64,000 bases of DNA from Gammaproteobacteria bacterium (lineage in GTDB: Bacteria > Pseudomonadota > Gammaproteobacteria > HK1), in NCBI GenBank assembly GCA_021773795.1, contig JAJFJT010000012.1, forward strand, positions 1-64,000. The letters are read 5' to 3'. Position 1 is the stretch's first letter; every line of letters begins with the position of its first letter. A program made the translations under genes and the position numbers. The notes under the pieces were generated by a model. The model saw only the letters and a list, made by a program, of their open reading frames with translations, had not been told where the DNA came from and made no database searches. Of the stretch, positions 1 to 64,000 are shown in pieces.

Positions 1-40
1 TGAACTCCGGTGAATGGTTCCTGCGTGGTCGTCTTGCCAT
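1..40 (-). CDS. IS3-family transposase OrfA, N-terminus only (partial)
   Basis: On the minus strand an ATG at 40 opens a frame reading MARRPRRNHSPEF before the window ends. A purine-rich ribosome site (GGAGGAG) lies just upstream, around 47-53. The Arg-rich start followed by HSPEF is the usual N-terminus of IS3/IS911-type OrfA proteins, which carry a helix-turn-helix for binding the element's ends. Only 13 residues are visible, so the family call rests on this motif and on the IS-end-like sequence upstream. It cannot be judged intact or broken. Confidence 0.55.
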   Translation of the reverse strand, partial: MARRPRRNHSPEF

Positions 41-138
41 CTGTTTTCTCCTCCTGATTGGGCATATCATGCCAAGTTCAGGCTGAGAATCCACTTATCG
101 GAGCTATCCAGAGCTGTTCAGATTTCTGGGGCCACCTC
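1..138 (-). mobile_element. Left end of an IS3-family insertion sequence running off the window
   Basis: Upstream of the minus-strand orfA start lies about 100 bp of non-coding sequence. Read on the minus strand, it opens near 138 with TGGCCCCAGAAATCTGAACA, which resembles the terminal repeats of IS2/IS3-group elements. The outer boundary is approximate because the other end is outside the window. Confidence 0.5.
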
Positions 139-205
139 TAAGATCCACAGCCGCTATCATCCGCACGAGCGGGATGGGGAAACGTGATCGGAACCAACGT
201 AATGA

Positions 206-228
206 AATATACCAAATAATGGTATATT
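206..228. promoter_or_regulatory. Palindromic operator of the toxin-antitoxin pair
   Basis: AATATACC (206-213) and GGTATATT (221-228) form a perfect 8-bp inverted repeat with a 7-bp spacer directly in front of the toxin gene. The right arm contains TATATT, a plausible -10 hexamer. Type II antitoxins with a helix-turn-helix commonly bind such palindromes over their own promoter. Binding by the downstream antitoxin is inferred. Confidence 0.6.
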
Positions 229-236
229 ATTCCCTT

Positions 237-503
237 GTGAGCCGGACTGTTTACCTGACCCAAAAAGCGCATAAGCAACTGCTCAAACTGCCGCGATCCA
301 TCCAGGACCTAGCCGATCTTGCCGTAGCAGATCTGGAGGAACAAGGCATTAACCCGCAGGGTTGGAACACCTTGAAAACGGACAAAGACGAATATCGTTT
401 GCGGTTGAACTACCGGTATCGGATGCGTTATCGGGTGTCCGGTAAACAGGCCATAGCGATCGAAGTATTTTATGTCGGGCACCGACGGGAGGCTTACCGA
501 TGA
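237..503 (+). CDS. RelE/ParE-superfamily toxin of a type II toxin-antitoxin module
   Basis: From GTG 237 the product is 88 residues (SRTVYLTQKAHKQLLKLP at the start). It has the small RelE/HigB-like fold signature: an N-terminal helix pair followed by strands with basic residues (YRLRLNYRYRMRYRV) and a C-terminal VFYVGHRREAY strand typical of this family. Such toxins usually cut mRNA on the ribosome, or poison gyrase in the ParE branch; which applies here cannot be told. Longer starts (ATG 219, ATG 174) are open. I prefer 237 because ATG 219 lies inside the palindromic operator. No start has a clear ribosome site. The stop overlaps the next start by 4 bp (ATGA), so the two genes are translationally coupled. 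Confidence 0.8.
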   Translation: MSRTVYLTQKAHKQLLKLPRSIQDLADLAVADLEEQGINPQGWNTLKTDKDEYRLRLNYRYRMRYRVSGKQAIAIEVFYVGHRREAYR

Positions 504-871
504 GCCAAGCACTAACCATCCATCATGATCTGGGCGATGTAGTCCTGAAACCCAGTGGTAAAGTAAATCAGGCGCGTCTTAAAAAGATGATCCGCTCGAC
601 GTTGGATCAATATCTGGTCGAAGACCGGGTGTCTGCAAAAACGATCCATGCCGAGGCGAAACAACGCCACGGCGATGACTACCGCACGCCTGGATACTAC
701 TTGCGCCTGTATCGGCAACGTGCCGAATTGACCCAGACCGAACTGGCCGACAAGACCGGCATCCGCCAACATCATCTCTCCGAGATGGAAAACAACAAGC
801 GTATGTTGGGCAAAGCCAATGCGAAGAAGTTGGCCGGAATCCTGGATTTCGATTACCGGAGGTTGCTGTAA
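500..871 (+). CDS. XRE-type helix-turn-helix antitoxin (HigA-like)
   Basis: This is a 123-residue protein with a C-terminal XRE helix-turn-helix at about residues 70-120 (LRLYRQRAELTQTELADKTG, then HHLSEMENNKR). The N-terminal half contains VVLKPSGKVNQARLKKMI and probably wraps the toxin. It follows the toxin with a 4-bp overlap, the HigBA order with toxin first. Its likely roles are to neutralise the RelE-like toxin and, with it, to repress from the palindrome at 206-228. Both roles are family knowledge plus context. The module sits between two mobile-element remnants, which suggests arrival by transfer. Confidence 0.82.
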   Translation: MSQALTIHHDLGDVVLKPSGKVNQARLKKMIRSTLDQYLVEDRVSAKTIHAEAKQRHGDDYRTPGYYLRLYRQRAELTQTELADKTGIRQHHLSEMENNKRMLGKANAKKLAGILDFDYRRLL

Positions 872-1226
872 CGCCGATGCATTATGCCATCGGACCACCC
901 GTCACGGCGCTTGCAAGGTCTTCGGGAAGTCACGGTGATCCTCAGCCCGGCAAAGCTTCCGCGTCCTTGGCAATTGCTCCTGCATTGCCCTACTACCGTA
1001 CATCCCTGTAGGCAAGCGCCGTGCTGGTGTGCTGATGCGTGACATTGCCTCATTGACCGCTATGGTCACCGTGCCCCAGGCCCAGTGGAGCAGGCTCATC
1101 ACTTGCTTCCTTCCAGGTAAGTACCCTTGCCCAAGTGGCCAGCATGAGCATCAACGTCCAGTGTAAGTGGAGAGAAACGTAACCACATGCTACAGCCTTG
1201 GCTGACTAATCAACTCCCTATTGATG
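872..1226. other. Gene-free stretch between antitoxin and rnpB fragment
   Basis: About 355 bp with no convincing gene. A 66-codon minus-strand frame (902-1102) has no recognisable motif and no context supporting it. I see no RNA gene, IS end or strong terminator here. Its position between a toxin-antitoxin module and a duplicated rnpB fragment suggests residual mobile DNA. Confidence 0.5.
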
Positions 1227-1341
1227 CCTTGCATCTCCCATGGTCAGGTCTCAGACTCCGCACCGGAAGTCGGCCGGGCAGTCGCTTCATCGCTCGCGCG
1301 GTGGGGAGGAAAGTCCGGGCTCCGCAGGGCAGGGTGCCAGG
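1227..1341 (+). repeat. Duplicated 5' end of rnpB (promoter region plus first ~80 nt)
   Basis: This segment lines up without gaps with 2821-2935, at a constant offset of 1,594 bp. The last 79 bp (1263-1341) are identical to the start of the full RNase P RNA gene at 2857-2935. Upstream the match is partial but includes CCTTGCATC and CAGGTCTCAGACT in the same register, so a possible TTGCAT / CAGACT promoter pair with 17-bp spacing is shared. The copy stops abruptly at 1341, 7 bp before the left inverted repeat of the transposase remnant. It lacks the catalytic core and cannot encode a working RNase P RNA. It could still be transcribed as a short leader. Confidence 0.9.
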
Positions 1342-1348
1342 CGAGAAA

Positions 1349-1377
1349 AAGGGGACGGGGGGATTATTTATTGACCA
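1349..1377 (+). repeat. Left inverted repeat of the REP-associated transposase remnant
   Basis: This 29-bp arm matches the reverse complement of 1694-1722 at 27 of 29 positions and contains GGGGACGG and ATTATTTATTGACC. GGGGAC-rich, T-rich motifs of this kind commonly flank REP-associated tyrosine transposase genes. It begins 7 bp after the duplicated rnpB fragment ends. Confidence 0.8.
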
Positions 1378-1430
1378 TCCATCCATGCTAGCCTGAGCTA
1401 AGGATGATCATCAGCACAAGGAACTGTGCC

Positions 1431-1707
1431 ATGCCAAGAAGAGCAAGGAGCTATGTTGCGGATATTCCCTACCATATTGTCCAACGCGGCAATAATCGGG
1501 AGGCTTGTTTTTTCGAGGTGGACAATTACCAGTACTACCTGGAAGTGCTGTCGCAAGTACTGAAGCGATATCGTGTGTCCCTTCATGCCTACGTACTCAT
1601 GACTAACCACATCCATATGCTAATGACACCGGAAACCTCGTCCGGAATTTCAGATGTATATGGCGAGAGGACGGCCACGCAAAGACAATGAACTGGTCAA
1701 TAAATAA
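1431..1707 (+). pseudogene. REP-associated tyrosine transposase (Transposase_17/Y1), internally deleted and frameshifted
   Basis: The N-terminal ~75 residues (MPRRARSYVADIPYHIVQRG, later HAYVLMTNHIHMLMTPE) are those of RAYT/TnpA-REP proteins, including the HIH metal-binding motif of HUH nucleases. Full-length relatives are about 220-240 residues. After TPETSSGIS the frame runs into unrelated residues and stops at 1691. In another frame, 1663-1707 reads ARGRPRKDNELVNK and a stop, a typical RAYT C-terminal tail. So an internal deletion of well over 100 codons, with a junction near 1645-1662, fused head to tail out of frame. The catalytic tyrosine region is lost and the remnant cannot be active. 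Its 3' end overlaps the right inverted repeat. Confidence 0.85.
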
Positions 1708-1722
1708 TCCCTCCGTCCCCTC
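1694..1722 (-). repeat. Right inverted repeat of the REP-associated transposase remnant
   Basis: This is the reverse complement of 1349-1377 with two mismatches. It overlaps the last codons of the transposase tail, with the TAA at 1705-1707 inside the repeat. Together the two arms bound a remnant of about 375 bp. Confidence 0.8.
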
Positions 1723-1928
1723 TCCTTTGTCACAAAGTTTTACAGCTAATGTTGCGCACATAAATCCTGTATCTGATTGATATTACAAGTATTTAAGAAA
1801 AATCGTATCTGCGTTCCCCTTCAAAACAGCCATACAACCGTCAGTATTTTTTACAGTTAGCGCCCTCCGAGAGAATGTGCACGGCGAACGTGGCTATAAG
1901 TCCTTAATAATTTTGACGATTATTATTC

Positions 1929-1945
1929 TTGGCACACTCATTGCA
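1929..1945 (+). promoter_or_regulatory. Sigma-54 (-24/-12) promoter of the PEP-CTERM gene
   Basis: TTGGCACACTCATTGCA fits the RpoN consensus TGGCAC-N5-TTGCW. The invariant GG (1931-1932) and GC (1943-1944) are separated by 10 bp, as required. Transcription would start near 1955, about 50 bp before the start codon. PEP-CTERM genes are known in several proteobacteria to be driven by the PrsK/PrsR two-component system with RpoN. No enhancer site could be assigned. Confidence 0.8.
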
Positions 1946-2004
1946 TGGTGCTAATCGCTATTAAGTAATGATGGTATCGTGCCATGGAAGCCAAGGAGTG
2001 CATT

Positions 2005-2802
2005 ATGTCCCAACAATCTGTCAGAGTCCGGAATCCCCTCATCAATCCTCAGGCTAAATCAAGACAATGGTTCCGATCCCGGGTGTGTACGGCGATTCTT
2101 GCTCTTAGCTCTTTGTTCGTTGTGACAAGCGTATCGGCAGGGCCGATCTTTCATTTATTTGCTGGCAATAACGGCACGCCAGTGCATCCCAACGCAAACG
2201 ACCCCACCGATTTCAGAGCCTTCAGTTCTCTTTGGGGTATAACCACCACTGGTGCAGGCTTCATGGATGGCCGCATTACCTTTGTCGATGGCTTCGTGTT
2301 ACCCACTACGAATACCAGCCAAACCGTCACCTTCGACGAAACCGATATTGCCGAGTTCAGCTTCAGCCATTCACAATCAGCATTTGGCAGTACCCCTATC
2401 TTCCCGGTGTTTAGCTTTACCGCTCTGGCAAGCGATATTGTCTCTGCTTCGGGCGGTATTGGTCACGACGGTACGGATTTTTTCATTTTTAGTAATGGGG
2501 GCCCGAGTGGGATGCCGACCATCACGACCACCATCGGGGCAACTATAGGCGGTGTATTTGGTACGCCAGGGCTTACCGGTATCTGGGACATGGTTGGCGC
2601 AACGTCTCTGAATTTGGTTGGTACCGGGAGTGATACGGGTCGGACCGTATCACTTCAGGGTCCTGGTGGACGGTATGAACTCACTGGCTCGACCGCTAGC
2701 TCTGCTCCAGCCCCCGAACCTTCCAGCATATTGCTGTTAAGCACTGGCTTGGCGGGTTTAGCTGTCAGGCGGCGGATGAAGAAAAGGAAGCAGACCGGGT
2801 AA
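2005..2802 (+). CDS. PEP-CTERM sorting-domain exported protein
   Basis: The start at ATG 2005 is preceded by AAGGAG (1993-1998), which favours it over ATG 1984; the product is 265 residues. It has an N-terminal signal peptide (RSRVCTAILALSSLFVVTSVSA), then a Ser/Thr/Gly-rich body of beta character without a named domain. It ends in the tripartite PEP-CTERM signal: APEPSS, a hydrophobic helix (ILLLSTGLAGLAV) and a basic tail (RRRMKKRK). Such proteins are exported, cut and anchored or released by exosortase, and often take part in biofilm or floc formation. No exosortase lies in this window. It is a single gene between a transposase remnant and rnpB, under a sigma-54 promoter. Confidence 0.88.
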   Translation: MSQQSVRVRNPLINPQAKSRQWFRSRVCTAILALSSLFVVTSVSAGPIFHLFAGNNGTPVHPNANDPTDFRAFSSLWGITTTGAGFMDGRITFVDGFVLPTTNTSQTVTFDETDIAEFSFSHSQSAFGSTPIFPVFSFTALASDIVSASGGIGHDGTDFFIFSNGGPSGMPTITTTIGATIGGVFGTPGLTGIWDMVGATSLNLVGTGSDTGRTVSLQGPGGRYELTGSTASSAPAPEPSSILLLSTGLAGLAVRRRMKKRKQTG

Positions 2803-2856
2803 TCATTGCTCTACGCATTTCCTTGCATCCACCAGGTGCAGGTCTCAGACTTGGCG

Positions 2857-3230
2857 CCGGAAGTCGGCCGGGCAGTCGCTTCATCGCTCGCGCGGTGGGG
2901 AGGAAAGTCCGGGCTCCGCAGGGCAGGGTGCCAGGTAACGCCTGGGGGATGTGAATCCACGGAAAGTGCCACAGAAAATATACCGCCATTGGCCCTTGGG
3001 CTGATGGTAAGGGTGAAATGGTGTGGTAAGAGCGCACCGCGCCGTTGGCAACAATGGCGGCAGGGTAAACCCCACCCGGAGCAAGACCAAATAGGGGAGC
3101 ACATCGCGCTTTGGCGCGAAAAGGCGCGGCCCGCGCTGGCTCCCGGGTAGGTTGCTTGAGGCGTGCGGCGACGCACGTCCCAGATGAATGACTGTCCCAG
3201 ACAGAACCCGGCTTACAGGCCGACTTCCAC
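2857..3230 (+). ncRNA. rnpB: RNase P RNA, bacterial type A
   Basis: This is the catalytic RNA of RNase P, which matures tRNA 5' ends. The P1 helix is formed by GGAAGTCGGCC (2859-2869) and GGCCGACTTCC (3218-3228). Conserved core blocks are present in order: GAGGAAAGTCCGGGCTCC, AGGGTGCCAGGTAACGCC, GAGCAAGACCAAATAGGG, CCCGGGTAGG with TGCTTGAG, and GATGAATGACTGTCC with ACAGAACCCGGCTTA. The length of about 374 nt fits type A. Ends are assigned from P1 and may be off by a few bases. The first 79 nt are duplicated at 1263-1341. Confidence 0.97.
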
Positions 3231-3247
3231 TTGTTTTTCTCTATTTC

Positions 3248-3280
3248 GGGGGCGGCATACGCCCCCAAATTCTATTTTTC
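3248..3280 (+). terminator. Rho-independent terminator after rnpB
   Basis: GGGGGCG (3248-3254) pairs with CGCCCCC (3260-3266) over a 5-nt loop. The stem is followed by a T-rich run (AAATTCTATTTTTC). It sits about 20 bp beyond the 3' end of RNase P RNA. Confidence 0.85.
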
Positions 3281-3315
3281 CCTCCTTGGCACCAGCCAAT
3301 TCCGGCAATACTTAA

Positions 3316-3373
3316 GGAGGCTCTGATCTATTCGTGGACTCGTATCTTGCGCCCAAAATAAATCAGAGCCTCC
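3316..3373 (+). mobile_element. Miniature inverted-repeat element, copy 1 (58 bp)
   Basis: The element starts GGAGGCTCTGAT and ends ATCAGAGCCTCC, and is bounded by TTAA on both sides (3312-3315 and 3374-3377), a likely target duplication. Its first 43 bp match the reverse complement of the right end of the element at 60356-60514 with five mismatches. Copy 1 looks like that element with about 100 bp removed from the middle. It has no coding capacity, so it is a non-autonomous remnant of an unidentified insertion sequence. Confidence 0.8.
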
Positions 3374-3503
3374 TTAATGCAATTCATTAAGTATCTATTT
3401 CAACCCAATGATCCTCCTGAACGTTCCCCCCACAAAACCACATTAAACTTGCTGTTATTACGCTAAGTCATTGTCTCTAAAGAAAGATTTGTGATCTCCC
3501 GGC

Positions 3504-3533
3504 TTGACACCCGGGGAAATCTGCACCCATAAT
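3504..3533 (+). promoter_or_regulatory. Sigma-70 promoter of the dcw cluster
   Basis: A perfect -35 TTGACA (3504-3509) and a -10 CATAAT (3528-3533) are separated by 18 bp. They lie directly upstream of the MraZ-box array and of mraZ. No other strong promoter is apparent before the first dcw gene. Confidence 0.75.
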
Positions 3534-3541
3534 CGTTTCTG

Positions 3542-3571
3542 GTGGGGAATTGTGGGGAAAACTGGATCTCT
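3542..3571 (+). promoter_or_regulatory. MraZ-binding repeats
   Basis: There are three direct repeats with a 10-bp period: GTGGGGAATT, GTGGGGAAAA and the weaker CTGGATCTCT. MraZ represses its own operon by binding TGGGN boxes spaced this way upstream of mraZ in other bacteria. Their place just downstream of the promoter fits repression. Confidence 0.78.
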
Positions 3572-3594
3572 GCGGTTAATCAATGGGGATAGTG

Positions 3595-4053
3595 GTGTTC
3601 CGAGGCGAAAGCACACTCAACATGGATAACAAGGGGCGGCTTGCCGTTCCTCGGCGTTACCGTGCCCAGCTTGGGGAGATGTGTGGCGGGGCCCTGGTGG
3701 TCACTATCAGCCTCCTCAATCGTTGTCTGGTGGTTTATCCCTTTAGCCATTGGCAAGACATCGAACAGGAATTGAAGAATCTTCCTGCCCTGGATCGCAA
3801 GGCCCAGGCCATTCGCCATCTGCTTATCGGTCACGCCACCGAGTGCGAACTCGATGGTCAGGGACGCATCCTTGTTAGCCAGTCTCTGCGCGAGTTTGCG
3901 AGCCTGGAAAAGCGCGTGAAGATGATTGGACAGGCTGGGAAATTCGAGCTTTGGAACGAACAAGCCTGGGCTGATCAGCGCGATGAGTTACTGGCCGATG
4001 TGGGGGCATTACTTGCTGACCCCTCGGACGAATTACGTGCACTAGTACTTTAG
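3595..4053 (+). CDS. mraZ: Transcriptional regulator MraZ
   Basis: MraZ is a ring-forming DNA-binding protein that controls the dcw operon. It has two SpoVT-AbrB domains, the first with TLNMDNKGRLAVPRRYR and the second with CELDGQGRILVSQSLRE. Starting at GTG 3595 gives MFRGES at the N-terminus and 152 residues, matching the family. GGGGA at 3584-3588 would be its ribosome site. A start at ATG 3583, four residues longer, is also open. It is the first gene of the dcw cluster, with its probable binding boxes at 3542-3571 for autoregulation. Confidence 0.95.
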   Translation: MFRGESTLNMDNKGRLAVPRRYRAQLGEMCGGALVVTISLLNRCLVVYPFSHWQDIEQELKNLPALDRKAQAIRHLLIGHATECELDGQGRILVSQSLREFASLEKRVKMIGQAGKFELWNEQAWADQRDELLADVGALLADPSDELRALVL

Positions 4054-4082
4054 ACCGTAGCCGATACGGGAGGAATGGCCGG

Positions 4083-5051
4083 ATGGCAGAGCAGGCGCTG
4101 GTGCATGTGCCGGTCATGATGGAAGAGGTGCTGAAATTATTGGCGCCGCGACCGGGTGGGATCTACCTGGATTGTACCTTCGGTCATGGTGGTCACAGTC
4201 GTGCATTGCTGAATTTGATTGGCGAAAAGGGGCGGGTGATGGCCATGGACCGGGATCCGTGGGCGGTGGCCGAAGGGCAGCGATTGGCTGCCGTTGAGCC
4301 GCGTTTCTCTATCACGCGCAGTGCCTTTTCTGATCTCGATGCGGTAGCCAGAGCAGGCGGGGTATATGGGCAGGTGGACGGTGCACTATTTGACCTCGGG
4401 GTTTGCTCCAGCCAGCTGGACGAGGCCGAGCGCGGCTTCAGCTTTCGTGGTGATGGCCCACTGGACATGCGCATGGACCCGGAAACGGGCACCAGTGCTC
4501 GCCATTGGCTGGCGAAAGCTCCGGAGCGGGATATCTCTCGTGTTATCAAGGATTTTGGTGAGGAGCGCTACGCACGCCGTATCGCCCGTGCCATTGTCGC
4601 GGCACGGGCCGAGGAGGCTATCGAGACCACCGCACAGCTGGCGGAAATCGTACGCCGGGCAGTACCCGCGCCTAAACGCAGCGCTCGCCAGTGTCGCCCC
4701 GGCGCGGCATCGATACATCCAGCTACCCGGACTTTTCAGGCCATACGTATCTACATCAATCGGGAACTGGAGGAAGTGGATGTGGCACTGCGTAAGGTGG
4801 TCGATGTGCTCGCTCCCGGCGGGCATTTGGCGGTGATTAGTTTTCATTCCCTGGAGGACCGCATCGTCAAACGTTTTATGCGCGATCAGTCGCGCCCACC
4901 CCGCGCTCCTCGTGGTCTGCCCCTGCCGGAGCCGGTAGCCCCACCTGCCCTCAAATTGCTGGGCAAGTTACAACGCCCGGGGGCGGCCGAGGTCTCGGTT
5001 AATCCACGTGCGCGCAGCGCCTTGTTGCGGGGGGCAGAAAAATGCGCCTGA
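4083..5051 (+). CDS. rsmH: 16S rRNA m4C1402 methyltransferase RsmH
   Basis: RsmH methylates N4 of C1402 in the 16S rRNA decoding centre using S-adenosylmethionine. The 322-residue protein begins HVPVMMEEVLKLL and carries the SAM-binding loop DCTFGHGGHSRALL near residue 35. It also has the FDLGVCSSQLD motif, AVISFHSLEDRIVKRF and the C-terminal NPRARSALLR signature. It lies 29 bp after mraZ and overlaps ftsL by 10 bp, the usual dcw order. Confidence 0.97.
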   Translation: MAEQALVHVPVMMEEVLKLLAPRPGGIYLDCTFGHGGHSRALLNLIGEKGRVMAMDRDPWAVAEGQRLAAVEPRFSITRSAFSDLDAVARAGGVYGQVDGALFDLGVCSSQLDEAERGFSFRGDGPLDMRMDPETGTSARHWLAKAPERDISRVIKDFGEERYARRIARAIVAARAEEAIETTAQLAEIVRRAVPAPKRSARQCRPGAASIHPATRTFQAIRIYINRELEEVDVALRKVVDVLAPGGHLAVISFHSLEDRIVKRFMRDQSRPPRAPRGLPLPEPVAPPALKLLGKLQRPGAAEVSVNPRARSALLRGAEKCA

Positions 5052-5320
5052 TGGCCGGATGTTTAGGTGCTGCATGCGTTGCCCTCGCGGTTTTTGTATC
5101 GGCGCTCGCCGTGGTCTCCGTGAGTCATCGCAATCGCCAGTTATTTACCGAATTACAAGTTCTGGAGGGCGATCGCGATCGCATGCTGGTGGAGTGGGGA
5201 CAATTGCAGTTGGAGCAAAGCGCCTGGGTGAGTCACGACCGAGTGTTTAATGTTGCCGCACGCCAACTCCACATGAAAACACCCGATCCAGCGGCCATTG
5301 TTCTGGTTCAGCTCCGGTGA
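5042..5320 (+). CDS. ftsL: Cell division protein FtsL
   Basis: This is a 92-residue bitopic membrane protein with a short N-terminus, one membrane helix (about residues 5-27, ACVALAVFVSALAVVSV) and a periplasmic coiled-coil-like segment (RNRQLFTELQVLEGDRDRML). FtsL joins FtsB and FtsQ in the divisome and helps switch on FtsWI. Sequence conservation is low in this family. The call leans on size, topology and its place between rsmH and ftsI, which it overlaps by 4 bp. Confidence 0.9.
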   Translation: MRLMAGCLGAACVALAVFVSALAVVSVSHRNRQLFTELQVLEGDRDRMLVEWGQLQLEQSAWVSHDRVFNVAARQLHMKTPDPAAIVLVQLR

Positions 5321-7047
5321 GCGAGGTGCACGACATTCAGTTTCGCGGTCGGCGTTTGCTGGTTCTGGCGATGATGGCGGTGCTAGCGGGCGCCCTGTTG
5401 TGGCGAGCGGTCGATCTGCAACTGAGCCACCAGGGATTTTTGCAGCGCCAGGGGGCAGCACGCTATCTGCGCAGCGTCAAGATCCCGGCTCATCGCGGCA
5501 TGATTCTCGATCGTAATGGTGAGCCGCTGGCCATCAGCACCCCAGTGGATTCGGTGTGGGCCCATCCCCGGGAGCTATTGGCATCAACGCCGGATTGGCA
5601 AGTGCTTGCCCGCTTGCTGGATCGGGAGCCCAAACGTTTGCAGCGTTTGGTGAAATCCCGTCAACAGCGGGAATTCATTTATCTCAAGCGGCACGTGGAA
5701 CCTGCGCTGGCAAGCAAGCTGAAAAAGCTGCGGCTGCCGGGTATTTACCTGCAGCGTGAATACCGGCGCTACTACCCGGCGACGGAAGGGGCTGCCCACG
5801 TGGTGGGTTTTACCAACGTAGATGATCAGGGACAAGAAGGCCTGGAACTTGCCTTCGATGAGTGGCTACGTGGTGTGGACGGTAGCAAGCAGGTGATTCG
5901 TGATCGCCTGGGTCGTGCAGTAGAGGAGGTGGCGCGCATCGCCGCACCCCGCCCGGGGCGTGATCTGGTGCTGAGTATAGATCTGCGCATACAGTCGCTT
6001 GCCTATCGTGCGCTCAAGACGGCAGTACAGCGCCACGGCGCCCGTGCCGGTTCTCTGGTATTGCTCGATGTGCATAGTGGCGAGGTGCTGGCGATGGTGA
6101 ACCAGCCCTCCTATAACCCCAATAATGGTGCCGAGCGAGTTAGCGCCCACTTCCGTAATCGCGCGGTGACCGATGTCTTTGAGCCGGGCTCTACCCTTAA
6201 ACCATTGACCATCCTGAGTGCTCTTGAAAGCGGGTTGTATCGACCGGAAACGGTGATTGATACCGCACCCGGCTATTTTATGGTGGGCCGCTATACGGTT
6301 AAGGACCATCGGAATTACGGTCCGTTAAGCGTTGCCGAGGTGGTGAAGAAATCCAGCAATGTGGGGGCTAGTCGCATTGCTCTCCATATTCCGGCGGAGC
6401 AATTGTGGCAGAGCTTTGCCCGCATGGGCTTGGGGGAAGTGCCGGGCAGCGCTTTTCCGGGTGAGGCGGCAGGGCGCTTTAGCCATTATTCCAGTTGGGG
6501 CGAAATCGAGCAGGCCACACTGGCCTTTGGCTACGGGCTGTCCGTCAGCACCCTGCAGTTGGCGCGCATTTACGTGGCCATCGGCAATGGCGGCGCCTTG
6601 CCGGAGCTGAGTTTTCAGCGCCGTGATGGCGCCGTATCTTCCCGTTCGGTGGCCACCCCGGCGGTAGCCCGCCAGGTGGTGAAGATTCTCGAAGGTGTGG
6701 TGGCACCGGGCGGTACCGGTGGCCGGGCGAAGGTTGCTGGCTACCGCATTGCGGGCAAGACCGGAACGGTACGCAAGAGTACGGCCGGGGGTTATGCCGA
6801 TAACCGCTACCTTGCTATTTTTGCCGGGCTTGCGCCGGCCAGCCGTCCGCGGGTGGCGGCGGTGGTAACCATCGATGAGCCTGCCGGAGATGAATACTAC
6901 GGTGGTCAGGTGGCGGCACCGGTTTTTGCCGAGCTCATGGCGGGCGCTCTGCGCTTGCTGGGGGTCGCTCCCGATGAGCAGGCCACTGTATTGGCTTCCA
7001 ATGGGCCGTTACCGGCGTCAGCCCCGGCCGGGGCTTCGGTGCACTGA
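5317..7047 (+). CDS. ftsI: Peptidoglycan D,D-transpeptidase FtsI (PBP3)
   Basis: FtsI cross-links septal peptidoglycan. The 576-residue protein starts at GTG 5317, overlapping the ftsL stop. It has an N-terminal membrane anchor (about residues 10-30), a pedestal domain with RGMILDRNGEPLA, and a transpeptidase domain with all three active-site motifs: STLK at 292-295 (nucleophile S292), SSN at 346-348, and KTGT at 481-484. It overlaps the murE start by one base. Nothing suggests altered beta-lactam binding. Confidence 0.97.
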   Translation: MSEVHDIQFRGRRLLVLAMMAVLAGALLWRAVDLQLSHQGFLQRQGAARYLRSVKIPAHRGMILDRNGEPLAISTPVDSVWAHPRELLASTPDWQVLARLLDREPKRLQRLVKSRQQREFIYLKRHVEPALASKLKKLRLPGIYLQREYRRYYPATEGAAHVVGFTNVDDQGQEGLELAFDEWLRGVDGSKQVIRDRLGRAVEEVARIAAPRPGRDLVLSIDLRIQSLAYRALKTAVQRHGARAGSLVLLDVHSGEVLAMVNQPSYNPNNGAERVSAHFRNRAVTDVFEPGSTLKPLTILSALESGLYRPETVIDTAPGYFMVGRYTVKDHRNYGPLSVAEVVKKSSNVGASRIALHIPAEQLWQSFARMGLGEVPGSAFPGEAAGRFSHYSSWGEIEQATLAFGYGLSVSTLQLARIYVAIGNGGALPELSFQRRDGAVSSRSVATPAVARQVVKILEGVVAPGGTGGRAKVAGYRIAGKTGTVRKSTAGGYADNRYLAIFAGLAPASRPRVAAVVTIDEPAGDEYYGGQVAAPVFAELMAGALRLLGVAPDEQATVLASNGPLPASAPAGASVH

Positions 7048-8558
7048 TGCAGCCTCATTCCACTCTATCTTCCTGCCCGTTGGCCGAGCTTTTTCGGGGC
7101 TTTGCACCGGTGCCTTTTGACTCCGAATGCCTGGTGCGGGGGCTCAGCCTTGATAGCCGCAGTGTGCGGCCCGGGGATGTCTTTTTTGCCCGTCGGGGAC
7201 AGAGTGTGGATGCCGGGTGTCACCTTGGGGAGGCGGCTCGCGCGGGTGCCGTTGCGCTGGTGGTGGAGGGCGAAATACCCGGCTGTAAGCAACGCCATGG
7301 GGTGCCACTATTGAAGGTGCGCCAGCTCACGGCCACCATCGGCCGAGTAGCTCATCGCTTCTTTCGCAAACCTTCAGAAACACTGCAAGTTATCGGTGTG
7401 ACCGGCACCAATGGCAAGACCTCGGTCAGCCATTTTATTGCCCATGGCTTGCATCAATGGGCCGGCAGTTGCGGCCTGATTGGCACCTTGGGGCGCGGCC
7501 TCTACGGTTCGTTGCAAGACACCAATCACACCACCCCCGACGCGATTCGCCTGCATTGCACATTGGCCAAGGTGCGCGATAGCGGTGCCCGTCATCTGGC
7601 GATGGAGGTGTCCTCCCATGGGCTCTCTCAGGAGCGGACCGCCGGCATCGCCTTTGATGTGGCGGTATTCACCAACCTGAGCCGCGATCATCTGGATTAT
7701 CACGGCGATCTCGCCGCCTATGCCAGCGCCAAGCGTCGCCTGTTCGAATACCCGGGGCTGCGTTATGCGGTACTCAACGGCAATGATCCTTTTTCCCGGG
7801 AACTGCAAGGTGCGTTGCCGGCTACCGCCGAGGTGCTGGATTTCGCCCTTACCGGTACGCGCATGTGGACGGGTGCGCCAGCGTTGTTGGGTGAGTTGGC
7901 CAGCGCGACACCCGATGGCCTGGAAATGCGGGTGCGGACACCTTGGGGCCAGGCCGAGTGGCACAGTGCGTTGCTGGGGCGTTTCAATGCGGAAAACCTG
8001 CTCGCAAGTCTAGCCGGCCTGTTGGCCTGCGGGATGCCACTCGCCCGGGCGGTAACTGCACTGGCGAGCATCCCCCCGGTGCCGGGACGGATGCAGCGGC
8101 TGAGCGCCGAGGGTGGAGTTCAGGTGGTGGTGGATTATGCCCATACCCCGGATGCTTTGCGCTTGGCCCTGCATAGCCTCCGGGCATACACCCGCGGCCG
8201 CTTGTGGTGTGTCTTTGGCTGTGGTGGTGATCGTGATCAGGGCAAACGCCCGCAGATGGGGCGGATTGCCGAGCAGGGCGCGGATGTGGTGGTGCTCACT
8301 AATGATAATCCGCGTTCCGAGGATGCTCAGCTGATCATCAACGATATTCTTGGTGGCATGGCCGAGCCGGAGAAAGTCCGTCTTATCCCGCAGCGGGAGG
8401 AGGCGATACAAAGCACCATTGCCGCCGCTGCTAAAGATGGTGATCTGGTGCTCATCGCGGGTAAGGGCCATGAGGCTTGGCAGGAGCTTAACGGTGTACG
8501 CAAGGCCTTTAGCGATGTGGCTGTAGCGCGTGCCGCCCTCGGGATGGATCCGGAGTGA
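7047..8558 (+). CDS. murE: UDP-MurNAc-L-Ala-D-Glu--meso-diaminopimelate ligase
   Basis: MurE adds the third amino acid to the peptidoglycan stem peptide. The 503-residue protein has the ATP loop GTNGKTS at 120-126, the central DYAHTPDAL motif, and DNPR at 420-423, which reads out meso-diaminopimelate rather than lysine. The DNPR motif therefore predicts Gram-negative type peptidoglycan. The start overlaps the ftsI stop, and murF overlaps its 3' end by 4 bp. Confidence 0.97.
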   Translation: MQPHSTLSSCPLAELFRGFAPVPFDSECLVRGLSLDSRSVRPGDVFFARRGQSVDAGCHLGEAARAGAVALVVEGEIPGCKQRHGVPLLKVRQLTATIGRVAHRFFRKPSETLQVIGVTGTNGKTSVSHFIAHGLHQWAGSCGLIGTLGRGLYGSLQDTNHTTPDAIRLHCTLAKVRDSGARHLAMEVSSHGLSQERTAGIAFDVAVFTNLSRDHLDYHGDLAAYASAKRRLFEYPGLRYAVLNGNDPFSRELQGALPATAEVLDFALTGTRMWTGAPALLGELASATPDGLEMRVRTPWGQAEWHSALLGRFNAENLLASLAGLLACGMPLARAVTALASIPPVPGRMQRLSAEGGVQVVVDYAHTPDALRLALHSLRAYTRGRLWCVFGCGGDRDQGKRPQMGRIAEQGADVVVLTNDNPRSEDAQLIINDILGGMAEPEKVRLIPQREEAIQSTIAAAAKDGDLVLIAGKGHEAWQELNGVRKAFSDVAVARAALGMDPE

Positions 8559-9901
8559 TTCAGATGCGCGTATCCGAGGCCGCTGCGGCACTTTCGGTCC
8601 CCTTTCGTGGAGACGATGTTGAATTCCAGGGGGTGGGAACCGATTCCCGCTGCTTGTGCCGTGGGGCCCTGTTTGTGGCCCTTCGGGGAGATAAATATGA
8701 CGGCCGCATGTTCATCGAGCATGCTTGCCAACGCGGTGCAGCAGCCGTTATAGCGGAGCACGAGGAGAACTGTGCCGTTCCCTCCATCAAGGTACGCGAT
8801 AGCCGGCTCGCACTGGGTAGCCTGGCTGCGGTCTGGCGAGGGAAGTTTTCCATCCCGGTGGTGGGAATTACCGGCAGCAATGGCAAGACCACGGTTAAAG
8901 AGATGTTGGCGGCGATGCTGCGGGTAGAGGGTGATGTACTGGCTACTCACGGCAATCTGAACAACGAGATCGGCTTGCCATTGACCCTGCTGCAACTGGC
9001 CGAGCGCCACAGCTTTGCGGTGGTGGAAATGGGGGCCAGCCGTCTCGGGGAAATTGCCTATCTGAGTGCTATCACCAGGCCAACGGTCGGGGTATTAACA
9101 CTGTGTGCGCCGGCTCACCTGGAAGGCTTCGGTAGTGTTGAGCAGATTGCCCGCGCCAAGGGCGAGTTACTGGACGCGTTGAGTGCAGATGGTATCGCGG
9201 TGATTAATGCTGACGACGCCTACGCTGATTTGTGGCGCGATCTGGCCGGTGAGCGTCAGATTCTGTCCTTTGGTCTGGAGAAAACGGCTGATGTGAGCGC
9301 CCGTTGGCAGCAAAGTGGAGTGGGTAGCGAGCTGGAAATCCATGCCTGGGGCAAGCCTCTTTGTAAGGCCAAACTGGCGCTGCCGGGCCGTCATAACGTT
9401 ATGAATGCCTTGGCCGCAAGCGCCGCTGCTCTGGCATTGGGTTTGTCTGGCGAGAGTATTTGCTGTGGCCTGGAAGCGGTGGAGCCTATTCCCGGGCGTT
9501 TGTACTGCACTCAAGGTATCCATGGCATCACCCTCATCGACGACAGCTATAACGCCAATCCCAACTCCCTTGATGCCGCCCTCGAAGTGCTGGTGGTGGG
9601 CCCGGGGGAGCACTGGCTGGTGCTTGGCGATATGGCCGAGCTGGGGGTAGAGGCTGAGGAATTACATCGCCAGTCGGGGCTAGCGGCGCGAGCGAGCGGG
9701 GTCAACCGGCTCTTTGGCCTGGGTCCACTAGGCAAACTGGCAGCCAGCACCTTTGGTTCTGGAGGCGAGCATTTTTCGAGTGAGGCGGCGCTACTAGAGG
9801 CATTGCAGCGCGATCTTCACCCACAGGTCTCACTACTGGTTAAGGGCTCGCGCATGATGGGCCTGGAACGGGTGGTTCAGGCCTTGCGGGGAGAGCACTG
9901 A
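8555..9901 (+). CDS. murF: UDP-MurNAc-tripeptide--D-Ala-D-Ala ligase
   Basis: MurF joins D-Ala-D-Ala to the UDP-MurNAc tripeptide in the last cytoplasmic ligase step. The 448-residue protein has the ATP loop GSNGKTT at 107-113, HGNLNNEIGLPLTLL, and IDDSYNANPNSLDAAL in the central domain, all typical of MurF. It starts at GTG 8555, overlapping the murE stop (GTGA); ATG 8564 is an alternative. Confidence 0.97.
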   Translation: MIQMRVSEAAAALSVPFRGDDVEFQGVGTDSRCLCRGALFVALRGDKYDGRMFIEHACQRGAAAVIAEHEENCAVPSIKVRDSRLALGSLAAVWRGKFSIPVVGITGSNGKTTVKEMLAAMLRVEGDVLATHGNLNNEIGLPLTLLQLAERHSFAVVEMGASRLGEIAYLSAITRPTVGVLTLCAPAHLEGFGSVEQIARAKGELLDALSADGIAVINADDAYADLWRDLAGERQILSFGLEKTADVSARWQQSGVGSELEIHAWGKPLCKAKLALPGRHNVMNALAASAAALALGLSGESICCGLEAVEPIPGRLYCTQGIHGITLIDDSYNANPNSLDAALEVLVVGPGEHWLVLGDMAELGVEAEELHRQSGLAARASGVNRLFGLGPLGKLAASTFGSGGEHFSSEAALLEALQRDLHPQVSLLVKGSRMMGLERVVQALRGEH

Positions 9902-9904
9902 GCC

Positions 9905-10987
9905 ATGTTGTTATTGATGCTGGACCATCTAATCGACCTCCACAGTGGTTTTGCGGTACTGCAGTATCTGACCCTGCGGGCGATCCTTGGGGTACTGACA
10001 GCGCTGCTGATCTCCTTCGTGGTGGGGCCCGCGTTGATACGCTGGCTGGAGCATTACCAGATTGGCCAGACTGTGCGTGACGACGGCCCTCAGACCCATT
10101 TGATAAAGGCGGGCACGCCCACCATGGGCGGGGTGCTGATTTTGGTAGGCATCGCCTTTAGTACCCTGTTGTGGGCAGATTTAAGCAACCGCTTCGTCTG
10201 GGTGGCGCTCATCGTCACCCTGCTGTTCGGGGTGGTGGGCTGGGTCGACGACTACATCAAGCTGGTGCGTGGTGATCCCAAGGGGCTGCGTTCACGCAAG
10301 AAGTTTCTGTGGCAATCACTCATCGGTTTTGGCTGTGCCTTGTTCCTTTATCTAAGCCGGAATTCCGCTGCCGAAGTGCAGCTGCTAATACCGATGATGC
10401 GGGATGTGGCCATTCCTCTGGGTTGGGGTTTCATCGCGCTCACTTACCTGGTGGTGGTTGGTTCCAGTAACGCGGTCAATCTCACCGATGGCCTTGATGG
10501 TCTGGCGATCTTGCCGACGGTGATGGTTGCCGGGGCCCTGGGAATCTTTGCCTATGTCACCGGACACCTGAATTTTTCTGCTTATCTCGGCTTTCCCTAC
10601 ATAGCGGGCACCGGTGAGTTGGCGGTGTTCTGCGGGGCCATCGTGGGCGCGGGTCTCGGTTTCCTCTGGTTCAACACCTATCCGGCACAGGTCTTCATGG
10701 GTGATATCGGTGCCCTGGCACTGGGTGCAGCCCTTGGTATCGTGGCGGTGATCGTGCGCCAGGAACTGGTGCTGGTGCTCATGGGTGGCGTGTTTGTAGC
10801 GGAGACGATCTCGGTCATTCTGCAGGTGGGTTCCTACAAGCTAACGGGGCGACGCATTTTTCGCATGGCGCCCCTGCATCACCACTTTGAACTCAAGGGC
10901 TGGCCCGAGCCACGGGTCATTGTGCGCTTCTGGATCATCACGGTAATCCTGGTGCTGGCTGGTCTTGCGACCCTGAAGATTCGGTAG
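9905..10987 (+). CDS. mraY: Phospho-MurNAc-pentapeptide translocase MraY
   Basis: MraY transfers phospho-MurNAc-pentapeptide to undecaprenyl phosphate, making lipid I in the inner membrane. The 360-residue polytopic protein shows the family landmarks in order: [10 protein letters not shown], the catalytic [32 protein letters not shown] and the C-terminal [19 protein letters not shown]. About ten membrane helices are visible. It starts 3 bp after murF; ATG 9917 is a possible shorter start. Confidence 0.97.
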
Positions 10988-11046
10988 TCATGAGCCATGT
11001 ACACGCACACACGCACGCAGCCATGGCGCAACGAGGGATTCGCTCC

Positions 11047-12402
11047 ATGAGCCGCCGACCGCTACTGGCCGGGGGAAAGGCCGTGATCGTGGGGCTTGGC
11101 CTCACCGGCCTGTCCGTGGCCCGTTATCTGGTGGCGAACGGGGTTTCCTTTAGCGTGGTGGATACACGCAAACAGCCGCTGGGGCTGGAAGAGTTTTGTC
11201 GCGAGTTTCCCGGGGTAGAAATTCATACCGGCGGGCTGGCGGAGGTGCCGCTGCAAGTGGCCGATGAGATCGTGCTCAGCCCCGGCGTGCCGCGCAGGGA
11301 TCCGATGATCCAGCGCTTGTTAAAACAGGGCGTGCCGGTAATCGGTGACGTAGAACTGTTTGCCCGCACCGTGAGCGCCCCGCTGATTGCGGTGACTGGT
11401 TCCAATGGTAAGAGCACGGTAACCACTTTGCTGGGCGAGATGGCAGGCATGGCGGGTATCGCCGTACGTACCGGCGGCAATCTGGGGCCACCAGCACTCG
11501 ATTTACTCGCGGATGCTCCGGCAGAGCTCTATGTACTTGAACTTTCCAGCTTCCAGCTGGAGAGCCTGAATTCCCTCGCACCATGTGCCGCCACGGTACT
11601 GAATTTGAGCCCTGATCACCTTGATCACCATGGCGATATGGCCGGCTATATCGCGGCCAAGCAGCGGATTTTTCGCCATGCTACCAGCCGGGTGTTAAAT
11701 CTCGATGATCCTCTGGTGCGAGCTATGGAGGGAGCTGGGGCACGCATCGGTTTTGGCTTGGGGATTCCTCGGGAGGGAGATTTTGGACTGATAACCGTGG
11801 CCGGTGAATCCTGGCTGGCCTGGGGTTCGCGCCGTCTCATGCGGGTTAGTGAGATGGCTCTTGCAGGGGCCCACAACGTGGCCAACGCCCTGGCTGCGCT
11901 GGCGCTGGGCAATGCGGCGGGTATACCGCGTGCCGCCATGTGTGAGGCCTTGCGCCATTTTAGCGGCCTGCCCCATCGCTGCCAGCGGGTGGCGGAGTTT
12001 GATGGCGTTGCCTGGTACAACGACTCCAAGGCCACCAATGTGGCATCAACCGTAGCGGCCATTTACGGTCTTTCCCATGGGGGAGAAAAACTTGTACTGA
12101 TCGCCGGTGGCAGGGGTAAGGGTGCGGATTTTACAGCACTGACCGAGGCAGTCTCCCGGCGGGTGCGGGCGGTGGTGCTTATTGGCGAGGATGCGGGGCG
12201 TATTGCCCGCACCCTGAGCGCTGTCGCCCCCATCGTGCGGGCCACCTCCATGGTAGCAGCGGTAGCGGCATCCCGGCGTCTTGCTCATCCGGGGGATCGG
12301 GTGTTGTTGGCCCCAGCCTGTGCCAGTTTTGACATGTTTACAGACTATCGCGCCCGCGGTGAGGCTTTTATGGCCGCGGTCAGGGCGGAGCAGGCGCGAT
12401 GA
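11047..12402 (+). CDS. murD: UDP-MurNAc-L-Ala--D-glutamate ligase
   Basis: MurD adds D-glutamate to UDP-MurNAc-L-Ala. The protein has a Rossmann-like N-terminus (KAVIVGLGLTGLSVARYL), the ATP loop TGSNGKSTVTTLLGE, WYNDSKATNVAST and a C-terminal ligase domain. I choose ATG 11047 (451 residues) because AGGGA lies 8 bp upstream and the N-terminus then matches the family. An in-frame ATG at 10990, only 2 bp after mraY, would add 19 residues rich in His (MSHVHAHTHAAMAQRGIRS), unlike other MurD proteins. ftsW overlaps the 3' end by 4 bp. Confidence 0.95.
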   Translation: MSRRPLLAGGKAVIVGLGLTGLSVARYLVANGVSFSVVDTRKQPLGLEEFCREFPGVEIHTGGLAEVPLQVADEIVLSPGVPRRDPMIQRLLKQGVPVIGDVELFARTVSAPLIAVTGSNGKSTVTTLLGEMAGMAGIAVRTGGNLGPPALDLLADAPAELYVLELSSFQLESLNSLAPCAATVLNLSPDHLDHHGDMAGYIAAKQRIFRHATSRVLNLDDPLVRAMEGAGARIGFGLGIPREGDFGLITVAGESWLAWGSRRLMRVSEMALAGAHNVANALAALALGNAAGIPRAAMCEALRHFSGLPHRCQRVAEFDGVAWYNDSKATNVASTVAAIYGLSHGGEKLVLIAGGRGKGADFTALTEAVSRRVRAVVLIGEDAGRIARTLSAVAPIVRATSMVAAVAASRRLAHPGDRVLLAPACASFDMFTDYRARGEAFMAAVRAEQAR

Positions 12403-13571
12403 ACTTGTATGTTGGCACCCAGGCAGTTCCGTTTACAGCAGCTGCGTCACAGCGTGGCCAGCGGCCACTGGATGGCTATTTGTTGTGCACCGCTGCGGTA
12501 CTGGTGGGCCTGGGGCTGGTGATGGTGGCCTCGGCCACGGTAACGCATGGCGCGCGCGACTTTTCCGAGCCGCTACATTTTTTCTGGCGCCAGCTTGGCC
12601 ACACTGGTCTTGGGGTGCTGCTGGGCTTCGTGGTTTTGCAGGTGGAATTGGAAAGCTGGCAACGGACTAGTGGTGTTTTGTTGCTGATCGGCATTGTGTT
12701 GCTCGCGTTGGTGTTAATTCCGGGTATAGGCCGCGAGATCAACGGCAGCATGCGTTGGCTCGCAGTGGGGCCGCTACGAATGCAGCCCTCGGAGTTGGTA
12801 AAGCTGCTGATGCCCATCTACCTGGCGGGCTATATGGTGCGCCGTAGCAACGAAGTGCAAAACACGCTGTGGGGTTTTGCCAAGCCCTTGGTGGTGCTGG
12901 GGCTGATCGCCGTATTGTTTCTCATGGAGCCCGATTACGGGGCCACCGTGGTGCTGTTCGCCACCATCCTCGGCATGTTGTTTCTGGGGGGCGTACCACT
13001 GCCCATTTTTTCCGTTTGGGTGGCTGCCATAGGGGGGCTGATGATGGTTATTGTGGTCGCTGCCCCTTATCGGGTTGAACGGCTGACCACCTTTATGGAC
13101 CCTTGGGCGGATCCCTTCGACAGCGGTTTTCAATTGACCCAGGCGCTGATCGCCATTGGTCGTGGTGAGTGGTTTGGCGTCGGCCTGGGGGAAAGCGTGC
13201 AGAAGCTCTTTTATCTGCCCGAGGCGCATACCGATTTTCTGTTTGCGGTGTTGGGGGAGGAGTTGGGTTTTGCCGGCATGGCCTTCGTTATTACGGCCTT
13301 CAGTGTGCTGGTGTGGCGCTGCTTCGTCATTGCGCGGCGCGCCGAGCGTCGTGGTCAGCCCTTCGCGGTCTATCTTTGCTATGGCCTCGGGCTTGCCTTC
13401 GGTCTGCAGGCCTTCATCAATATCGGCGTCAATATGGGTTTGTTACCCACCAAGGGCCTGGTCTTGCCACTGATGAGTTACGGCGGCTCCAGTCTGGTGA
13501 TGAACTGCATTGCCGTGGCCTTCATTTTGCGTGCGGACTATGAGGCCGGGAGGACCAGCGATGAGCGCTGA
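12399..13571 (+). CDS. ftsW: Septal peptidoglycan glycosyltransferase FtsW
   Basis: FtsW is the SEDS-family polymerase that works with FtsI at the septum. The 390-residue protein has about ten membrane helices. Motifs include EPDYGATVVL, the large periplasmic loop with YRVERLTTFMDPWADPFDSG, EAHTDFLFAVLGEELGF, and GLLPTKGLVLPLMSYGGSSL near the C-terminus. It lies between murD and murG and overlaps both, the usual order. Confidence 0.97.
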   Translation: MNLYVGTQAVPFTAAASQRGQRPLDGYLLCTAAVLVGLGLVMVASATVTHGARDFSEPLHFFWRQLGHTGLGVLLGFVVLQVELESWQRTSGVLLLIGIVLLALVLIPGIGREINGSMRWLAVGPLRMQPSELVKLLMPIYLAGYMVRRSNEVQNTLWGFAKPLVVLGLIAVLFLMEPDYGATVVLFATILGMLFLGGVPLPIFSVWVAAIGGLMMVIVVAAPYRVERLTTFMDPWADPFDSGFQLTQALIAIGRGEWFGVGLGESVQKLFYLPEAHTDFLFAVLGEELGFAGMAFVITAFSVLVWRCFVIARRAERRGQPFAVYLCYGLGLAFGLQAFINIGVNMGLLPTKGLVLPLMSYGGSSLVMNCIAVAFILRADYEAGRTSDER

Positions 13572-14649
13572 GCGTATCCATATCCTTATTGCAGCTGGCG
13601 GTACCGGGGGGCACGTCTATCCGGCCTTAGCGGTGGCTGAGGAATTGCGTGCCGGCGGCTACGGGGTTGCCTGGTTGGGTACGCGCGATGGTCTTGAGGC
13701 GCGGGTGGTGCCCGCGGCTGGTTTTAAAATCGAATTTCTGCCGGTACGACCGCTACGAGGCGGACGCATCCGTAATCGCCTGTTAGCGCCCCTGCATTTA
13801 TTAGCTGCGTTGATGCGGGCCTTCGGCTTTATCCACCGTTGCCGCGCACGCGCCATATTAGGCATGGGGGGGTATGTATCTGGCCCGGCGGGAATTGCTG
13901 CGCGCTTGGCCGGCTGCCGCTTGCTGGTGCATGAGCAAAATGCCGTTCCTGGCCTCACTAATCGGATCCTCGCGCGCCTGGCGCATCGGCTGATGGAGGG
14001 GTTTCCCGGTAGTTTCCCGAGTTCCCGGGGGGCGATTCATACGGGAAATCCGGTGCGCGGCGAGATCGTTGCTACCCAAAGCCCGGAACAGCAGCTGGCG
14101 GATCGCAGTGGGCCGTTACGCCTGCTGGTGCTTGGTGGCAGTCAGGGCGCCGAGGCCTTGAATAAGGCAGTGCCCGCCGCTTTGGCCGGATTACCCACCG
14201 GAGTTTCGGTGCAGGTGCGCCATCAGGCCGGGACTGGAAAGCTGGAACATACCCAGGCGGCTTACCGTGAGCGGGGGCTAAAGGCTGAAGTCGAGGCCTA
14301 TATCGAGGATATGGCCGGAGCCTATGACTGGGCGGATCTGGTGCTCTGCCGGGCCGGGGCCATGACCATTGCGGAGCTGGCCGCGGCTGGCCGTGGGGCA
14401 CTGCTGGTGCCCTATCCTCACGCCGTGGACGACCATCAGACTGCTAACGCACGCTATCTGAGTGATGCTGGTGCCGCCATTTTGTTGCCCCAGCACGAAT
14501 TCGACGGTTCGTCTTTAGCCCAGCTGCTGGCTGAACTTTCCCATGCCCGGGAACGGGTACTGGCGATGGCCGTGGCTGCCTGCCAGTTGGCTTGCCCGGA
14601 TGCGCGGGACCGGGTGGCGCAGCTCTGCATGGAGGCTTGTCATGCCTGA
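13561..14649 (+). CDS. murG: UDP-GlcNAc:lipid I N-acetylglucosaminyltransferase MurG
   Basis: MurG makes lipid II from lipid I on the cytoplasmic face of the membrane. It is a GT-B glycosyltransferase with the N-terminal [20 protein letters not shown] loop, [35 protein letters not shown] and [14 protein letters not shown] 13561 is chosen because GGGAGG precedes it and [14 protein letters not shown] fits the family; this gives 362 residues. It overlaps ftsW by 11 bp and murC by 8 bp. Confidence 0.97.
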
Positions 14650-16102
14650 GTCCGGCAAACAGCAAAAACCCATGTTGCCAGGGGAAGGTGGCGAGATGTC
14701 ACGTTGGATGCGACGGATTCGGCGCATCCATTTCGTTGGCATTGGGGGTGTGGGCATGGGAGGCATAGCCGAGGTGCTGCATACCCTGGGCTATGAGATC
14801 TCCGGTTCCGATGCGCGCGAGGGCGCCATGACCTCGCGGCTACGGGAGCTGGGCATCACCATTTACATAGGCCATGCCGCCGAGCAGGTGCATTGCCGCG
14901 ACGTTGTCGTGGTCACTACTGCGGTGGCGGGCGACAACGTCGAGGTGGCGGCGGCTCGGGCGGCGCACATTCCAGTGGTGCCGCGCGCACAGATGCTTGC
15001 CGAGCTCATGCGCTTTCGCTACGGCGTCGCGGTTGCCGGCACCCATGGCAAAACCACCACCACCAGCCTGGTGGCGAGTCTGCTTGCCGAGGGTGATTTG
15101 GACCCCACCTTCGTCATTGGCGGACGCCTGACCGGCGCCGGATCCCATGCGCGTCTCGGTAGTGGTCGTGTGCTGGTGGCGGAGGCGGATGAAAGTGATG
15201 CCTCCTTTTTGTGTTTGCAGCCAATCATCGCCGTGGTGACCAATGTTGATGAGGATCACATGGCCACCTATGGCGGGGACTTTTCCCGCCTGCGTGCGAG
15301 TTTCCTGGAGTTTCTCCATCACCTGCCCTTTTATGGCCTTGCGGTACTGTGTGTGGATGACCCTGTGGTACGCGAGATGTTGCCGGAGGTAGCGCGGCCG
15401 ATACTGACCTACGGAATTGAAACAGAAGCGGATTTCAGCGCCCACAATATCCGCCGCGAAGCGGGTCGTACCTGCTTCGAGGTGCTTATGCCGGACATCC
15501 CTGAGGCATTGACCCTCGAACTCAATCTGCCGGGTCACCACAACGTTGCCAATGCCCTGGCCGCCATTGCCATCGCCAAGGAATTGGGGGTGGCTGATGA
15601 CGCCTTGGTGAGTGGCCTGCGGGAATTCCAGGGTATTGCCCGACGCTGCCAGATTCACGGTGAAATTGCCGTCAACGGTGGCAAGGCCCTGCTCATCGAC
15701 GACTACGCCCACCACCCCCGCGAGATTGCCCCGACCCTGGAGGCGGTGCGCACCGGTTGGCCTGGCCGTCGCACGGTGGTGGTGTTCCAGCCCCATCGTT
15801 ATACCCGTACCCGGGATTTGTTTGAGGATTTTGCCCAGGTGCTCACTGGCGCGGATGTGTTGTACATCCTTGAGGTCTACGCCGCTGGCGAGACCCCGAT
15901 CAACGGTGCCGACGGCCGGGCCCTAGCCCGCGCGGTGCGCGCCCGCGGCCAGGTCGAGCCGGTATTTATGGCCGAGCACGATGAACTCAGGGCCGCCCTA
16001 GCTGCCACGCTGATGGCGGATGACATTCTCCTGACTCTGGGGGCGGGAGATATCGGTACCGTGGCCAGGGAGCTTGCCGAGCATGGGGTGCTCTCGGGAT
16101 GA
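14642..16102 (+). CDS. murC: UDP-MurNAc--L-alanine ligase
   Basis: MurC adds L-alanine to UDP-MurNAc, the first ligase step. It has [18 protein letters not shown] at the N-terminus, the ATP loop [22 protein letters not shown], and [14 protein letters not shown] in the central domain. ATG 14642 has GGAGG six bases upstream and gives 486 residues, close to other MurC proteins. ATG 14696 is a shorter alternative. It overlaps the murG stop and the murB start. Confidence 0.96.
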
Positions 16103-17019
16103 ATGTGCAATCTGTTCCCAGCCCCCGGCTGCGCGGCGAGCTGCTCCGTGGCGAGTTGCTGGCGCAATACACCACATGGGGAGTGGGTGGTCCCGCACGG
16201 CAACTCTATCGGCCGGCGGATATCGATGATCTCGCCGCTTTCCTCGCAGACCTGCCGGCGGCGGAGCCATTATTTTGGCTGGGGCTCGGCAGCAATCTGC
16301 TGGTTCGGGATGGTGGCTTTGCCGGCACCGTGGTGCTCACCGCTGGGCTGCTTTCCGAGCTCTCGGTGATGCCTGGAAATCGAATCTATGCCGAGGCCGG
16401 TGTGGCGTGCCCGAAGGTGGCGCGCTTTAGCCGGCGTCAGGATCTGCAGGGGGCGGAATTTCTTGCAGGTATTCCTGGCACCCTTGGTGGCGCCCTGGCA
16501 ATGAATGCCGGCGCCTTTGGTGGTGAGACCTGGGACCTCGTGCATCGGGTCGAAATCTTGAGTCGTGCCGGTCGGCGGCAGTGGCGGAACCCGGCGGATT
16601 ATCGTGTGGGTTATCGCTCTGTGGGAGGGCCTGCGGATGAATACTTCATCGCCGCGGAACTAGAGCTTGAGGTGGGTGCTGGTGAGCAGGTTGCCGAGCG
16701 GGTCAGGCAATTGCTGCGCCAGCGTAATGAAACCCAGCCCATCGGCTTACGTAGCTGTGGCTCGGTATTTCGTAATCCACCCGGAGACCATGCCGCGCGT
16801 CTCATCGAGGCCTGCGGTCTCAAGGGCGAGCAGGTGGGCGGTGCAGTGGTTTCCGAGAAGCATGCCAATTTCATCATCAACCAGGGGCAGGCCACCGCCA
16901 GTGATATTGAGCAACTGATTCGGCGCGTGGCGGAGACCGTGCAGGCGCGTTTCGATATTTGTCTGCAGACCGAGGTGCGAATGATCGGTGAGCCTGCTGG
17001 CGAGGGAGGCCAGGCATGA
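16099..17019 (+). CDS. murB: UDP-N-acetylenolpyruvoylglucosamine reductase, type II
   Basis: MurB is the FAD enzyme that reduces UDP-GlcNAc-enolpyruvate to UDP-MurNAc using NADPH. The 306-residue protein has the FAD-binding [40 protein letters not shown] with the likely proton-donor serine, and [11 protein letters not shown]. The length and lack of the extra loop place it with the shorter type II MurB proteins rather than the longer E. coli type. It sits between murC and ddl with 4-bp overlaps on both sides. Confidence 0.96.
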
Positions 17020-17954
17020 CCTACGCCTCTCACCAAATCAGTGATGCCAGTGACTTTGGCAAGGTGGCGGTGCTGTATGGCGGCGCTTCCGCGGAACGGG
17101 CTATTTCCCTCAAAAGCGGTGCAGCGGTGTTGGCCTCGTTGCAAAAAACCGGCGTTGACGCGGTGGGCATAGACGCCGGTGCTGATGTGATTGCTCATCT
17201 GGTGGCGGACGGCATCGAGCGTTGTTTCATAGCCCTGCACGGGCGTGGTGGTGAGGACGGCACCCTTCAGGGGGCGCTGGAAGTAGCCGGCATTCCTTAT
17301 ACCGGTAGCGGGGTCTTGGCTTCGGCGCTGGCCATGGACAAGTGGCGCGCAAAAATTTTGTGTGCAGCACAGGGTATTCCCACCCCCCCAAGCCGTTGCC
17401 TAGATGGTGAGGAAGCGTTGTCAGAGGTGGCTGAATCAATAGGGTTTCCGCTCGCGATCAAACCCGTCCACGAGGGCTCCAGCATAGGCGTCGCGCGGGT
17501 GGAGAATCTCGACGAGATGCGGGTTGCCTGGTGCTCGGCTCGGCAACTCGATAGTGAGGTGCTCGCGGAGCGTTGGATCGAGGGCACGGAATACACCATT
17601 GGGTTGCTCCATGGCGAAGCCATGCCGGTGATTCGACTGGAGATGCGCGGGGCCTTTTACGATTACCACGCCAAATATGACGACGATGCCGGTACTCGCT
17701 ATCACTGCCCCAGTGGTTTGGCCGTGGAAGAGGAACGCGAACTACAGGGGCTCGCCTTGGCAGCCGCCGAGGCACTGGCCGTGAGCGGCTGGGGAAGGGC
17801 CGATTTTTTCCGCGATGCCAATGGCCAGAACTGGTTTCTGGAACTTAATACCACGCCGGGCATGACCGCTCACAGTCTGGTGCCCATGGCGGCCCGTGTG
17901 GCGGGTATGGATTTTGACCAGCTGGTATGGCGCTTGCTGGAGAGCAGCCTGTGA
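17016..17954 (+). CDS. ddl: D-alanine--D-alanine ligase
   Basis: Ddl makes the D-Ala-D-Ala dipeptide used by MurF. The 312-residue ATP-grasp enzyme has GGASAERAISLKSG at the N-terminus, HGRGGEDGTLQG, KPVHEGSSIGVARV for nucleotide binding, and ELNTTPGMTAHSLVP carrying metal ligands and substrate contacts. It follows murB and precedes ftsQ, the DdlB position in the cluster. Confidence 0.97.
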   Translation: MTYASHQISDASDFGKVAVLYGGASAERAISLKSGAAVLASLQKTGVDAVGIDAGADVIAHLVADGIERCFIALHGRGGEDGTLQGALEVAGIPYTGSGVLASALAMDKWRAKILCAAQGIPTPPSRCLDGEEALSEVAESIGFPLAIKPVHEGSSIGVARVENLDEMRVAWCSARQLDSEVLAERWIEGTEYTIGLLHGEAMPVIRLEMRGAFYDYHAKYDDDAGTRYHCPSGLAVEEERELQGLALAAAEALAVSGWGRADFFRDANGQNWFLELNTTPGMTAHSLVPMAARVAGMDFDQLVWRLLESSL

Positions 17955-18724
17955 TCAGGGGGAGCAGCGATGGTGCACAGGTGTTGATGACACTCGATTG
18001 CGGCAGATTACTGCGCGTTGCCCTGTTGCTGGTGGTACTTGGCCTGCTGACAGCCTTTGCTTTAGAGCGCCTGGAGCAATCGGGTCGAGTGCTGTTGCCC
18101 ATACGTTCGGCGGTGGTCAGCGGTGCCTTTGTACAAATGTCGAAGGGTGATTTGGAGGCGGCGGTGAGCACCGAACTTGAGGCGGGATTCCTGGCCCTGG
18201 ACCTAGCTGCCATCCGCACGGCTGCCATGCGTTTACCGTGGGTGAAGCAGGTATCGGTGCGTCGAGTGTGGCCGGACCAGGTACGCATCGCGGTGATAGA
18301 GCGCAAAGCAGTAGCGCGTTGGGGTGAGCAAGGTTTTGTGGACGCAGATGGCGTGCCTTTTTATCCATCGCGGGCCAAAGGATTGGAGGCCCTGCCCTTG
18401 TTACAGGGGCAGAAAAATGGTGCGGCAGTCGCGCTGGCCCGTTTCCTTGAATTGCAACCGGTGCTGGCCGCTGCAGATCTCGGTGTGCAGCGGCTTGAAT
18501 TATCGTCGCGTCATCGGCTGGAAATGGTGATGGGTGGCGGCATGGTGGTGGTGATGCGCCGCGGCCAATCGGCCGATGTGCTGGCGCGTTTTACCAGCCA
18601 TTTGCCAGCCCTGCAAAAGGCCTACGGCAGGCTGCCACAGCGAGTGGATTTACGTTACGACAATGGCTTTGCGATTCGCTTTCAGGCATCGCCGCCGGAG
18701 ATTCCAAAGGGGAAGAGCGGGTGA
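17951..18724 (+). CDS. ftsQ: Cell division protein FtsQ
   Basis: FtsQ is a bitopic membrane protein that recruits FtsB and FtsL to the septum. From GTG 17951, which overlaps the ddl stop, it has 257 residues. It has one membrane helix (LLRVALLLVVLGLLTAFAL), then a POTRA domain including LPWVKQVSVRRVWPDQVRI, and the FtsQ domain with GEQGFVDADGVPF. A start at ATG 17927 inside ddl is less likely. ftsA overlaps its 3' end by 4 bp. Confidence 0.95.
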   Translation: MIRGSSDGAQVLMTLDCGRLLRVALLLVVLGLLTAFALERLEQSGRVLLPIRSAVVSGAFVQMSKGDLEAAVSTELEAGFLALDLAAIRTAAMRLPWVKQVSVRRVWPDQVRIAVIERKAVARWGEQGFVDADGVPFYPSRAKGLEALPLLQGQKNGAAVALARFLELQPVLAAADLGVQRLELSSRHRLEMVMGGGMVVVMRRGQSADVLARFTSHLPALQKAYGRLPQRVDLRYDNGFAIRFQASPPEIPKGKSG

Positions 18725-19953
18725 AGAAGAACGCCAGAAACATGATTGTGGGACTGGATGTGGGCACCTCCAAGGTGGCGGCCATCGTTGGCGAGATTAC
18801 CGACGAGGGTGAGATCGAAATTGTGGGCATCGGCTCCTGTCCCTCGCGGGGATTAAAGAAGGGCGTGGTGATCAATATCGAGTCCACGGTGCAGTCGATA
18901 CAGCGTGCCGTGGAGGAGGCGGAATTAATGGCCGGTTGCCAGATTCAGTCCGTCTATGCAGGTATTGCGGGTAGCCATATTCGCAGCCTCAATTCCCACG
19001 GCATTGTTGCCATCCGCGACAAAGAGGTCACGGTAAGCGATGTCGATCGGGTCATTGATGCGGCGCGTGCGGTGGCGATTCCCGCGGACCAGAAAATCCT
19101 CCATATCCTGCCGCAGGAATTCGTTATCGATAACCAAGATGGCATCCGTGAGCCGGCGGGCATGTCCGGGGTACGTCTTGAGTCCCGGGTTCACATTATC
19201 ACCGGCGCTGTGAGCGCCGCGCAGAACATCATCAAATGTGTACGTCGCTGTGGGCTTGAGGTGGACGACATTATTCTTGAGCAATTGGCCTCCAGTTACG
19301 CGGTGCTCATTGACGATGAGAAGGAACTGGGCGTGTGCCTGGTGGATATCGGTGGCGGTACTACGGATATCGCGGTGTTTACCGAGGGTGCGATACGCCA
19401 CACCGCGGTTATTCCCATCGCGGGTGATCAGGTAACCAATGATATTGCCGTGGCCCTGCGCACGCCCACTCCGCATGCCGAGGAAATCAAAATCAAGTAC
19501 GCCTGCGCGTTGGCACAGCTGGCCAGCGCGGATGAAAGCATTGAGGTTCCCAGTGTGGGTGATCGGCCAGCACGGCGCTTGGCGCGGCAGACGCTGGCCG
19601 AGGTGGTAGAGCCTCGCTACGAGGAGCTTTTGAGTTTGGTCCAGGCGGAGCTGCGGCGTTCAGGATTTGAAGATTTGGTTGCCGCCGGGGTGGTGCTTAC
19701 CGGCGGTAGTTCAAAGATGGAAGGACTGGTGGAGCTGGCAGAAGAGGTGTTTCACATGCCGGTGCGGCTGGCGCTTCCCCACACGGTGACCGGTTTGGTG
19801 GATGTGGTGCGCAACCCCATCTATGCGACCGGTGTGGGGTTGCTGTTATTCGGCCACCAGCATTTCCAGCAACGTGGGCGGGAGCGAGCAGTCAATAGTG
19901 GTTTTGCGGGCGTACTGGAACGCATGAAGAGTTGGTTTCAGGGCAATTTCTGA
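18721..19953 (+). CDS. ftsA: Cell division protein FtsA
   Basis: FtsA is the actin-like ATPase that tethers FtsZ to the membrane. The 410-residue protein starts at GTG 18721. It has phosphate-binding loops VGLDVGTSKVAAIVGE and CLVDIGGGTTDIAVF, the 1C domain between them, and VVLTGGSSKMEGLVELAE. The C-terminal end LERMKSWFQGNF is the amphipathic membrane-targeting helix. ftsZ follows after 33 bp. Confidence 0.97.
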   Translation: MKKNARNMIVGLDVGTSKVAAIVGEITDEGEIEIVGIGSCPSRGLKKGVVINIESTVQSIQRAVEEAELMAGCQIQSVYAGIAGSHIRSLNSHGIVAIRDKEVTVSDVDRVIDAARAVAIPADQKILHILPQEFVIDNQDGIREPAGMSGVRLESRVHIITGAVSAAQNIIKCVRRCGLEVDDIILEQLASSYAVLIDDEKELGVCLVDIGGGTTDIAVFTEGAIRHTAVIPIAGDQVTNDIAVALRTPTPHAEEIKIKYACALAQLASADESIEVPSVGDRPARRLARQTLAEVVEPRYEELLSLVQAELRRSGFEDLVAAGVVLTGGSSKMEGLVELAEEVFHMPVRLALPHTVTGLVDVVRNPIYATGVGLLLFGHQHFQQRGRERAVNSGFAGVLERMKSWFQGNF

Positions 19954-19986
19954 TGTTTTTTGTATGGGTGTCATGGAGGGGTAATC

Positions 19987-21135
19987 ATGTTTGAACTAGT
20001 AGATGAATATAGTGAGAGCAGCGCGGTCATCAAGGTGATTGGTCTGGGTGGTGGCGGTGGCAACGCACTGGAACACATGCTGGCGAATAGCGTGGAGGGG
20101 GTTGAATTCATTTGTGCCAATACCGATGCTCAGGCGCTGAAGAACTCCTCGGCACGCACGGTATTGCAGCTGGGAAATTCAATTACCAAGGGGCTGGGAG
20201 CAGGTGCAAATCCCGAGATAGGTCGCCAGGCAGCACTGGAGGATCGGGATCGTATCGTCGAAGTGCTTGATGGCGCAGATATGGTCTTCCTCACTGCAGG
20301 CATGGGTGGTGGTACTGGCACCGGCGCGATTCCGGTGGTGGCGGAGTTGGCCAAAGAGATGGGGATCCTGACCGTTGCGGTGGTCACCAAGCCTTTCTTT
20401 TTTGAGCGTCGGCGGCGTATGCAGGTCGCGGAGGAGGGGATCCGTGAGCTCTCGAAGCATGTGGATTCACTGATCACCGTGCCTAACGAAAAGTTGCTCA
20501 GCGTACTCGACCCGAATATCTCGTTGCCGGAGGCCTTCCGGGCAGCCAACGACGTGTTGTTGGGGGCGACACAGGGGATTGCCGAGTTGATCACCCGGCC
20601 GGGCATGATCAACGCTGATTTTGCCGATGTGCGTACCGTGATGTCGGAACAGGGCCGCGCCATGATGGGCTCGGGAAAGGCCAGTGGCCCCGATCGGGCA
20701 CGGGAGGCAGCGGAGGCTGCCATCGCTTGTCCTTTATTAGAGGATATCAGTCTCAAGGGCGCGCGCGGGGTGCTGGTTAATATCACTGCCGGTCCGGAGT
20801 TGGGAATGGCTGAATATGCCGCTGTGGGTGATGCCGTGGGTGAATTTGCCTCGGACAATGCGCTGGTGGTGATGGGTACCGTTATCGATGATAGTGAGCG
20901 TGATGATTTACGAGTGACGGTTGTTGCCACGGGCCTCGGTCAGGTGGAGCAGGCAGATCAGCCGGAAATCCGCATGGTAGTGCCCAACAAGCGCGGAGAG
21001 GTGGATTATGGGGACTTGGATGTTCCCACGATAAAGCGCCGCCAACCTCAGGGTGAAGTGGCGGCTATTCCGTTAAATGAGGCAGAGCCGGACTATCTGG
21101 ATATCCCGGCATTCCTGCGCCGCCAAGCTGACTGA
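19987..21135 (+). CDS. ftsZ: Cell division GTPase FtsZ
   Basis: FtsZ is the tubulin-like GTPase that forms the division ring. ATG 19987 has GGAGGGG just upstream and gives MFELVDEY and 382 residues; the longer frame from 19960 is unlikely. The tubulin signature GGGTGTG is at residues 107-113, and the T7 loop NADFADVRTVMSEQG is present. The C-terminal tail YLDIPAFLRRQAD is the conserved peptide bound by FtsA and ZipA. Confidence 0.98.
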   Translation: MFELVDEYSESSAVIKVIGLGGGGGNALEHMLANSVEGVEFICANTDAQALKNSSARTVLQLGNSITKGLGAGANPEIGRQAALEDRDRIVEVLDGADMVFLTAGMGGGTGTGAIPVVAELAKEMGILTVAVVTKPFFFERRRRMQVAEEGIRELSKHVDSLITVPNEKLLSVLDPNISLPEAFRAANDVLLGATQGIAELITRPGMINADFADVRTVMSEQGRAMMGSGKASGPDRAREAAEAAIACPLLEDISLKGARGVLVNITAGPELGMAEYAAVGDAVGEFASDNALVVMGTVIDDSERDDLRVTVVATGLGQVEQADQPEIRMVVPNKRGEVDYGDLDVPTIKRRQPQGEVAAIPLNEAEPDYLDIPAFLRRQAD

Positions 21136-21293
21136 GAACTGTCTGGCGGGAGTGTCTGGCGTGCGGTAGGACGTATCACAGCGCCCTGAAAGCATGGTAG
21201 TATTCGCCGGATTTTTTCCGCCGTGATCTCTTCGCCTTAAGCGCGGAGTGCAGGCCGGCGGTTGCAGATGACGGGAGTTTGGAACCGCCCATA

Positions 21294-22214
21294 ATGATTA
21301 GACAGCGCACGCTTAAAAACGTAATCCGTGCCACTGGTGTTGGCCTGCATACGGGGAAGAAAATCTACCTCACCCTGCGGCCTGCACCGGTCAATAGTGG
21401 CATCATATTTCGGCGTATCGACTTCGAACAGCCGGTTGAGCTTGAGGCTCGCCTCGACAACGTGGGTGATACTCGTCTGTCCACCACCCTGGTCAATGGC
21501 GAGGTCCACGTTTCCACCGTAGAACACCTGCTCTCGGCTATGGCCGGCCTGGGAATCGACAATGCTTATGTTGATCTTAGTGCCGAAGAAGTGCCGATTA
21601 TGGATGGTAGCGCAGGTCCTTTCGTGTTCCTCATCCAGTCTGCAGGTATAGAGGAGCAGACGGCCGCCAAGCAGTTCATCCGCATAAAGCGGCCGGTACG
21701 GGTGGAGATGGAGGATAAATGGGCCGAGTTTCGACCCTTCGACGGTTTCAAGGTTTCCTTTAGTATTCAATTCGATAACCCGGTGTTTACCGACCGGGCA
21801 AGCAAGGCCAGTATTGATTTTTCCACGACTTCTTTCGTCAAAGAAGTGAGCCGGGCTCGTACCTTTGGATTTATGGGGGATCTCGAGTTTCTGCGCGAGA
21901 ATGATCTGGCCCGTGGTGGCAACCTCGATAATGCGGTTATCTATGACGAGTATCGGGTGTTGAATGAAGATGGTCTGCGCTACGAAGATGAATTCGTCAA
22001 ACACAAGATGCTGGATGCTATCGGCGACCTCTATCTACTTGGCCACAGCCTGATTGGTGAGTTCAACGCCTATAAATCAGGCCATGCACTGAATAACAAG
22101 CTGCTCCGGACCCTTATGGCAGAGGAGTCCGCATGGGAGATGGTGAGTTACGAGGACGAATGCGAGGCCCCCATTATCTATAGTCAGCCGGTGGGTGGTA
22201 GCGTACTAGCGTGA
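21294..22214 (+). CDS. lpxC: UDP-3-O-acyl-N-acetylglucosamine deacetylase
   Basis: LpxC is the zinc enzyme that performs the committed step of lipid A synthesis. The protein begins [20 protein letters not shown] and contains [31 protein letters not shown]-type residues and [20 protein letters not shown], which supply zinc ligands and catalytic residues. ATG 21294 matches the family start and gives 306 residues. The ribosome site is weak (GGGAG around 21273 is far away). It lies downstream of ftsZ, as in other gammaproteobacteria. Confidence 0.97.
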
Positions 22215-22222
22215 TTAGTATT

Positions 22223-22666
22223 TCAACGCTTGCCACACAGGCGTAACAAGGCTTTGCGTAGCGATGGGTTGGTACTTGCCTCGGCGACGCCCTCTAACAA
22301 GCCTCTGGTTTGAGCTGAAAGCGGCATGGCCGGATGGTGAGGTGGTTGTTTTGGGATGCCGGGCGGAGTAATGCGCAGTTCCAGTGTGGCATGGTGGTAA
22401 GCCGCACAGCGTTGCTGCAGGAAATCCTGTAGCTGGGGGATACAGAAGCGTATGCGCGCATGCCAAGCCGCGGAATCGACATGCAGGACGATTTTTTCAG
22501 GCATGACATTGGCGATACGGCAGTGTTTGCCCAGGGCGGGATCGAGAAACTCGCGGAGCACTGCATCCACCTTGCGGATCTGTTTCAGGTGAGCAAGTTC
22601 GCGCGTGAGGCAGTGGGAAAGCAGCCCCTTGGTGGGTCGGGGGCCCGAATAGTTTGAGTCGTTCAT
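22223..22666 (-). CDS. dciA: DUF721/DciA-family protein, probable DnaB helicase loader
   Basis: This 147-residue protein (MNDSNYSGPRPTKGLL) has the N-terminal KH-like DUF721 domain with HLKQIRKVDAVLREFLDP and VLHVDSAAWHARIRF. DciA is the ancestral loader of the replicative helicase where DnaC is absent. The gene is convergent with lpxC (9 bp apart) and divergent from the M23 peptidase gene, the usual lpxC-dciA-M23-secA arrangement. An upstream in-frame ATG (22693) would add nine residues. Confidence 0.82.
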   Translation of the reverse strand: MNDSNYSGPRPTKGLLSHCLTRELAHLKQIRKVDAVLREFLDPALGKHCRIANVMPEKIVLHVDSAAWHARIRFCIPQLQDFLQQRCAAYHHATLELRITPPGIPKQPPHHPAMPLSAQTRGLLEGVAEASTNPSLRKALLRLCGKR

Positions 22667-22700
22667 GGCGGGATGGTATTCACAGGCGGGCATAGACTAG

Positions 22701-23618
22701 ATGGAACTGATCCTGATCACAAACAATAGGCCCAAGCGCTTCCAGATAGGGCGCCTCGGTTTTTTCATGGTCATGCTGACGGCGTTGGTGATGATCGCGG
22801 GCACCATGGGTGCCGGGACCTATTTTGGACGCTCTATGGGACGCGTTGAGAGCACCCAAGCAGTCCAGTTATGGAAGGGTGCCCTGGTTGGACAGCATGC
22901 CGTGGTGGTGGATGCCAGACGCAGTGCCGAAGATCATCTGGACGCACTCGCCCTGCGCCTGGGACGGCTGCAGGCACATATGACCCGCTTGGATGCCCTT
23001 GGATTGCGTCTGACCAAGATGGCCAAGCTGGATGCCGGGGAATTCGATTTTAGTCATCCCCCGGCGGTGGGTGGGCCGGTGACGGGTGGCGCGGTGGCGG
23101 CTAATTCGGTGCCAGATTTCCTCGATGATCTGGAGCAGCTTGCCCATACCCTCAACGACCGTATTCCGAAGCTGGAGGTGATTGAAGAGGTTCTGCTGGA
23201 TCGTCATCTGCAGACTCAGTCCCGCCCTGCGGGTCGTCCTATCGAGCGTGGTTGGTTGTCTTCTCACTTTGGATTTCGCAATGACCCCTTTACCGGCAAA
23301 CGGGCCTTTCACGAGGGGATGGATTTTGCTGGCAAGGCCGGTAGTGGCGTGGTGGCCGTGGCCGCCGGGATCGTGACCCGGGTAGGGCATCAGCGAGGCT
23401 TTGGTCGCTTTCTGGAAATTAATCACGGCAATGGTCTGGTGACTCGCTACGGTCATAACCGTGAGGTGCTGGTAGAGGTGGGGGAGACGGTGCCGAAGGG
23501 AAAGCGGATTGCCTTGATGGGCAGTACCGGCCGCTCTACCGGACCTCACCTTCATTTTGAAGTGTTACGTAACGGCAAGCCCATCAATCCCACCCGCTTC
23601 ATCCGCTCCAAGGGTTGA
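22701..23618 (+). CDS. M23-family (LytM) peptidoglycan endopeptidase, membrane-anchored
   Basis: The 305-residue protein has one N-terminal membrane helix (GFFMVMLTALVMIAGTMGAG), a coiled-coil-like middle and a C-terminal LytM domain. Zinc ligands are visible in HEGMDF (HxxxD) and HLHFE (HxH), with HGNGLVTRYGHN between them. Such enzymes cut stem-peptide cross-links, or act as regulators if ligands are lost; here they are intact. It precedes secA in the position common in gammaproteobacteria. Confidence 0.9.
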   Translation: MELILITNNRPKRFQIGRLGFFMVMLTALVMIAGTMGAGTYFGRSMGRVESTQAVQLWKGALVGQHAVVVDARRSAEDHLDALALRLGRLQAHMTRLDALGLRLTKMAKLDAGEFDFSHPPAVGGPVTGGAVAANSVPDFLDDLEQLAHTLNDRIPKLEVIEEVLLDRHLQTQSRPAGRPIERGWLSSHFGFRNDPFTGKRAFHEGMDFAGKAGSGVVAVAAGIVTRVGHQRGFGRFLEINHGNGLVTRYGHNREVLVEVGETVPKGKRIALMGSTGRSTGPHLHFEVLRNGKPINPTRFIRSKG

Positions 23619-23774
23619 GTTGTTTCCTGCCATATTCACAGTTTTCCTAATCCTTGTGGGGCGCTTGATTTTCAATTAACGGTTTTTGCCGTTTGAGTCC
23701 TTAATCCCGGCTTTAATCAAAAAACTTCTGATTCTGGCGCCAAACGGTGTCTTTCACCTATATTTCCTATCGAT

Positions 23775-26477
23775 ATGATTGCAAATTTCATAAAAAAACT
23801 CGTTGGCACGCGTAATGACCGGCAGCTAAAACGCATGGGTCGCACGGTGACCACGATCAACGCGCTGGAAACGGAGATCTTGGCGCTGGCTGACGAGGAA
23901 CTTACGGCGCGGACACCGGCGCTACGTGAACGTTATGCGGCAGGCGAAGATTTGGATGCCTTGTTGCCCGAGGCCTTTGCTGTGGTTCGTGAGGCGGCCA
24001 AGCGCACCCTGGATATGCGTCACTTCGATGTCCAGCTTATCGGTGGCATGGTACTTCACGAGGGCCGGATTGCAGAGATGCGTACCGGTGAAGGCAAGAC
24101 CCTGGTTGCTACCCTTGCCGCCTACCTCAACGCCTTGGCGGGCAGTGTGCACGTGGTCACCGTGAACGACTATCTCGCTCATCGCGATGCGGCCTGGATG
24201 GGGGAAATATTCAAGTTTCTGGGAATGCGTACCGGTGTAGTAGTGGCAGGCATGAGCCCCGAGGACAAACGTGAGGCTTATGCCGCCGACATCGTTTACG
24301 GCACCAATAACGAATTCGGCTTTGATTATCTGCGCGACAATATGGCTTTCACCCGCGACGAAAAGATGCAGGCGGATCTCGGTTTTGCCATCGTTGATGA
24401 GGTGGACTCGATTCTCATCGATGAGGCGCGTACCCCGCTGATCATCTCCGGGCCCACCGACGATAACTCTGAACTCTATACCCAGGTGGATCGTTTAATT
24501 CCCACGCTGGAGAAACAGCAGGAAGAAGAGGGTCCGGGTGATTATTCGGTGGATGAAAAGTCCCGTCAGGTGCACCTGACCGAAGCCGGGCACGACCATA
24601 TAGAGCGTCTGCTGGAGGAAGCGGGGCTACTCGCTGCTAGCGAGAGTCTATACGGTGCCGCCAACATCGGCCTGATGCATCATGTGTATGCCAGCCTGCG
24701 GGCCCATGCACTGTTCCAGCGCGATGTGGACTATATGGTGAAGGATGGCCAGGTAGTCATCGTTGATGAATTTACCGGTCGTACCATGCCGGGGCGGCGC
24801 TGGTCCGAGGGTTTGCATCAGGCGGTGGAGGCCAAGGAAGGAGTGGCCATCCAGAACGAAAATCAGACTTTGGCCTCCATCACCTTCCAGAACTATTTTC
24901 GCCTCTACGGGAGGCTTTCTGGAATGACCGGTACGGCGGATACCGAGGCTGCTGAATTCCAGCAGATTTACGGGCTGGAAGTGGTGATTATCCCCACCCA
25001 TCGGGAGATGGTTCGCGAGGATAGCAGCGATCTGGTTTACCTTTCAAAGGCCGAAAAATTTGCCGCTGTTAGTGAAGATATCAAGGACTGTCAGCAGCGT
25101 GGGCAGCCGGTGCTGGTGGGTACTGCATCCATCGAAACCTCGGAATATCTCTCGGGGCTGCTAAAAAAACAACAGATCGAGCATCAGGTGCTCAATGCCA
25201 AACACCATGCCAGTGAGGCAGATATTATTGCCCAGGCTGGACAGTCTGGAACGGTGACTATTGCTACTAACATGGCGGGTCGTGGTACCGACATCGTGTT
25301 AGGTGGCAATCTCAAGATGGAATTGGAGGCGCTGGGAGAGGATGCGGATGAATCCCGGATTGCGGCGATAAAGGCCGACTGGCAGCAGCGTCACGATGCG
25401 GTGCTTGCCAGTGGTGGTTTGCACATCGTTGGCTCTGAGCGGCACGAATCACGGCGTATCGATAATCAATTGCGCGGACGTGCCGGGCGTCAGGGGGATG
25501 CGGGTTCCAGCCGCTTTTATCTCTCCCTGGAGGACGATTTAATGCGTATCTTCGCCTCTGAACGGATGGCGGCGATTATGCAAAAACTCGGCATGGAAGA
25601 GGGCGAAGCCATTGAACACCCGTGGGTAACCAAGGCTATCGAGAATGCCCAGCGCAAGGTGGAAGGTCGTAACTTCGACATTCGTAAACAGTTGCTGGAA
25701 TACGATGATGTGGCCAATGATCAGCGGCGTGAAATCTACGCCCTGCGTAATGAGTTGATGGCTACCGATGATGTCTCGGAGAACCTGGCAACCATGCGTG
25801 AGGAGGTGGCCAGCGGGGTCGTGGATGGCTTCATTCCACCGCAGAGCCTGGAGGAGCAGTGGGATGTGCCGGGCCTGGAAACTGCACTGGAGCAGGAGTT
25901 TGGCCAAAAGTACGATATCAGTGGCTGGCTTGCAGCCGATGATAGCCTGCACCAGGAAAGCCTGCACCAGCGCATCTTCGACAGCCTCAACGAAGCCTAT
26001 GGAAAGAAGGTAGAGGCGGCGGGCACGGAACTCATGCATGAGATCGAGAAGGCGGTGATGTTGCAGGTTCTCGACACCACCTGGAAGGAGCACCTCGCGG
26101 CCATGGATTATCTGCGCCAGGGGATCCATTTGCGCGGCTATGCACAGAAAAATCCCAAGCAAGAATTTAAGCGTGAGGCCTTCGAGATGTTTCAGGGGTT
26201 GGTGGAGCGCTTTAATAGCGAAGTGGTCGGCGTGCTCTTCAAGGGGCAGGTCTGGGCCGAAGAGGATGTGGCGGCGGTGGAGGCCCAGCGCCGGCAAAGT
26301 GCCCCCATGGAGTTCCAGCATGAATCCATGAGCATGGATGATGGCGAGGCCGTTGATGCCGAGGCGGAGGGCGCACACACTCCCTTTGTACGCGAAGGTC
26401 GTAAGGTGGGTCGCAACGAACCCTGTCCCTGTGGTTCGGGAAAAAAGTACAAACGATGCCACGGCCGTTTGAGCTAG
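23775..26477 (+). CDS. secA: Preprotein translocase ATPase SecA
   Basis: SecA drives export of unfolded proteins through SecYEG. The 900-residue protein has Walker [14 protein letters not shown] near residue 105, the [14 protein letters not shown] and [13 protein letters not shown] motifs, [19 protein letters not shown], and [10 protein letters not shown] in the second motor domain. It ends with the zinc-binding [14 protein letters not shown] tail that contacts SecB. The 156 bp upstream hold no secM-like arrest gene. Confidence 0.98.
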
Positions 26478-26513
26478 CTCATGGGTGCGCGGCGATAAGC
26501 CGGAGATAATGCC

Positions 26514-27734
26514 ATGGCGGTAGGACTGCACTCACCCTCACGTCTGCCCCCGGTTGCCGGTGTGCGTATCGGCATTGCCGAGGCAGGGATTAAATACTCC
26601 GAACGGCCGGACCTGGTGGTTTTCGAGCTTGCCACGGGAGCCCAATGTGCGGCGGTGTTTACGCGTAACCGTTTCTGCGCCGCGCCGGTGCTATTGGCAC
26701 GACAACATCTGCAGCAAGGCGCACCGCGCTATCTGGTTATTAACTCTGGCAACGCGAATGCGGGTACGGGTGAGGCAGGTCTGCGGGATGCCTCTGAAGT
26801 CTGCGCCACGCTGGCCGGGTTGGGGGGATGTTCCACCGAGGCGGTACTGCCCTTTTCCACTGGCGTCATTGGCGAGCCCTTGCCGGTAGCGCGTGTCTGC
26901 AAGGCCCTGCCAGGCATCCTGAAGGGTTTGGATGCCGATGCCTGGCTGCACGCCGCCCACGCTATTATGACTACCGATACCGTGGCCAAAGGGGCGTTTC
27001 GGGAGATTCCGGGTGCCGCAAGCAATGCTCATCTGGTGGGGATAGCCAAGGGTTCCGGCATGATCCGCCCTGACATGGCTACCTTGCTGGTTTTTATGGC
27101 CACCGACCTCGCGGTGGCACCCGATGTGCTCCAGCAGGCATTGCAAGCGGCGGTGTCCGGGAGTTTTCACCGCATTACTGTGGATGGTGACACCTCTACC
27201 AATGACGCCTGTGTAGTGGTGGCAACTGGTGCCTCGGGAGAACCTGTCATCAGCAGTACCGACGATCCACGCTACCCGGTGCTGCAGCGGGTGCTGGATG
27301 AGGTTTGCCTGGAGCTCTCCCAGGCCGTCGTGCGTGACGCCGAGGGTGTCACCAAATTCATCGCTATCGAGGTGTGTGAGGGAGCGACTGAGCAAGAATG
27401 CCTCGATACCGCCTTTACCATCGCCCACTCACCGCTGGTTAAATCGGCCTTTTTCGCCAGTGACCCCAACTGGGGTCGGATACTCGCGGCGGTGGGGCGT
27501 GCTCCGCTACCAGATCTCGCCATAGAAAAAATCCGTATCCATTTGGGTGAGGTTTGCATCGTCGAGGAAGGGGGGCGAGCGAGGGACTATCGCGAGGAAT
27601 TGGGGCAGGCGGTTATGGATAAGCCGGAAATTTCCATCCGCATTGCCTTGGGACGCGGTACCAGCAAGGCCACGGTGTGGACCAGCGATCTCTCCTACGA
27701 TTATGTGCGTATCAATGCCGAGTACCGCACCTGA
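26514..27734 (+). CDS. argJ: Bifunctional ornithine acetyltransferase/N-acetylglutamate synthase
   Basis: ArgJ recycles the acetyl group in arginine synthesis by moving it from N-acetylornithine to glutamate. The 406-residue precursor has VINSGNANAGTG near the oxyanion hole and the self-cleavage site KGSGMIRPDMATLLVF, where the Thr of the ATLL segment becomes the nucleophile. SDPNWGRILAAVG and the DLSYDYVRINAEYRT tail are also typical. It starts 36 bp after secA, next to mutT-thiE. Confidence 0.96.
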   Translation: MAVGLHSPSRLPPVAGVRIGIAEAGIKYSERPDLVVFELATGAQCAAVFTRNRFCAAPVLLARQHLQQGAPRYLVINSGNANAGTGEAGLRDASEVCATLAGLGGCSTEAVLPFSTGVIGEPLPVARVCKALPGILKGLDADAWLHAAHAIMTTDTVAKGAFREIPGAASNAHLVGIAKGSGMIRPDMATLLVFMATDLAVAPDVLQQALQAAVSGSFHRITVDGDTSTNDACVVVATGASGEPVISSTDDPRYPVLQRVLDEVCLELSQAVVRDAEGVTKFIAIEVCEGATEQECLDTAFTIAHSPLVKSAFFASDPNWGRILAAVGRAPLPDLAIEKIRIHLGEVCIVEEGGRARDYREELGQAVMDKPEISIRIALGRGTSKATVWTSDLSYDYVRINAEYRT

Positions 27735-27754
27735 TTCCCTAATCCTGGTGACAA

Positions 27755-28720
27755 ATGCAGGCTAGCAACTCTTGGTCGGGGGTACTTCACGTAGTCGCTG
27801 CGGCTTTGATAGACGGGCACGGACGGGTATTGCTTGCACGCCGTCATGAGCACCTCCATCAGGGTGGACTTTGGGAATTCCCCGGCGGCAAGTTGGAGGC
27901 GGGGGAGAGCGTATCCGCAGCGTTGACCCGCGAGCTCAAAGAAGAGCTTGGGATTGAAGCCAACTCCGGCCGCTCCCTGATTCGTGCGCATCACCACTAT
28001 CCCGAAGGCACCGTGTTACTGGATGTTTGGCGGATTGAGCAGTGGCAAGGCATCCCTCACGGGCGTGAAAATCAGGTGGTGGAATGGGTAGCCCTTGATG
28101 ACCTTCCTCAGCGCTCTTTTCCGGCCGCCGATGTCCCTGTGATCGCGGCCCTGCGTTTGCCCTCACACTATCTCATTACACCGGATCCCGAGGGCGAGAC
28201 CACGCGCTATCTGAACGATTTGAAGCACAGTCTGGAGGCTGGGGCGCGCCTCATTCAGTTACGAGCCAAAAATTGTGGGCGGGTAGCTTTTAGGAAGCTG
28301 GCGCGGGCCGCTAGCGGTGTGTGTGCGGAATTTGGCGCAAAATTAGTATTAAACGCTGACCCTGAATGGGTGTCCGAACTGGGGGCGCAGGGTGTTCATT
28401 TGGACTCCCGGCGACTGCACGCTTTGAGCAAACGCCCGCTAGGATCGGAGTTCTGGGTGGGGGCCTCCTGTCATGGCCCGGAGGATCTGGAACAGGCCTA
28501 TGCTGTAGGCGCGGATTTTGCCGTACTCTCACCGGTGCAATTGACAGCGAGTCACCCGGGGGCAGCGGCCATCGGTTGGAAATGTTTTGCCCGCTGGGTA
28601 GAAGAGGCCAAGCTGCCGGTATATGCCCTGGGCGGCATGGCCGTGGGTGATGTAGAGATGGCTTGGCATCATGGAGCCCAGGGGATTGCGGCCATACGTA
28701 GCTTGTGGGGAAGAAAATAA
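27755..28720 (+). CDS. mutT: MutT Nudix hydrolase fused to a ThiE-like domain
   Basis: Residues 1-130 are a MutT Nudix domain with the box GGKLEAGESVSAALTRELKE followed by ELGIE; MutT removes 8-oxo-dGTP from the nucleotide pool. Residues about 140-321 form a TIM-barrel domain like thiamine phosphate synthase (LIQLRAKN, LVLNADPEWVSELGAQGVHL, VGASCHGPEDLEQA, FAVLSPV, VYALGGM). This fusion is common in gammaproteobacteria. The ThiE half is often thought not to make thiamine phosphate; its role is unknown. It overlaps the next gene by one base. Confidence 0.92.
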   Translation: MQASNSWSGVLHVVAAALIDGHGRVLLARRHEHLHQGGLWEFPGGKLEAGESVSAALTRELKEELGIEANSGRSLIRAHHHYPEGTVLLDVWRIEQWQGIPHGRENQVVEWVALDDLPQRSFPAADVPVIAALRLPSHYLITPDPEGETTRYLNDLKHSLEAGARLIQLRAKNCGRVAFRKLARAASGVCAEFGAKLVLNADPEWVSELGAQGVHLDSRRLHALSKRPLGSEFWVGASCHGPEDLEQAYAVGADFAVLSPVQLTASHPGAAAIGWKCFARWVEEAKLPVYALGGMAVGDVEMAWHHGAQGIAAIRSLWGRK

Positions 28721-29355
28721 TGAATCTGGATGCAATGCTGGCTTTTGCCGTGGTTAGTCTGGTGATTGCTATTTCACCAGGGGCCAGTTGGCTCTATGTC
28801 ATTACTTCCACCATTCAACAGGGACGTGGCGCTGGCGTCATGGCTATTGCCGGCAATGCCACGGGTATCCTCTGTCACACTACATTCGCCGTGGTGGGTT
28901 TGTCGGCCTTGCTCTATTACTCCGCCAGCCTGTACACGGTGATTAAATGGCTGGGGGCGGTCTACCTGATGTACTTGGCCTTTCAGATTATTCGCTCGAA
29001 AACCCGGAAAGCGGGGATCAACGAGACCGCATCTCATCGTTCCTTGGGGAAGATCTATCGGCAGGGGGTGCTGATTAACCTCCTCAATCCCAAGGTATCG
29101 CTACTGATGTTCGCGCTGTTGCCTCAGTTCGTCGATCCGGAGGCTGGCAATGCCGCGGGCCAGATCGCGGTTTTTGGCATTCAACATGCGTTGATCGCGA
29201 GTTGTGTGTTGACTGCGATTATGGGGACCGTTAGCCGGGCGACCAGCTGGCTGTTGGCATCACCGAAGCGGGAACAGGGTTTCCGTTGGATGTGCGGTAG
29301 TGTGCTTTTTGGTTTGGGGGCCTATCTGGCCTTGGGCGAGCGACCGACGGTATAG
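28720..29355 (+). CDS. LysE/RhtB-family amino-acid exporter
   Basis: This 211-residue integral membrane protein has about six helices and the LysE-family signatures ISPGASWLYVIT near the N-terminus, WLGAVYLMYLAFQIIRS and GVLINLLNPKVSLLMFALLPQF. Relatives export homoserine, threonine, lysine or related compounds; the substrate here is unknown. ATG 28720 overlaps the mutT stop; a start at 28705 would overlap more. A strong hairpin follows at 29371. Confidence 0.9.
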   Translation: MNLDAMLAFAVVSLVIAISPGASWLYVITSTIQQGRGAGVMAIAGNATGILCHTTFAVVGLSALLYYSASLYTVIKWLGAVYLMYLAFQIIRSKTRKAGINETASHRSLGKIYRQGVLINLLNPKVSLLMFALLPQFVDPEAGNAAGQIAVFGIQHALIASCVLTAIMGTVSRATSWLLASPKREQGFRWMCGSVLFGLGAYLALGERPTV

Positions 29356-29370
29356 CTACGGGGTAGTCAC

Positions 29371-29412
29371 ATACATAAAAGCCAGACTCCGATGGGCCTG
29401 GCTTTTATGTAT
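29371..29412. terminator. Bidirectional terminator hairpin
   Basis: ATACATAAAAGCCAG (29371-29385) and CTGGCTTTTATGTAT (29398-29412) form a perfect 15-bp inverted repeat with a 12-nt loop. The A-run on one side and T-run on the other let it end transcription from both directions. It lies between the plus-strand exporter gene and the minus-strand fdxA. Confidence 0.85.
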
Positions 29413-29468
29413 TACGGTACACGGCTGCAGATGGAGGCAAGCTCCATCTGTAGAGATTTACTAGTTAG

Positions 29469-29792
29469 CTAGCGTTCCAAGTACTGCAGTTTGTCCGTTT
29501 TTCCGTCCCACTCTTCGGCGTCATCCGGCGCATCTTTCTGTTCTGTAATCACCGGCCATTCCCGTGAGAGCTCTTCATTGAGCGCAATGTACGGCTCTTG
29601 CTCATCGGAAAGATCATCCTCGGAAAGGATCGCCTCCGCTGGGCACTCCGGCTCACACAGGGTGCAATCGATGCATTCGTCGGGATCAATGACCAGGAAG
29701 TTCGGCCCCTCGTGGAAGCAGTCCACTGGGCAGACCTCTACGCAGTCCGTGTATTTGCACTTGATACAGTTTTCAGTAACGACAAAAGTCAT
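29469..29792 (-). CDS. fdxA: Seven-iron ferredoxin FdxA
   Basis: This 107-residue ferredoxin has N-terminal Cys motifs [20 protein letters not shown] and [15 protein letters not shown], which bind one 3Fe-4S and one 4Fe-4S cluster. The acidic C-terminal extension ([18 protein letters not shown]) is typical of the FdxA/AvFdI-like group. It is a soluble electron carrier whose partner cannot be told. It lies downstream of mutS on the minus strand; the strong hairpin at 29371 follows it. Confidence 0.95.
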
Positions 29793-29887
29793 CGTAGTTC
29801 CTCGGTCATTCGTCCTGCAGTCAGCAGGAGCCAGTGGGTTTTTCTCAGTCGCGAGATTCTAACCACCTTTTCGTCTTCTGGCGAGTG

Positions 29888-32446
29888 CTAGCACGTTGTA
29901 TTCTCCAGTTTTTTCAATGCATAGAGGGCTTCGAGTGCCTGACGTGGGCTGAGCTGATCAGGTGCCAGCGCCTGCACTGCATCGTGCAATGCATCCTGTG
30001 GGGGAGGAATAAAGAGATCGGCTTGTGTCTTGGGCTGGTGGGCGTGGCGTGCTGCTCCTGTTTGCTCCAGTTGTGAGAGAAAGTTGCGAGCAGCATTGAT
30101 CACCTCTGATGGAATCCCAGCCAGCGCTGCCACCTGCAGGCCGTAGCTCTGGTTTGCCGCTCCCTCGCGCAGTTGATGGAGGAAGACGATACGCTGCCCG
30201 TGTTCCACGGCATCGAGATGCACGTTGTGTGTCGCCGGGAGCTCATCGGCGAGAGCCGTGAGTTCGAAATAATGGGTGGAGAATAGGGTAAATGCCTGCA
30301 AGTGGGTGGCAATCCAGCTGGCGCTGGCCCAGGCCAGAGCAAGGCCGTCGTAGGTGCTGGTCCCGCGCCCCATCTCGTCCATCAATACCAGGCTTTGCGC
30401 GCTGGCATTGTGGAGAATATTCGCGGCCTCGGTCATTTCCACCATGAAGGTGGAGCGACCGCCGGCCAGATCATCGGCGGCACCGATGCGGGTAAAGATG
30501 CGGTCGATGGGTCCGATCACCGCCGTTTCCGCGGGTACGAAGCTGCCGACACAGGCGAGCAGGACGATGAGCGCAGATTGGCGCATATAGGTGGATTTTC
30601 CGCCCATATTAGGGCCGGTGATGATCAGCAGGCGGCGCTCGGGTCCCATTTCCAGATCATTGGCAACGAAGGGTGCCTCCAGGGCCTGTTCCACCACCGG
30701 GTGACGCCCGCCACGTATGTGTATACCCGTTTCCTCACTAAGTTCCGGGCGGCTGAAGTCCAGGCTCAGTGCGCGTTCTGTCAGGCAAGCCAGCACGTCC
30801 AGCTCGGAAATTGCCGCGGCAGCCCGTTGCAGGGCGGGCAGGTGCTGCTGAAGCTTCTCAATAAGTGCCTCATACAGCGCCTTTTCCCGTGCCAGGGCGC
30901 GTTCGCGTGCGCTGAGCACCTGGTCCTCGAAGGTCTTTAGCTCGGCGGTGATATAACGCTCCACCGCCTTCAGGGTTTGCCGTCGGGTCCACTCTGCCGG
31001 GGCCTTGTCCACCTGGGCGCGGCTGATTTCGATGAAGTAACCGTGTACCCGGTTATAGCCCACCTTGAGATTATGAATACCGCTGCGTTCACGTTCACGC
31101 ACTTCAAGCTGTTGCAGATAGCCGGTGGTTTCCCGACTAAGACCGCGCAGCTGATCCAGACTTTCATCGTAGCCATCACGAATGACGCCACCATCGCGGA
31201 TGAGCACCGGCGGGTTGTCGATGATGGCGCGCTCCAGCAGCTCTTGGAGTTCCGGGAAGGTACCGATCTCTCCATTTTTTTCGGTAATTAAGGGGCTATC
31301 CAGCTTTGTCAGCGCGTCCGCCAAGGTGGGTAACAAGGCCAGTGCGCGCCCCAGTTGTTCGAGATCCCGCGGCCGTGCCGAGCCCAGTGCCACACGGGCG
31401 AGGATGCGTTCGATGTCACCGATACCGTGGAGTATTTCTCGCAGATCTTCGCTGGCCTGCTCCAGCAGCAGGGTTTCTATGCAATGGTGGCGCAGACGCA
31501 GGCGCGCGTGATCGCGCAGCGGCTGCCCAAGCCAGCGTGCTAGCAGCCGGCCACCCATGGCAGTCACAGTGCTGTCGAGGATTCCCAGCAGGGTGTGTTC
31601 CGGTCGGCCCGCGAGGCTGTCACTGATCTCCAGATTACGCCGGGTTACCGGGTCCAGAATGACGGTGTCTTCAAGCCTGTCTACCCGCAGGCGAGTGATG
31701 TGGGGCAGGGCGGTACGCTGGGTGTCACGCACATAGTGCAACAGGCTGCCAGCGGCACCGATGGCAAGTGTCATATCTTCGCAACCGAAGCCGCTGAGCT
31801 CGTGAGTCTGAAATTGTTCACACAGCAGACGCTCGGCGGTGTCGTGGCTAAAGTGCCAGGGCGCCATGCGCACTGCGGGTGGCAGTTCCGGTCTCTCTGG
31901 TTCTGCGGCAAGATCTTCCGGGAGCAGCCATTCCGAGGGTTGCAAGCGCTCCAGCTCGGCATCCAGCGCCGCCAGTCCTTCCACTTCCATAATGCGAAAG
32001 TCACCACGGCCAAGATCAAGGCTGGCAATCCCCCAGCGCTCACCATCTCCGTTGATCGCCACCAGCAGGTTGTCGCGACGCGCCTCCAGCAGTGCGTCGT
32101 CGGTGACCGTTCCGGGGGTGATGATACGGCTGACTGCTCGCTCCACTGGGCCTTTGCTGGCGGCCGGGTCACCTATCTGTTCGCAGATAACAACGCTTTC
32201 GCCCAGGCGGATGAGCTTGGCGAGATAGGGTTCAATGGCATGGAAAGGCACTCCGGCCATGGGAATGGGCTCGCCGTTGGAGCGCCCGCGGGCGGTGAGG
32301 GTGATATCCAGCAGCTTGGCGGCGCGGCGCGCATCCTCGAAAAACAGCTCGTAGAAATCCCCCATGCGGTAAAGCAGTAGCTGATCCGGGAATTCTGCTT
32401 TAAAGCCGAGATATTGCTGGATAACGGGGGTGTGTTCAGCCCGCAT
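29888..32446 (-). CDS. mutS: DNA mismatch repair protein MutS
   Basis: MutS recognises mismatches and starts methyl-directed repair with MutL. The 852-residue protein has the mismatch-reading [12 protein letters not shown] motif near residue 28 (Phe-x-Glu). It then has the connector and lever domains, the Walker [10 protein letters not shown] at 611-619, [14 protein letters not shown], and [12 protein letters not shown]. The C-terminus is the usual helix-turn-helix with a short tetramerisation tail. The gene is divergent from htpG. Confidence 0.97.
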
Positions 32447-32600
32447 GTCTCACCAGGTGGTTGTGATGTGATTTATAGCTTTGGATGGCCATAAGAAGTG
32501 CTGAGGGCAAATTATTTTCCAATTTACGGGAACCTGGTAAGACATGCGGGCAGACATTAGCCCAAGTTTAACCAAAGCATCCTGCTCGGGCCACGGGGGC

Positions 32601-32627
32601 TTGAAACCCGGAGTTTGGGCCCCATAT
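32601..32627 (+). promoter_or_regulatory. Sigma-32 heat-shock promoter of htpG
   Basis: TTGAAA (32601-32606, within CTTGAAA) and CCCCATAT (32620-32627) are separated by 13 bp. This matches the RpoH consensus CTTGAAA-N13/14-CCCCATNT very closely. It lies 39 bp before the htpG start, and htpG is a classic RpoH regulon member. Confidence 0.85.
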
Positions 32628-32666
32628 GGATGTACCTCAGTGTTTAATTTCAGGAGCCGTTGTGCC

Positions 32667-34625
32667 ATGAGTGTAGATGCAAAGAAAGAGACCCTTGGAT
32701 TCCAGACAGAGGTAAAACAATTGCTGGACCTGATGGTCCATTCCCTCTATAGCAACAAGGAGATCTTTCTCCGGGAACTGATTTCCAATGCCGCGGATGC
32801 AGCGGATAAGCTGCGCTTCGAGGCACTTTCGGACGGTGAACTGTACGAGGGCGACGGGGACCTCTCGGTGCATGTCGATTTCGATGAAAAGGCACGCACC
32901 ATCACGGTGCGGGATAACGGCATCGGTATGAGCCGCGAGGATCTAATCGAGCATCTTGGCACCATTGCCAAATCTGGCACCCGCCAGTTTTTCGATTCCC
33001 TCACCGGCGATCAGTCCAAGGATGCGCAGCTCATCGGCCAGTTCGGGGTGGGTTTTTATTCGGTCTTCATCATCGCCGACAAGGTGACGGTGACCACCCG
33101 TCGGGCGGGCCTGGAATCCTCCCACGGCGCCTGTTGGGAATCTGCTGGTGATGGCGAATACACCATTGAGAACGTAGATGTTCCCAAACGCGGCACCGAG
33201 GTAGTGCTGCATTTACGTGAGGATGAGGGCGAATTTCTCGATGCCTTTCGGCTGCGCAACATCATTCACACCTATTCCGAGCACATCACCCTGCCCATCA
33301 ATATGCCTGCCCAGCCAGCACCCGCTGCAGAGGGTGAGGAAGAGTCAACGGAGCCTGAGGGTGATGAACGGGTCAATAGCGCTACTGCGCTGTGGGCACG
33401 CAATAAGAATGACATCAAGGATGATGAGTACGACGAATTCTACAAACACGTATCCCACGATTTTGAGGCGCCGCTGGCCCGCGTGCATAGCCAGGTAGAG
33501 GGCAAGCTTGAATACACCTCGCTGCTATTTATCCCGGCGCGTGCGCCCTTTGATCTCTGGGATCGCCAGAAGCGGCATGGAGTCAAGCTGTACGTGCGCC
33601 GCGTGTTCATCATGGACGACGCCGAGCAGTTGATGCCCTCCTACCTGCGCTTCGTGCGCGGGGTAGTGGATTCCAATGATCTACCGCTTAACGTCTCACG
33701 CGAGATCCTGCAAAAGAACAAGCAGATCGATTCCATCCGTGCCGGTTCGGTGAAGAAGGTGCTGGGTCTGCTGAAAAGTATGGCGAACAAGGACGCGGAG
33801 AAATATGCCGGCTTTTGGGGACAGTTCGGGCGGGCGATGAAAGAGGGGATCGTTGAGGATCAGAAAAACCAAGAGGTGTTGGCCAAACTACTGCGCTTTG
33901 CCTCCACCCACAATGATTCCGATGAGCAAAGTGTTTCCCTGGATGCCTATCTTGAGCGCATGGCCGAGGGCCAGGACAAGATCTATTTCCTCACCGCCGA
34001 CAACTGGACGGCGGCCAAGGACAGCCCGCATCTAGAAGTATTCCGTGACAAGGGCGTCGAGGTGCTGTTGCTGACCGACGAGATTGATGAATGGCTGGTC
34101 TCGCACCTCACCAACTATCAAGACAAGATGCTGAAATCCATCACCAAGGGGGAGTTGGATCTCGACAACCTCAAGGGTGAGAAGGGCGAGGACAACGAAG
34201 AGAACGAGGACAAAGACAAGGAAGAAAGCGCCGGTGAGATGGAAGCGCTAGCCAAGCGCCTTAAAGAGGCCCTGGGTGACAAGGTGGAAGCGGTGCGTGC
34301 CAGCAAGCGGCTGACCACCTCTCCGGCCTGCCTGGTGAGCAGTGATCATGATCTGGGTGGCCACATGGAGCGTATTCTGCGTTCCGCCGGACAGGTGGTG
34401 CCGAAAAGCAAGCCGATCCTTGAGTTCAATCCGACTCATCCCTTGATCGAACGACTGGACGCGGAGAGCGATGATAAGGGCTTCGAGAACTGGGGCAACC
34501 TGCTGCTGGATCAGGCGGTGTTGCAAGACGGTGGGCGTCTCGATGATGCCGCGGGTTTTGTATCACGACTTAATGAGACCCTGCTCACACTTTTAGGTAG
34601 TGGGGAGCCTGCGGCGAAGGAATAG
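32667..34625 (+). CDS. htpG: Chaperone HtpG (bacterial Hsp90)
   Basis: HtpG is an ATP-dependent dimeric chaperone. ATG 32667 has GGAG upstream and lies after the sigma-32 promoter, giving 652 residues; a start at 32544 would lie upstream of that promoter. The GHKL ATPase domain has ELISNAADAADKLRFEAL, DNGIGMSREDLIEHLGTIAKSG-type motifs and QFGVGFYSVFIIADKV. The middle domain has GVVDSNDLPLNVSREILQ. It has two acidic linkers (near 33340 and 34190), longer than in E. coli HtpG (624 residues). Confidence 0.97.
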   Translation: MSVDAKKETLGFQTEVKQLLDLMVHSLYSNKEIFLRELISNAADAADKLRFEALSDGELYEGDGDLSVHVDFDEKARTITVRDNGIGMSREDLIEHLGTIAKSGTRQFFDSLTGDQSKDAQLIGQFGVGFYSVFIIADKVTVTTRRAGLESSHGACWESAGDGEYTIENVDVPKRGTEVVLHLREDEGEFLDAFRLRNIIHTYSEHITLPINMPAQPAPAAEGEEESTEPEGDERVNSATALWARNKNDIKDDEYDEFYKHVSHDFEAPLARVHSQVEGKLEYTSLLFIPARAPFDLWDRQKRHGVKLYVRRVFIMDDAEQLMPSYLRFVRGVVDSNDLPLNVSREILQKNKQIDSIRAGSVKKVLGLLKSMANKDAEKYAGFWGQFGRAMKEGIVEDQKNQEVLAKLLRFASTHNDSDEQSVSLDAYLERMAEGQDKIYFLTADNWTAAKDSPHLEVFRDKGVEVLLLTDEIDEWLVSHLTNYQDKMLKSITKGELDLDNLKGEKGEDNEENEDKDKEESAGEMEALAKRLKEALGDKVEAVRASKRLTTSPACLVSSDHDLGGHMERILRSAGQVVPKSKPILEFNPTHPLIERLDAESDDKGFENWGNLLLDQAVLQDGGRLDDAAGFVSRLNETLLTLLGSGEPAAKE

Positions 34626-34704
34626 GACCCGAAGCTGTCAACCAATTGCCAAGGATGGCGTTATCCCGTCACGAAAGCCGCATAAACCGACAGGAGTAGA
34701 CAGC

Positions 34705-35187
34705 ATGAAAACCCCAATCTTGATAGCAGGTATTCTGGTCACCCTCAGCCACACTGGCTGGGTCATGGCGGACGATGAACGAGGGCAACGTATTGAGGAT
34801 CGCTTTGATCGCCGTGGCGATCGTATCGATGCGCGCCTAGACGCCAAGGGCGAGCGCATTAACGAGCGTTTGGATGCCCGTGGTGATCGCATAGAAGAAC
34901 GCTTCGACAAAAAGGCGGAACGGGCGCGGGAGGCGGGTCACGATAAACGGGCAGATCGCCTGGAACTTAAAGGTGACCGTGCTGATGCTCGTCTGGATCG
35001 CCGTGGCGACCGGGTCGACCGTCATCTTGACCGCAAGGGTGATCGCATTGACAAGCGCCTGGACCGCCGCGGTGAGCGTATCCACAAGCGCATGGATCGT
35101 CGCGGTGAACGTCGCCACGACCAAATGGCAAAACGTATCGACCGGGATGGCAAAGGCGCCGGCCACAGGCATCACCGGCGTAAATAG
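34705..35187 (+). CDS. Exported protein with 11-residue charged repeats, function unknown
   Basis: ATG 34705 has CAGGAG upstream and gives 160 residues. An N-terminal signal peptide (PILIAGILVTLSHTGWVMA) precedes a mature part that is almost entirely tandem 11-residue units of the form GDRID-x-RLD-x-x. At least eight units can be read (GDRIDARLDAK, GERINERLDAR, GDRIEERFDKK, GDRADARLDRR, GDRVDRHLDRK, GDRIDKRLDRR and relatives). The 11-residue period and alternating charges suggest a long single helix or hendecad coiled coil in the periplasm. The tail is His/Lys/Arg-rich (GHRHHRRK). No function can be assigned. A terminator follows, so it is a single-gene unit. Confidence 0.8.
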   Translation: MKTPILIAGILVTLSHTGWVMADDERGQRIEDRFDRRGDRIDARLDAKGERINERLDARGDRIEERFDKKAERAREAGHDKRADRLELKGDRADARLDRRGDRVDRHLDRKGDRIDKRLDRRGERIHKRMDRRGERRHDQMAKRIDRDGKGAGHRHHRRK

Positions 35188-35207
35188 GATTGTTAGAGCA
35201 AGATAAT

Positions 35208-35245
35208 CGGCCAGCAGGGGAACCTGCTGGCCGTTTCTGTTTGGG
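35208..35245 (+). terminator. Rho-independent terminator after the repeat protein
   Basis: CGGCCAGCAGG (35208-35218) pairs with CCTGCTGGCCG (35223-35233) over a 4-nt loop. A T-rich tract (TTTCTGTTTGGGTTTTT) follows. This is a strong intrinsic terminator. Confidence 0.88.
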
Positions 35246-35685
35246 TTTTTGAGGTGCTGGAAGGTTGTGCAACTAGCCTCGCACCTGGATGCGGGTAAAG
35301 AAAGCGCTTCAATCCAACTAAAGCTAACGAATTATCAAGTTGATAGCATGAAGTCCCTGCTGTGCCGTTGTTCTTCTGGATCAGGGCTCTGCGCTTCGCT
35401 TGGCCGAGATGATGGGATGGACGTAGGGCAGGCCGTGCCTGCCGTTGTGCCTTGGCCGGCATGACGAACAATATAGCGGTAGGTCAGATTAGCGCTAGCG
35501 TAATTCGACGATAAGCTAGGCAATCACCTTATCGACGAGCAGCCCCATCGATTCCCAACTCCCTGTCATCCTCATGCATGAGGGATAAAAGTGCCTGGCG
35601 CGTTGAACGCCTAAATAGTGGCGTGGCTGCTTTCTGGTCTGACTGATATATTCTTGTTATTCAAATTTGGAAACAGGGGACAGGC
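35246..35685. other. Gene-free stretch with a small palindrome
   Basis: About 440 bp without a convincing gene. A short frame at 35249-35464 lacks any motif or ribosome site. GGCAGGC (35427-35433) and GCCTGCC (35437-35443) form a 7-bp hairpin that resembles scattered REP-type units, but no second copy is in the window. No tRNA or known RNA motif is visible. Confidence 0.45.
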
Positions 35686-35910
35686 ATGGGGAAGCTGAAG
35701 TGGTTTGTGTTGGCGGGTATGGTGGCTCTGGCGGGTTGTGATTACAGCCTGGAGCGTTTGGTTGAAGATACGCAGTTGCGTCGTGAAGTGCTCAAGGAAT
35801 GCGCAGAGATGGGGTTGGCAGCCAAGGATGATGCACAATGCCGGCTGGCAGCGGAGGCGGAAGTCGAGGCGGCGAAACGTGGGGTAAAGTCGTTGTTGGG
35901 TGGGAAGTAG
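35686..35910 (+). CDS. Small lipoprotein, resembling EexN family
   Basis: This 74-residue protein has a lipoprotein signal (KWFVLAGMVALAGC) ending in the lipobox LAGC, so Cys18 would be lipidated. The mature part (SLERLVEDTQLRREVLKECA, then a Cys before RLAAEAEVEAAKR) has two further Cys about 18 residues apart. The pattern resembles EexN-type entry-exclusion lipoproteins, but there are no conjugation genes nearby, so the name says little about its role here. It is convergent with fdhD. Confidence 0.65.
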   Translation: MGKLKWFVLAGMVALAGCDYSLERLVEDTQLRREVLKECAEMGLAAKDDAQCRLAAEAEVEAAKRGVKSLLGGK

Positions 35911-35929
35911 GCCGTAGGGCACCCTGCAG

Positions 35930-36778
35930 TTAATCTCGCTCGGGCACCGCATCCCACCGCATATTTTCCACACCGTTATAGATCAGAAAGTGCCGTCCCT
36001 TGGCACGGGCGATGAGGGTGAGATTGATGGCTTGGGCCAGTTCCAGCCCCATGTGGGTGATACCCGAGCGTGACAACAGCACCGGGATGCCCATTTGCCC
36101 TGCTTTCATCACCATTTCCGAGGTGAGCCGTCCGGTAGTGTAGAAGATGGTGCCTTCTCCGGGGATGTCGTCTAGCCACATATGGCCGGCGATGGCGTCC
36201 GCCGCATTGTGCCGGCCTACATCCTCTACAAACAGCAAGACCTCGGAGTCCCGACACAGGGCGCAGCCATGTACCGCGCCAGCGCTGCGATAGACCTGGT
36301 TGTGCCGGGAAAGCCCCGCGAGTAGGTCATAGATGACTGATTGCTGAATCGGTATGTCAGGCAGGCGGATGTCGTAGAGGTCGTTGAGGGTGCAGCTGAA
36401 GATCGTGCCCTGGCCACAGCCGGTGGTGACGATACGCCGCCCGAGGATGCGCTCACGGTCGAAGACCCCTTCCCCCCCACGGGTTTCCACGAATACCGTT
36501 TCCCGCTCCCAATCTACCCGTACTGATCGAATATCTTCAATGCGTTGGATCAGCCGCTGGTTACGCAGATAGCCAAGGGCCAGGGCCTCGGGTTGGCCTC
36601 CCAGGGTCATCAGGGTGACGATTTCCCGACCGTCCACTTTGAGCGTGAGCGGTGTCTCGCCTGCCACCTCCACCTCACGGCGCTGTCCATTCTCATCCGT
36701 CGCGGTGACGGTATGGGTGGGGCTGAGCCCCGCCTGCGACAGCTCCGGTATTTTGCGCTTTGTGTCCACGAATGGCAT
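35930..36778 (-). CDS. fdhD: Formate dehydrogenase accessory sulfurtransferase FdhD
   Basis: FdhD passes sulfur from IscS to the molybdenum cofactor of formate dehydrogenases. The 282-residue protein has GYLRNQRLI, the cysteine motif TTGCGQGTIFSC, HNQVYRSAGAVHGCALCRD, and VEDVGRHNAADAIAGHMWL, all conserved in FdhD. The initial part (HTVTATDENGQ) is also typical. No formate dehydrogenase is in the window. It is divergent from the methyltransferase gene, 58 bp away; molybdenum cofactor genes (moaB, moaE) lie 20 kb away. Confidence 0.93.
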   Translation of the reverse strand: MPFVDTKRKIPELSQAGLSPTHTVTATDENGQRREVEVAGETPLTLKVDGREIVTLMTLGGQPEALALGYLRNQRLIQRIEDIRSVRVDWERETVFVETRGGEGVFDRERILGRRIVTTGCGQGTIFSCTLNDLYDIRLPDIPIQQSVIYDLLAGLSRHNQVYRSAGAVHGCALCRDSEVLLFVEDVGRHNAADAIAGHMWLDDIPGEGTIFYTTGRLTSEMVMKAGQMGIPVLLSRSGITHMGLELAQAINLTLIARAKGRHFLIYNGVENMRWDAVPERD

Positions 36779-36836
36779 TTTGGTGCATCGGCGGAAGGAT
36801 CGGAAGCCCTGAAAACCGGGTTGGGGTTGTGGGGGG

Positions 36837-37430
36837 ATGAACGTGAGACAGGATCAACAACGCTGGGACAAAAAATACCGGGCCTTGCCGGCGGATTGGA
36901 TGGCTGCTCCGGATGCCTTGCTCGAGCGTTGTGCGCATCTGTTGCCACCCCATGGAGAGGCTCTGGATTTGGCCTGTGGCATCGGTGGGAATTTGTGTTG
37001 GCTGGCGGTCAGAAAGTATCAGGCCACCGGTGTAGACAGCAGCCCGGTAGCACTAGAACATTGCCGGCGGCTTCTTTCCGTGGCGGGTCTGCAGACTACG
37101 CTGGTGGAGGCGGACCTCGACAACCATGCCTTGCCACATACGCATTTCGATCTGGTGCTGATGATTCGTTACCTGAATCGCCGGCTCATCCCGGCCATTA
37201 GTGCGACGCTGCGTCCGGGAGGGCTGGTCATTATCAAGACCTTCAATCGCAATCATCTGCGCCGGGCACCGGGCTTCAATCCGGACTACCTGCTCACCCC
37301 CGGCGAACTCCATGACTGGTTCCCGGGCATGACTTGTCTTGCCAGCAACGATGATCCGGCCATGGCCGCGGCCACAAGCTATTGGGTGGGGCGCAAGCTG
37401 GTGTCTGACAATCAAATAATTCGGGAATGA
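36837..37430 (+). CDS. Class I SAM-dependent methyltransferase
   Basis: The 197-residue protein has the SAM-binding motif LDLACGIGGNLCWLA near residue 42, an acidic second motif (GVDSSPVALEHC) and VEADLDNHALPHTHFDLVLM. The size and layout recall TehB-like methyltransferases, but the substrate is unknown. The start at ATG 36837 follows a G-run too closely; GTG 36843 would have better spacing. The following DUF302 gene begins 20 bp later. Confidence 0.85.
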   Translation: MNVRQDQQRWDKKYRALPADWMAAPDALLERCAHLLPPHGEALDLACGIGGNLCWLAVRKYQATGVDSSPVALEHCRRLLSVAGLQTTLVEADLDNHALPHTHFDLVLMIRYLNRRLIPAISATLRPGGLVIIKTFNRNHLRRAPGFNPDYLLTPGELHDWFPGMTCLASNDDPAMAAATSYWVGRKLVSDNQIIRE

Positions 37431-37450
37431 ATGAAAAAAGGAGTGTGAAG

Positions 37451-37906
37451 ATGCGGAGATTTATTTTTGGTCTGATGGGACTGTTGGCCTTTGTTAGTGT
37501 GGCCCATGCCGACGATGGGCTGATAACCCTCGGCAGCGCCCACTCGGTAAAAGTAACCGTTGATCGCCTGGAAAATGCACTGAAAAAGAAAGGCCTCACG
37601 GTCTTCGCTCGCATTGATCATGCCGCGGGTGCGCGCAAAGTGGACAAGCAGTTGCGCCCCACCGAGTTGCTAATATTTGGTAATCCGAAAGTGGGTACAC
37701 CGCTCATGCAGTGCGCGCGCACCATGGCTATCGACTTGCCGCAAAAGGCGCTGGTGTGGGAAGACGGGGCGGGTAAAGTGTGGCTGGCTTATAACGATTC
37801 GCGCTATCTGGCGGCACGCCACCATATGCCCGGCTGCGACAAAGTGCTGAACAAGGTCAGCAAGGTACTAGGGAAGTTTTCCCGGCTCGCGGTATCCGCC
37901 GACTAA
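37451..37906 (+). CDS. DUF302 exported protein
   Basis: The start at ATG 37451 has AGGAG (37438-37442) upstream and gives 151 residues; ATG 37427, overlapping the previous gene, is an alternative. A signal peptide (IFGLMGLLAFVSVAHA) precedes a DUF302 domain with VTVDRLENALKKKGLTVFAR, RPTELLIFGNPKVGTPLMQ and PLPQKALVWED-like residues. The function of DUF302 proteins is not established. They occur as small periplasmic proteins. Confidence 0.85.
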   Translation: MRRFIFGLMGLLAFVSVAHADDGLITLGSAHSVKVTVDRLENALKKKGLTVFARIDHAAGARKVDKQLRPTELLIFGNPKVGTPLMQCARTMAIDLPQKALVWEDGAGKVWLAYNDSRYLAARHHMPGCDKVLNKVSKVLGKFSRLAVSAD

Positions 37907-37927
37907 GGCATCAGAAGAGCAAAACCC

Positions 37928-38401
37928 GTGACCCCGGCAATTATAATGGCAAAAAAAGGGGGTATCGCGCATTCGCTCCATACCTATACCCACGCTCCCG
38001 ATGCCAAATCCTACGGTCTGGAGGCGGCGGAGACTCTGGGCCTGGATCCGCAGCAGGTGTTCAAGACCTTGTTGGTGAGCTTGGCCGGCGGCGAAAATAA
38101 ATTGGCGGTTGCCATCGTTCCGGTTGATAGCCAGCTCGACCTGAAGGGAATGGCGAAGGCCAGTGGGGCAAAGAAGGCCATCATGGCGGAGCCCCAGCTT
38201 GCGGAGCGGGTAACGGGTTATGTGGTGGGTGGCATTAGCCCGCTGGGGCAAAAGAAGGAGCTTCCCGCTATCATTGACAGTTCTGCTATGGGCTACGATT
38301 CAATCTACGTGAGCGCGGGGAAACGGGGCTTGGAAATCCAGCTCAGTCCGGAGGATCTGGTGAATCTTTGCAAGGCGAAAGTCAGGAGCATCAAAAGGTG
38401 A
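37928..38401 (+). CDS. ybaK: Cys-tRNA(Pro) deacylase YbaK
   Basis: YbaK removes cysteine mis-attached to tRNA-Pro. The 157-residue protein has the YbaK/EbsC fold with the conserved Lys in QQVFKTLLV, LAVAIVPVDSQLDLKGMAKA, and GYVVGGISPLGQKKELP. It is the first gene of a three-gene overlapping set (ybaK, MEKHLA protein, short asparaginase), with a 4-bp overlap with the next start. Confidence 0.93.
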   Translation: MTPAIIMAKKGGIAHSLHTYTHAPDAKSYGLEAAETLGLDPQQVFKTLLVSLAGGENKLAVAIVPVDSQLDLKGMAKASGAKKAIMAEPQLAERVTGYVVGGISPLGQKKELPAIIDSSAMGYDSIYVSAGKRGLEIQLSPEDLVNLCKAKVRSIKR

Positions 38402-38895
38402 GTGGAACCCCGTGCTCTTCAGTGCCAGCAGTGGGGAATTTCTGGCATTTTGAGCACGTTGCACTGTTGCTGGAAAGTTTGCGCAAGCTTACCGGCCGTA
38501 CGCTGGTGAGCCCTGAGCTAACGGGCGTAGAGGCGGCACGGGCCGTGTTCGAAGGAGCCTTTGTGCTGGTTTCCCACGGCACCGGGGAGGACCCGGTGTT
38601 CAATTATGGTAACCGCATGGCGCTTGAGCTGTTCGAGATGCCCTGGGATGAGTTCACCGCATTGCCCTCCCGAAAATCAGCCGAAATGCCCCGTCGTGCG
38701 GAGCGCACACGGTTGCTGCAAGAGGTGACTGGCAAGGGGTTTATAGATAATTATTCAGGCACGCGAATTTCCGGCAGTGGACGCCGATTTCTGGTGGATA
38801 ACGCGGTGGTCTGGAATGTGCTGGACCGGGACGGCCGGCCTTACGGACAGGCCGCCACCTTTGAGCATTGGCGGAATGCAGGCTCACGCCGATGA
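38398..38895 (+). CDS. MEKHLA-domain protein
   Basis: GTG 38398 overlaps the ybaK stop and has AGGAG upstream, giving 165 residues. The MEKHLA domain is a PAS-like sensory fold; here VLVSHGTGEDPVFNYGNRMA and GRRFLVDNAVVWNVLDRDG are diagnostic. It lacks a DNA-binding or kinase domain, so it is a stand-alone domain. Its ligand and role in bacteria are unknown. Tight coupling to ybaK and the next gene suggests a shared function or only shared transcription. Confidence 0.82.
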   Translation: MSGTPCSSVPAVGNFWHFEHVALLLESLRKLTGRTLVSPELTGVEAARAVFEGAFVLVSHGTGEDPVFNYGNRMALELFEMPWDEFTALPSRKSAEMPRRAERTRLLQEVTGKGFIDNYSGTRISGSGRRFLVDNAVVWNVLDRDGRPYGQAATFEHWRNAGSRR

Positions 38896-39380
38896 AGATT
38901 CGCATATTGACCACTGGCGGCACCTTCGACAAAGTCTATTTTGATGCCAAAAGCGAGTTCCAGGTAGGCGAGACCCAGGTGGGAGAGCTGTTGCAGGAAG
39001 CGAATACGGATATTGAGCATGAGATTTCATCGATCCTGCGCAAGGATAGTCTGGACCTTGGCGATGAAGACCGGGTCCTGATTCGCAAGACGGTTGAGCA
39101 AGACTCAGCCAAGCGAATCATCGTAATTCATGGCACCGACACCATGGTAGAAACGGGAATTCATCTGCAAGGTATTGAGGGCAAGACCATCGTGCTGACT
39201 GGCTCCATGCAGCCCGCGAGCCTGAGAAAGAGCGATGCGGCATTCAATCTAGGATGTGCCGTTGCCGCAGTTCAATTACTCGATATAGGCGTGTATATCG
39301 TCATGAACGGTCGCGTCTTTGATCCAGTGGTGACGCGCAAGAATATCAAGGCACATCGCTTTGAATCGAAGGGTCTTTAG
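38892..39380 (+). CDS. Short asparaginase-like protein (N-terminal domain only)
   Basis: ATG 38892 overlaps the previous stop (ATGA). The 162-residue product has the asparaginase nucleophile segment TTGGTFDKVYF and the second catalytic motif HGTDTMVETG, followed by IVLTGSMQPASLRKSDAAFN. Full L-asparaginases have about 330 residues and a second domain. This protein ends after the first, as do several proteobacterial short asparaginase-domain proteins. The activity is therefore uncertain. Confidence 0.85.
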   Translation: MKIRILTTGGTFDKVYFDAKSEFQVGETQVGELLQEANTDIEHEISSILRKDSLDLGDEDRVLIRKTVEQDSAKRIIVIHGTDTMVETGIHLQGIEGKTIVLTGSMQPASLRKSDAAFNLGCAVAAVQLLDIGVYIVMNGRVFDPVVTRKNIKAHRFESKGL

Positions 39381-39465
39381 AGAAATAACCGATGGTTAGT
39401 CATTGCCTCTTTTCTAGGGGTGTTGTGCTGATTAAATAGAAATATCACACCCAAGGGAGACAAAA

Positions 39466-40296
39466 ATGGAAAGCATTTCCACCGAGAAAATTATTGAATT
39501 GATACAGCAGTATGGCCTGCCCATTGTTTGGGCAATCGTCATTTTTGTATTGGGTCGCATCATCGCGCGAATCGCCACCAATTTGATCGGAAAAATGCTA
39601 CGCAAAGGCCAGGTGGATGAAACGCTAATCAAATTCTCCCAGAATTTGATCTATATCGGTCTTATGGCCTTTGTGATTATCGCGGTACTGGAAAAGCTCG
39701 GCATCGAAACCACCTCGTTCGCGGCACTCATTGCGGCCGCCGGCCTGGCTATAGGCCTCGCGCTGCAGGGCTCGCTGTCCAACTTTGCCTCCGGTGTATT
39801 GCTAATGATCTTCCGGCCTTTCAAAGTGGGCGATTTCGTCGAGGCCGGTGGTATTTCAGGTACCGTTGAGACGGTGGAGATCTTCACCACCCAACTGCGT
39901 ACCGGAGACAACAAGACCATCATCGTTCCCAATGGTCAGGTAACCGGCAGCAGCATCACCAACTACTCCACCAAGCCGACCCGGCGCGTGGACATGGTGA
40001 TTGGCGTGGGCTACGACGACGACCTGAAAAAGGTGCGCGCGGTGATCGAAGAGGTCCTCAATGCCGACGAACGGGTGCTCAAAGACCCGGCCGTCACCAT
40101 CGGCCTGTTGGAACTGGGCGACAGCAGCGTCAACTTCGCGGTCCGTCCCTGGGTAAAGAGCGCCGACTACTGGGGCGTGTTGTTTGATTTCCAGGAAGCC
40201 ATCAAGAACCGCTTTGACGCAGAAGGCATTTCATTCCCCTATCCTCAGCAGGACGTCCACGTTATAGGGCAGAGCGAGCTGGAAGACGCGGCTTGA
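39466..40296 (+). CDS. mscS: Small-conductance mechanosensitive channel MscS
   Basis: The 276-residue membrane protein has three helices. The pore-lining TM3 is Gly/Ala-rich (AAGLAIGLALQGSLSNFASG), followed by the MscS beta domain with FRPFKVGDFVEAGGISGTVE and NGQVTGSSITNYS. MscS opens under membrane tension and lets solutes out during osmotic downshock. It is a single gene with a clear ribosome site (GGGAG) upstream. Confidence 0.95.
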   Translation: MESISTEKIIELIQQYGLPIVWAIVIFVLGRIIARIATNLIGKMLRKGQVDETLIKFSQNLIYIGLMAFVIIAVLEKLGIETTSFAALIAAAGLAIGLALQGSLSNFASGVLLMIFRPFKVGDFVEAGGISGTVETVEIFTTQLRTGDNKTIIVPNGQVTGSSITNYSTKPTRRVDMVIGVGYDDDLKKVRAVIEEVLNADERVLKDPAVTIGLLELGDSSVNFAVRPWVKSADYWGVLFDFQEAIKNRFDAEGISFPYPQQDVHVIGQSELEDAA

Positions 40297-40335
40297 TGGG
40301 CTTCTGATGGATGATGGAATCGTGGGCCAGGGACA

Positions 40336-40356
40336 GGAGGCACCTCAGGTGCCTCC
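40336..40356. repeat. Perfect palindrome after mscS
   Basis: GGAGGCACCT (40336-40345) and AGGTGCCTCC (40347-40356) form a perfect inverted repeat around one base. No T-run follows, so it is not an obvious terminator. It may be a protein-binding site or a degenerate mobile end. Confidence 0.5.
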
Positions 40357-40515
40357 ATGGCCATGTTTCCTTCCGGGATTATGGCCTTGTTTGGGCGTTG
40401 CAGGTGTATATGGATCAGGAAGTTGCATGTTTCCAGGAAGGTTATACGGCGAGTATGTCGTGTTACAAAGCGACAGATTCGCTGCCTAATTGTAGTTATG
40501 TGCCTTTAGCGTGCT

Positions 40516-41025
40516 ATGGAGTTTAATGATCTCGTAGCGGTGATTGCCGGCGCGCTCATCGGCTTCATATCGGCATATGGCTTAGAGGCAAGAAAAAGAC
40601 AATGGAAAGCCAAGGATGACCGTCAGCGACTCGATAGGCTACTTCAAATTATTCACGAAGAAGTCGAGCAACTCGCCGAGCTTTTGGACGTTGACCTAGG
40701 ATTGGTAGAAAGTAGTGAATTGGATTTTGTGCTCGAATTCGGCAAGGGTCTAGAAGAGTACAATGGAAAACTCCGCGCTACGATTACCCGTTTACAAGAA
40801 AATAGAATCATCTATACCTCGCAATCGGAGAGGTTTCTTGAACTCCCTGAATACCTACCAAACACACCAGTACGTTTCTATACGCGACTGCTGGTCAACT
40901 GTGGCCGAATGCTAGGTGCCATAGACGACGGCAACCTCGAAAGAATTAGAGAACTTCGTTCCTTATCGCTGACCGAGGCCGAAAATCTTAAGATGGAACT
41001 TAAAAGAGCTCAGGGGGGCACATAG
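40516..41025 (+). CDS. Membrane-anchored protein of unknown function
   Basis: The 169-residue protein has one N-terminal membrane helix (LVAVIAGALIGFISAYGL), then a basic stretch (EARKRQWKAKDD) and a mostly helical cytoplasmic part with DRLLQIIHEEVEQLAELLD. I recognise no domain. Base composition is lower in GC than the flanking housekeeping genes. It sits alone between mscS and a methyltransferase gene, in a stretch that looks acquired. It has no clear ribosome site. Confidence 0.65.
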   Translation: MEFNDLVAVIAGALIGFISAYGLEARKRQWKAKDDRQRLDRLLQIIHEEVEQLAELLDVDLGLVESSELDFVLEFGKGLEEYNGKLRATITRLQENRIIYTSQSERFLELPEYLPNTPVRFYTRLLVNCGRMLGAIDDGNLERIRELRSLSLTEAENLKMELKRAQGGT

Positions 41026-41067
41026 CATGCGGTTGAAGCTGGTTCCTTTTCGTCAGCCCAAACATTA

Positions 41068-41091
41068 ATGGGGGTTTTTAGAGGCCCCCAT
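41068..41091 (+). terminator. Hairpin downstream of the orphan membrane-protein gene
   Basis: ATGGGGG (41068-41074) pairs with CCCCCAT (41085-41091) over a 10-nt loop holding a T-run. There is no T-run after the stem, so it is only a possible terminator. Confidence 0.35.
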
Positions 41092-41158
41092 GAGTCAATG
41101 GAAGGATCTCTAACTTGGCGTGCGTCCGGTTAGCTCGGCGTTGTGCATATGAGAAGTA

Positions 41159-41737
41159 ATGAAAGTCACTGACAGCGGGATGCTGGAGGAACTCTACTGG
41201 AATAGTCTGTTCGATATAGAAGATGTTGTCGGCTGGCTGGCACCTTCTAGAAAAACGGCCACAATAGTTGAGGTTGGTTGCGGTTATGGCACGTTTACGG
41301 TTCCAATTGCGAAGAAATCAGGTGGTGACATTTATACTTTTGATGTTGAGCCATCAATGATTGAAGTTGCACAGAGAAATGCTCGACGGGCTGGCCTGTC
41401 AAATATAACTTTCGGCTTGCGGGATGTTCTTGAACAAGGTACGGGTCTTGAGTCCAATAGCACCGACATGGTGCTGCTTTTTAATATCCTTCATTGCAGT
41501 GAAAAAAGAATGTTTCTTGAGGAAGCGTCACGCATTCTCAAGGATGGCGGTATTGTCGCCATTATTCACTGGAGAAAGGACATTCCTACCCCACGCGGCC
41601 CCGCTATCAATAGTCGGCCAGATAAAGGCCAAATACTCGCTGCATCAGCAGGCTTGCATTTGCATTATCGCGGGAATAGTAAAATCCTCGAGCCGTACCA
41701 TTGGGGTATTCAATTAGTCAAAGAGATGGCGATATGA
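41159..41737 (+). CDS. Class I SAM-dependent methyltransferase
   Basis: The 192-residue protein has the SAM motif IVEVGCGYGTFTVPIAKK near residue 40, the acidic motif TFDVEPSMIEVAQRNARR, and MVLLFNILHCSEKRMFLEEA. The C-terminus resembles small UbiE/COQ5-like enzymes. The substrate is unknown. Codon use is more AT-rich than in neighbouring core genes, suggesting transfer. The 133 bp upstream contain a hairpin and a stretch that weakly resembles an integron attC half-site. Confidence 0.83.
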   Translation: MKVTDSGMLEELYWNSLFDIEDVVGWLAPSRKTATIVEVGCGYGTFTVPIAKKSGGDIYTFDVEPSMIEVAQRNARRAGLSNITFGLRDVLEQGTGLESNSTDMVLLFNILHCSEKRMFLEEASRILKDGGIVAIIHWRKDIPTPRGPAINSRPDKGQILAASAGLHLHYRGNSKILEPYHWGIQLVKEMAI

Positions 41738-41859
41738 GGTTGGGTGTCATCATTGCACAAGAGTAATGAGGGCCAGGTCTTGTAATGCCATGTCGCTGAG
41801 AAGATGTAGCTGTTTCCTGTTCACGAGATTACCGAACCCAGTGTTTTGATTAGGAGCGT
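41738..41859. other. Short gene-free stretch
   Basis: About 120 bp after the methyltransferase gene without a recognisable promoter, terminator or RNA. A possible small reading frame begins at 41860. Confidence 0.4.
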
Positions 41860-42009
41860 ATGTTCCATGATTTACACGATTTTCAGTACATCGTTGCGGC
41901 ATCTGATTTTGATGTCAGTGGGGCCTGCGGGCAGCATCGGGTTTATGTCATAGCCATGTCCAAGGTACGCTCCGATACCGGAGTTGACGACGAGACACGG
42001 GTTCAGTGA
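41860..42009 (+). CDS. Possible small upstream reading frame (49 residues)
   Basis: ATG 41860 follows AGGAG with a short spacer of 3 bases, and the frame stops with TGA at 42007-42009. The stop overlaps the GTG start of the VanZ-domain gene (GTGA), as in translationally coupled genes. The protein (MFHDLHDFQYIVAASDFDV at the start) matches no family I know. The overlap is suggestive, but the frame could be chance. Confidence 0.3.
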   Translation: MFHDLHDFQYIVAASDFDVSGACGQHRVYVIAMSKVRSDTGVDDETRVQ

Positions 42010-43286
42010 ACATCCGGGGCCGGCCGCGGTGGACTACGCGCTGGACAGGTACGGTGCTTTGGCTATTGCTGCTCATGGCCCTGACCCTCGCCCTGAGTCA
42101 TTCCCCATGGCGTTACCGGGTGGTGAAGGATTCCCTGCTCGACAATCTCGATTTCAGTCAGGCAGGAAGGGGCTGGGCCGGCAGTGGACGCGATATCCGG
42201 TTGCAACCCGGTACGCCGCCGGTACTGATGCTCAAGGCCGATGGCAGTGGGCGCAATGTGATCATGAGCCGCTTGCTGCCACGCTCCCCGAAAGGCATAG
42301 ACCGGGTTCGGGTCAGTGCTGATCTGAGCAGTCAGGATTTGCAGGCTGGCCCTGCGCCCTGGCAACGGGGCCGGTTGATTCTGCTCAGCCGGGATGCCCG
42401 GGGGAAACGCATCTGGTACTGGCCACAGCAAGTGGCCGAACTGGAGGGTAGCCGTTCGTGGCAGCGCTATCAGGCCACGATCCCGCTGCATCCTCAGGCG
42501 GTACAAACGTGGCTGGTAGTCTACGTCTCGTCGGTATCGGGACAGCTGCTGCTGAAAAATCTTGAGTTAGTAGGTGTGACTGAAACCGGCGCCTATCGCG
42601 CTGCCCGAGCCGGGATTATCGGTGCTTGGGTCCTTAGCGGGCTGTGGATTCTATTGGCTCTGGTCCCAACAGTCAGGCGTAGCCCACCGGCCCTGTTCGC
42701 GCTGATCTACGCTCTCGCCTTGTTTGCCGGTGGCCTCACACCACAACCGCACCTGCGTGACGGCCTGGATAGTGGCCGTCAGAGTCTGGAGCAATTGATA
42801 GCTACCGGAGCAGCGCTTTTTCCGGTCGAGATTGCGCCACCCGATACCGGAAGCACGTCACGCGGCCAATCACCCCAATCGGAGACGAAAAAAGAAACCG
42901 TCACTAAAGATTCTGGCAAAGAAGAGGCTGCATCGACTCCTTCCACGGAAACGCGGGGCTCAATCTTGCCTCCGCAGTTGCACATCGCGGGTTCTGATAA
43001 ACGCGCACATCTGGCCGCCTTCGCCGGGCTAAGCTTGATTCTGTTTCTGGCTTTCCGCTCAGCTCCACGCCGCCGTAATCTGCTGGCCGCGTTGCTGTTG
43101 GGTGCAGCCATCGAGTCTCTGCAAGCGCTCTCTATCACCCGTGAATCCGAGTGGGCGGATTTGGGCTATGACGCGGCGGGGGCGTTGTTAGGCGCGGTCT
43201 TTGCCCTGTTACTGTTGTCTCTGCTACCTGTGAGGTTAACCAAGGTCGCAAATACAGCACCGGAAAAACCGGAAAAGGCGGAGTAA
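42006..43286 (+). CDS. VanZ-domain membrane protein with N-terminal beta-rich region
   Basis: This 426-residue protein starts at GTG 42006. An N-terminal membrane helix (VLWLLLLMALTLALSHSPW) is followed by a periplasmic beta-rich region (about residues 45-190), which ends LLLKNLELVGV and resembles carbohydrate-binding jelly-roll domains. A second membrane helix, a Ser/Thr/Lys-rich linker and a C-terminal four-helix VanZ-like domain follow (SDKRAHLAAFAGLSLILF, AIESLQALSITRESEWADLG). VanZ-like proteins occur near polysaccharide and exosortase systems. Function is unknown. It is convergent with glcF. Confidence 0.78.
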   Translation: MNIRGRPRWTTRWTGTVLWLLLLMALTLALSHSPWRYRVVKDSLLDNLDFSQAGRGWAGSGRDIRLQPGTPPVLMLKADGSGRNVIMSRLLPRSPKGIDRVRVSADLSSQDLQAGPAPWQRGRLILLSRDARGKRIWYWPQQVAELEGSRSWQRYQATIPLHPQAVQTWLVVYVSSVSGQLLLKNLELVGVTETGAYRAARAGIIGAWVLSGLWILLALVPTVRRSPPALFALIYALALFAGGLTPQPHLRDGLDSGRQSLEQLIATGAALFPVEIAPPDTGSTSRGQSPQSETKKETVTKDSGKEEAASTPSTETRGSILPPQLHIAGSDKRAHLAAFAGLSLILFLAFRSAPRRRNLLAALLLGAAIESLQALSITRESEWADLGYDAAGALLGAVFALLLLSLLPVRLTKVANTAPEKPEKAE

Positions 43287-43313
43287 AAAAAATCTGCCCA
43301 GCTTGTCTCGAAG

Positions 43314-44543
43314 CTAATGATCGCTTCCCTGGCGACTCGTCTCTTCCAGCAATTCCACCCAGTGACGAACCGGCGTTTTGGTGCCCGCGGAAAGATGATT
43401 GATACAGCCGATGTTGGCACTTGCAATCTGTTGCGGGCTACCTGATTCCAGGGCGCTGAGCCGTTCCTTGCCAAGTTTGTGGGAAAGTTCGCCCTGGAGG
43501 ATGGAGTAGGTTCCGGCAGAACCGCAGCACTGGCCGGAATCGCGTACCGGGCTGAGCTCAAAGCCCGCCTTCTTCAGTATGGATTCCACCACGCCGTGAA
43601 TACCCAGCGCGTGGGTCAGCGTGCAGGGGGTGTGGAAGGCGATGCGGCCAGCGCCAGAGAGGTGCAGCCCGTCGAGGTCTTCCGCGGCAACCAGCTCGGC
43701 AATGTCCCGACTTGCGGCCGATACTTCCGCCGCGCGTGCCGCGTATTCGGGGTCATCGCGTAGCAATTCACCGTATTTCTTCACCATTGCACCGCAGCCG
43801 CTGGCGGTGATCGCGATACCCTCGGCACTCCCTTGTAGCAGCGGCCACCATTGGTCGATGCAGCGGCGAGCGAAGTCGAGCCCTTCTTGCTGGGCATTCA
43901 GGTGGTAGCTGACAGCGCCGCAACACTGCGGCTTTGGAACGCGAATAAGAGAAATGTCGAGGCGATCCAGCAGGCGTGCTGCAGCCAGATTGATATTCGG
44001 GGCAAGCGCCGGTTGTACGCAGCCGTCGAGCACCAGCCAGCGACGCGCATGGCGCGCTTCCGGCCACGGTTCTATCTGCGGGCACGGGGGGATTCCCTGG
44101 GTCCAGGCCTTGGGTGCCAGCCAGGAAAAGGCACGTCCCAGATTTAGCGCCAGGGAGAAGCGGCGGGTATGGGGTAACACGGTGCGCAACCCAACACGTA
44201 TCAAGCGATCCCATAGCCCACGCTTTATCTTCGTCTCGACGTGTGCGCGGCCAATATCCAGCAGCCTGTGGTAACGCACTCCGGAAGGGCAGGTGGTTTC
44301 GCAATTCAGGCAGGTGAGACAGCGGTCCAGATGGAGCTGGGTTTCGCTGGAAACCGGTTTGCCTTCCAGTGCCTGTTTGATGAGGTAGATGCGCCCGCGT
44401 GGGCTGTCGAGCTCGTTGCCCAGCAGCCGGTAGGTGGGGCAGGTGGCGAGGCAGAAACCGCAATGGACGCAGCTGCGCAGGATGGAATCTGCCTCCTGGC
44501 CGACTTGGCTTTGTTTGATGAGTTCGGTGAGCGCGGTTTGCAT
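43314..44543 (-). CDS. glcF: Glycolate oxidase iron-sulfur subunit
   Basis: GlcF carries electrons from the flavin subunits to the quinone pool. The 409-residue protein has two 4Fe-4S ferredoxin motifs, CVHCGFCLATCPTY near residue 26 and CLTCLNCETTCPSGV near residue 75. It also has the CCG motifs of the heterodisulfide reductase family (CCGAVSYHL and CCGSAGTYSIL). It is the last gene of the glcD-glcE-glcF operon on the minus strand. Confidence 0.94.
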   Translation of the reverse strand: MQTALTELIKQSQVGQEADSILRSCVHCGFCLATCPTYRLLGNELDSPRGRIYLIKQALEGKPVSSETQLHLDRCLTCLNCETTCPSGVRYHRLLDIGRAHVETKIKRGLWDRLIRVGLRTVLPHTRRFSLALNLGRAFSWLAPKAWTQGIPPCPQIEPWPEARHARRWLVLDGCVQPALAPNINLAAARLLDRLDISLIRVPKPQCCGAVSYHLNAQQEGLDFARRCIDQWWPLLQGSAEGIAITASGCGAMVKKYGELLRDDPEYAARAAEVSAASRDIAELVAAEDLDGLHLSGAGRIAFHTPCTLTHALGIHGVVESILKKAGFELSPVRDSGQCCGSAGTYSILQGELSHKLGKERLSALESGSPQQIASANIGCINHLSAGTKTPVRHWVELLEETSRQGSDH

Positions 44544-44552
44544 GGGGGCTGG

Positions 44553-45626
44553 CTAAGAACCTAGAAGCAGACGGCCAGGATTGAGGATGCCAGCTGGGTC
44601 AAAGGCCTGTTTGAGTCGGCGATGGATACTTAGCATTGGGCTGGAAAGCGGGGGCGGATCAGAGGCTTCAGGAGCCTTTGAACCGGCACGAAAACTCAGG
44701 GCATGCCCCCCGGCCTTTGCAACGATCTCGCTAATATGGGCACCGTCTTCGTCACTGAGGAGCCAACGCTGGGCACCGCCCCATTCTGTGAGCCATGCTC
44801 CGGTGAGTGCCAGGGGTGGGGTTGCCGAGGGCAGGGAGATGCGCCATAGGCTCTCCGGACGGTTGAAGAACTCAAGTGTGTGTTCGCGTAATTTGAGCCA
44901 GAAATTATTTTCACCTTCAACCATGCTGTCGCCGCCGATGCGTTTGCTGGCTTCTCCCACCGCAGCTTCTGGCCCTGACAGGCGCAGGTAGAGTCGTTCA
45001 TCGGTATGACAGGTGGCCGATAGGGCAATGGGCAGGCCTGCCCAGCGATTCATCAGTTCGATAGCATCACTGGCTGAGGCATCACGAACCAGGGTGAGTT
45101 CCCGTTCCGGCATTGGCAGCACCTTGAGGGAAATTTCCAGCAATATGCCGAGGGTGCCGCAGGCGCCGGTCATCAGCCGCGAGATATCGTAGCCCGCGAC
45201 ATTCTTCATCACCTCGCCACCAAAGCGCAGGTATTCCCCGCGTCCATTGAGTATCCGGGTGCCGAGCACAAAGTCTCGTGCGGTGCCGCAGTAAGGTGCC
45301 CGTGGCCCTGAGAGGCCGCAGGCAATGGTGCCGCCTAGGGTTGCCCCGGGAGCAAAGCGGGGCGGCTCGAAGGCGAGCATCTGGCGTTTTTCGGTGAGGA
45401 GTGCCTCCAGTTCATCGAGCGGGGTGCCCGCGCGTGCGGTGAGAACCAATTCCTCGGGTTCGTAGGACACCACGCCGCGGTGGCCGGCGGTCGATAATGG
45501 CGTGCCCTCATCCGCGGTACCGAGGAAGGACTTGCTGTCACTACCGACGATCGCCAGTGGGGATTGCGTTTCGAAGGCCTTGCAGACCTGTGCTTGCAGA
45601 CTGGAGAGGGCATCTCTATTGCTCAT
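44553..45626 (-). CDS. glcE: Glycolate oxidase FAD-binding subunit GlcE
   Basis: The 357-residue protein has the N-terminal FAD-binding PCMH fold with VVSYEPEELVLTARAGTPL, FAPGATLGGTIACGLSGPRA and FGGEVMKNVAGYDISRLMTG. The C-terminal FAD-linked oxidase part is short, as usual for GlcE. With GlcD and GlcF it forms the membrane-associated glycolate oxidase that yields glyoxylate. The glcF start is 9 bp downstream. Confidence 0.93.
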   Translation of the reverse strand: MSNRDALSSLQAQVCKAFETQSPLAIVGSDSKSFLGTADEGTPLSTAGHRGVVSYEPEELVLTARAGTPLDELEALLTEKRQMLAFEPPRFAPGATLGGTIACGLSGPRAPYCGTARDFVLGTRILNGRGEYLRFGGEVMKNVAGYDISRLMTGACGTLGILLEISLKVLPMPERELTLVRDASASDAIELMNRWAGLPIALSATCHTDERLYLRLSGPEAAVGEASKRIGGDSMVEGENNFWLKLREHTLEFFNRPESLWRISLPSATPPLALTGAWLTEWGGAQRWLLSDEDGAHISEIVAKAGGHALSFRAGSKAPEASDPPPLSSPMLSIHRRLKQAFDPAGILNPGRLLLGS

Positions 45627-45638
45627 GTCATACGCCCC

Positions 45639-47141
45639 TCAAAAGCGTTCCAGCTCTGGAAACGGCAGTTTGCCGCGGTGGACATGCATGGCGCCAAACT
45701 CCGCACAGCGGTGCAGTGTGGGCACCGCCTTGCCCGGATTAAGGAGACCATCTGCATCGAAGGCCTTTTTGACGGCGTGGAACTGGCACAGTTCAGCCTC
45801 CGGGAATTGCACACACATCTGGTTCAGCTTTTCGATGCCGACGCCGTGTTCGCCGGTGATGGTGCCGCCCATCTCGACGCAGACTTCGAGGATCTGCCCG
45901 CCCAGCGCCTCGGCCTGTGTCAGCTCCCCTTCACGATTGGCATCGAAGAGGATGAGCGGATGCAGGTTGCCGTCGCCGGCGTGAAAGACGTTTACTACGG
46001 GCAGGCCATACTCCTCAGACAGCTGGGAAATCCGCTCCAGCACCTCGGCAAGATGACGGCGGGGAATGGTGCCATCCATGCAATAGTAATCGGGGCTGAT
46101 GCGTCCTACGGCGGGAAAGGCGGCTTTGCGTCCAGCCCACAGCCGCATGCGCTCGCTTTCATCCACTGCAGTCTGTAGATGATCGGCACCACAGCTTTCC
46201 AATATCCCGCGGACGCTATCTGCCTGGGCCCTGACCTCCGCCTCCACGCCGTCCAGTTCACACAGCAGAATGGCGGCAGCATCCATCGGGTAGCCGGCGT
46301 GGACAAAATCCTCCGCCGCCCGAGTGGCAGCCTGATCCATCATCTCCAGGCCCGCCGGAATGATCCCCTTGGCGATGATTCGGCCCACTGCATTTCCCGC
46401 CGCACCGAGACTGGGGAAGCCCGCGAGTAGTACCTGGGCGTACTCCGGTATTGGCAGTAGCTTGACGGTGACATCGACGATGACACCGAGCATGCCTTCG
46501 GAGCCGGTGAACAGTGCGAGTAAATCGTAACCGGGACTGTGGGGCGCGAGGCCGCCAATGGTGATGTATTCCCCTTCGGCTGTGATGATGCCCAGAGCGA
46601 GAATGTTGTGTACGGTAAGGCCATATTTCAGGCAGTGGACCCCGCCGGAGTTCTCCGCCACGTTGCCGCCGATGGTGCAGGCAATCTGCGAGGAGGGGTC
46701 GGGCGCATAGTAGAGTCCGTATTCCGCTGCCGTTTCGGAGATGACGATATTACGTACCCCGGGTTCCACCCGGGCCCAGCGTTCCAGTGGGTTTAGTTCC
46801 AGAATGCGGGTGAATTTGGCGAGGCTGAGCAGGACGCCATCAGCCAGCGGCAGGGCCCCACCGGAGAGTCCGGTGCCGGCGCCACGGGCGACGACCGGGA
46901 CCTTGAACCGGGCGCATAGACGCATGATTGTCTGTACTTGCGCGACTGTTTCCGGCAGTACCACGGCCAGCGGTAAGCGGCGATAGACAGAAAGTCCGTC
47001 ACATTCGTAGGGTGCGAGGGCCTCCGGGTCGCCAAGCACCGAGTCGGCCGGGAGACATTGACGAAGCTCGGCCAACAAATGTTCGCGGTCTGCAGCTGTT
47101 GGGTCCCAGGGGCAGGCTTTTTCGGCTGTTGGATTCATCAT
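45639..47141 (-). CDS. glcD: Glycolate oxidase subunit GlcD
   Basis: GlcD is the catalytic FAD subunit, oxidising glycolate to glyoxylate. The 500-residue protein has the FAD loop VVARGAGTGLSGGALPL, IGGNVAENSGGVHCLKYG, and the C-terminal FAD-oxidase end with GEHGVGIEKLNQM and FHAGDGNLHPLILFD. It is the first gene of the operon. A glycerate-type dehydrogenase gene (56206) could handle downstream C3 products, but it is not linked. Confidence 0.95.
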   Translation of the reverse strand: MMNPTAEKACPWDPTAADREHLLAELRQCLPADSVLGDPEALAPYECDGLSVYRRLPLAVVLPETVAQVQTIMRLCARFKVPVVARGAGTGLSGGALPLADGVLLSLAKFTRILELNPLERWARVEPGVRNIVISETAAEYGLYYAPDPSSQIACTIGGNVAENSGGVHCLKYGLTVHNILALGIITAEGEYITIGGLAPHSPGYDLLALFTGSEGMLGVIVDVTVKLLPIPEYAQVLLAGFPSLGAAGNAVGRIIAKGIIPAGLEMMDQAATRAAEDFVHAGYPMDAAAILLCELDGVEAEVRAQADSVRGILESCGADHLQTAVDESERMRLWAGRKAAFPAVGRISPDYYCMDGTIPRRHLAEVLERISQLSEEYGLPVVNVFHAGDGNLHPLILFDANREGELTQAEALGGQILEVCVEMGGTITGEHGVGIEKLNQMCVQFPEAELCQFHAVKKAFDADGLLNPGKAVPTLHRCAEFGAMHVHRGKLPFPELERF

Positions 47142-47401
47142 ATTTCCCTCAGGGCCAAAGTATTTGCCACGGGCTGTGGGGCGCGCGCTAACCCTGCCGC
47201 GGGGGTATTCAAAGTGCTGGCAGCACCTTACAATGCCCGCTGTGAAAAGGTGGCTTTCATTCCCCGCGTGGGGATGCCGCCTTTGCTCAATAATTACGCA
47301 GGCGATATCACCAAGGTAACGAGTACTCCGTTGCTATTCCCCTCTCAGGAAATGTTAGAGCGAGGGATATCTTCGGCAAACCGACAGCTTAGAGGTTTAG
47401 C

Positions 47402-48478
47402 ATGGCGCCGGCTCAGAAACTAGTCGACAAACAAATTCTGAAGACACTGGTTCCGGCCAATGCCCTGAATGCGGAGAACTTTCAGGAGCTTGCGGGCAAG
47501 ACCTTTGTGGAAGAAATTACTGCTGGCCGATTGATCTTCAATAAGGGCGATACGGACCGGAAGTCGGTTTATGTGCTTTCGGGTGATGCCGAGCTGTTTA
47601 CCGAGGAAGGCACTCAGGGAAATATTCGTGGCGGCACTCCGGAAGCCCGACATCCCATCGCCAACAAGCAACCCCGCCAGATGGCGGCAAAGGCCAAGAA
47701 TACCGTCACCGTCATCCGTATTGATACGGATTTACTGGATATTCTGCTGACTTGGGATCAGCTTTCCGGTATTGAGGTCAGCGATATCTCGGTGGAAGAC
47801 GAAGATGAGGAAGATGAGGATGGCGGCGACTGGATGACCCGCATTCTCCAGTCCAAGGCTTTTCTGCGCATCCCCCCGGCCAATATCCAGCAGATGTTCA
47901 TGCGCCTGCAGGAAGTTGCCATGAAAACGGGGCAAACGGTGATCAAGCAGGGGGAGGATGGCGATTTTTACTACATCATCAGCCGTGGCAAGGCCAAGGT
48001 GACCCGTGAATCCGCCACTGGATCCAGTGTGACCTTGGCTCACTTGAATGATGGCGATGCCTTCGGTGAGGAGGCTCTGCTTTCCCAGAGCAAACGCAAT
48101 GCCAGCATCACTATGGAAAGCGATGGCCTGCTCATGCGCTTGTCCAAGGCGGACTTCGATGAGCTCCTCAAGGTGCCGATGATGAATGAGGTAACGATCG
48201 ACGAGGCCCGCGAAATGGCCAAGAGCGGTGCCGTACTCCTCGACGTCCGTCTTGAAGCAGAGCACAAGGCCGGGGGCATAAAAGGCAGCCTTAATATCCC
48301 GCTATTTATGTTGCGCCTCAAGGCAGAGGGCCTCGACATGGCAAAGAAATATATCTGCTATTGTGCCACTGGACGCCGCTCTTCCGCCGCCGCCTACCTC
48401 CTCAGCGAACGTGGTTTTGAGGGTTATGTACTCAAGGGTGGGCTGGAGGCACTTCCGCAGCAGGCTGCACCAGGCTAG
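47402..48478 (+). CDS. Double cyclic-nucleotide-binding domain and rhodanese fusion
   Basis: The 358-residue protein has three parts. Residues about 20-120 form a first cNMP-like fold (IFNKGDTDRKSVYVLSGDAE) without the canonical phosphate-binding cassette. An acidic linker (VEDEDEEDEDGGD) leads to a second cNMP domain (VIKQGEDGDFYYIISRGKAK, FGEEALLSQSKRNASI). The C-terminal rhodanese domain has VLLDVRLEAEHKAGGIKGS and the loop CATGRRS with Cys321 as active site. The order cNMP-cNMP-rhodanese suggests a sensor controlling sulfur transfer. Its ligand is unknown, and FGEEALL fits a cassette more loosely than in Crp. It is divergent from glcD. Confidence 0.85.
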   Translation: MAPAQKLVDKQILKTLVPANALNAENFQELAGKTFVEEITAGRLIFNKGDTDRKSVYVLSGDAELFTEEGTQGNIRGGTPEARHPIANKQPRQMAAKAKNTVTVIRIDTDLLDILLTWDQLSGIEVSDISVEDEDEEDEDGGDWMTRILQSKAFLRIPPANIQQMFMRLQEVAMKTGQTVIKQGEDGDFYYIISRGKAKVTRESATGSSVTLAHLNDGDAFGEEALLSQSKRNASITMESDGLLMRLSKADFDELLKVPMMNEVTIDEAREMAKSGAVLLDVRLEAEHKAGGIKGSLNIPLFMLRLKAEGLDMAKKYICYCATGRRSSAAAYLLSERGFEGYVLKGGLEALPQQAAPG

Positions 48479-48556
48479 TTTGTTGCGGCCTCGCTCTGCA
48501 GATGCGGATGCGACAGTCTGTGTCCTCAGACCACAGCAAGTTTTGTTATTCCTGCA

Positions 48557-49384
48557 ATGACTGACTTCTATGCGGTAATGGGGAATCCTGTTGCCCACAG
48601 TAAATCTCCCTTCATCCATGCCCGTTTCGCGGCCCAGACCGGGAAGCGTCTGCGCTACTCGAAAATTCTGGTTAAACCCGGAGCATTCCCAGCGGCAGTG
48701 GCAACATTTCGTGCCGAGGGTGGAAAGGGGCTGAATATCACCCTTCCCTTTAAACGTGAGGCCTGGGAACTGGCAGACCTGAGAACGCCGAGAGCCGAGC
48801 GTGCCGGGGCATTGAATACGCTGTGGTTTGACCCAGATGCCGGGTTGTATGGCGATAATACCGATGGTTGTGGCCTGGTTCGTGATCTTGGCCAAAACCT
48901 GGGCGTGCAGCTGGCCAGACGAGATGTCCTGATACTCGGCGCCGGTGGGGCAGCTCGGGGGGCGCTGGGCCCACTACTGGATGAGGTGCCAGCGCGGTTG
49001 ATGATCGTTAATCGCACCGAATCGCGCGGCCGGGAACTGGCTGCCGTGTTTCGTGAACAGGGGCGGGTGGAGGCCTGCGGCTATCCAGACCTCGCTAACA
49101 CTGCCTTCGATATCATCATCAATGCGACCGCCGCGAGTCTGGATGGTGTCTTGCCCCCCCTGCCGGAAACGTTATTGAAGCCTGGCGGGATCTGCTACGA
49201 CATGATGTACAGTGAGAATGAGACTGTCTTTGTGCGCTGGGGGCAAAACCATGGCGCCAGCATCGCTGTAGATGGACTGGGTATGTTAGTGGAGCAGGCG
49301 GCTGAATCCTTTCGGATTTGGCATGGTGTTTGCCCACAAACGGATGCGGTTATCGCGTCCTTGCGGAACCTGAAAAAAGCCTGA
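48557..49384 (+). CDS. aroE: Shikimate dehydrogenase (NADP+)
   Basis: AroE reduces 3-dehydroshikimate in aromatic amino acid synthesis. The 275-residue protein has NPVAHSKSPFIHARFA, NITLPFKREAWELA with the catalytic Lys, NTDGCGLVRDLG with the catalytic Asp, and the nucleotide loop ILGAGGAARGALGPLL. It ends near a cluster of DnaA boxes and is convergent with ksgA. Confidence 0.97.
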   Translation: MTDFYAVMGNPVAHSKSPFIHARFAAQTGKRLRYSKILVKPGAFPAAVATFRAEGGKGLNITLPFKREAWELADLRTPRAERAGALNTLWFDPDAGLYGDNTDGCGLVRDLGQNLGVQLARRDVLILGAGGAARGALGPLLDEVPARLMIVNRTESRGRELAAVFREQGRVEACGYPDLANTAFDIIINATAASLDGVLPPLPETLLKPGGICYDMMYSENETVFVRWGQNHGASIAVDGLGMLVEQAAESFRIWHGVCPQTDAVIASLRNLKKA

Positions 49385-49428
49385 GTCTTCAGCGGCTTGG
49401 GAACTCGCCCTAAGTCTACTTCCATGGA

Positions 49429-49644
49429 TTATGCACAGTGTCAAGAAGTCTGACACAAAAACTTTGAACTTAGCCGCGAAAAGGATGACTCCGCTTCCTG
49501 TTGTTCTCGTAAGTCATTGTTTGTTAAAAAAATAACGCCATTAGGTCAATTTCTGTCCAATCTAATAAAAGGCTAGATATATAGGGCCTGAAGGGCGGTT
49601 TACCCCATATTATCCACTTAGTTATCCACAGTCTTTGTGGGTAA
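49429..49644. promoter_or_regulatory. Cluster of DnaA boxes between aroE and ksgA
   Basis: TTATGCACA (49429-49437) and TTATCCACA (49622-49630) match the consensus TTATNCACA exactly. TTATCCACT (49610-49618) and the reverse TGTGGGTAA (49636-49644) each have one mismatch. Three of the four lie within 35 bp and overlap the ksgA 3' end. The intergenic part before them (about 49510-49590) is AT-rich. This could be a replication origin or a DnaA-titrating locus; no dnaA, dnaN or gidA gene is nearby. Confidence 0.6.
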
Positions 49645-50449
49645 CTTTTTTGTCCATTATTGACCTGGATGCAAAGGTTGATAGCGCGGCAAATTCAGCC
49701 ACCCCCAATTGCTCGGCACGGATTATCGGATCGATACCAGCAGTACGGATTTGCGCTTCATCCACCAGCCCACGCAGGCTGTTCCGTAGCGTCTTGCGGC
49801 GCTTGGAAAAGGCGGTATTGACCACTAGGGCAAAGGCCTCTCGATCCACTATCTTAACCGGTGCCTGGCGATGAGGCGCGATGCGAACGATGGCAGAGGT
49901 GACTTTGGGAACCGGGTGAAAAGCCTCCGGCGGTACTGAGAACAGGGGCTGGACCTGACACTCACTTTGCAGCATCACGCTCAGCCGCCCCCAGTCACGA
50001 CTTCCCGGCACTGCCGCCATGCGTGTGACTACTTCCTGCTGCAGCATGAAATGCATGTCATGGATGGCAGCCTTGTGTGCTAGCAGGTGGAACAGTAGCG
50101 GGGTTGAAATGTTGTAGGGCAGATTTCCCACTACCCGCAGCTCACCGGGAACCGAGGCCAGGGCGGAGAAATCGAAGCGCAAGGCGTCAGCGGAATGCAG
50201 GTGGAAGTGCGTATGCTCGCCCCACTGCTGCTCCAGTCGATGGGCGAGGTCCCGATCCAGTTCCACTACATCAAGTTGACCACTGCGATTGAGTAAGGAT
50301 TCGGTCAGGGCGCCCAGGCCAGGGCCTATTTCCACCAGATGTTCATCCTCGGCCGGGGCGATGGCGTTGATGATATGGTGAATGACGGTTTTATCGCGCA
50401 GAAAATTCTGGCCCATGCGCCGCCGTGGCCGGTGGCTACCCTGATTCAT
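49622..50449 (-). CDS. ksgA: 16S rRNA dimethyladenosine transferase RsmA/KsgA
   Basis: KsgA dimethylates two adenosines (A1518, A1519) in 16S rRNA. The 275-residue protein has RRRMGQNFLRD, VEIGPGLGALTESLL for SAM binding, VVELDRDLAHRLE and the NLPYNIS motif at the target-base pocket. Its last codons and stop (TGTGGATAA) coincide with a perfect DnaA box. The start overlaps the pdxA stop by 4 bp. Confidence 0.97.
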   Translation of the reverse strand: MNQGSHRPRRRMGQNFLRDKTVIHHIINAIAPAEDEHLVEIGPGLGALTESLLNRSGQLDVVELDRDLAHRLEQQWGEHTHFHLHSADALRFDFSALASVPGELRVVGNLPYNISTPLLFHLLAHKAAIHDMHFMLQQEVVTRMAAVPGSRDWGRLSVMLQSECQVQPLFSVPPEAFHPVPKVTSAIVRIAPHRQAPVKIVDREAFALVVNTAFSKRRKTLRNSLRGLVDEAQIRTAGIDPIIRAEQLGVAEFAALSTFASRSIMDKKVTHKDCG

Positions 50450-51420
50450 GTTTGGTTGGCCATGGTGATGGCTGTGGCGAGTGCTGCCTTGAGACTGCCG
50501 TCGTCGAAGTGGCCGGTGCCGGCGAGTTCGAGTGCGGTGCCGTGATCTACCGAGGTGCGGATAAAGGGTAGGCCCAGGGTGATGTTGACCGCGCGACCAA
50601 AGCCCATGTGCTTCAACACTGGCAGGCCCTGATCGTGATACATAGCCAGCACCGCGTCGGTATTTTTCAGGCGCTCCGGGGTAAAACTGGTGTCTGCGGG
50701 CAGGGGGCCCAGCAGTTCGGCATCGAGTTTTTCCAGAGATTTCACCACCGGTCTAATCACCTCAATCTCCTCGCGCCCCATATGCCCATCTTCCCCGGCA
50801 TGGGGGTTAAGGCCGCAGACCAGAATGCGTGGCCGTGCAATACCAAAGCGTCCCTGTAATTCAGCGATGAGAATGCGCAGGGTGTGTTCCAGACTGTCTC
50901 GGGTGATGGCGGTGCTGACGTCTGCAAGCGGCAGATGGGTGGTGGCGAGCGCGACCCTGAGGCCGGGAACCGCAAGCATCATCACCGGGTGAATACCCCC
51001 GGCACAGCTCGCTAGGTATTCGGTGTGGCCACTAAAGGGGATGCCAGCCTGGTTAATCACGGCCTTGTGTATTGGGCCAGTGACCAACGCTGAGAGTTCT
51101 CCTTGCAGGCAGCTATCGGTGGCGGCTTTCAGGCATGCCAGTACATAGGGAGCATTTTCCGGATCGGCTGTCCCACAACGTACGGTCTTGATGAGGGAGT
51201 GGGAGACAATTTCCAAGGTGTCCGCGCCCGTGGGTGTGGATTTGTCCGGGTCGTAAGGGATGAGCCGGATGCGAATGCCAAGGGTGTGGGCACGCCCGGC
51301 TAGCAACTCCGGATCCGCAAACACCACTACCCGGGCAGCAAGGGCTAAGTGGGGAATTCGCAACGCCAGATCCGGACCGATGCCGGCGGGTTCCCCCGGA
51401 GTGAAGGCTAGTGTAACCAT
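50446..51420 (-). CDS. pdxA: 4-hydroxythreonine-4-phosphate dehydrogenase
   Basis: PdxA takes part in pyridoxal 5'-phosphate synthesis. The 324-residue protein has FTPGEPAGIGPDLALRI, TGPIHKAVINQAGIPFSGHTE-type residues, GLNPHAGEDGHMGREE with metal-binding His, and AMYHDQGLPVLKHMGFGRAVN. It lies between surA and ksgA, as in E. coli. Confidence 0.97.
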   Translation of the reverse strand: MVTLAFTPGEPAGIGPDLALRIPHLALAARVVVFADPELLAGRAHTLGIRIRLIPYDPDKSTPTGADTLEIVSHSLIKTVRCGTADPENAPYVLACLKAATDSCLQGELSALVTGPIHKAVINQAGIPFSGHTEYLASCAGGIHPVMMLAVPGLRVALATTHLPLADVSTAITRDSLEHTLRILIAELQGRFGIARPRILVCGLNPHAGEDGHMGREEIEVIRPVVKSLEKLDAELLGPLPADTSFTPERLKNTDAVLAMYHDQGLPVLKHMGFGRAVNITLGLPFIRTSVDHGTALELAGTGHFDDGSLKAALATAITMANQT

Positions 51421-51426
51421 ACTGGC

Positions 51427-52782
51427 CTATTCTTCGAGGCGGTACTCGATGTGGGCTTCATCCCTGAGTCGGCGTATCCAGCTTTGCAGTTCTTCATCAA
51501 GCTTGCGCTCACGGATCTGCGTTACCGCTTGAGTGCGCCGTACTGTTTTCGTGTTGTCATGGTTTCTGCGTTCCATCACTTGCAAGATATGCCAGCCAAA
51601 ACTGCTTTTAAAGGGTGCGCTGATCTCCTTTAGCGGGATGGTATCCATGATTTCGGCAAAGGCGGGCACTACATCTGCGGTGCTTACCCAGCCGATACCT
51701 CCACCCTTGATGGCAGAGCCGCGGTCGTCGGAGCCAGAACGCGCCAGGGTGGCAAAATCGGCACCCTCCTGCAGGCGTTGTTTTAATTGCAGCAGGCGGC
51801 TCTTGGCATCTTCCTCCGAGGTGAGTTCATTGGGACGGATGAGGATATGGCGCACCCGTGATTGGGCAATCACGTGCCGTTCACTGGCACCACCTCGCGT
51901 TGCCTGCAGTTTGACGATATGAAAACCGCTGGCACTGCGAATGAGCTGACTATGCGTTCCAACCGGTAGCTTGGGAACATGCTCCAAAAAGACCGTCGGT
52001 AGCTGGCCACGTTTTCGCCAGCCAAGGTCACCGCCCTTGAGCGCCTGCTGACCATCGGATAGTTGCACGGCAAGCTGGGAAAAATCGGCGTCATCATCCA
52101 GTTTTTTCAGTACCTCCAGCCCCTTGTTTCGGGAGGCCTGAATCTGTTCCGGGGAGGCACCCTCGGGGATGGCGATAAGGATATGCGACAGGTGGTATTC
52201 GGCATTCTGGTTGCCACGTGAGACCTGGTTGGTCAGGAAGTTATCGATCTCCCGTTCCGATATGCGGATACGCCCGGCGACCTGTTGCTGCCGCACCCGG
52301 GCAAGCAGCATCTGCTGGCGGATGTCTTCCCGAAAGCGCGAAAATTCATAACCATCCCGTTGCAGGATGTCACGAAAATCCCGCAGGGAATAACCATTTT
52401 TGCGGGCCATCTCCTGCAGGCTGCGGTTCAAGCTCTCCCCATCTACCCGCACGCCGGTTAGTTCTGCCACCTGTAGCTGTAGCCGATCAACAATCAAACG
52501 GTCCAGCACTTGTTTCTGCAGGGCTGCATCGGGGGGAAGGCGGGTGCCTGCACTACGCAGTTGGCTGCGCACCAGGCGTAACCGGTTTGCCAGTTCGCTG
52601 GCAACAATGACGTCATCATTAACGATGGCAACGATGCGATCGAGTGCTAGCGGTTGCACATAGTTTGCTGTTTGTGCCGCTGCTGATTGCCAGAGGGGCG
52701 TAGCCAGCAGGCTACAGCACAGGATGCGGATGGCCGCACGGAAGAAAAAGTCCGTGGGCGGGGTTATTCCCATGCCGAACAT
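51427..52782 (-). CDS. surA: Periplasmic chaperone/peptidyl-prolyl isomerase SurA
   Basis: SurA escorts outer membrane proteins through the periplasm. The 451-residue protein has a signal peptide (IRILCCSLLATPLWQSAAAQ), an N-terminal chaperone domain with DRIVAIVNDDVIVASELANR, and two parvulin domains (AEYHLSHILIAIPEGASPEQ and RVRHILIRPNELTSEEDAKS). It follows lptD, its main client, with a one-base overlap. Confidence 0.96.
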   Translation of the reverse strand: MFGMGITPPTDFFFRAAIRILCCSLLATPLWQSAAAQTANYVQPLALDRIVAIVNDDVIVASELANRLRLVRSQLRSAGTRLPPDAALQKQVLDRLIVDRLQLQVAELTGVRVDGESLNRSLQEMARKNGYSLRDFRDILQRDGYEFSRFREDIRQQMLLARVRQQQVAGRIRISEREIDNFLTNQVSRGNQNAEYHLSHILIAIPEGASPEQIQASRNKGLEVLKKLDDDADFSQLAVQLSDGQQALKGGDLGWRKRGQLPTVFLEHVPKLPVGTHSQLIRSASGFHIVKLQATRGGASERHVIAQSRVRHILIRPNELTSEEDAKSRLLQLKQRLQEGADFATLARSGSDDRGSAIKGGGIGWVSTADVVPAFAEIMDTIPLKEISAPFKSSFGWHILQVMERRNHDNTKTVRRTQAVTQIRERKLDEELQSWIRRLRDEAHIEYRLEE

Positions 52783-54968
52783 CAGAAGGTGTTATGAAAA
52801 CCCGGAATACTGCGTTCCAATAAGTGCTCGGTTTTTTTGCCGAGGCCGGCCAGGCCCTTGAGCTCCAGCTGGAAGAAGATGGCGTTGGTGTAGTCACCTG
52901 CGGTATTGGTGAGATAACGGCGGCCAACGGCACGGAAGGCCCAACAGCAACTGTCGTATTCAATACCACCAAAGGTTTCCAGCGAGCGGCCCTTGGCAAG
53001 GGCGTAGTTCCAGCGTCCCACCGCATTCCAGCTACCGCTAATCGGCCAGTGCAGCGACAGGTCTGTTTGCTCGGTGGAGCCACGTACAAAGCGATAGGAG
53101 AGGTTAAGCACCCGCGCGGAATCCGGTTGGTAGCGCACGCTGATGGTGTTCTTGTCGGTGCGCCCCTCATGGGGGTCGTATTGCATTCCGGCCTGCAGAC
53201 GCCAGCCATTCCCAACCTTGCCCGCCAACTCGGCCACCAGGGCGGAGCCGTCGTTGGTGTCTACTGTCTCCGCCGGCAAGCCTACTTTGCGATCGCGAAG
53301 GAAGCGAATTTGGCCGATGCTGGCACGCAGCAGTTCATCGCCATCGTCCTCAAGCAAACGGCTGGTCAGTGCCAGGGTGATCTGATGGGCATCCCCAAGA
53401 CGGTCAGCACCACTGAAGCGGTTTTCCCGGAATAACTGGGAGAAGTTGAAGCTGTGAGCACCGGTATCAAAGACCGGGAGATCGCTTTGATCATCGAAGG
53501 GAACCATCAGATAGTAGATCCGCGGTTCCAGGGTCTGGACATAGCTTCCGTTCCCAAGGCTAAGGTCCCGCTCCAGGAACAGGCCACTGTCGAGGCTGAC
53601 CACAGGCAGGGTGCGGGAGGGGCTGTCGTCCTTGCCGGCCGTCTGGTCGTCAAGTGAATAGAGGGTATGGTGCAGGCTCACGCTGGGTTCAATGAAGTAG
53701 GCGCTGCCGCGCACCGGATAACGGAGCGTGGGGCGCAGATCGACACGGGAACCAGTGACGCTGGCCTCGCGGTCGAAGGCGACAAATTCTCCGTACAGGC
53801 CAAAATTGAGACGCCGGTTGTGCTCTGGAAAGTGGGTGCTGAATTGTATCTGGGGCAGACGTTCGTAGGGACGGTCTGCACCGGGAATGGTTTTGTCCAC
53901 GGTCTGGTAGCTGTCCAGCAGACCCGACACGGAGAAACGATCACCGCTATAGCTGAGATTGGCACGACGCTGCAGGAACTGGGTGCTGGCAACGTCAAGA
54001 CTGGTGCCGAGATCCTCGAAGTAATCCTTGTCGGTTACGTGGTTCAGGTTGAGATTGGTATTCCAGCGGCCAGCAAAGGCAGCACTGTGCTGAAAGTTGA
54101 AAAGCGCTCGTCCGCCCCCGCGTTCACGGTCATCGGGCAACCACTCGAGACCTGCTGCGCCCTGGCCCCAGTCCTGGCTAAGATAGCGATACTTACCTCC
54201 GAGTACGACGCCGCGTTGGCCTGTTGCACGGACCCGGAGGGTCGCGTCCCGGTTGGGTGCAATATTCCAGTAATAGGGAAGCTGGACTTCGGCACCGGCA
54301 TTGCCCGAGAGCCGGAAGGATGGGGTGAGGAAACCGGTTTTACGTGTGTCGCTCAAGGGGAAAGACAAATAGGGGGAATAGAAGATCGGTACGCCCTTGA
54401 ATTCCACCCTGACATGGCGAGCGACGCCGGTATCGGTCAGCTTGTTGATGTGCAGGTCCTTTGCCTTCAGGACCCACGCCTCCTGGTCCGGGTCGCAGGT
54501 GGTATAGCGCGCATCTTTCAGCAGTACCAGATCCGAGCCGCTGAGTGTAATTTGCTGTGCTTGGCCGCGACCGTGTTCATCGATTAGGCTGAAATTGGCA
54601 TTATCAATGACGGTTTCGTCTGCCTCCAAGTCCATGTGGGCATGGTCGCCGGTGAGATAGATGCTCTCTTCCCAGTACCGCACCGCACCGCTTGCTTCCA
54701 GGGTGCCGGCTGCCTGATCGTAACGGGCCGTATCCGATTGCAACTGCTGTCCGCTACGGTCTATCTGTACCTTGTTACGGAGTACCGAGACCCCTTTCTT
54801 TGCGAGATCAGCTTGCTCTGAGGAGAGATGAATGGCCCCGGCTACCTCACCTTGCGGTACGGGGCCGCGTTCCGGAACTCCGAAACCGCCACCGCACAGA
54901 GCCCAATCCCCAGGCGCTGCCTGCACGGGCAAAGCCTGTATGGCGATGGCTAGGGCAGCAGAAACCAA
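52782..54968 (-). CDS. lptD: LPS-assembly outer membrane protein LptD
   Basis: LptD is the outer membrane beta barrel that, with LptE, places LPS on the cell surface. It has an N-terminal OstA-like domain (LSSEQADLAKKGVSVLRNKV) and a C-terminal barrel. Cysteines at about residue 25, in YTTCDPD and in YDSCCWAFRAVG match the paired disulfide pattern. The only usual start in frame is TTG 54968, giving 728 residues but a signal peptide without basic residues. The in-frame sequence upstream (ERRSITTQHA) would complete a proper signal peptide but has no ATG or GTG before an upstream stop. Confidence 0.92.
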   Translation of the reverse strand: MVSAALAIAIQALPVQAAPGDWALCGGGFGVPERGPVPQGEVAGAIHLSSEQADLAKKGVSVLRNKVQIDRSGQQLQSDTARYDQAAGTLEASGAVRYWEESIYLTGDHAHMDLEADETVIDNANFSLIDEHGRGQAQQITLSGSDLVLLKDARYTTCDPDQEAWVLKAKDLHINKLTDTGVARHVRVEFKGVPIFYSPYLSFPLSDTRKTGFLTPSFRLSGNAGAEVQLPYYWNIAPNRDATLRVRATGQRGVVLGGKYRYLSQDWGQGAAGLEWLPDDRERGGGRALFNFQHSAAFAGRWNTNLNLNHVTDKDYFEDLGTSLDVASTQFLQRRANLSYSGDRFSVSGLLDSYQTVDKTIPGADRPYERLPQIQFSTHFPEHNRRLNFGLYGEFVAFDREASVTGSRVDLRPTLRYPVRGSAYFIEPSVSLHHTLYSLDDQTAGKDDSPSRTLPVVSLDSGLFLERDLSLGNGSYVQTLEPRIYYLMVPFDDQSDLPVFDTGAHSFNFSQLFRENRFSGADRLGDAHQITLALTSRLLEDDGDELLRASIGQIRFLRDRKVGLPAETVDTNDGSALVAELAGKVGNGWRLQAGMQYDPHEGRTDKNTISVRYQPDSARVLNLSYRFVRGSTEQTDLSLHWPISGSWNAVGRWNYALAKGRSLETFGGIEYDSCCWAFRAVGRRYLTNTAGDYTNAIFFQLELKGLAGLGKKTEHLLERSIPGFHNTF

Positions 54969-55106
54969 GGCGTGTTGGGTGGTGATGGAGCGTCTCTCTA
55001 GCGTAGGCGTTGAGGGAAATTACGACGCCGTACCCTCTCACAGATCACGTTTTCCTTCAACATGATCGATGGTTTTGGGCAGGGATTTCTCGTCGTTGTC
55101 GGGGGG

Positions 55107-56105
55107 TTAAGAGGCGAGGTGGTGGCGCACTACACTGGCAAGTGCGCGGGCGTGGTTGGGCTGATCGTTGAGGGCCGTTATATAGCGGAAAGAAAGTCCC
55201 CCTGCTGCCAGAAATTCTTTCTGTGCATCGTGGGCAATTTCGCGCAGGGTCTCGAGGCCGTCAACGGCAAAGCCCGGGCAAACCACGTCTACTTCGCGGA
55301 CGCCTTCTTTGGCCCAGCCAGTGAGAGTGGCCACGGTATCCGGGGTTAGCCACGGATCACGACCAAAGCGGGACTGATAACTCAGTGCCCAATGAGTTTT
55401 TTCCAATCCGAGTTCGCGGGCTGCCGCCTCCGCCGTGGCGGTGCATTCGTCGGCATAGGGGTCGCCAGCGTCGGCGTAGCGCTGGGGAATGCCATGAAAG
55501 GAGAACAGCAGGTGACGATGGCTATCTTTTAGCCCTCGCTCTGTGCGGATGCTTTCCACCAGGGCATGGAGCCAGGCCGAATGCGCGTGATAGCGCTGAA
55601 TAAAGCAGAGTTCAGGCAGTGCCCGCCAGTGGCGCAGCTCCCCGTTTACCGCATCGTAGAGTGCCGCAGTGGTGGTGGCTGAGTACTGCGGAAATAGCGG
55701 CAAAATTACCAGACGCAGGATCCCTGCGCGGCGAAAATCCTCTAGCGCCTTGGCCAGTTCCGGTTTGCCATAACACATGGCGGGCAATACCCGGATATTA
55801 CTGTTGTCTTGCTCCAGGTCTGCGGCAATAGCGGCACTCAGGCGGCGGGTAATGGCGGTGAGGGGGGAGCCATCTGTAGTCCAGATTTTCGCGTACTCGC
55901 GGGCCACCCGGCGGCAGCGCAGCGGCAGGATGAGACCGTGCAACAGCAGCCACCAGGGCAGTCGGGGCAGATCCACCACGCGGCGGTCGGCGAGAAACTC
56001 GGCAAGAAAGCGGCGGACTCCGCTGGCAGTGGGGCTGTCCGGGCTGCCCAAATTACACACCAGCAGACCGGTGAGTGGCTCCGATTCACGGATGCTATGA
56101 CCCAT
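55107..56105 (-). CDS. hemH: Ferrochelatase
   Basis: HemH inserts iron into protoporphyrin IX to make haem. The 332-residue protein has LLVCNLGSPDSPT, the catalytic-His segment LLFSFHGIPQRYADAGDPY, YQSRFGRDPWLTPDT and VCPGFAVDGLETLREI. It is upstream of lptD on the same strand, 138 bp away. The ATG at 56105 is the first good start. Confidence 0.95.
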   Translation of the reverse strand: MGHSIRESEPLTGLLVCNLGSPDSPTASGVRRFLAEFLADRRVVDLPRLPWWLLLHGLILPLRCRRVAREYAKIWTTDGSPLTAITRRLSAAIAADLEQDNSNIRVLPAMCYGKPELAKALEDFRRAGILRLVILPLFPQYSATTTAALYDAVNGELRHWRALPELCFIQRYHAHSAWLHALVESIRTERGLKDSHRHLLFSFHGIPQRYADAGDPYADECTATAEAAARELGLEKTHWALSYQSRFGRDPWLTPDTVATLTGWAKEGVREVDVVCPGFAVDGLETLREIAHDAQKEFLAAGGLSFRYITALNDQPNHARALASVVRHHLAS

Positions 56106-56205
56106 GGGGACTTTGTTCCTTAAGTAGTCATTGGTGAATGATTATACGCTGTCCCCCATAGAGCTTTGTTATATCCTCGCGGACAGGGTCTGACGGAGGA
56201 TTTTC

Positions 56206-57168
56206 ATGCGTGGTGTATTTCTCGATTGTAAGACCATGGCAGGAGCGGATCTGGATTATGGGCCGCTTGAGGCCGTGCTTGAGACGTGGGACTACCATGA
56301 GCTGACATCCCCGGAGCAGGTGGCGGCACGCATCGCGGGTGCTGAGGTGGTGGTGGTCAACAAGGTGATGCTGGACAGTGAGTTGCTAACGGCAGCCACG
56401 GATCTCCAACTCGTCTGCATCGCTGCTACCGGAACCAATAATGTGGACCTTAGGGCAGCGCGTGCCGTGGGGATTACCGTCAGCAACGTCCGTGGTTACG
56501 GGGCCGCCTCGGTTTCGCAGCATGTCTTTAGCCTGATCCTCGCGCTCTCCAATCGTTTGCTCGAATACCACGGTGCAGTGCAGGCCGGGCGCTGGCAGCA
56601 AAGCAGGCAATTTTGTTTTCTCGACTATCCCATTCGTGAGTTGGCAGGAAGCAAGCTGGGGATTATTGGCTATGGTGCCCTGGGCCAAGCGGTGGCGCAT
56701 TTGGGTGAGGCTTTTGGCATGGAGGTATTGTTGGCCCAGCGCCCCGGCGGACCAGCGGTGGCGGGGCGTTTGCCGCTCGCTGAGTTACTGGCCGAGGTGG
56801 ATGTACTCAGTATTCATTGCCCCCTGACATCGGCCACCCAAGGACTCATTGGTACACCGGAGCTACAGCTGATGAAGCTCGAGGCCATTCTTATTAATGC
56901 GGCCCGCGGCGGGATCGTCGATGAGGCTGCGTTGGCTGAGGCTTTGCGGGCGGGTATCATCGCCGGTGCGGGTGTCGATGTGCTCAGTAGCGAGCCGCCC
57001 AGTGAGGGGAATCCGCTGCTCGAAGCCAATATTCCCAATCTCATCGTGACGCCACACATTGCCTGGGGAAGTCAGGGCGCCCGTCAACGGATCATTGAAG
57101 GTATGGCGGAAAATATTCGAGCTTTTCGTGGCGGTAAAGCGTTAAACGTGGTCGCCGCGCCTGTCTGA
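56206..57168 (+). CDS. hprA: D-2-hydroxyacid dehydrogenase, probable glycerate/hydroxypyruvate reductase
   Basis: The 320-residue NAD(P)-dependent enzyme has a Rossmann loop LGIIGYGALGQAVAHLG, the catalytic Arg in NAARGGIVDEAAL, the Glu in VLSSEPPSEGNPLL and the His in TPHIAWGS. The family includes HprA, which reduces hydroxypyruvate, and close relatives acting on glyoxylate. Substrate choice cannot be read from sequence. GGAGG precedes the start. Confidence 0.85.
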   Translation: MRGVFLDCKTMAGADLDYGPLEAVLETWDYHELTSPEQVAARIAGAEVVVVNKVMLDSELLTAATDLQLVCIAATGTNNVDLRAARAVGITVSNVRGYGAASVSQHVFSLILALSNRLLEYHGAVQAGRWQQSRQFCFLDYPIRELAGSKLGIIGYGALGQAVAHLGEAFGMEVLLAQRPGGPAVAGRLPLAELLAEVDVLSIHCPLTSATQGLIGTPELQLMKLEAILINAARGGIVDEAALAEALRAGIIAGAGVDVLSSEPPSEGNPLLEANIPNLIVTPHIAWGSQGARQRIIEGMAENIRAFRGGKALNVVAAPV

Positions 57169-57186
57169 GGAAAATACGGATTAGCC

Positions 57187-57732
57187 ATGAATAAAAAGAT
57201 AAAGCACGGTCAGCCGGATAAGCGGGATTTCATGCCGCTCACCATCGCGGTGCTCACGGTGTCGGATAGTCGTAGCGAGAAAGACGATACCTCCGGTGGC
57301 CTGTTGGTGGAACGCCTCAAGGGTGAGGGCCATACGTTGGTTGAAAAGTGCATCTTGCCGGATGACGTTTACCGGGTGCGCGCCCGGGTGGCGAACTGGA
57401 TTGCAGAGCCCGGGGTGCAGGTGGTGATTACCACCGGAGGCACGGGTGTTACCGGGCGTGATGGCACACCGGAGGCGGTGGCGCCCTTGCTGGACAAGGA
57501 GCTCCCGGGTTTCGGTGAATTATTTCGTAGCCTTTCCTATGCCGACATTGCCACCTCCACCCTTAATTCCCGGCTGCTCGGTGGCGTGGCCAACGCCACC
57601 CTGGTTTTCTGTTTGCCTGGTTCTACCGGGGCCTGTCGCCTGGGCTGGGACGAGATCCTCCATTTCCAGCTGGATCGTCGTTATCGGCCCTGCAATCTGG
57701 CTGAACTGTTGCCCCGGATGATGGAGCGATAG
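57187..57732 (+). CDS. moaB: Molybdenum cofactor biosynthesis protein MoaB
   Basis: MoaB is a MogA-like adenylyltransferase of the molybdopterin pathway. The 181-residue protein has [19 protein letters not shown], the molybdopterin-binding [17 protein letters not shown] and [19 protein letters not shown] 57232 is a shorter start. moaE follows 7 bp after its stop, so the two are probably co-transcribed. Confidence 0.94.
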
Positions 57733-57739
57733 CCTGCAA

Positions 57740-58195
57740 ATGGCTATAAAGGTACAGCAACAGGATTTTGACCTTGGCGCAGAGGTAGCGAAGCTGCGTG
57801 CTGCGGCACCCGGAGCGGGAGCGGTGGTGGCCTTCGTGGGACTGGTGCGGGACCTGGATGGTGAGCGGGCGATTAGTGCCTTGGAACTGGAACACTATCC
57901 GGAGATGACCGAGCGTATGTTGGGGGAAATCGTGGCTGAGGCCGGGGCACGCTGGGAACTCGCTGCAGTGCGTCTGATACATCGTGTCGGTCGGCTGGCA
58001 GCACAGGAGCAAATCGTGCTGGTGGCGGTGGCCAGTGCCCATCGCCACGATGCCTTTGCCGCCAGTGAGTTCATCATGGATTATCTGAAGACCCGTGCAC
58101 CCTTCTGGAAAAAAGAGGACAGTTCCGGGGACGCCGACTGGGTAGAACAGCGCCTGGGGGACCGGTCGGCTGCCAAGCGCTGGGAAAACAATTAG
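57740..58195 (+). CDS. moaE: Molybdopterin synthase catalytic subunit MoaE
   Basis: MoaE works with MoaD to add sulfur to precursor Z. The 151-residue protein has VVAFVGLVRDLDGERAISAL, ELEHYPEMTERMLGEI, RLIHRVGRLAAQEQIVLVAV and the catalytic Lys region LKTRAPFWKKE. No moaD is present here, so its partner must be elsewhere. waaA starts 2 bp after the stop. Confidence 0.95.
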   Translation: MAIKVQQQDFDLGAEVAKLRAAAPGAGAVVAFVGLVRDLDGERAISALELEHYPEMTERMLGEIVAEAGARWELAAVRLIHRVGRLAAQEQIVLVAVASAHRHDAFAASEFIMDYLKTRAPFWKKEDSSGDADWVEQRLGDRSAAKRWENN

Positions 58196-58197
58196 GT

Positions 58198-59487
58198 ATG
58201 GCGGCTATTAATTGCTCGCGTTTGTCCGCGGGCCTGTATACCACCGGTCACTATCTTATTCTGCCCTGGGTATTTGGGCATTTGCTGTGGCGCGGGCTGC
58301 GTAATCGCGCTTATTACCACCACTGGGGACAGCGTCTGGGTTATGGCGAGTCGCTACCGGAAGAGAGTTCAGTCATCTGGCTGCACGCGGTTTCGGTGGG
58401 CGAGGTACAGGCCGCTCTGCCCATACTGACACGGCTGCGAGAGCGTTATCCGGGCACCACCCTGGTGGTCACTACGACCACGCCTACCGGCAAAGAGCGC
58501 CTCCAGCAGGCCATGGGAAATACCGTCGTCCACCGATACCTGCCCTACGACATACCCGGCGCAGTCAAGCGCTTTCTGGATGGCGTACGCCCGGTCATGG
58601 CGATAGTGATGGAGACCGAAATCTGGCCCAACCTGTTTGCCGCTTGTCACCGGGACGGTATCCCGTTGCTGCTTGCCAATGCCCGCCTTTCAGATCGCTC
58701 CGCCACTGGCTACCGTCGGCTCGGTCGCTTGAGCCGCGACGTACTACGACATATCAGCCTGATAGCGGCCCAGAGCGAACGCGATGCAGAAAACTTTCGC
58801 ACCTTGGGGGCCTTGCCGGAAAGTATCAAGGTGACCGGCAGTGTGAAATTCGACATTCGCTTACCTCCGAGTCTATTGGAGGCGGCCGAGGTATTGCGCC
58901 GCTCTTGGGGCGTGGACCGGGGAATCTGGATTGCCGCCAGTACCCATGAAGGCGAGGAAGAGCAAATCCTCGAGGCCTTTGGGCGAGTGCGCGAACATCT
59001 GCCCACGGCACTGCTGGTGCTGGTGCCACGGCATCCAGAGCGTTTCGATCGCGTTGCCACACTGTGTCAGAAAGCGGGTTGGCGAGTGGCGCGACGTACC
59101 GACATGCCGGCCTCCTGTGAGGAGGAAGATGTCTTTCTGGGAGATACCATGGGTGAATTACCCTTGTTCTATGGTGCATCGGATCTGGCCTTCGTGGGCG
59201 GTAGCCTGATGGATGTGGGTGGCCACAATATGCTGGAACCGGCGGCCTTGGGTCTGCCGGTGCTGGTGGGGCCCTGGGTTTATAACTTCGCGGAAATCAG
59301 CGAGCGTCTGGATGCCTCCGGGGCACTGAAGCGGGTAGCAGATGCCGCAGCCTTGGCAGAGTGCGTGATAAACTATCTCGCTGACGCCAACCTGCGTCAC
59401 AGTACGGGAGAAAAGGGGCGTCAATTCGTAGAGGAAAACCGTGGCGCCCTGGATCGGCTGGAGACTATCGTGCAGGACCTGCTATAG
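58198..59487 (+). CDS. waaA: 3-deoxy-D-manno-octulosonic acid transferase
   Basis: WaaA adds Kdo to lipid IV-A. The 429-residue protein has an N-terminal membrane anchor (TGHYLILPWVFGHLLWRGL), the family segment WLHAVSVGEVQAALPIL with the catalytic Glu, VMETEIWPNLFAAC, and a C-terminal GT-B half with GGSLMDVGGHNMLEPAALG. It closes a plus-strand run with moaB and moaE. Confidence 0.95.
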   Translation: MAAINCSRLSAGLYTTGHYLILPWVFGHLLWRGLRNRAYYHHWGQRLGYGESLPEESSVIWLHAVSVGEVQAALPILTRLRERYPGTTLVVTTTTPTGKERLQQAMGNTVVHRYLPYDIPGAVKRFLDGVRPVMAIVMETEIWPNLFAACHRDGIPLLLANARLSDRSATGYRRLGRLSRDVLRHISLIAAQSERDAENFRTLGALPESIKVTGSVKFDIRLPPSLLEAAEVLRRSWGVDRGIWIAASTHEGEEEQILEAFGRVREHLPTALLVLVPRHPERFDRVATLCQKAGWRVARRTDMPASCEEEDVFLGDTMGELPLFYGASDLAFVGGSLMDVGGHNMLEPAALGLPVLVGPWVYNFAEISERLDASGALKRVADAAALAECVINYLADANLRHSTGEKGRQFVEENRGALDRLETIVQDLL

Positions 59488-59597
59488 CTCGCCAGGCGAC
59501 AGTTATTCTTATTGCCTCATCTCCAAGGCTTCAGGCTGTTTGGCGCTAAAATGTCTTTTTCAAATTAACACACACTTTTTTGAAGGTAGTCTTATCT

Positions 59598-60344
59598 ATG
59601 TTGAAACTCGTTTTGTTGCGTCATGGCCAGAGCACCTGGAACCGCGATAACCGCTTCACCGGTTGGCACGATGTGGATCTCACCGAACTGGGGCGGGGAG
59701 AGGCCAAAAAGGGTGGTCAGTCGCTGAGGGAAGCGGGTTATCAATTCGATATGGCCTTTACCTCGGTCCTCAAACGCGCCATCCGAACCCTCTGGATCAC
59801 CCTTGATGAGCTCGATCAGATGTGGCTCCCGGTGATTCGTGACTGGCACCTGAACGAGCGTCATTACGGCGGCTTACAGGGGCTGGACAAGGCCGAGACT
59901 GCGGCCAAATACGGTGATGAGCAGGTGCTCATTTGGCGCCGTAGCTATGATATTACACCCCCGCTGGTGGAGACCTCCGACGAGCGCTTTCCTGCCCATG
60001 ACCCGCGTTATAAAGGGCTGGACGAAGCCGAGTTGCCACGTGGTGAGTGTCTGGAAGAGACCGCAGAGCGCTTTTTGCCTTATTGGCATTCCCACATCGT
60101 GCCGGAGTTAAAGGCCGGTAAAAAGCTGTTGATCGCAGCTCATGGAAATTCCCTGCGTGCCCTGGTGCAGCATCTGGACCAGATCTCCAATGAGGAGATC
60201 GTCAAACTGAACATCCCCACCGCGGTACCGCTGGTTTATGAACTTGATGACGATCTGAAGCCGTTGAAGAGCTATTACCTGGGTGATGCGGACGAGATCG
60301 CCAAGGCACAGCAGGCGGTAGCCAATCAGGGCAAGGCTAAATAG
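59598..60344 (+). CDS. gpmA: 2,3-bisphosphoglycerate-dependent phosphoglycerate mutase
   Basis: GpmA interconverts 3- and 2-phosphoglycerate. The 248-residue protein has the catalytic RHG motif in [20 protein letters not shown], the Glu of [14 protein letters not shown], and [14 protein letters not shown] with the second His. ATG 59598 matches the family start; a TTG at 59580 would add six residues. Eleven bases after the stop lies the second copy of the miniature element. Confidence 0.95.
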
Positions 60345-60355
60345 GGAAACTTTCA

Positions 60356-60514
60356 GGAGCCTCTGATCTATTCTGGGCGAAGTAGATTGTGATTCAAAAT
60401 GTTCAGCTTTGAGGCGCTGATCGTACGTAATAGCCAGCTATTGCGAAGAGAAGTAACAAAAAAGATGGGCGTTTTGGGCGCAAGGTGCGAGTTCATGAAT
60501 AGATCAGAGGCTCC
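60356..60514 (-). mobile_element. Miniature inverted-repeat element, copy 2 (159 bp)
   Basis: Its ends are GGAGCCTCTGATCTATTC (60356-60373) and the exact reverse complement (60497-60514), so the terminal repeats are 18 bp and perfect. The right side is followed by TTAA (60515-60518); the left side has TTCA (60352-60355), one base different. The interior has no gene. Its reverse complement shares 43 bp (5 mismatches) with the short element at 3316-3373. It ends 6 bp before the gap start codon. Confidence 0.85.
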
Positions 60515-60520
60515 TTAAGT

Positions 60521-61546
60521 ATGGCGGTACGGGTAGGTATTAACGGCTTTGGCCGGATGGGGCGGTTGGTGTTGCGCGCCGGCTGGGACAACCCCGATCT
60601 GGAATTTGTCCATATCAACGAGATCGCGGGTGGGGCTGAGGTGTCGGCCCATCTGCTGAATTTCGATTCCATCCATCGGCGCTGGACGCATGAGGCCAGC
60701 GCGGGCCCGGACTACATTGAGATCGAGGGCCGCCGTCTGAGCTTCAGTGCCGAGGCGACACCGGGGGCAGTGCCTTGGGCCAAATCAGGGGTGGATATCG
60801 TGCTCGAATGTACCGGCGCCTTTCGCACCTGGGACAGTCTGGAGCCCTACTATCAGTGCGGGGTGAAAAAGGTCATCGTCGCCGCACCGGTGAAAGAGGG
60901 CGGTGCGCTCAATATCGTGATGGGCATCAATGATCACGAGTACCAACCCGAGCGCCATCATTTGCTCACCGCCGCATCCTGCACCACCAACTGTCTGGCC
61001 CCGGTGGTCAAGGTGATCCACGAGGGCCTTGGTATCAAACACGGGGTGTTCACTACCATCCACGATCTCACCAATACCCAGGTGATCGTCGACAAGCCCC
61101 ACAAGGACCCGCGCCGTGCGCGTTCCTCCCTGCTCTCCATGATTCCCACCAGCTCGGGTTCCGCCACCGCGATTACGATGATTTATCCGGAGCTTAAAGG
61201 GCGCTTGAATGGCCTCGCAGTGCGGGTGCCCATCCTCAATTCTTCCATCAGTGACTGTGTTTTCGAGGTGGAGCGCCCCACCACCCGGGAGGAGGTCTGT
61301 GCACTTTTGGAAACGGCGGCCGCAGGGCCATTGAAAGGTATTCTGGGGTACGAGGAACGGCCCCTGGTCTCAGTGGATTACGCCAGCGACCCGCGTTCCT
61401 CCATCGTCGATGGGCTAACGGTCATGGTCAATGATGAAACCCAGGTGAAGTTGCTGGCCTGGTATGACAGCGAATTTGGTTATGTCCAGCGTATGGTGGA
61501 ATTAGCGGCCAAAGTGGCGCGCGCGATGTCGGAGGAAAAGGCGTGA
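60521..61546 (+). CDS. gap: ArsJ-associated glyceraldehyde-3-phosphate dehydrogenase
   Basis: This is a 341-residue NAD-dependent GAPDH with the Rossmann loop [16 protein letters not shown] and the active-site [11 protein letters not shown] with nucleophile C154. In place of the usual aspartate motif it reads HINEIAGG. It overlaps arsJ by 4 bp. GAPDH proteins of this pairing use arsenate instead of phosphate to make 1-arseno-3-phosphoglycerate, which ArsJ exports. The 5' flank is a miniature element whose end (AGAGG, spacing about 10) supplies the only ribosome site-like sequence. It is not the central glycolytic copy on this evidence. Confidence 0.93.
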
Positions 61547-62775
61547 CTGATCTTCGTAACTACGCCCTCGTAACCGCCGCCTACTGGGGTTTCACCCTGA
61601 CCGATGGCGCCCTGCGCATGCTGGTGCTGCTGCACTTTCACAGCCTTGGCTACAGCCCCTTGCAGATTGCCACCCTGTTCCTGTTCTATGAATTCTTTGG
61701 CATTGTCACCAATCTGGTCGGTGGCTGGATCGGTTCCCGTTTCGGCCTGCGCATAACCCTGCTGGGTGGGCTTGCGATGCAGGTGTTCGCGCTCACTATG
61801 CTGGCGCAGCTTTCACCGGACTGGAGCCAGGGATTCTCGGTGGCCTTTGTCATGGTTGCCCAGGCACTCTCCGGTATAGCCAAGGACCTCACCAAGATGA
61901 GTTCCAAGAGTGCCATCAAGCTGGTGGTGCCGGGCGATGCCCAATCCTCGTTGTTTAAATGGGTCGCCATTCTCACCGGCTCCAAAAATGCTCTCAAAGG
62001 AGCGGGTTTCTTTCTCGGTGGCCTGCTGCTGGCGACGCTGGGTTTTGGGCATGCCCTGTACGCCATGGCCGCTGGGCTATTCATCGTCCTGTGTGGTTCG
62101 GTATTGCTGCTGCCCCGGGAGATGGGCAAGGCCAAGGCCAAGGTTAAATTTAGCTCCATCCTTTCCAAGAGCCCCGAGATCAATCGCTTGTCGGCGGCGC
62201 GCTTCTTCCTCTTCGGCTCACGGGATATATGGTTTGTAGTGGGACTGCCGGTCTTTCTGCATGCATCGCTGGGCTGGAGCTTTACCCAGGTGGGCGGCTT
62301 TATGGCGGCCTGGGTGATCGGTTATGGCTTCGTGCAGGCATCGGTCCCCGCGTGGATGCGTCGTGGCCACGCGCCGCGGGGGCGTACCGCGCTGGGTTGG
62401 ACCACCTTGCTGAGTTTTTCCCCGGCGGCTATCGCCCTGGCACTGCAGTTTGGCGCGGATCCGGCGCTGGCCATTATCATTGGCCTCGGGCTATTCGGCG
62501 CGATCTTTGCAGTGAATTCCTCCATCCATTCCTATCTGGTGCTTGCCTATACCGACGCCGATAAGGTGGCGCTTAACGTTGGCTTTTATTACATGGCTAA
62601 TGCGGCCGGCCGGCTGGTGGGTACGGTGCTTTCGGGATGGGCCTTTCAAGTCTGGGGGTTGGTGGGTTGTCTGTGGGTATCGACCGCCTTCCTGCTCGCC
62701 GCCGCCGCCCTCTCCCTGCTGCTTCCGGACCCGGCGAAGATCGGTACGCCCGCCGCCAGTCCTGTCGCGGGTTAA
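61543..62775 (+). CDS. arsJ: Organoarsenical efflux transporter ArsJ (MFS)
   Basis: The 410-residue major facilitator protein has about 12 membrane helices. ArsJ-type features include [20 protein letters not shown] at the N-terminus, [17 protein letters not shown], and a C-terminal half with [20 protein letters not shown]. It exports 1-arseno-3-phosphoglycerate, giving arsenate resistance with the GAPDH partner. It starts at GTG 61543, overlapping gap. No arsR, arsC or arsB is seen in the window, so the regulator must lie elsewhere or be lost. Confidence 0.93.
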
Positions 62776-62816
62776 AGACATCATCCCGATAGATATTGGG
62801 GAGTAGTAGCGTCCAC

Positions 62817-64000
62817 TTGCAACAATCTCCTCACGACATTCTCGGCACGGTCTTTGGCTATGACAGCTTCCGAGGCGAGCAACAGGCCATCATTGAGCGT
62901 TTGACTGCGGGCGGTGAGGCGCTGGTGGTGATGCCTACCGGGGGCGGTAAGTCCCTGTGTTATCAAATTCCTGCCCTGTTGCGTCCCGGCGTCGGCATCG
63001 TAGTCTCACCTCTCATCGCGTTGATGCAGGACCAGGTGGATGCACTCCGTCAGCTTGGTGTGCGTGCGGCCTTTCTCAATTCCAGCCTGGAGCAGGATGC
63101 GGCGCGCGAGGTGGAGCGGCAACTTCATGAAGGCACGCTGGATCTGCTTTATGTCGCGCCGGAACGCCTGTGCACCGAGGGCTTTTTGCAGCGCCTTTCT
63201 CACGCTCAGGTAGCGCTCTTTGCCATTGACGAGGCGCACTGTGTTTCCCAGTGGGGACATGATTTTCGGCCCGAATACCGCCGCCTCAATGTACTGCACG
63301 AGCGCTTCCCCGAGGTACCCCGGATTGCTCTCACCGCCACCGCCGATGCGCCCACGCGAAACGAAATTATTGAGCGTCTGGCGTTGGACGAGGCCGAGGC
63401 CTTTATCGCCGGCTTCGACCGTCCCAACATCCAGTACCGAGTGGTGCACAAGGATAACGGTCGCCGCCAGCTGCTGGATTTCATTAACGGCGAGCACCGG
63501 CATGACGCGGGAATCGTCTACTGCCTGTCGCGCAAACGGGTGGAGGAGACCGCTCGTTTCCTGGCGGAGCAGGACATCAAGGCACTGCCCTATCACGCGG
63601 GTATGCCCGCCGAGACGCGTCGCGAGCATCAGGCCCGCTTTCTGCGCGAGGATGGCGTGGTGATGGTGGCTACCATTGCCTTTGGTATGGGCATCGATAA
63701 GCCGGATGTACGCTTTGTCGCCCACCTTGATCTGCCAAAAAGCCTGGAGAGTTATTATCAGGAAACCGGTCGCGCCGGACGTGACGGTTTGCCCGCCAAT
63801 GCCTGGATGGCCTATGGCTTTGGGGATGTGGTGATGATGCGCCAGATGCTGGCGTCTTCTGAGGCCGATGAGCAGCGCAAGCGCACCGAGCAACAAAAGC
63901 TCGAAGCCATGCTGGGCTTTTGCGAGACCACTCGTTGCCGACGCCAAGTGCTACTTGGCTACTTCGACGATGTGATGGAAATACCCTGCGGCAATTGTGA
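62817..64000 (+). CDS. recQ: ATP-dependent DNA helicase RecQ (cut by window end)
   Basis: The frame runs from TTG 62817 to the window end, 394 residues visible. It has [17 protein letters not shown], Walker [34 protein letters not shown], the DEAH box [33 protein letters not shown], and [14 protein letters not shown]. The zinc-binding Cys cluster has begun ([20 protein letters not shown]). GGGGAG lies upstream at a long spacing, and no ATG or GTG fits better. RecQ acts at stalled or broken replication forks. The C-terminal RQC and HRDC domains are beyond the window. Confidence 0.95.

Follow-up and report, generated by a model that had tools for sequence, protein, structure and literature searches.

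Why does a gammaproteobacterial genome with an intact RNase P RNA gene (rnpB) carry, upstream of it, a second and truncated copy of that gene's 5' end? An earlier sequence-only reading of this DNA took the shorter copy for a duplicate of the resident 5' end and suggested integration or recombination at rnpB. Here, we followed up that reading by comparing the two copies with each other and with relatives at the genus, family and class level. The window that we analyzed covers the first 64,000 nucleotides of contig C4 (275,649 bases), in a genome of 2.56 Mb in 36 contigs, 99.3% complete. The account that we favor, with moderate confidence, is that the truncated copy is a non-functional scar left by recombination between diverged alleles, with DNA from a related lineage.

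The rnpB 5' end occurs twice

A repeat search of the window matched 1227–1341 (copy 1) to 2821–2935 (copy 2) at 107 of 115 positions (93%). All eight mismatches (copy 1 positions 1236, 1237, 1241, 1243, 1244, 1258, 1259 and 1262) lie inside the first 36 positions and are followed by 79 identical nucleotides, so aligning the two copies, as had been proposed, confirmed that copy 1 ends in the exact start of the real rnpB. This pair is the sole repeated 40-mer stretch in the window, and a search of the genome returned these two copies and no third; the repeat is therefore not a product of chance. The Rfam model RF00010 found one full rnpB in the window (349.6 bits, above the gathering score), and its match to copy 1 (1266–1470), at 23.5 bits, fell short of that score, which is 100, with rnpB making up only the first ~77 nt of the matched stretch. 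The promoter candidate TTGCAT-N17-CAGACT, previously described as common to the two copies, is present in both and also in both sister genomes (G001 and G002). Copy 1 had been said to stop 7 bp before the inverted repeat of a transposase remnant; the two are indeed adjacent, but the spacing needs correction, as the repeat arm begins 8 bases away. The features of the locus are collected in Table 1.

Table 1. Features around the two copies of the rnpB 5' end, in window coordinates.
Feature	Position	Strand	Remarks
IS3-family insertion sequence end	1..143	-	Family assigned by inspection of sequence; 99% identical repeat in C33; contig starts inside it
Decayed rsmI 3' end	1164..1203	+	35/45 aligned columns identical to G002 rsmI tail
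rnpB promoter region, copy 1	1227..1262	+	TTGCAT 1229–1234, CAGACT 1252–1257
Truncated rnpB 5' end, copy 1	1263..1341	+	79 nt identical to 2857–2935
RAYT (REP-associated tyrosine transposase, IS200-like) remnant, internally deleted	1350..1721	+	28-nt inverted repeats, 1350–1377 and 1694–1721
PEP-CTERM protein gene, orphan	1984..2802	+	Homologue absent from the 16 other family genomes searched
Promoter region of intact rnpB, copy 2	2821..2856	+	Allele differs from copy 1
Intact rnpB, bacterial class A RNase P RNA	2860..3231	+	Rfam RF00010
mraZ, conserved downstream neighbor	3583..4053	+	After rnpB in 13 of 14 loci

The fragment spans the rsmI-rnpB junction

Homology between copy 1 and relatives continues upstream of the repeat, an extension that the earlier reading had missed. 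In a search with 1–2830, the match to G002 begins at 1164, not at 1227, and reaches into the 3' end of rsmI. The stretch TAAGTGGaGAGAAACGTAACC...AGCCTTgGCT aligned locally to the rsmI tail of G002 better than any of 20000 shuffles in one run and any of 5000 in another, and carries a 5-nt deletion relative to G002 that produces a frameshift. The same stretch had no significant match to the tail of this genome's own rsmI (934 of 5000 shuffles were as good) or, by local alignment, to that of G001. The C-terminus of RsmI is short and variable, so the likeness to G002 is a limited clue. Because the match reaches the 3' end of rsmI, copy 1 is a fragment of the whole rsmI-rnpB junction, and the stranded piece, as delimited by these alignments, consists of an rsmI tail, the promoter and the first ~77 nt of rnpB, about 178 bp in all.

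Across the genus and family, rsmI lies directly before rnpB in 13 of 14 loci, mraZ follows rnpB in 13 of 14, and each family genome with a match holds a single rnpB 5' end. Searching relatives for an empty site, a check put forward earlier, recovered just this single rnpB in an uninterrupted rsmI-rnpB-mraZ order, and no family genome was found to carry the same 79-bp fragment at a constant place. In the present genome that order is broken. Its own rsmI is intact and sits on contig C20, about 220 bases short of the contig end, with unrelated DNA after it. The interval between rsmI and rnpB has thus been broken open and now contains at least 2.8 kb of foreign DNA, partly unassembled; part of this region falls in the gap that separates C20 from C4. 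We also considered rsmI as an integration target, which is not favored because its own and displaced tails share no identical core.

Two further elements were seen near these genes. The DNA after rsmI at the contig end (L039, G000:C20, 1–220) has weak repeats (73–76%) in three places of C24, and an inverted-repeat element between rnpB and mraZ (3312–3377, TTAAGGAGGCTCTGATCTATT) has a 91% match elsewhere in G002 (L007, 5892–5938).

The copies enclose foreign DNA and lie among mobile-element debris

From left to right, the window starts with the IS3 end, a ParE/HTH gene pair, a repeat, the rsmI tail and copy 1, followed by the RAYT remnant, the PEP-CTERM gene, the intact rnpB and mraZ. The placement of a PEP-CTERM gene and a transposase remnant between the two copies was thus correctly read from the start. 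The insert between the copies (1342–2820) has a G+C content of 48–49%, compared with 58–60% for the core genes of the window, and no nucleotide match in the sister genomes. Within it, the RAYT open reading frame (1404–1691) is matched by Pfam Y1_Tnp over positions 2–68 of 121, not over the full length, and scores 35 bits against NCBIfam REP_Tyr_transpos, for which the cut-off is 80; the element is therefore an internally deleted remnant. A PEP-CTERM gene next to rnpB, as a donor might carry, was found nowhere in the family, and the class gave only weak C-terminal matches. Scanning the open reading frames of 1–2830 revealed no integrase domain between or beside the copies. In silico excision of one repeat unit (1594 bp), which places 2936 directly after 1341, produced a sequence that aligned collinearly with G002 across 567 columns, the rsmI tail among them.

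Mobile-element debris flanks copy 1 on both sides, in the form of the IS3 end, the repeat at 948–1010 and the RAYT remnant. That repeat is short and dispersed, with several copies in all three genus genomes. The gene pair to its left (174–871) encodes a ParE-like toxin and an HTH (HipB-like) antitoxin.

The two promoters are diverged alleles

This genome and its sister genomes are only about 80% identical in the genes nearby, and we used them to gauge how far apart the two copies are. Over the 36 promoter positions, copy 1 differs from copy 2 at 8, from G002 at 8 and from G001 at 9; copy 2 differs from G001 at 6 and from G002 at 13, and the two sister genomes differ from each other at 13. The promoters of the two copies (8 of 36) are thus as far apart as those of different species (6–13 of 36). 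Over 78 positions of the RNA body, copies 1 and 2 do not differ, and every other pair among the copies and sister genomes differs at 2. Near-complete identity of the rnpB 5' body would be expected even across species, and because this stretch differs at only 2 of 78 positions between species, the identical 79 bp point only weakly to a recent duplication. By Poisson, the chance of observing 0 of 78 when 2 of 78 are seen between species is about 13%, and the source may therefore have been of the same species.

Eight mismatches in 36 positions next to none in 79 is an uneven distribution (Fisher p = 5e-5), and a duplicate decaying without selection should not produce it. The simplest account is that the two copies represent alleles that have diverged, the resident one and that of a related lineage.

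A probable scar of recombination between alleles

The fragment, its flanks, the broken gene order, the AT-rich insert and the divergence of the alleles are all directly visible at this locus. Since the two promoters are alleles diverged at the species level, we infer an exchange with a congener, and not plain copying of the resident gene. In such an exchange, a piece of chromosome bearing the rsmI-rnpB junction would have been stranded between foreign segments. The events may have run in either of two ways: the insert displaced the resident junction and gave the working gene a foreign promoter, or copy 1 is itself the imported junction piece. A one-sided homologous (RecA) exchange inside rnpB, combined with illegitimate joining near +77, next to the RAYT end, would produce this layout. 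Against this scenario, among the genomes searched none that could be the donor carried the same promoter allele or a PEP-CTERM-rnpB arrangement. Of the two origins suggested earlier, recombination at rnpB is upheld by the broken synteny, the foreign insert and the collinearity after excision, and integration loses ground with the lack of an integrase.

The layout resembles homology-facilitated illegitimate recombination (PMC3240628), in which one homologous and one illegitimate joint leave a partial gene beside foreign DNA; unlike in that case, the mechanism proposed here is read from the layout only. It also resembles the displaced gene fragments of Islander/TIGER-type genomic islands (PMC4383910, PMC12424338), where the limits of an insertion are given by an intact gene together with its fragment, although those involve a tRNA or tmRNA gene split by a tyrosine-integrase element and here the fragment is an rnpB 5' end without an integrase. 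Our literature search turned up nothing relevant on rnpB pseudogenes or on rnpB as an integration site; other reports may exist.

Stray rnpB pieces in other genomes

In a survey of 370 genomes of the class, multiple rnpB matches were seen in eight besides this one. Four (G354, G092, G070 and G249) contain low-scoring pieces only and were left out of the comparison of endpoints, and one (G327) has a 121-bp rnpB overlap at contig ends. The extra pieces that we inspected end elsewhere than copy 1. G193 has a second rnpB consisting of a promoter and a ~258-nt 5' fragment, 93% identical to the intact gene and located beside a ubiX-like gene (L074, G193:C105, 1556–1846). In G137, the intact gene is followed closely downstream by a degenerate tandem copy of its 3' part (L068, G137:C22, 1179–1435). 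In the unrelated genome G329, an integrase-like DUF6538 gene, cut by the contig end, adjoins the 3' end of the intact rnpB (L087, G329:C6, 3–774), and a separate contig holds a 107-bp identical duplicate of that 3' end (L086, G329:C7, 24–130), an arrangement that resembles site-specific integration at this end of rnpB. The low counts and differing layouts in this survey indicate that stray rnpB pieces are rare and of mixed origin. Matches to rnpB on phages and plasmids were set aside as not informative, being only ~68–78% identical, mostly extending over most of the gene and in many cases falling in chromosome-size records.

Alternative origins and a possible function

Alternatively, the genome could simply have duplicated its own rnpB 5' end, with one copy decaying. 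The 79 identical bases and the single-copy state of relatives are compatible with this, as is the G in CTC(G/A)CGCGG, which is common to both copies and absent from G001 and G002. However, a neutral relic should decay evenly, and given the uneven decay, plain duplication needs gene conversion to have kept the RNA part identical; moreover, the rsmI tail ahead of copy 1 is unlike the genome's own. We consider this origin unlikely, and the earlier description of copy 1 as a duplicate of the genome's own rnpB 5' end is not supported in view of the promoter divergence, the differing rsmI tail and the slow evolution of the RNA body.

A somewhat less likely origin is site-specific integration at the rnpB 5' end by an element whose own promoter and 5' end restored the gene and whose integrase was later lost. 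This arrangement is known from dusA islands (PMC4482086), which bring a replacement promoter and 5' end for the gene they enter and displace the original 5' end. The present locus is topologically equivalent: an AT-rich insert sits between imperfect direct repeats of the gene's 5' end, one of them displaced (either may be the original), and the working gene would have a new 5' end and promoter. The case of G329 further suggests that rnpB can be a target. But dusA islands combine an integrase with 21-bp semiconserved att sites and occur in more than 200 bacteria, whereas here one genome carries a 1.5-kb insert, made up of a transposase remnant and one orphan gene, and 1–2830 has no integrase. 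In addition, the G329 case concerns the opposite end of rnpB, and the same 5' junction was seen in none of the 17 family genomes or the inspected cases from ~370 class genomes. The stronger proposal that the rnpB 5' end serves as an attachment site, with a gene-restoring element placing the host RNase P RNA under an element-borne promoter, seems to us quite improbable.

An assembly artefact, to which we assign about the same low likelihood as integration, would mean that the exact 79-bp repeat was wrongly resolved, through a loop or a mixture of strains, and that the real chromosome reads rsmI, copy 1 promoter, rnpB, mraZ or lacks the fragment. In its favor, this is a draft assembly of 36 contigs, one of which ends at an IS copy, both sister genomes are MAGs, and two promoter alleles beside an exact repeat could stem from two strains. 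Nevertheless, the junction at 1341/1342 into the RAYT end is not repeated, so some molecule must carry it; the reported contamination is 0.24%, and rsmI likewise lies apart from rnpB, on C20.

Finally, we infer that the fragment has no function. A short RNA made from the promoter of copy 1 and competing with RNase P folding, as suggested earlier, or sequestering the RNase P protein, is very improbable: the TTGCAT-N17-CAGACT motif of copy 1 is intact, but the fragment folds no better than shuffled sequences (z −0.94 and −0.01), lacks a nearby downstream terminator-like site on the + strand and is not conserved in any relative. A promoter scan gave nothing at copy 1, although the same scan also missed the promoter of the intact rnpB.

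Implications

Exact identity within a slowly evolving RNA gene can mimic a fresh duplication, and it is the flanks that point here to an exchange of diverged alleles. Elsewhere in the class, the integrase-like gene at the rnpB 3' end of G329 suggests that rnpB can be an integration target. The present case is an ordinary one, save that it shows a piece of an essential RNA gene left behind; an essential ribozyme gene has had its neighborhood changed, and perhaps its promoter too.
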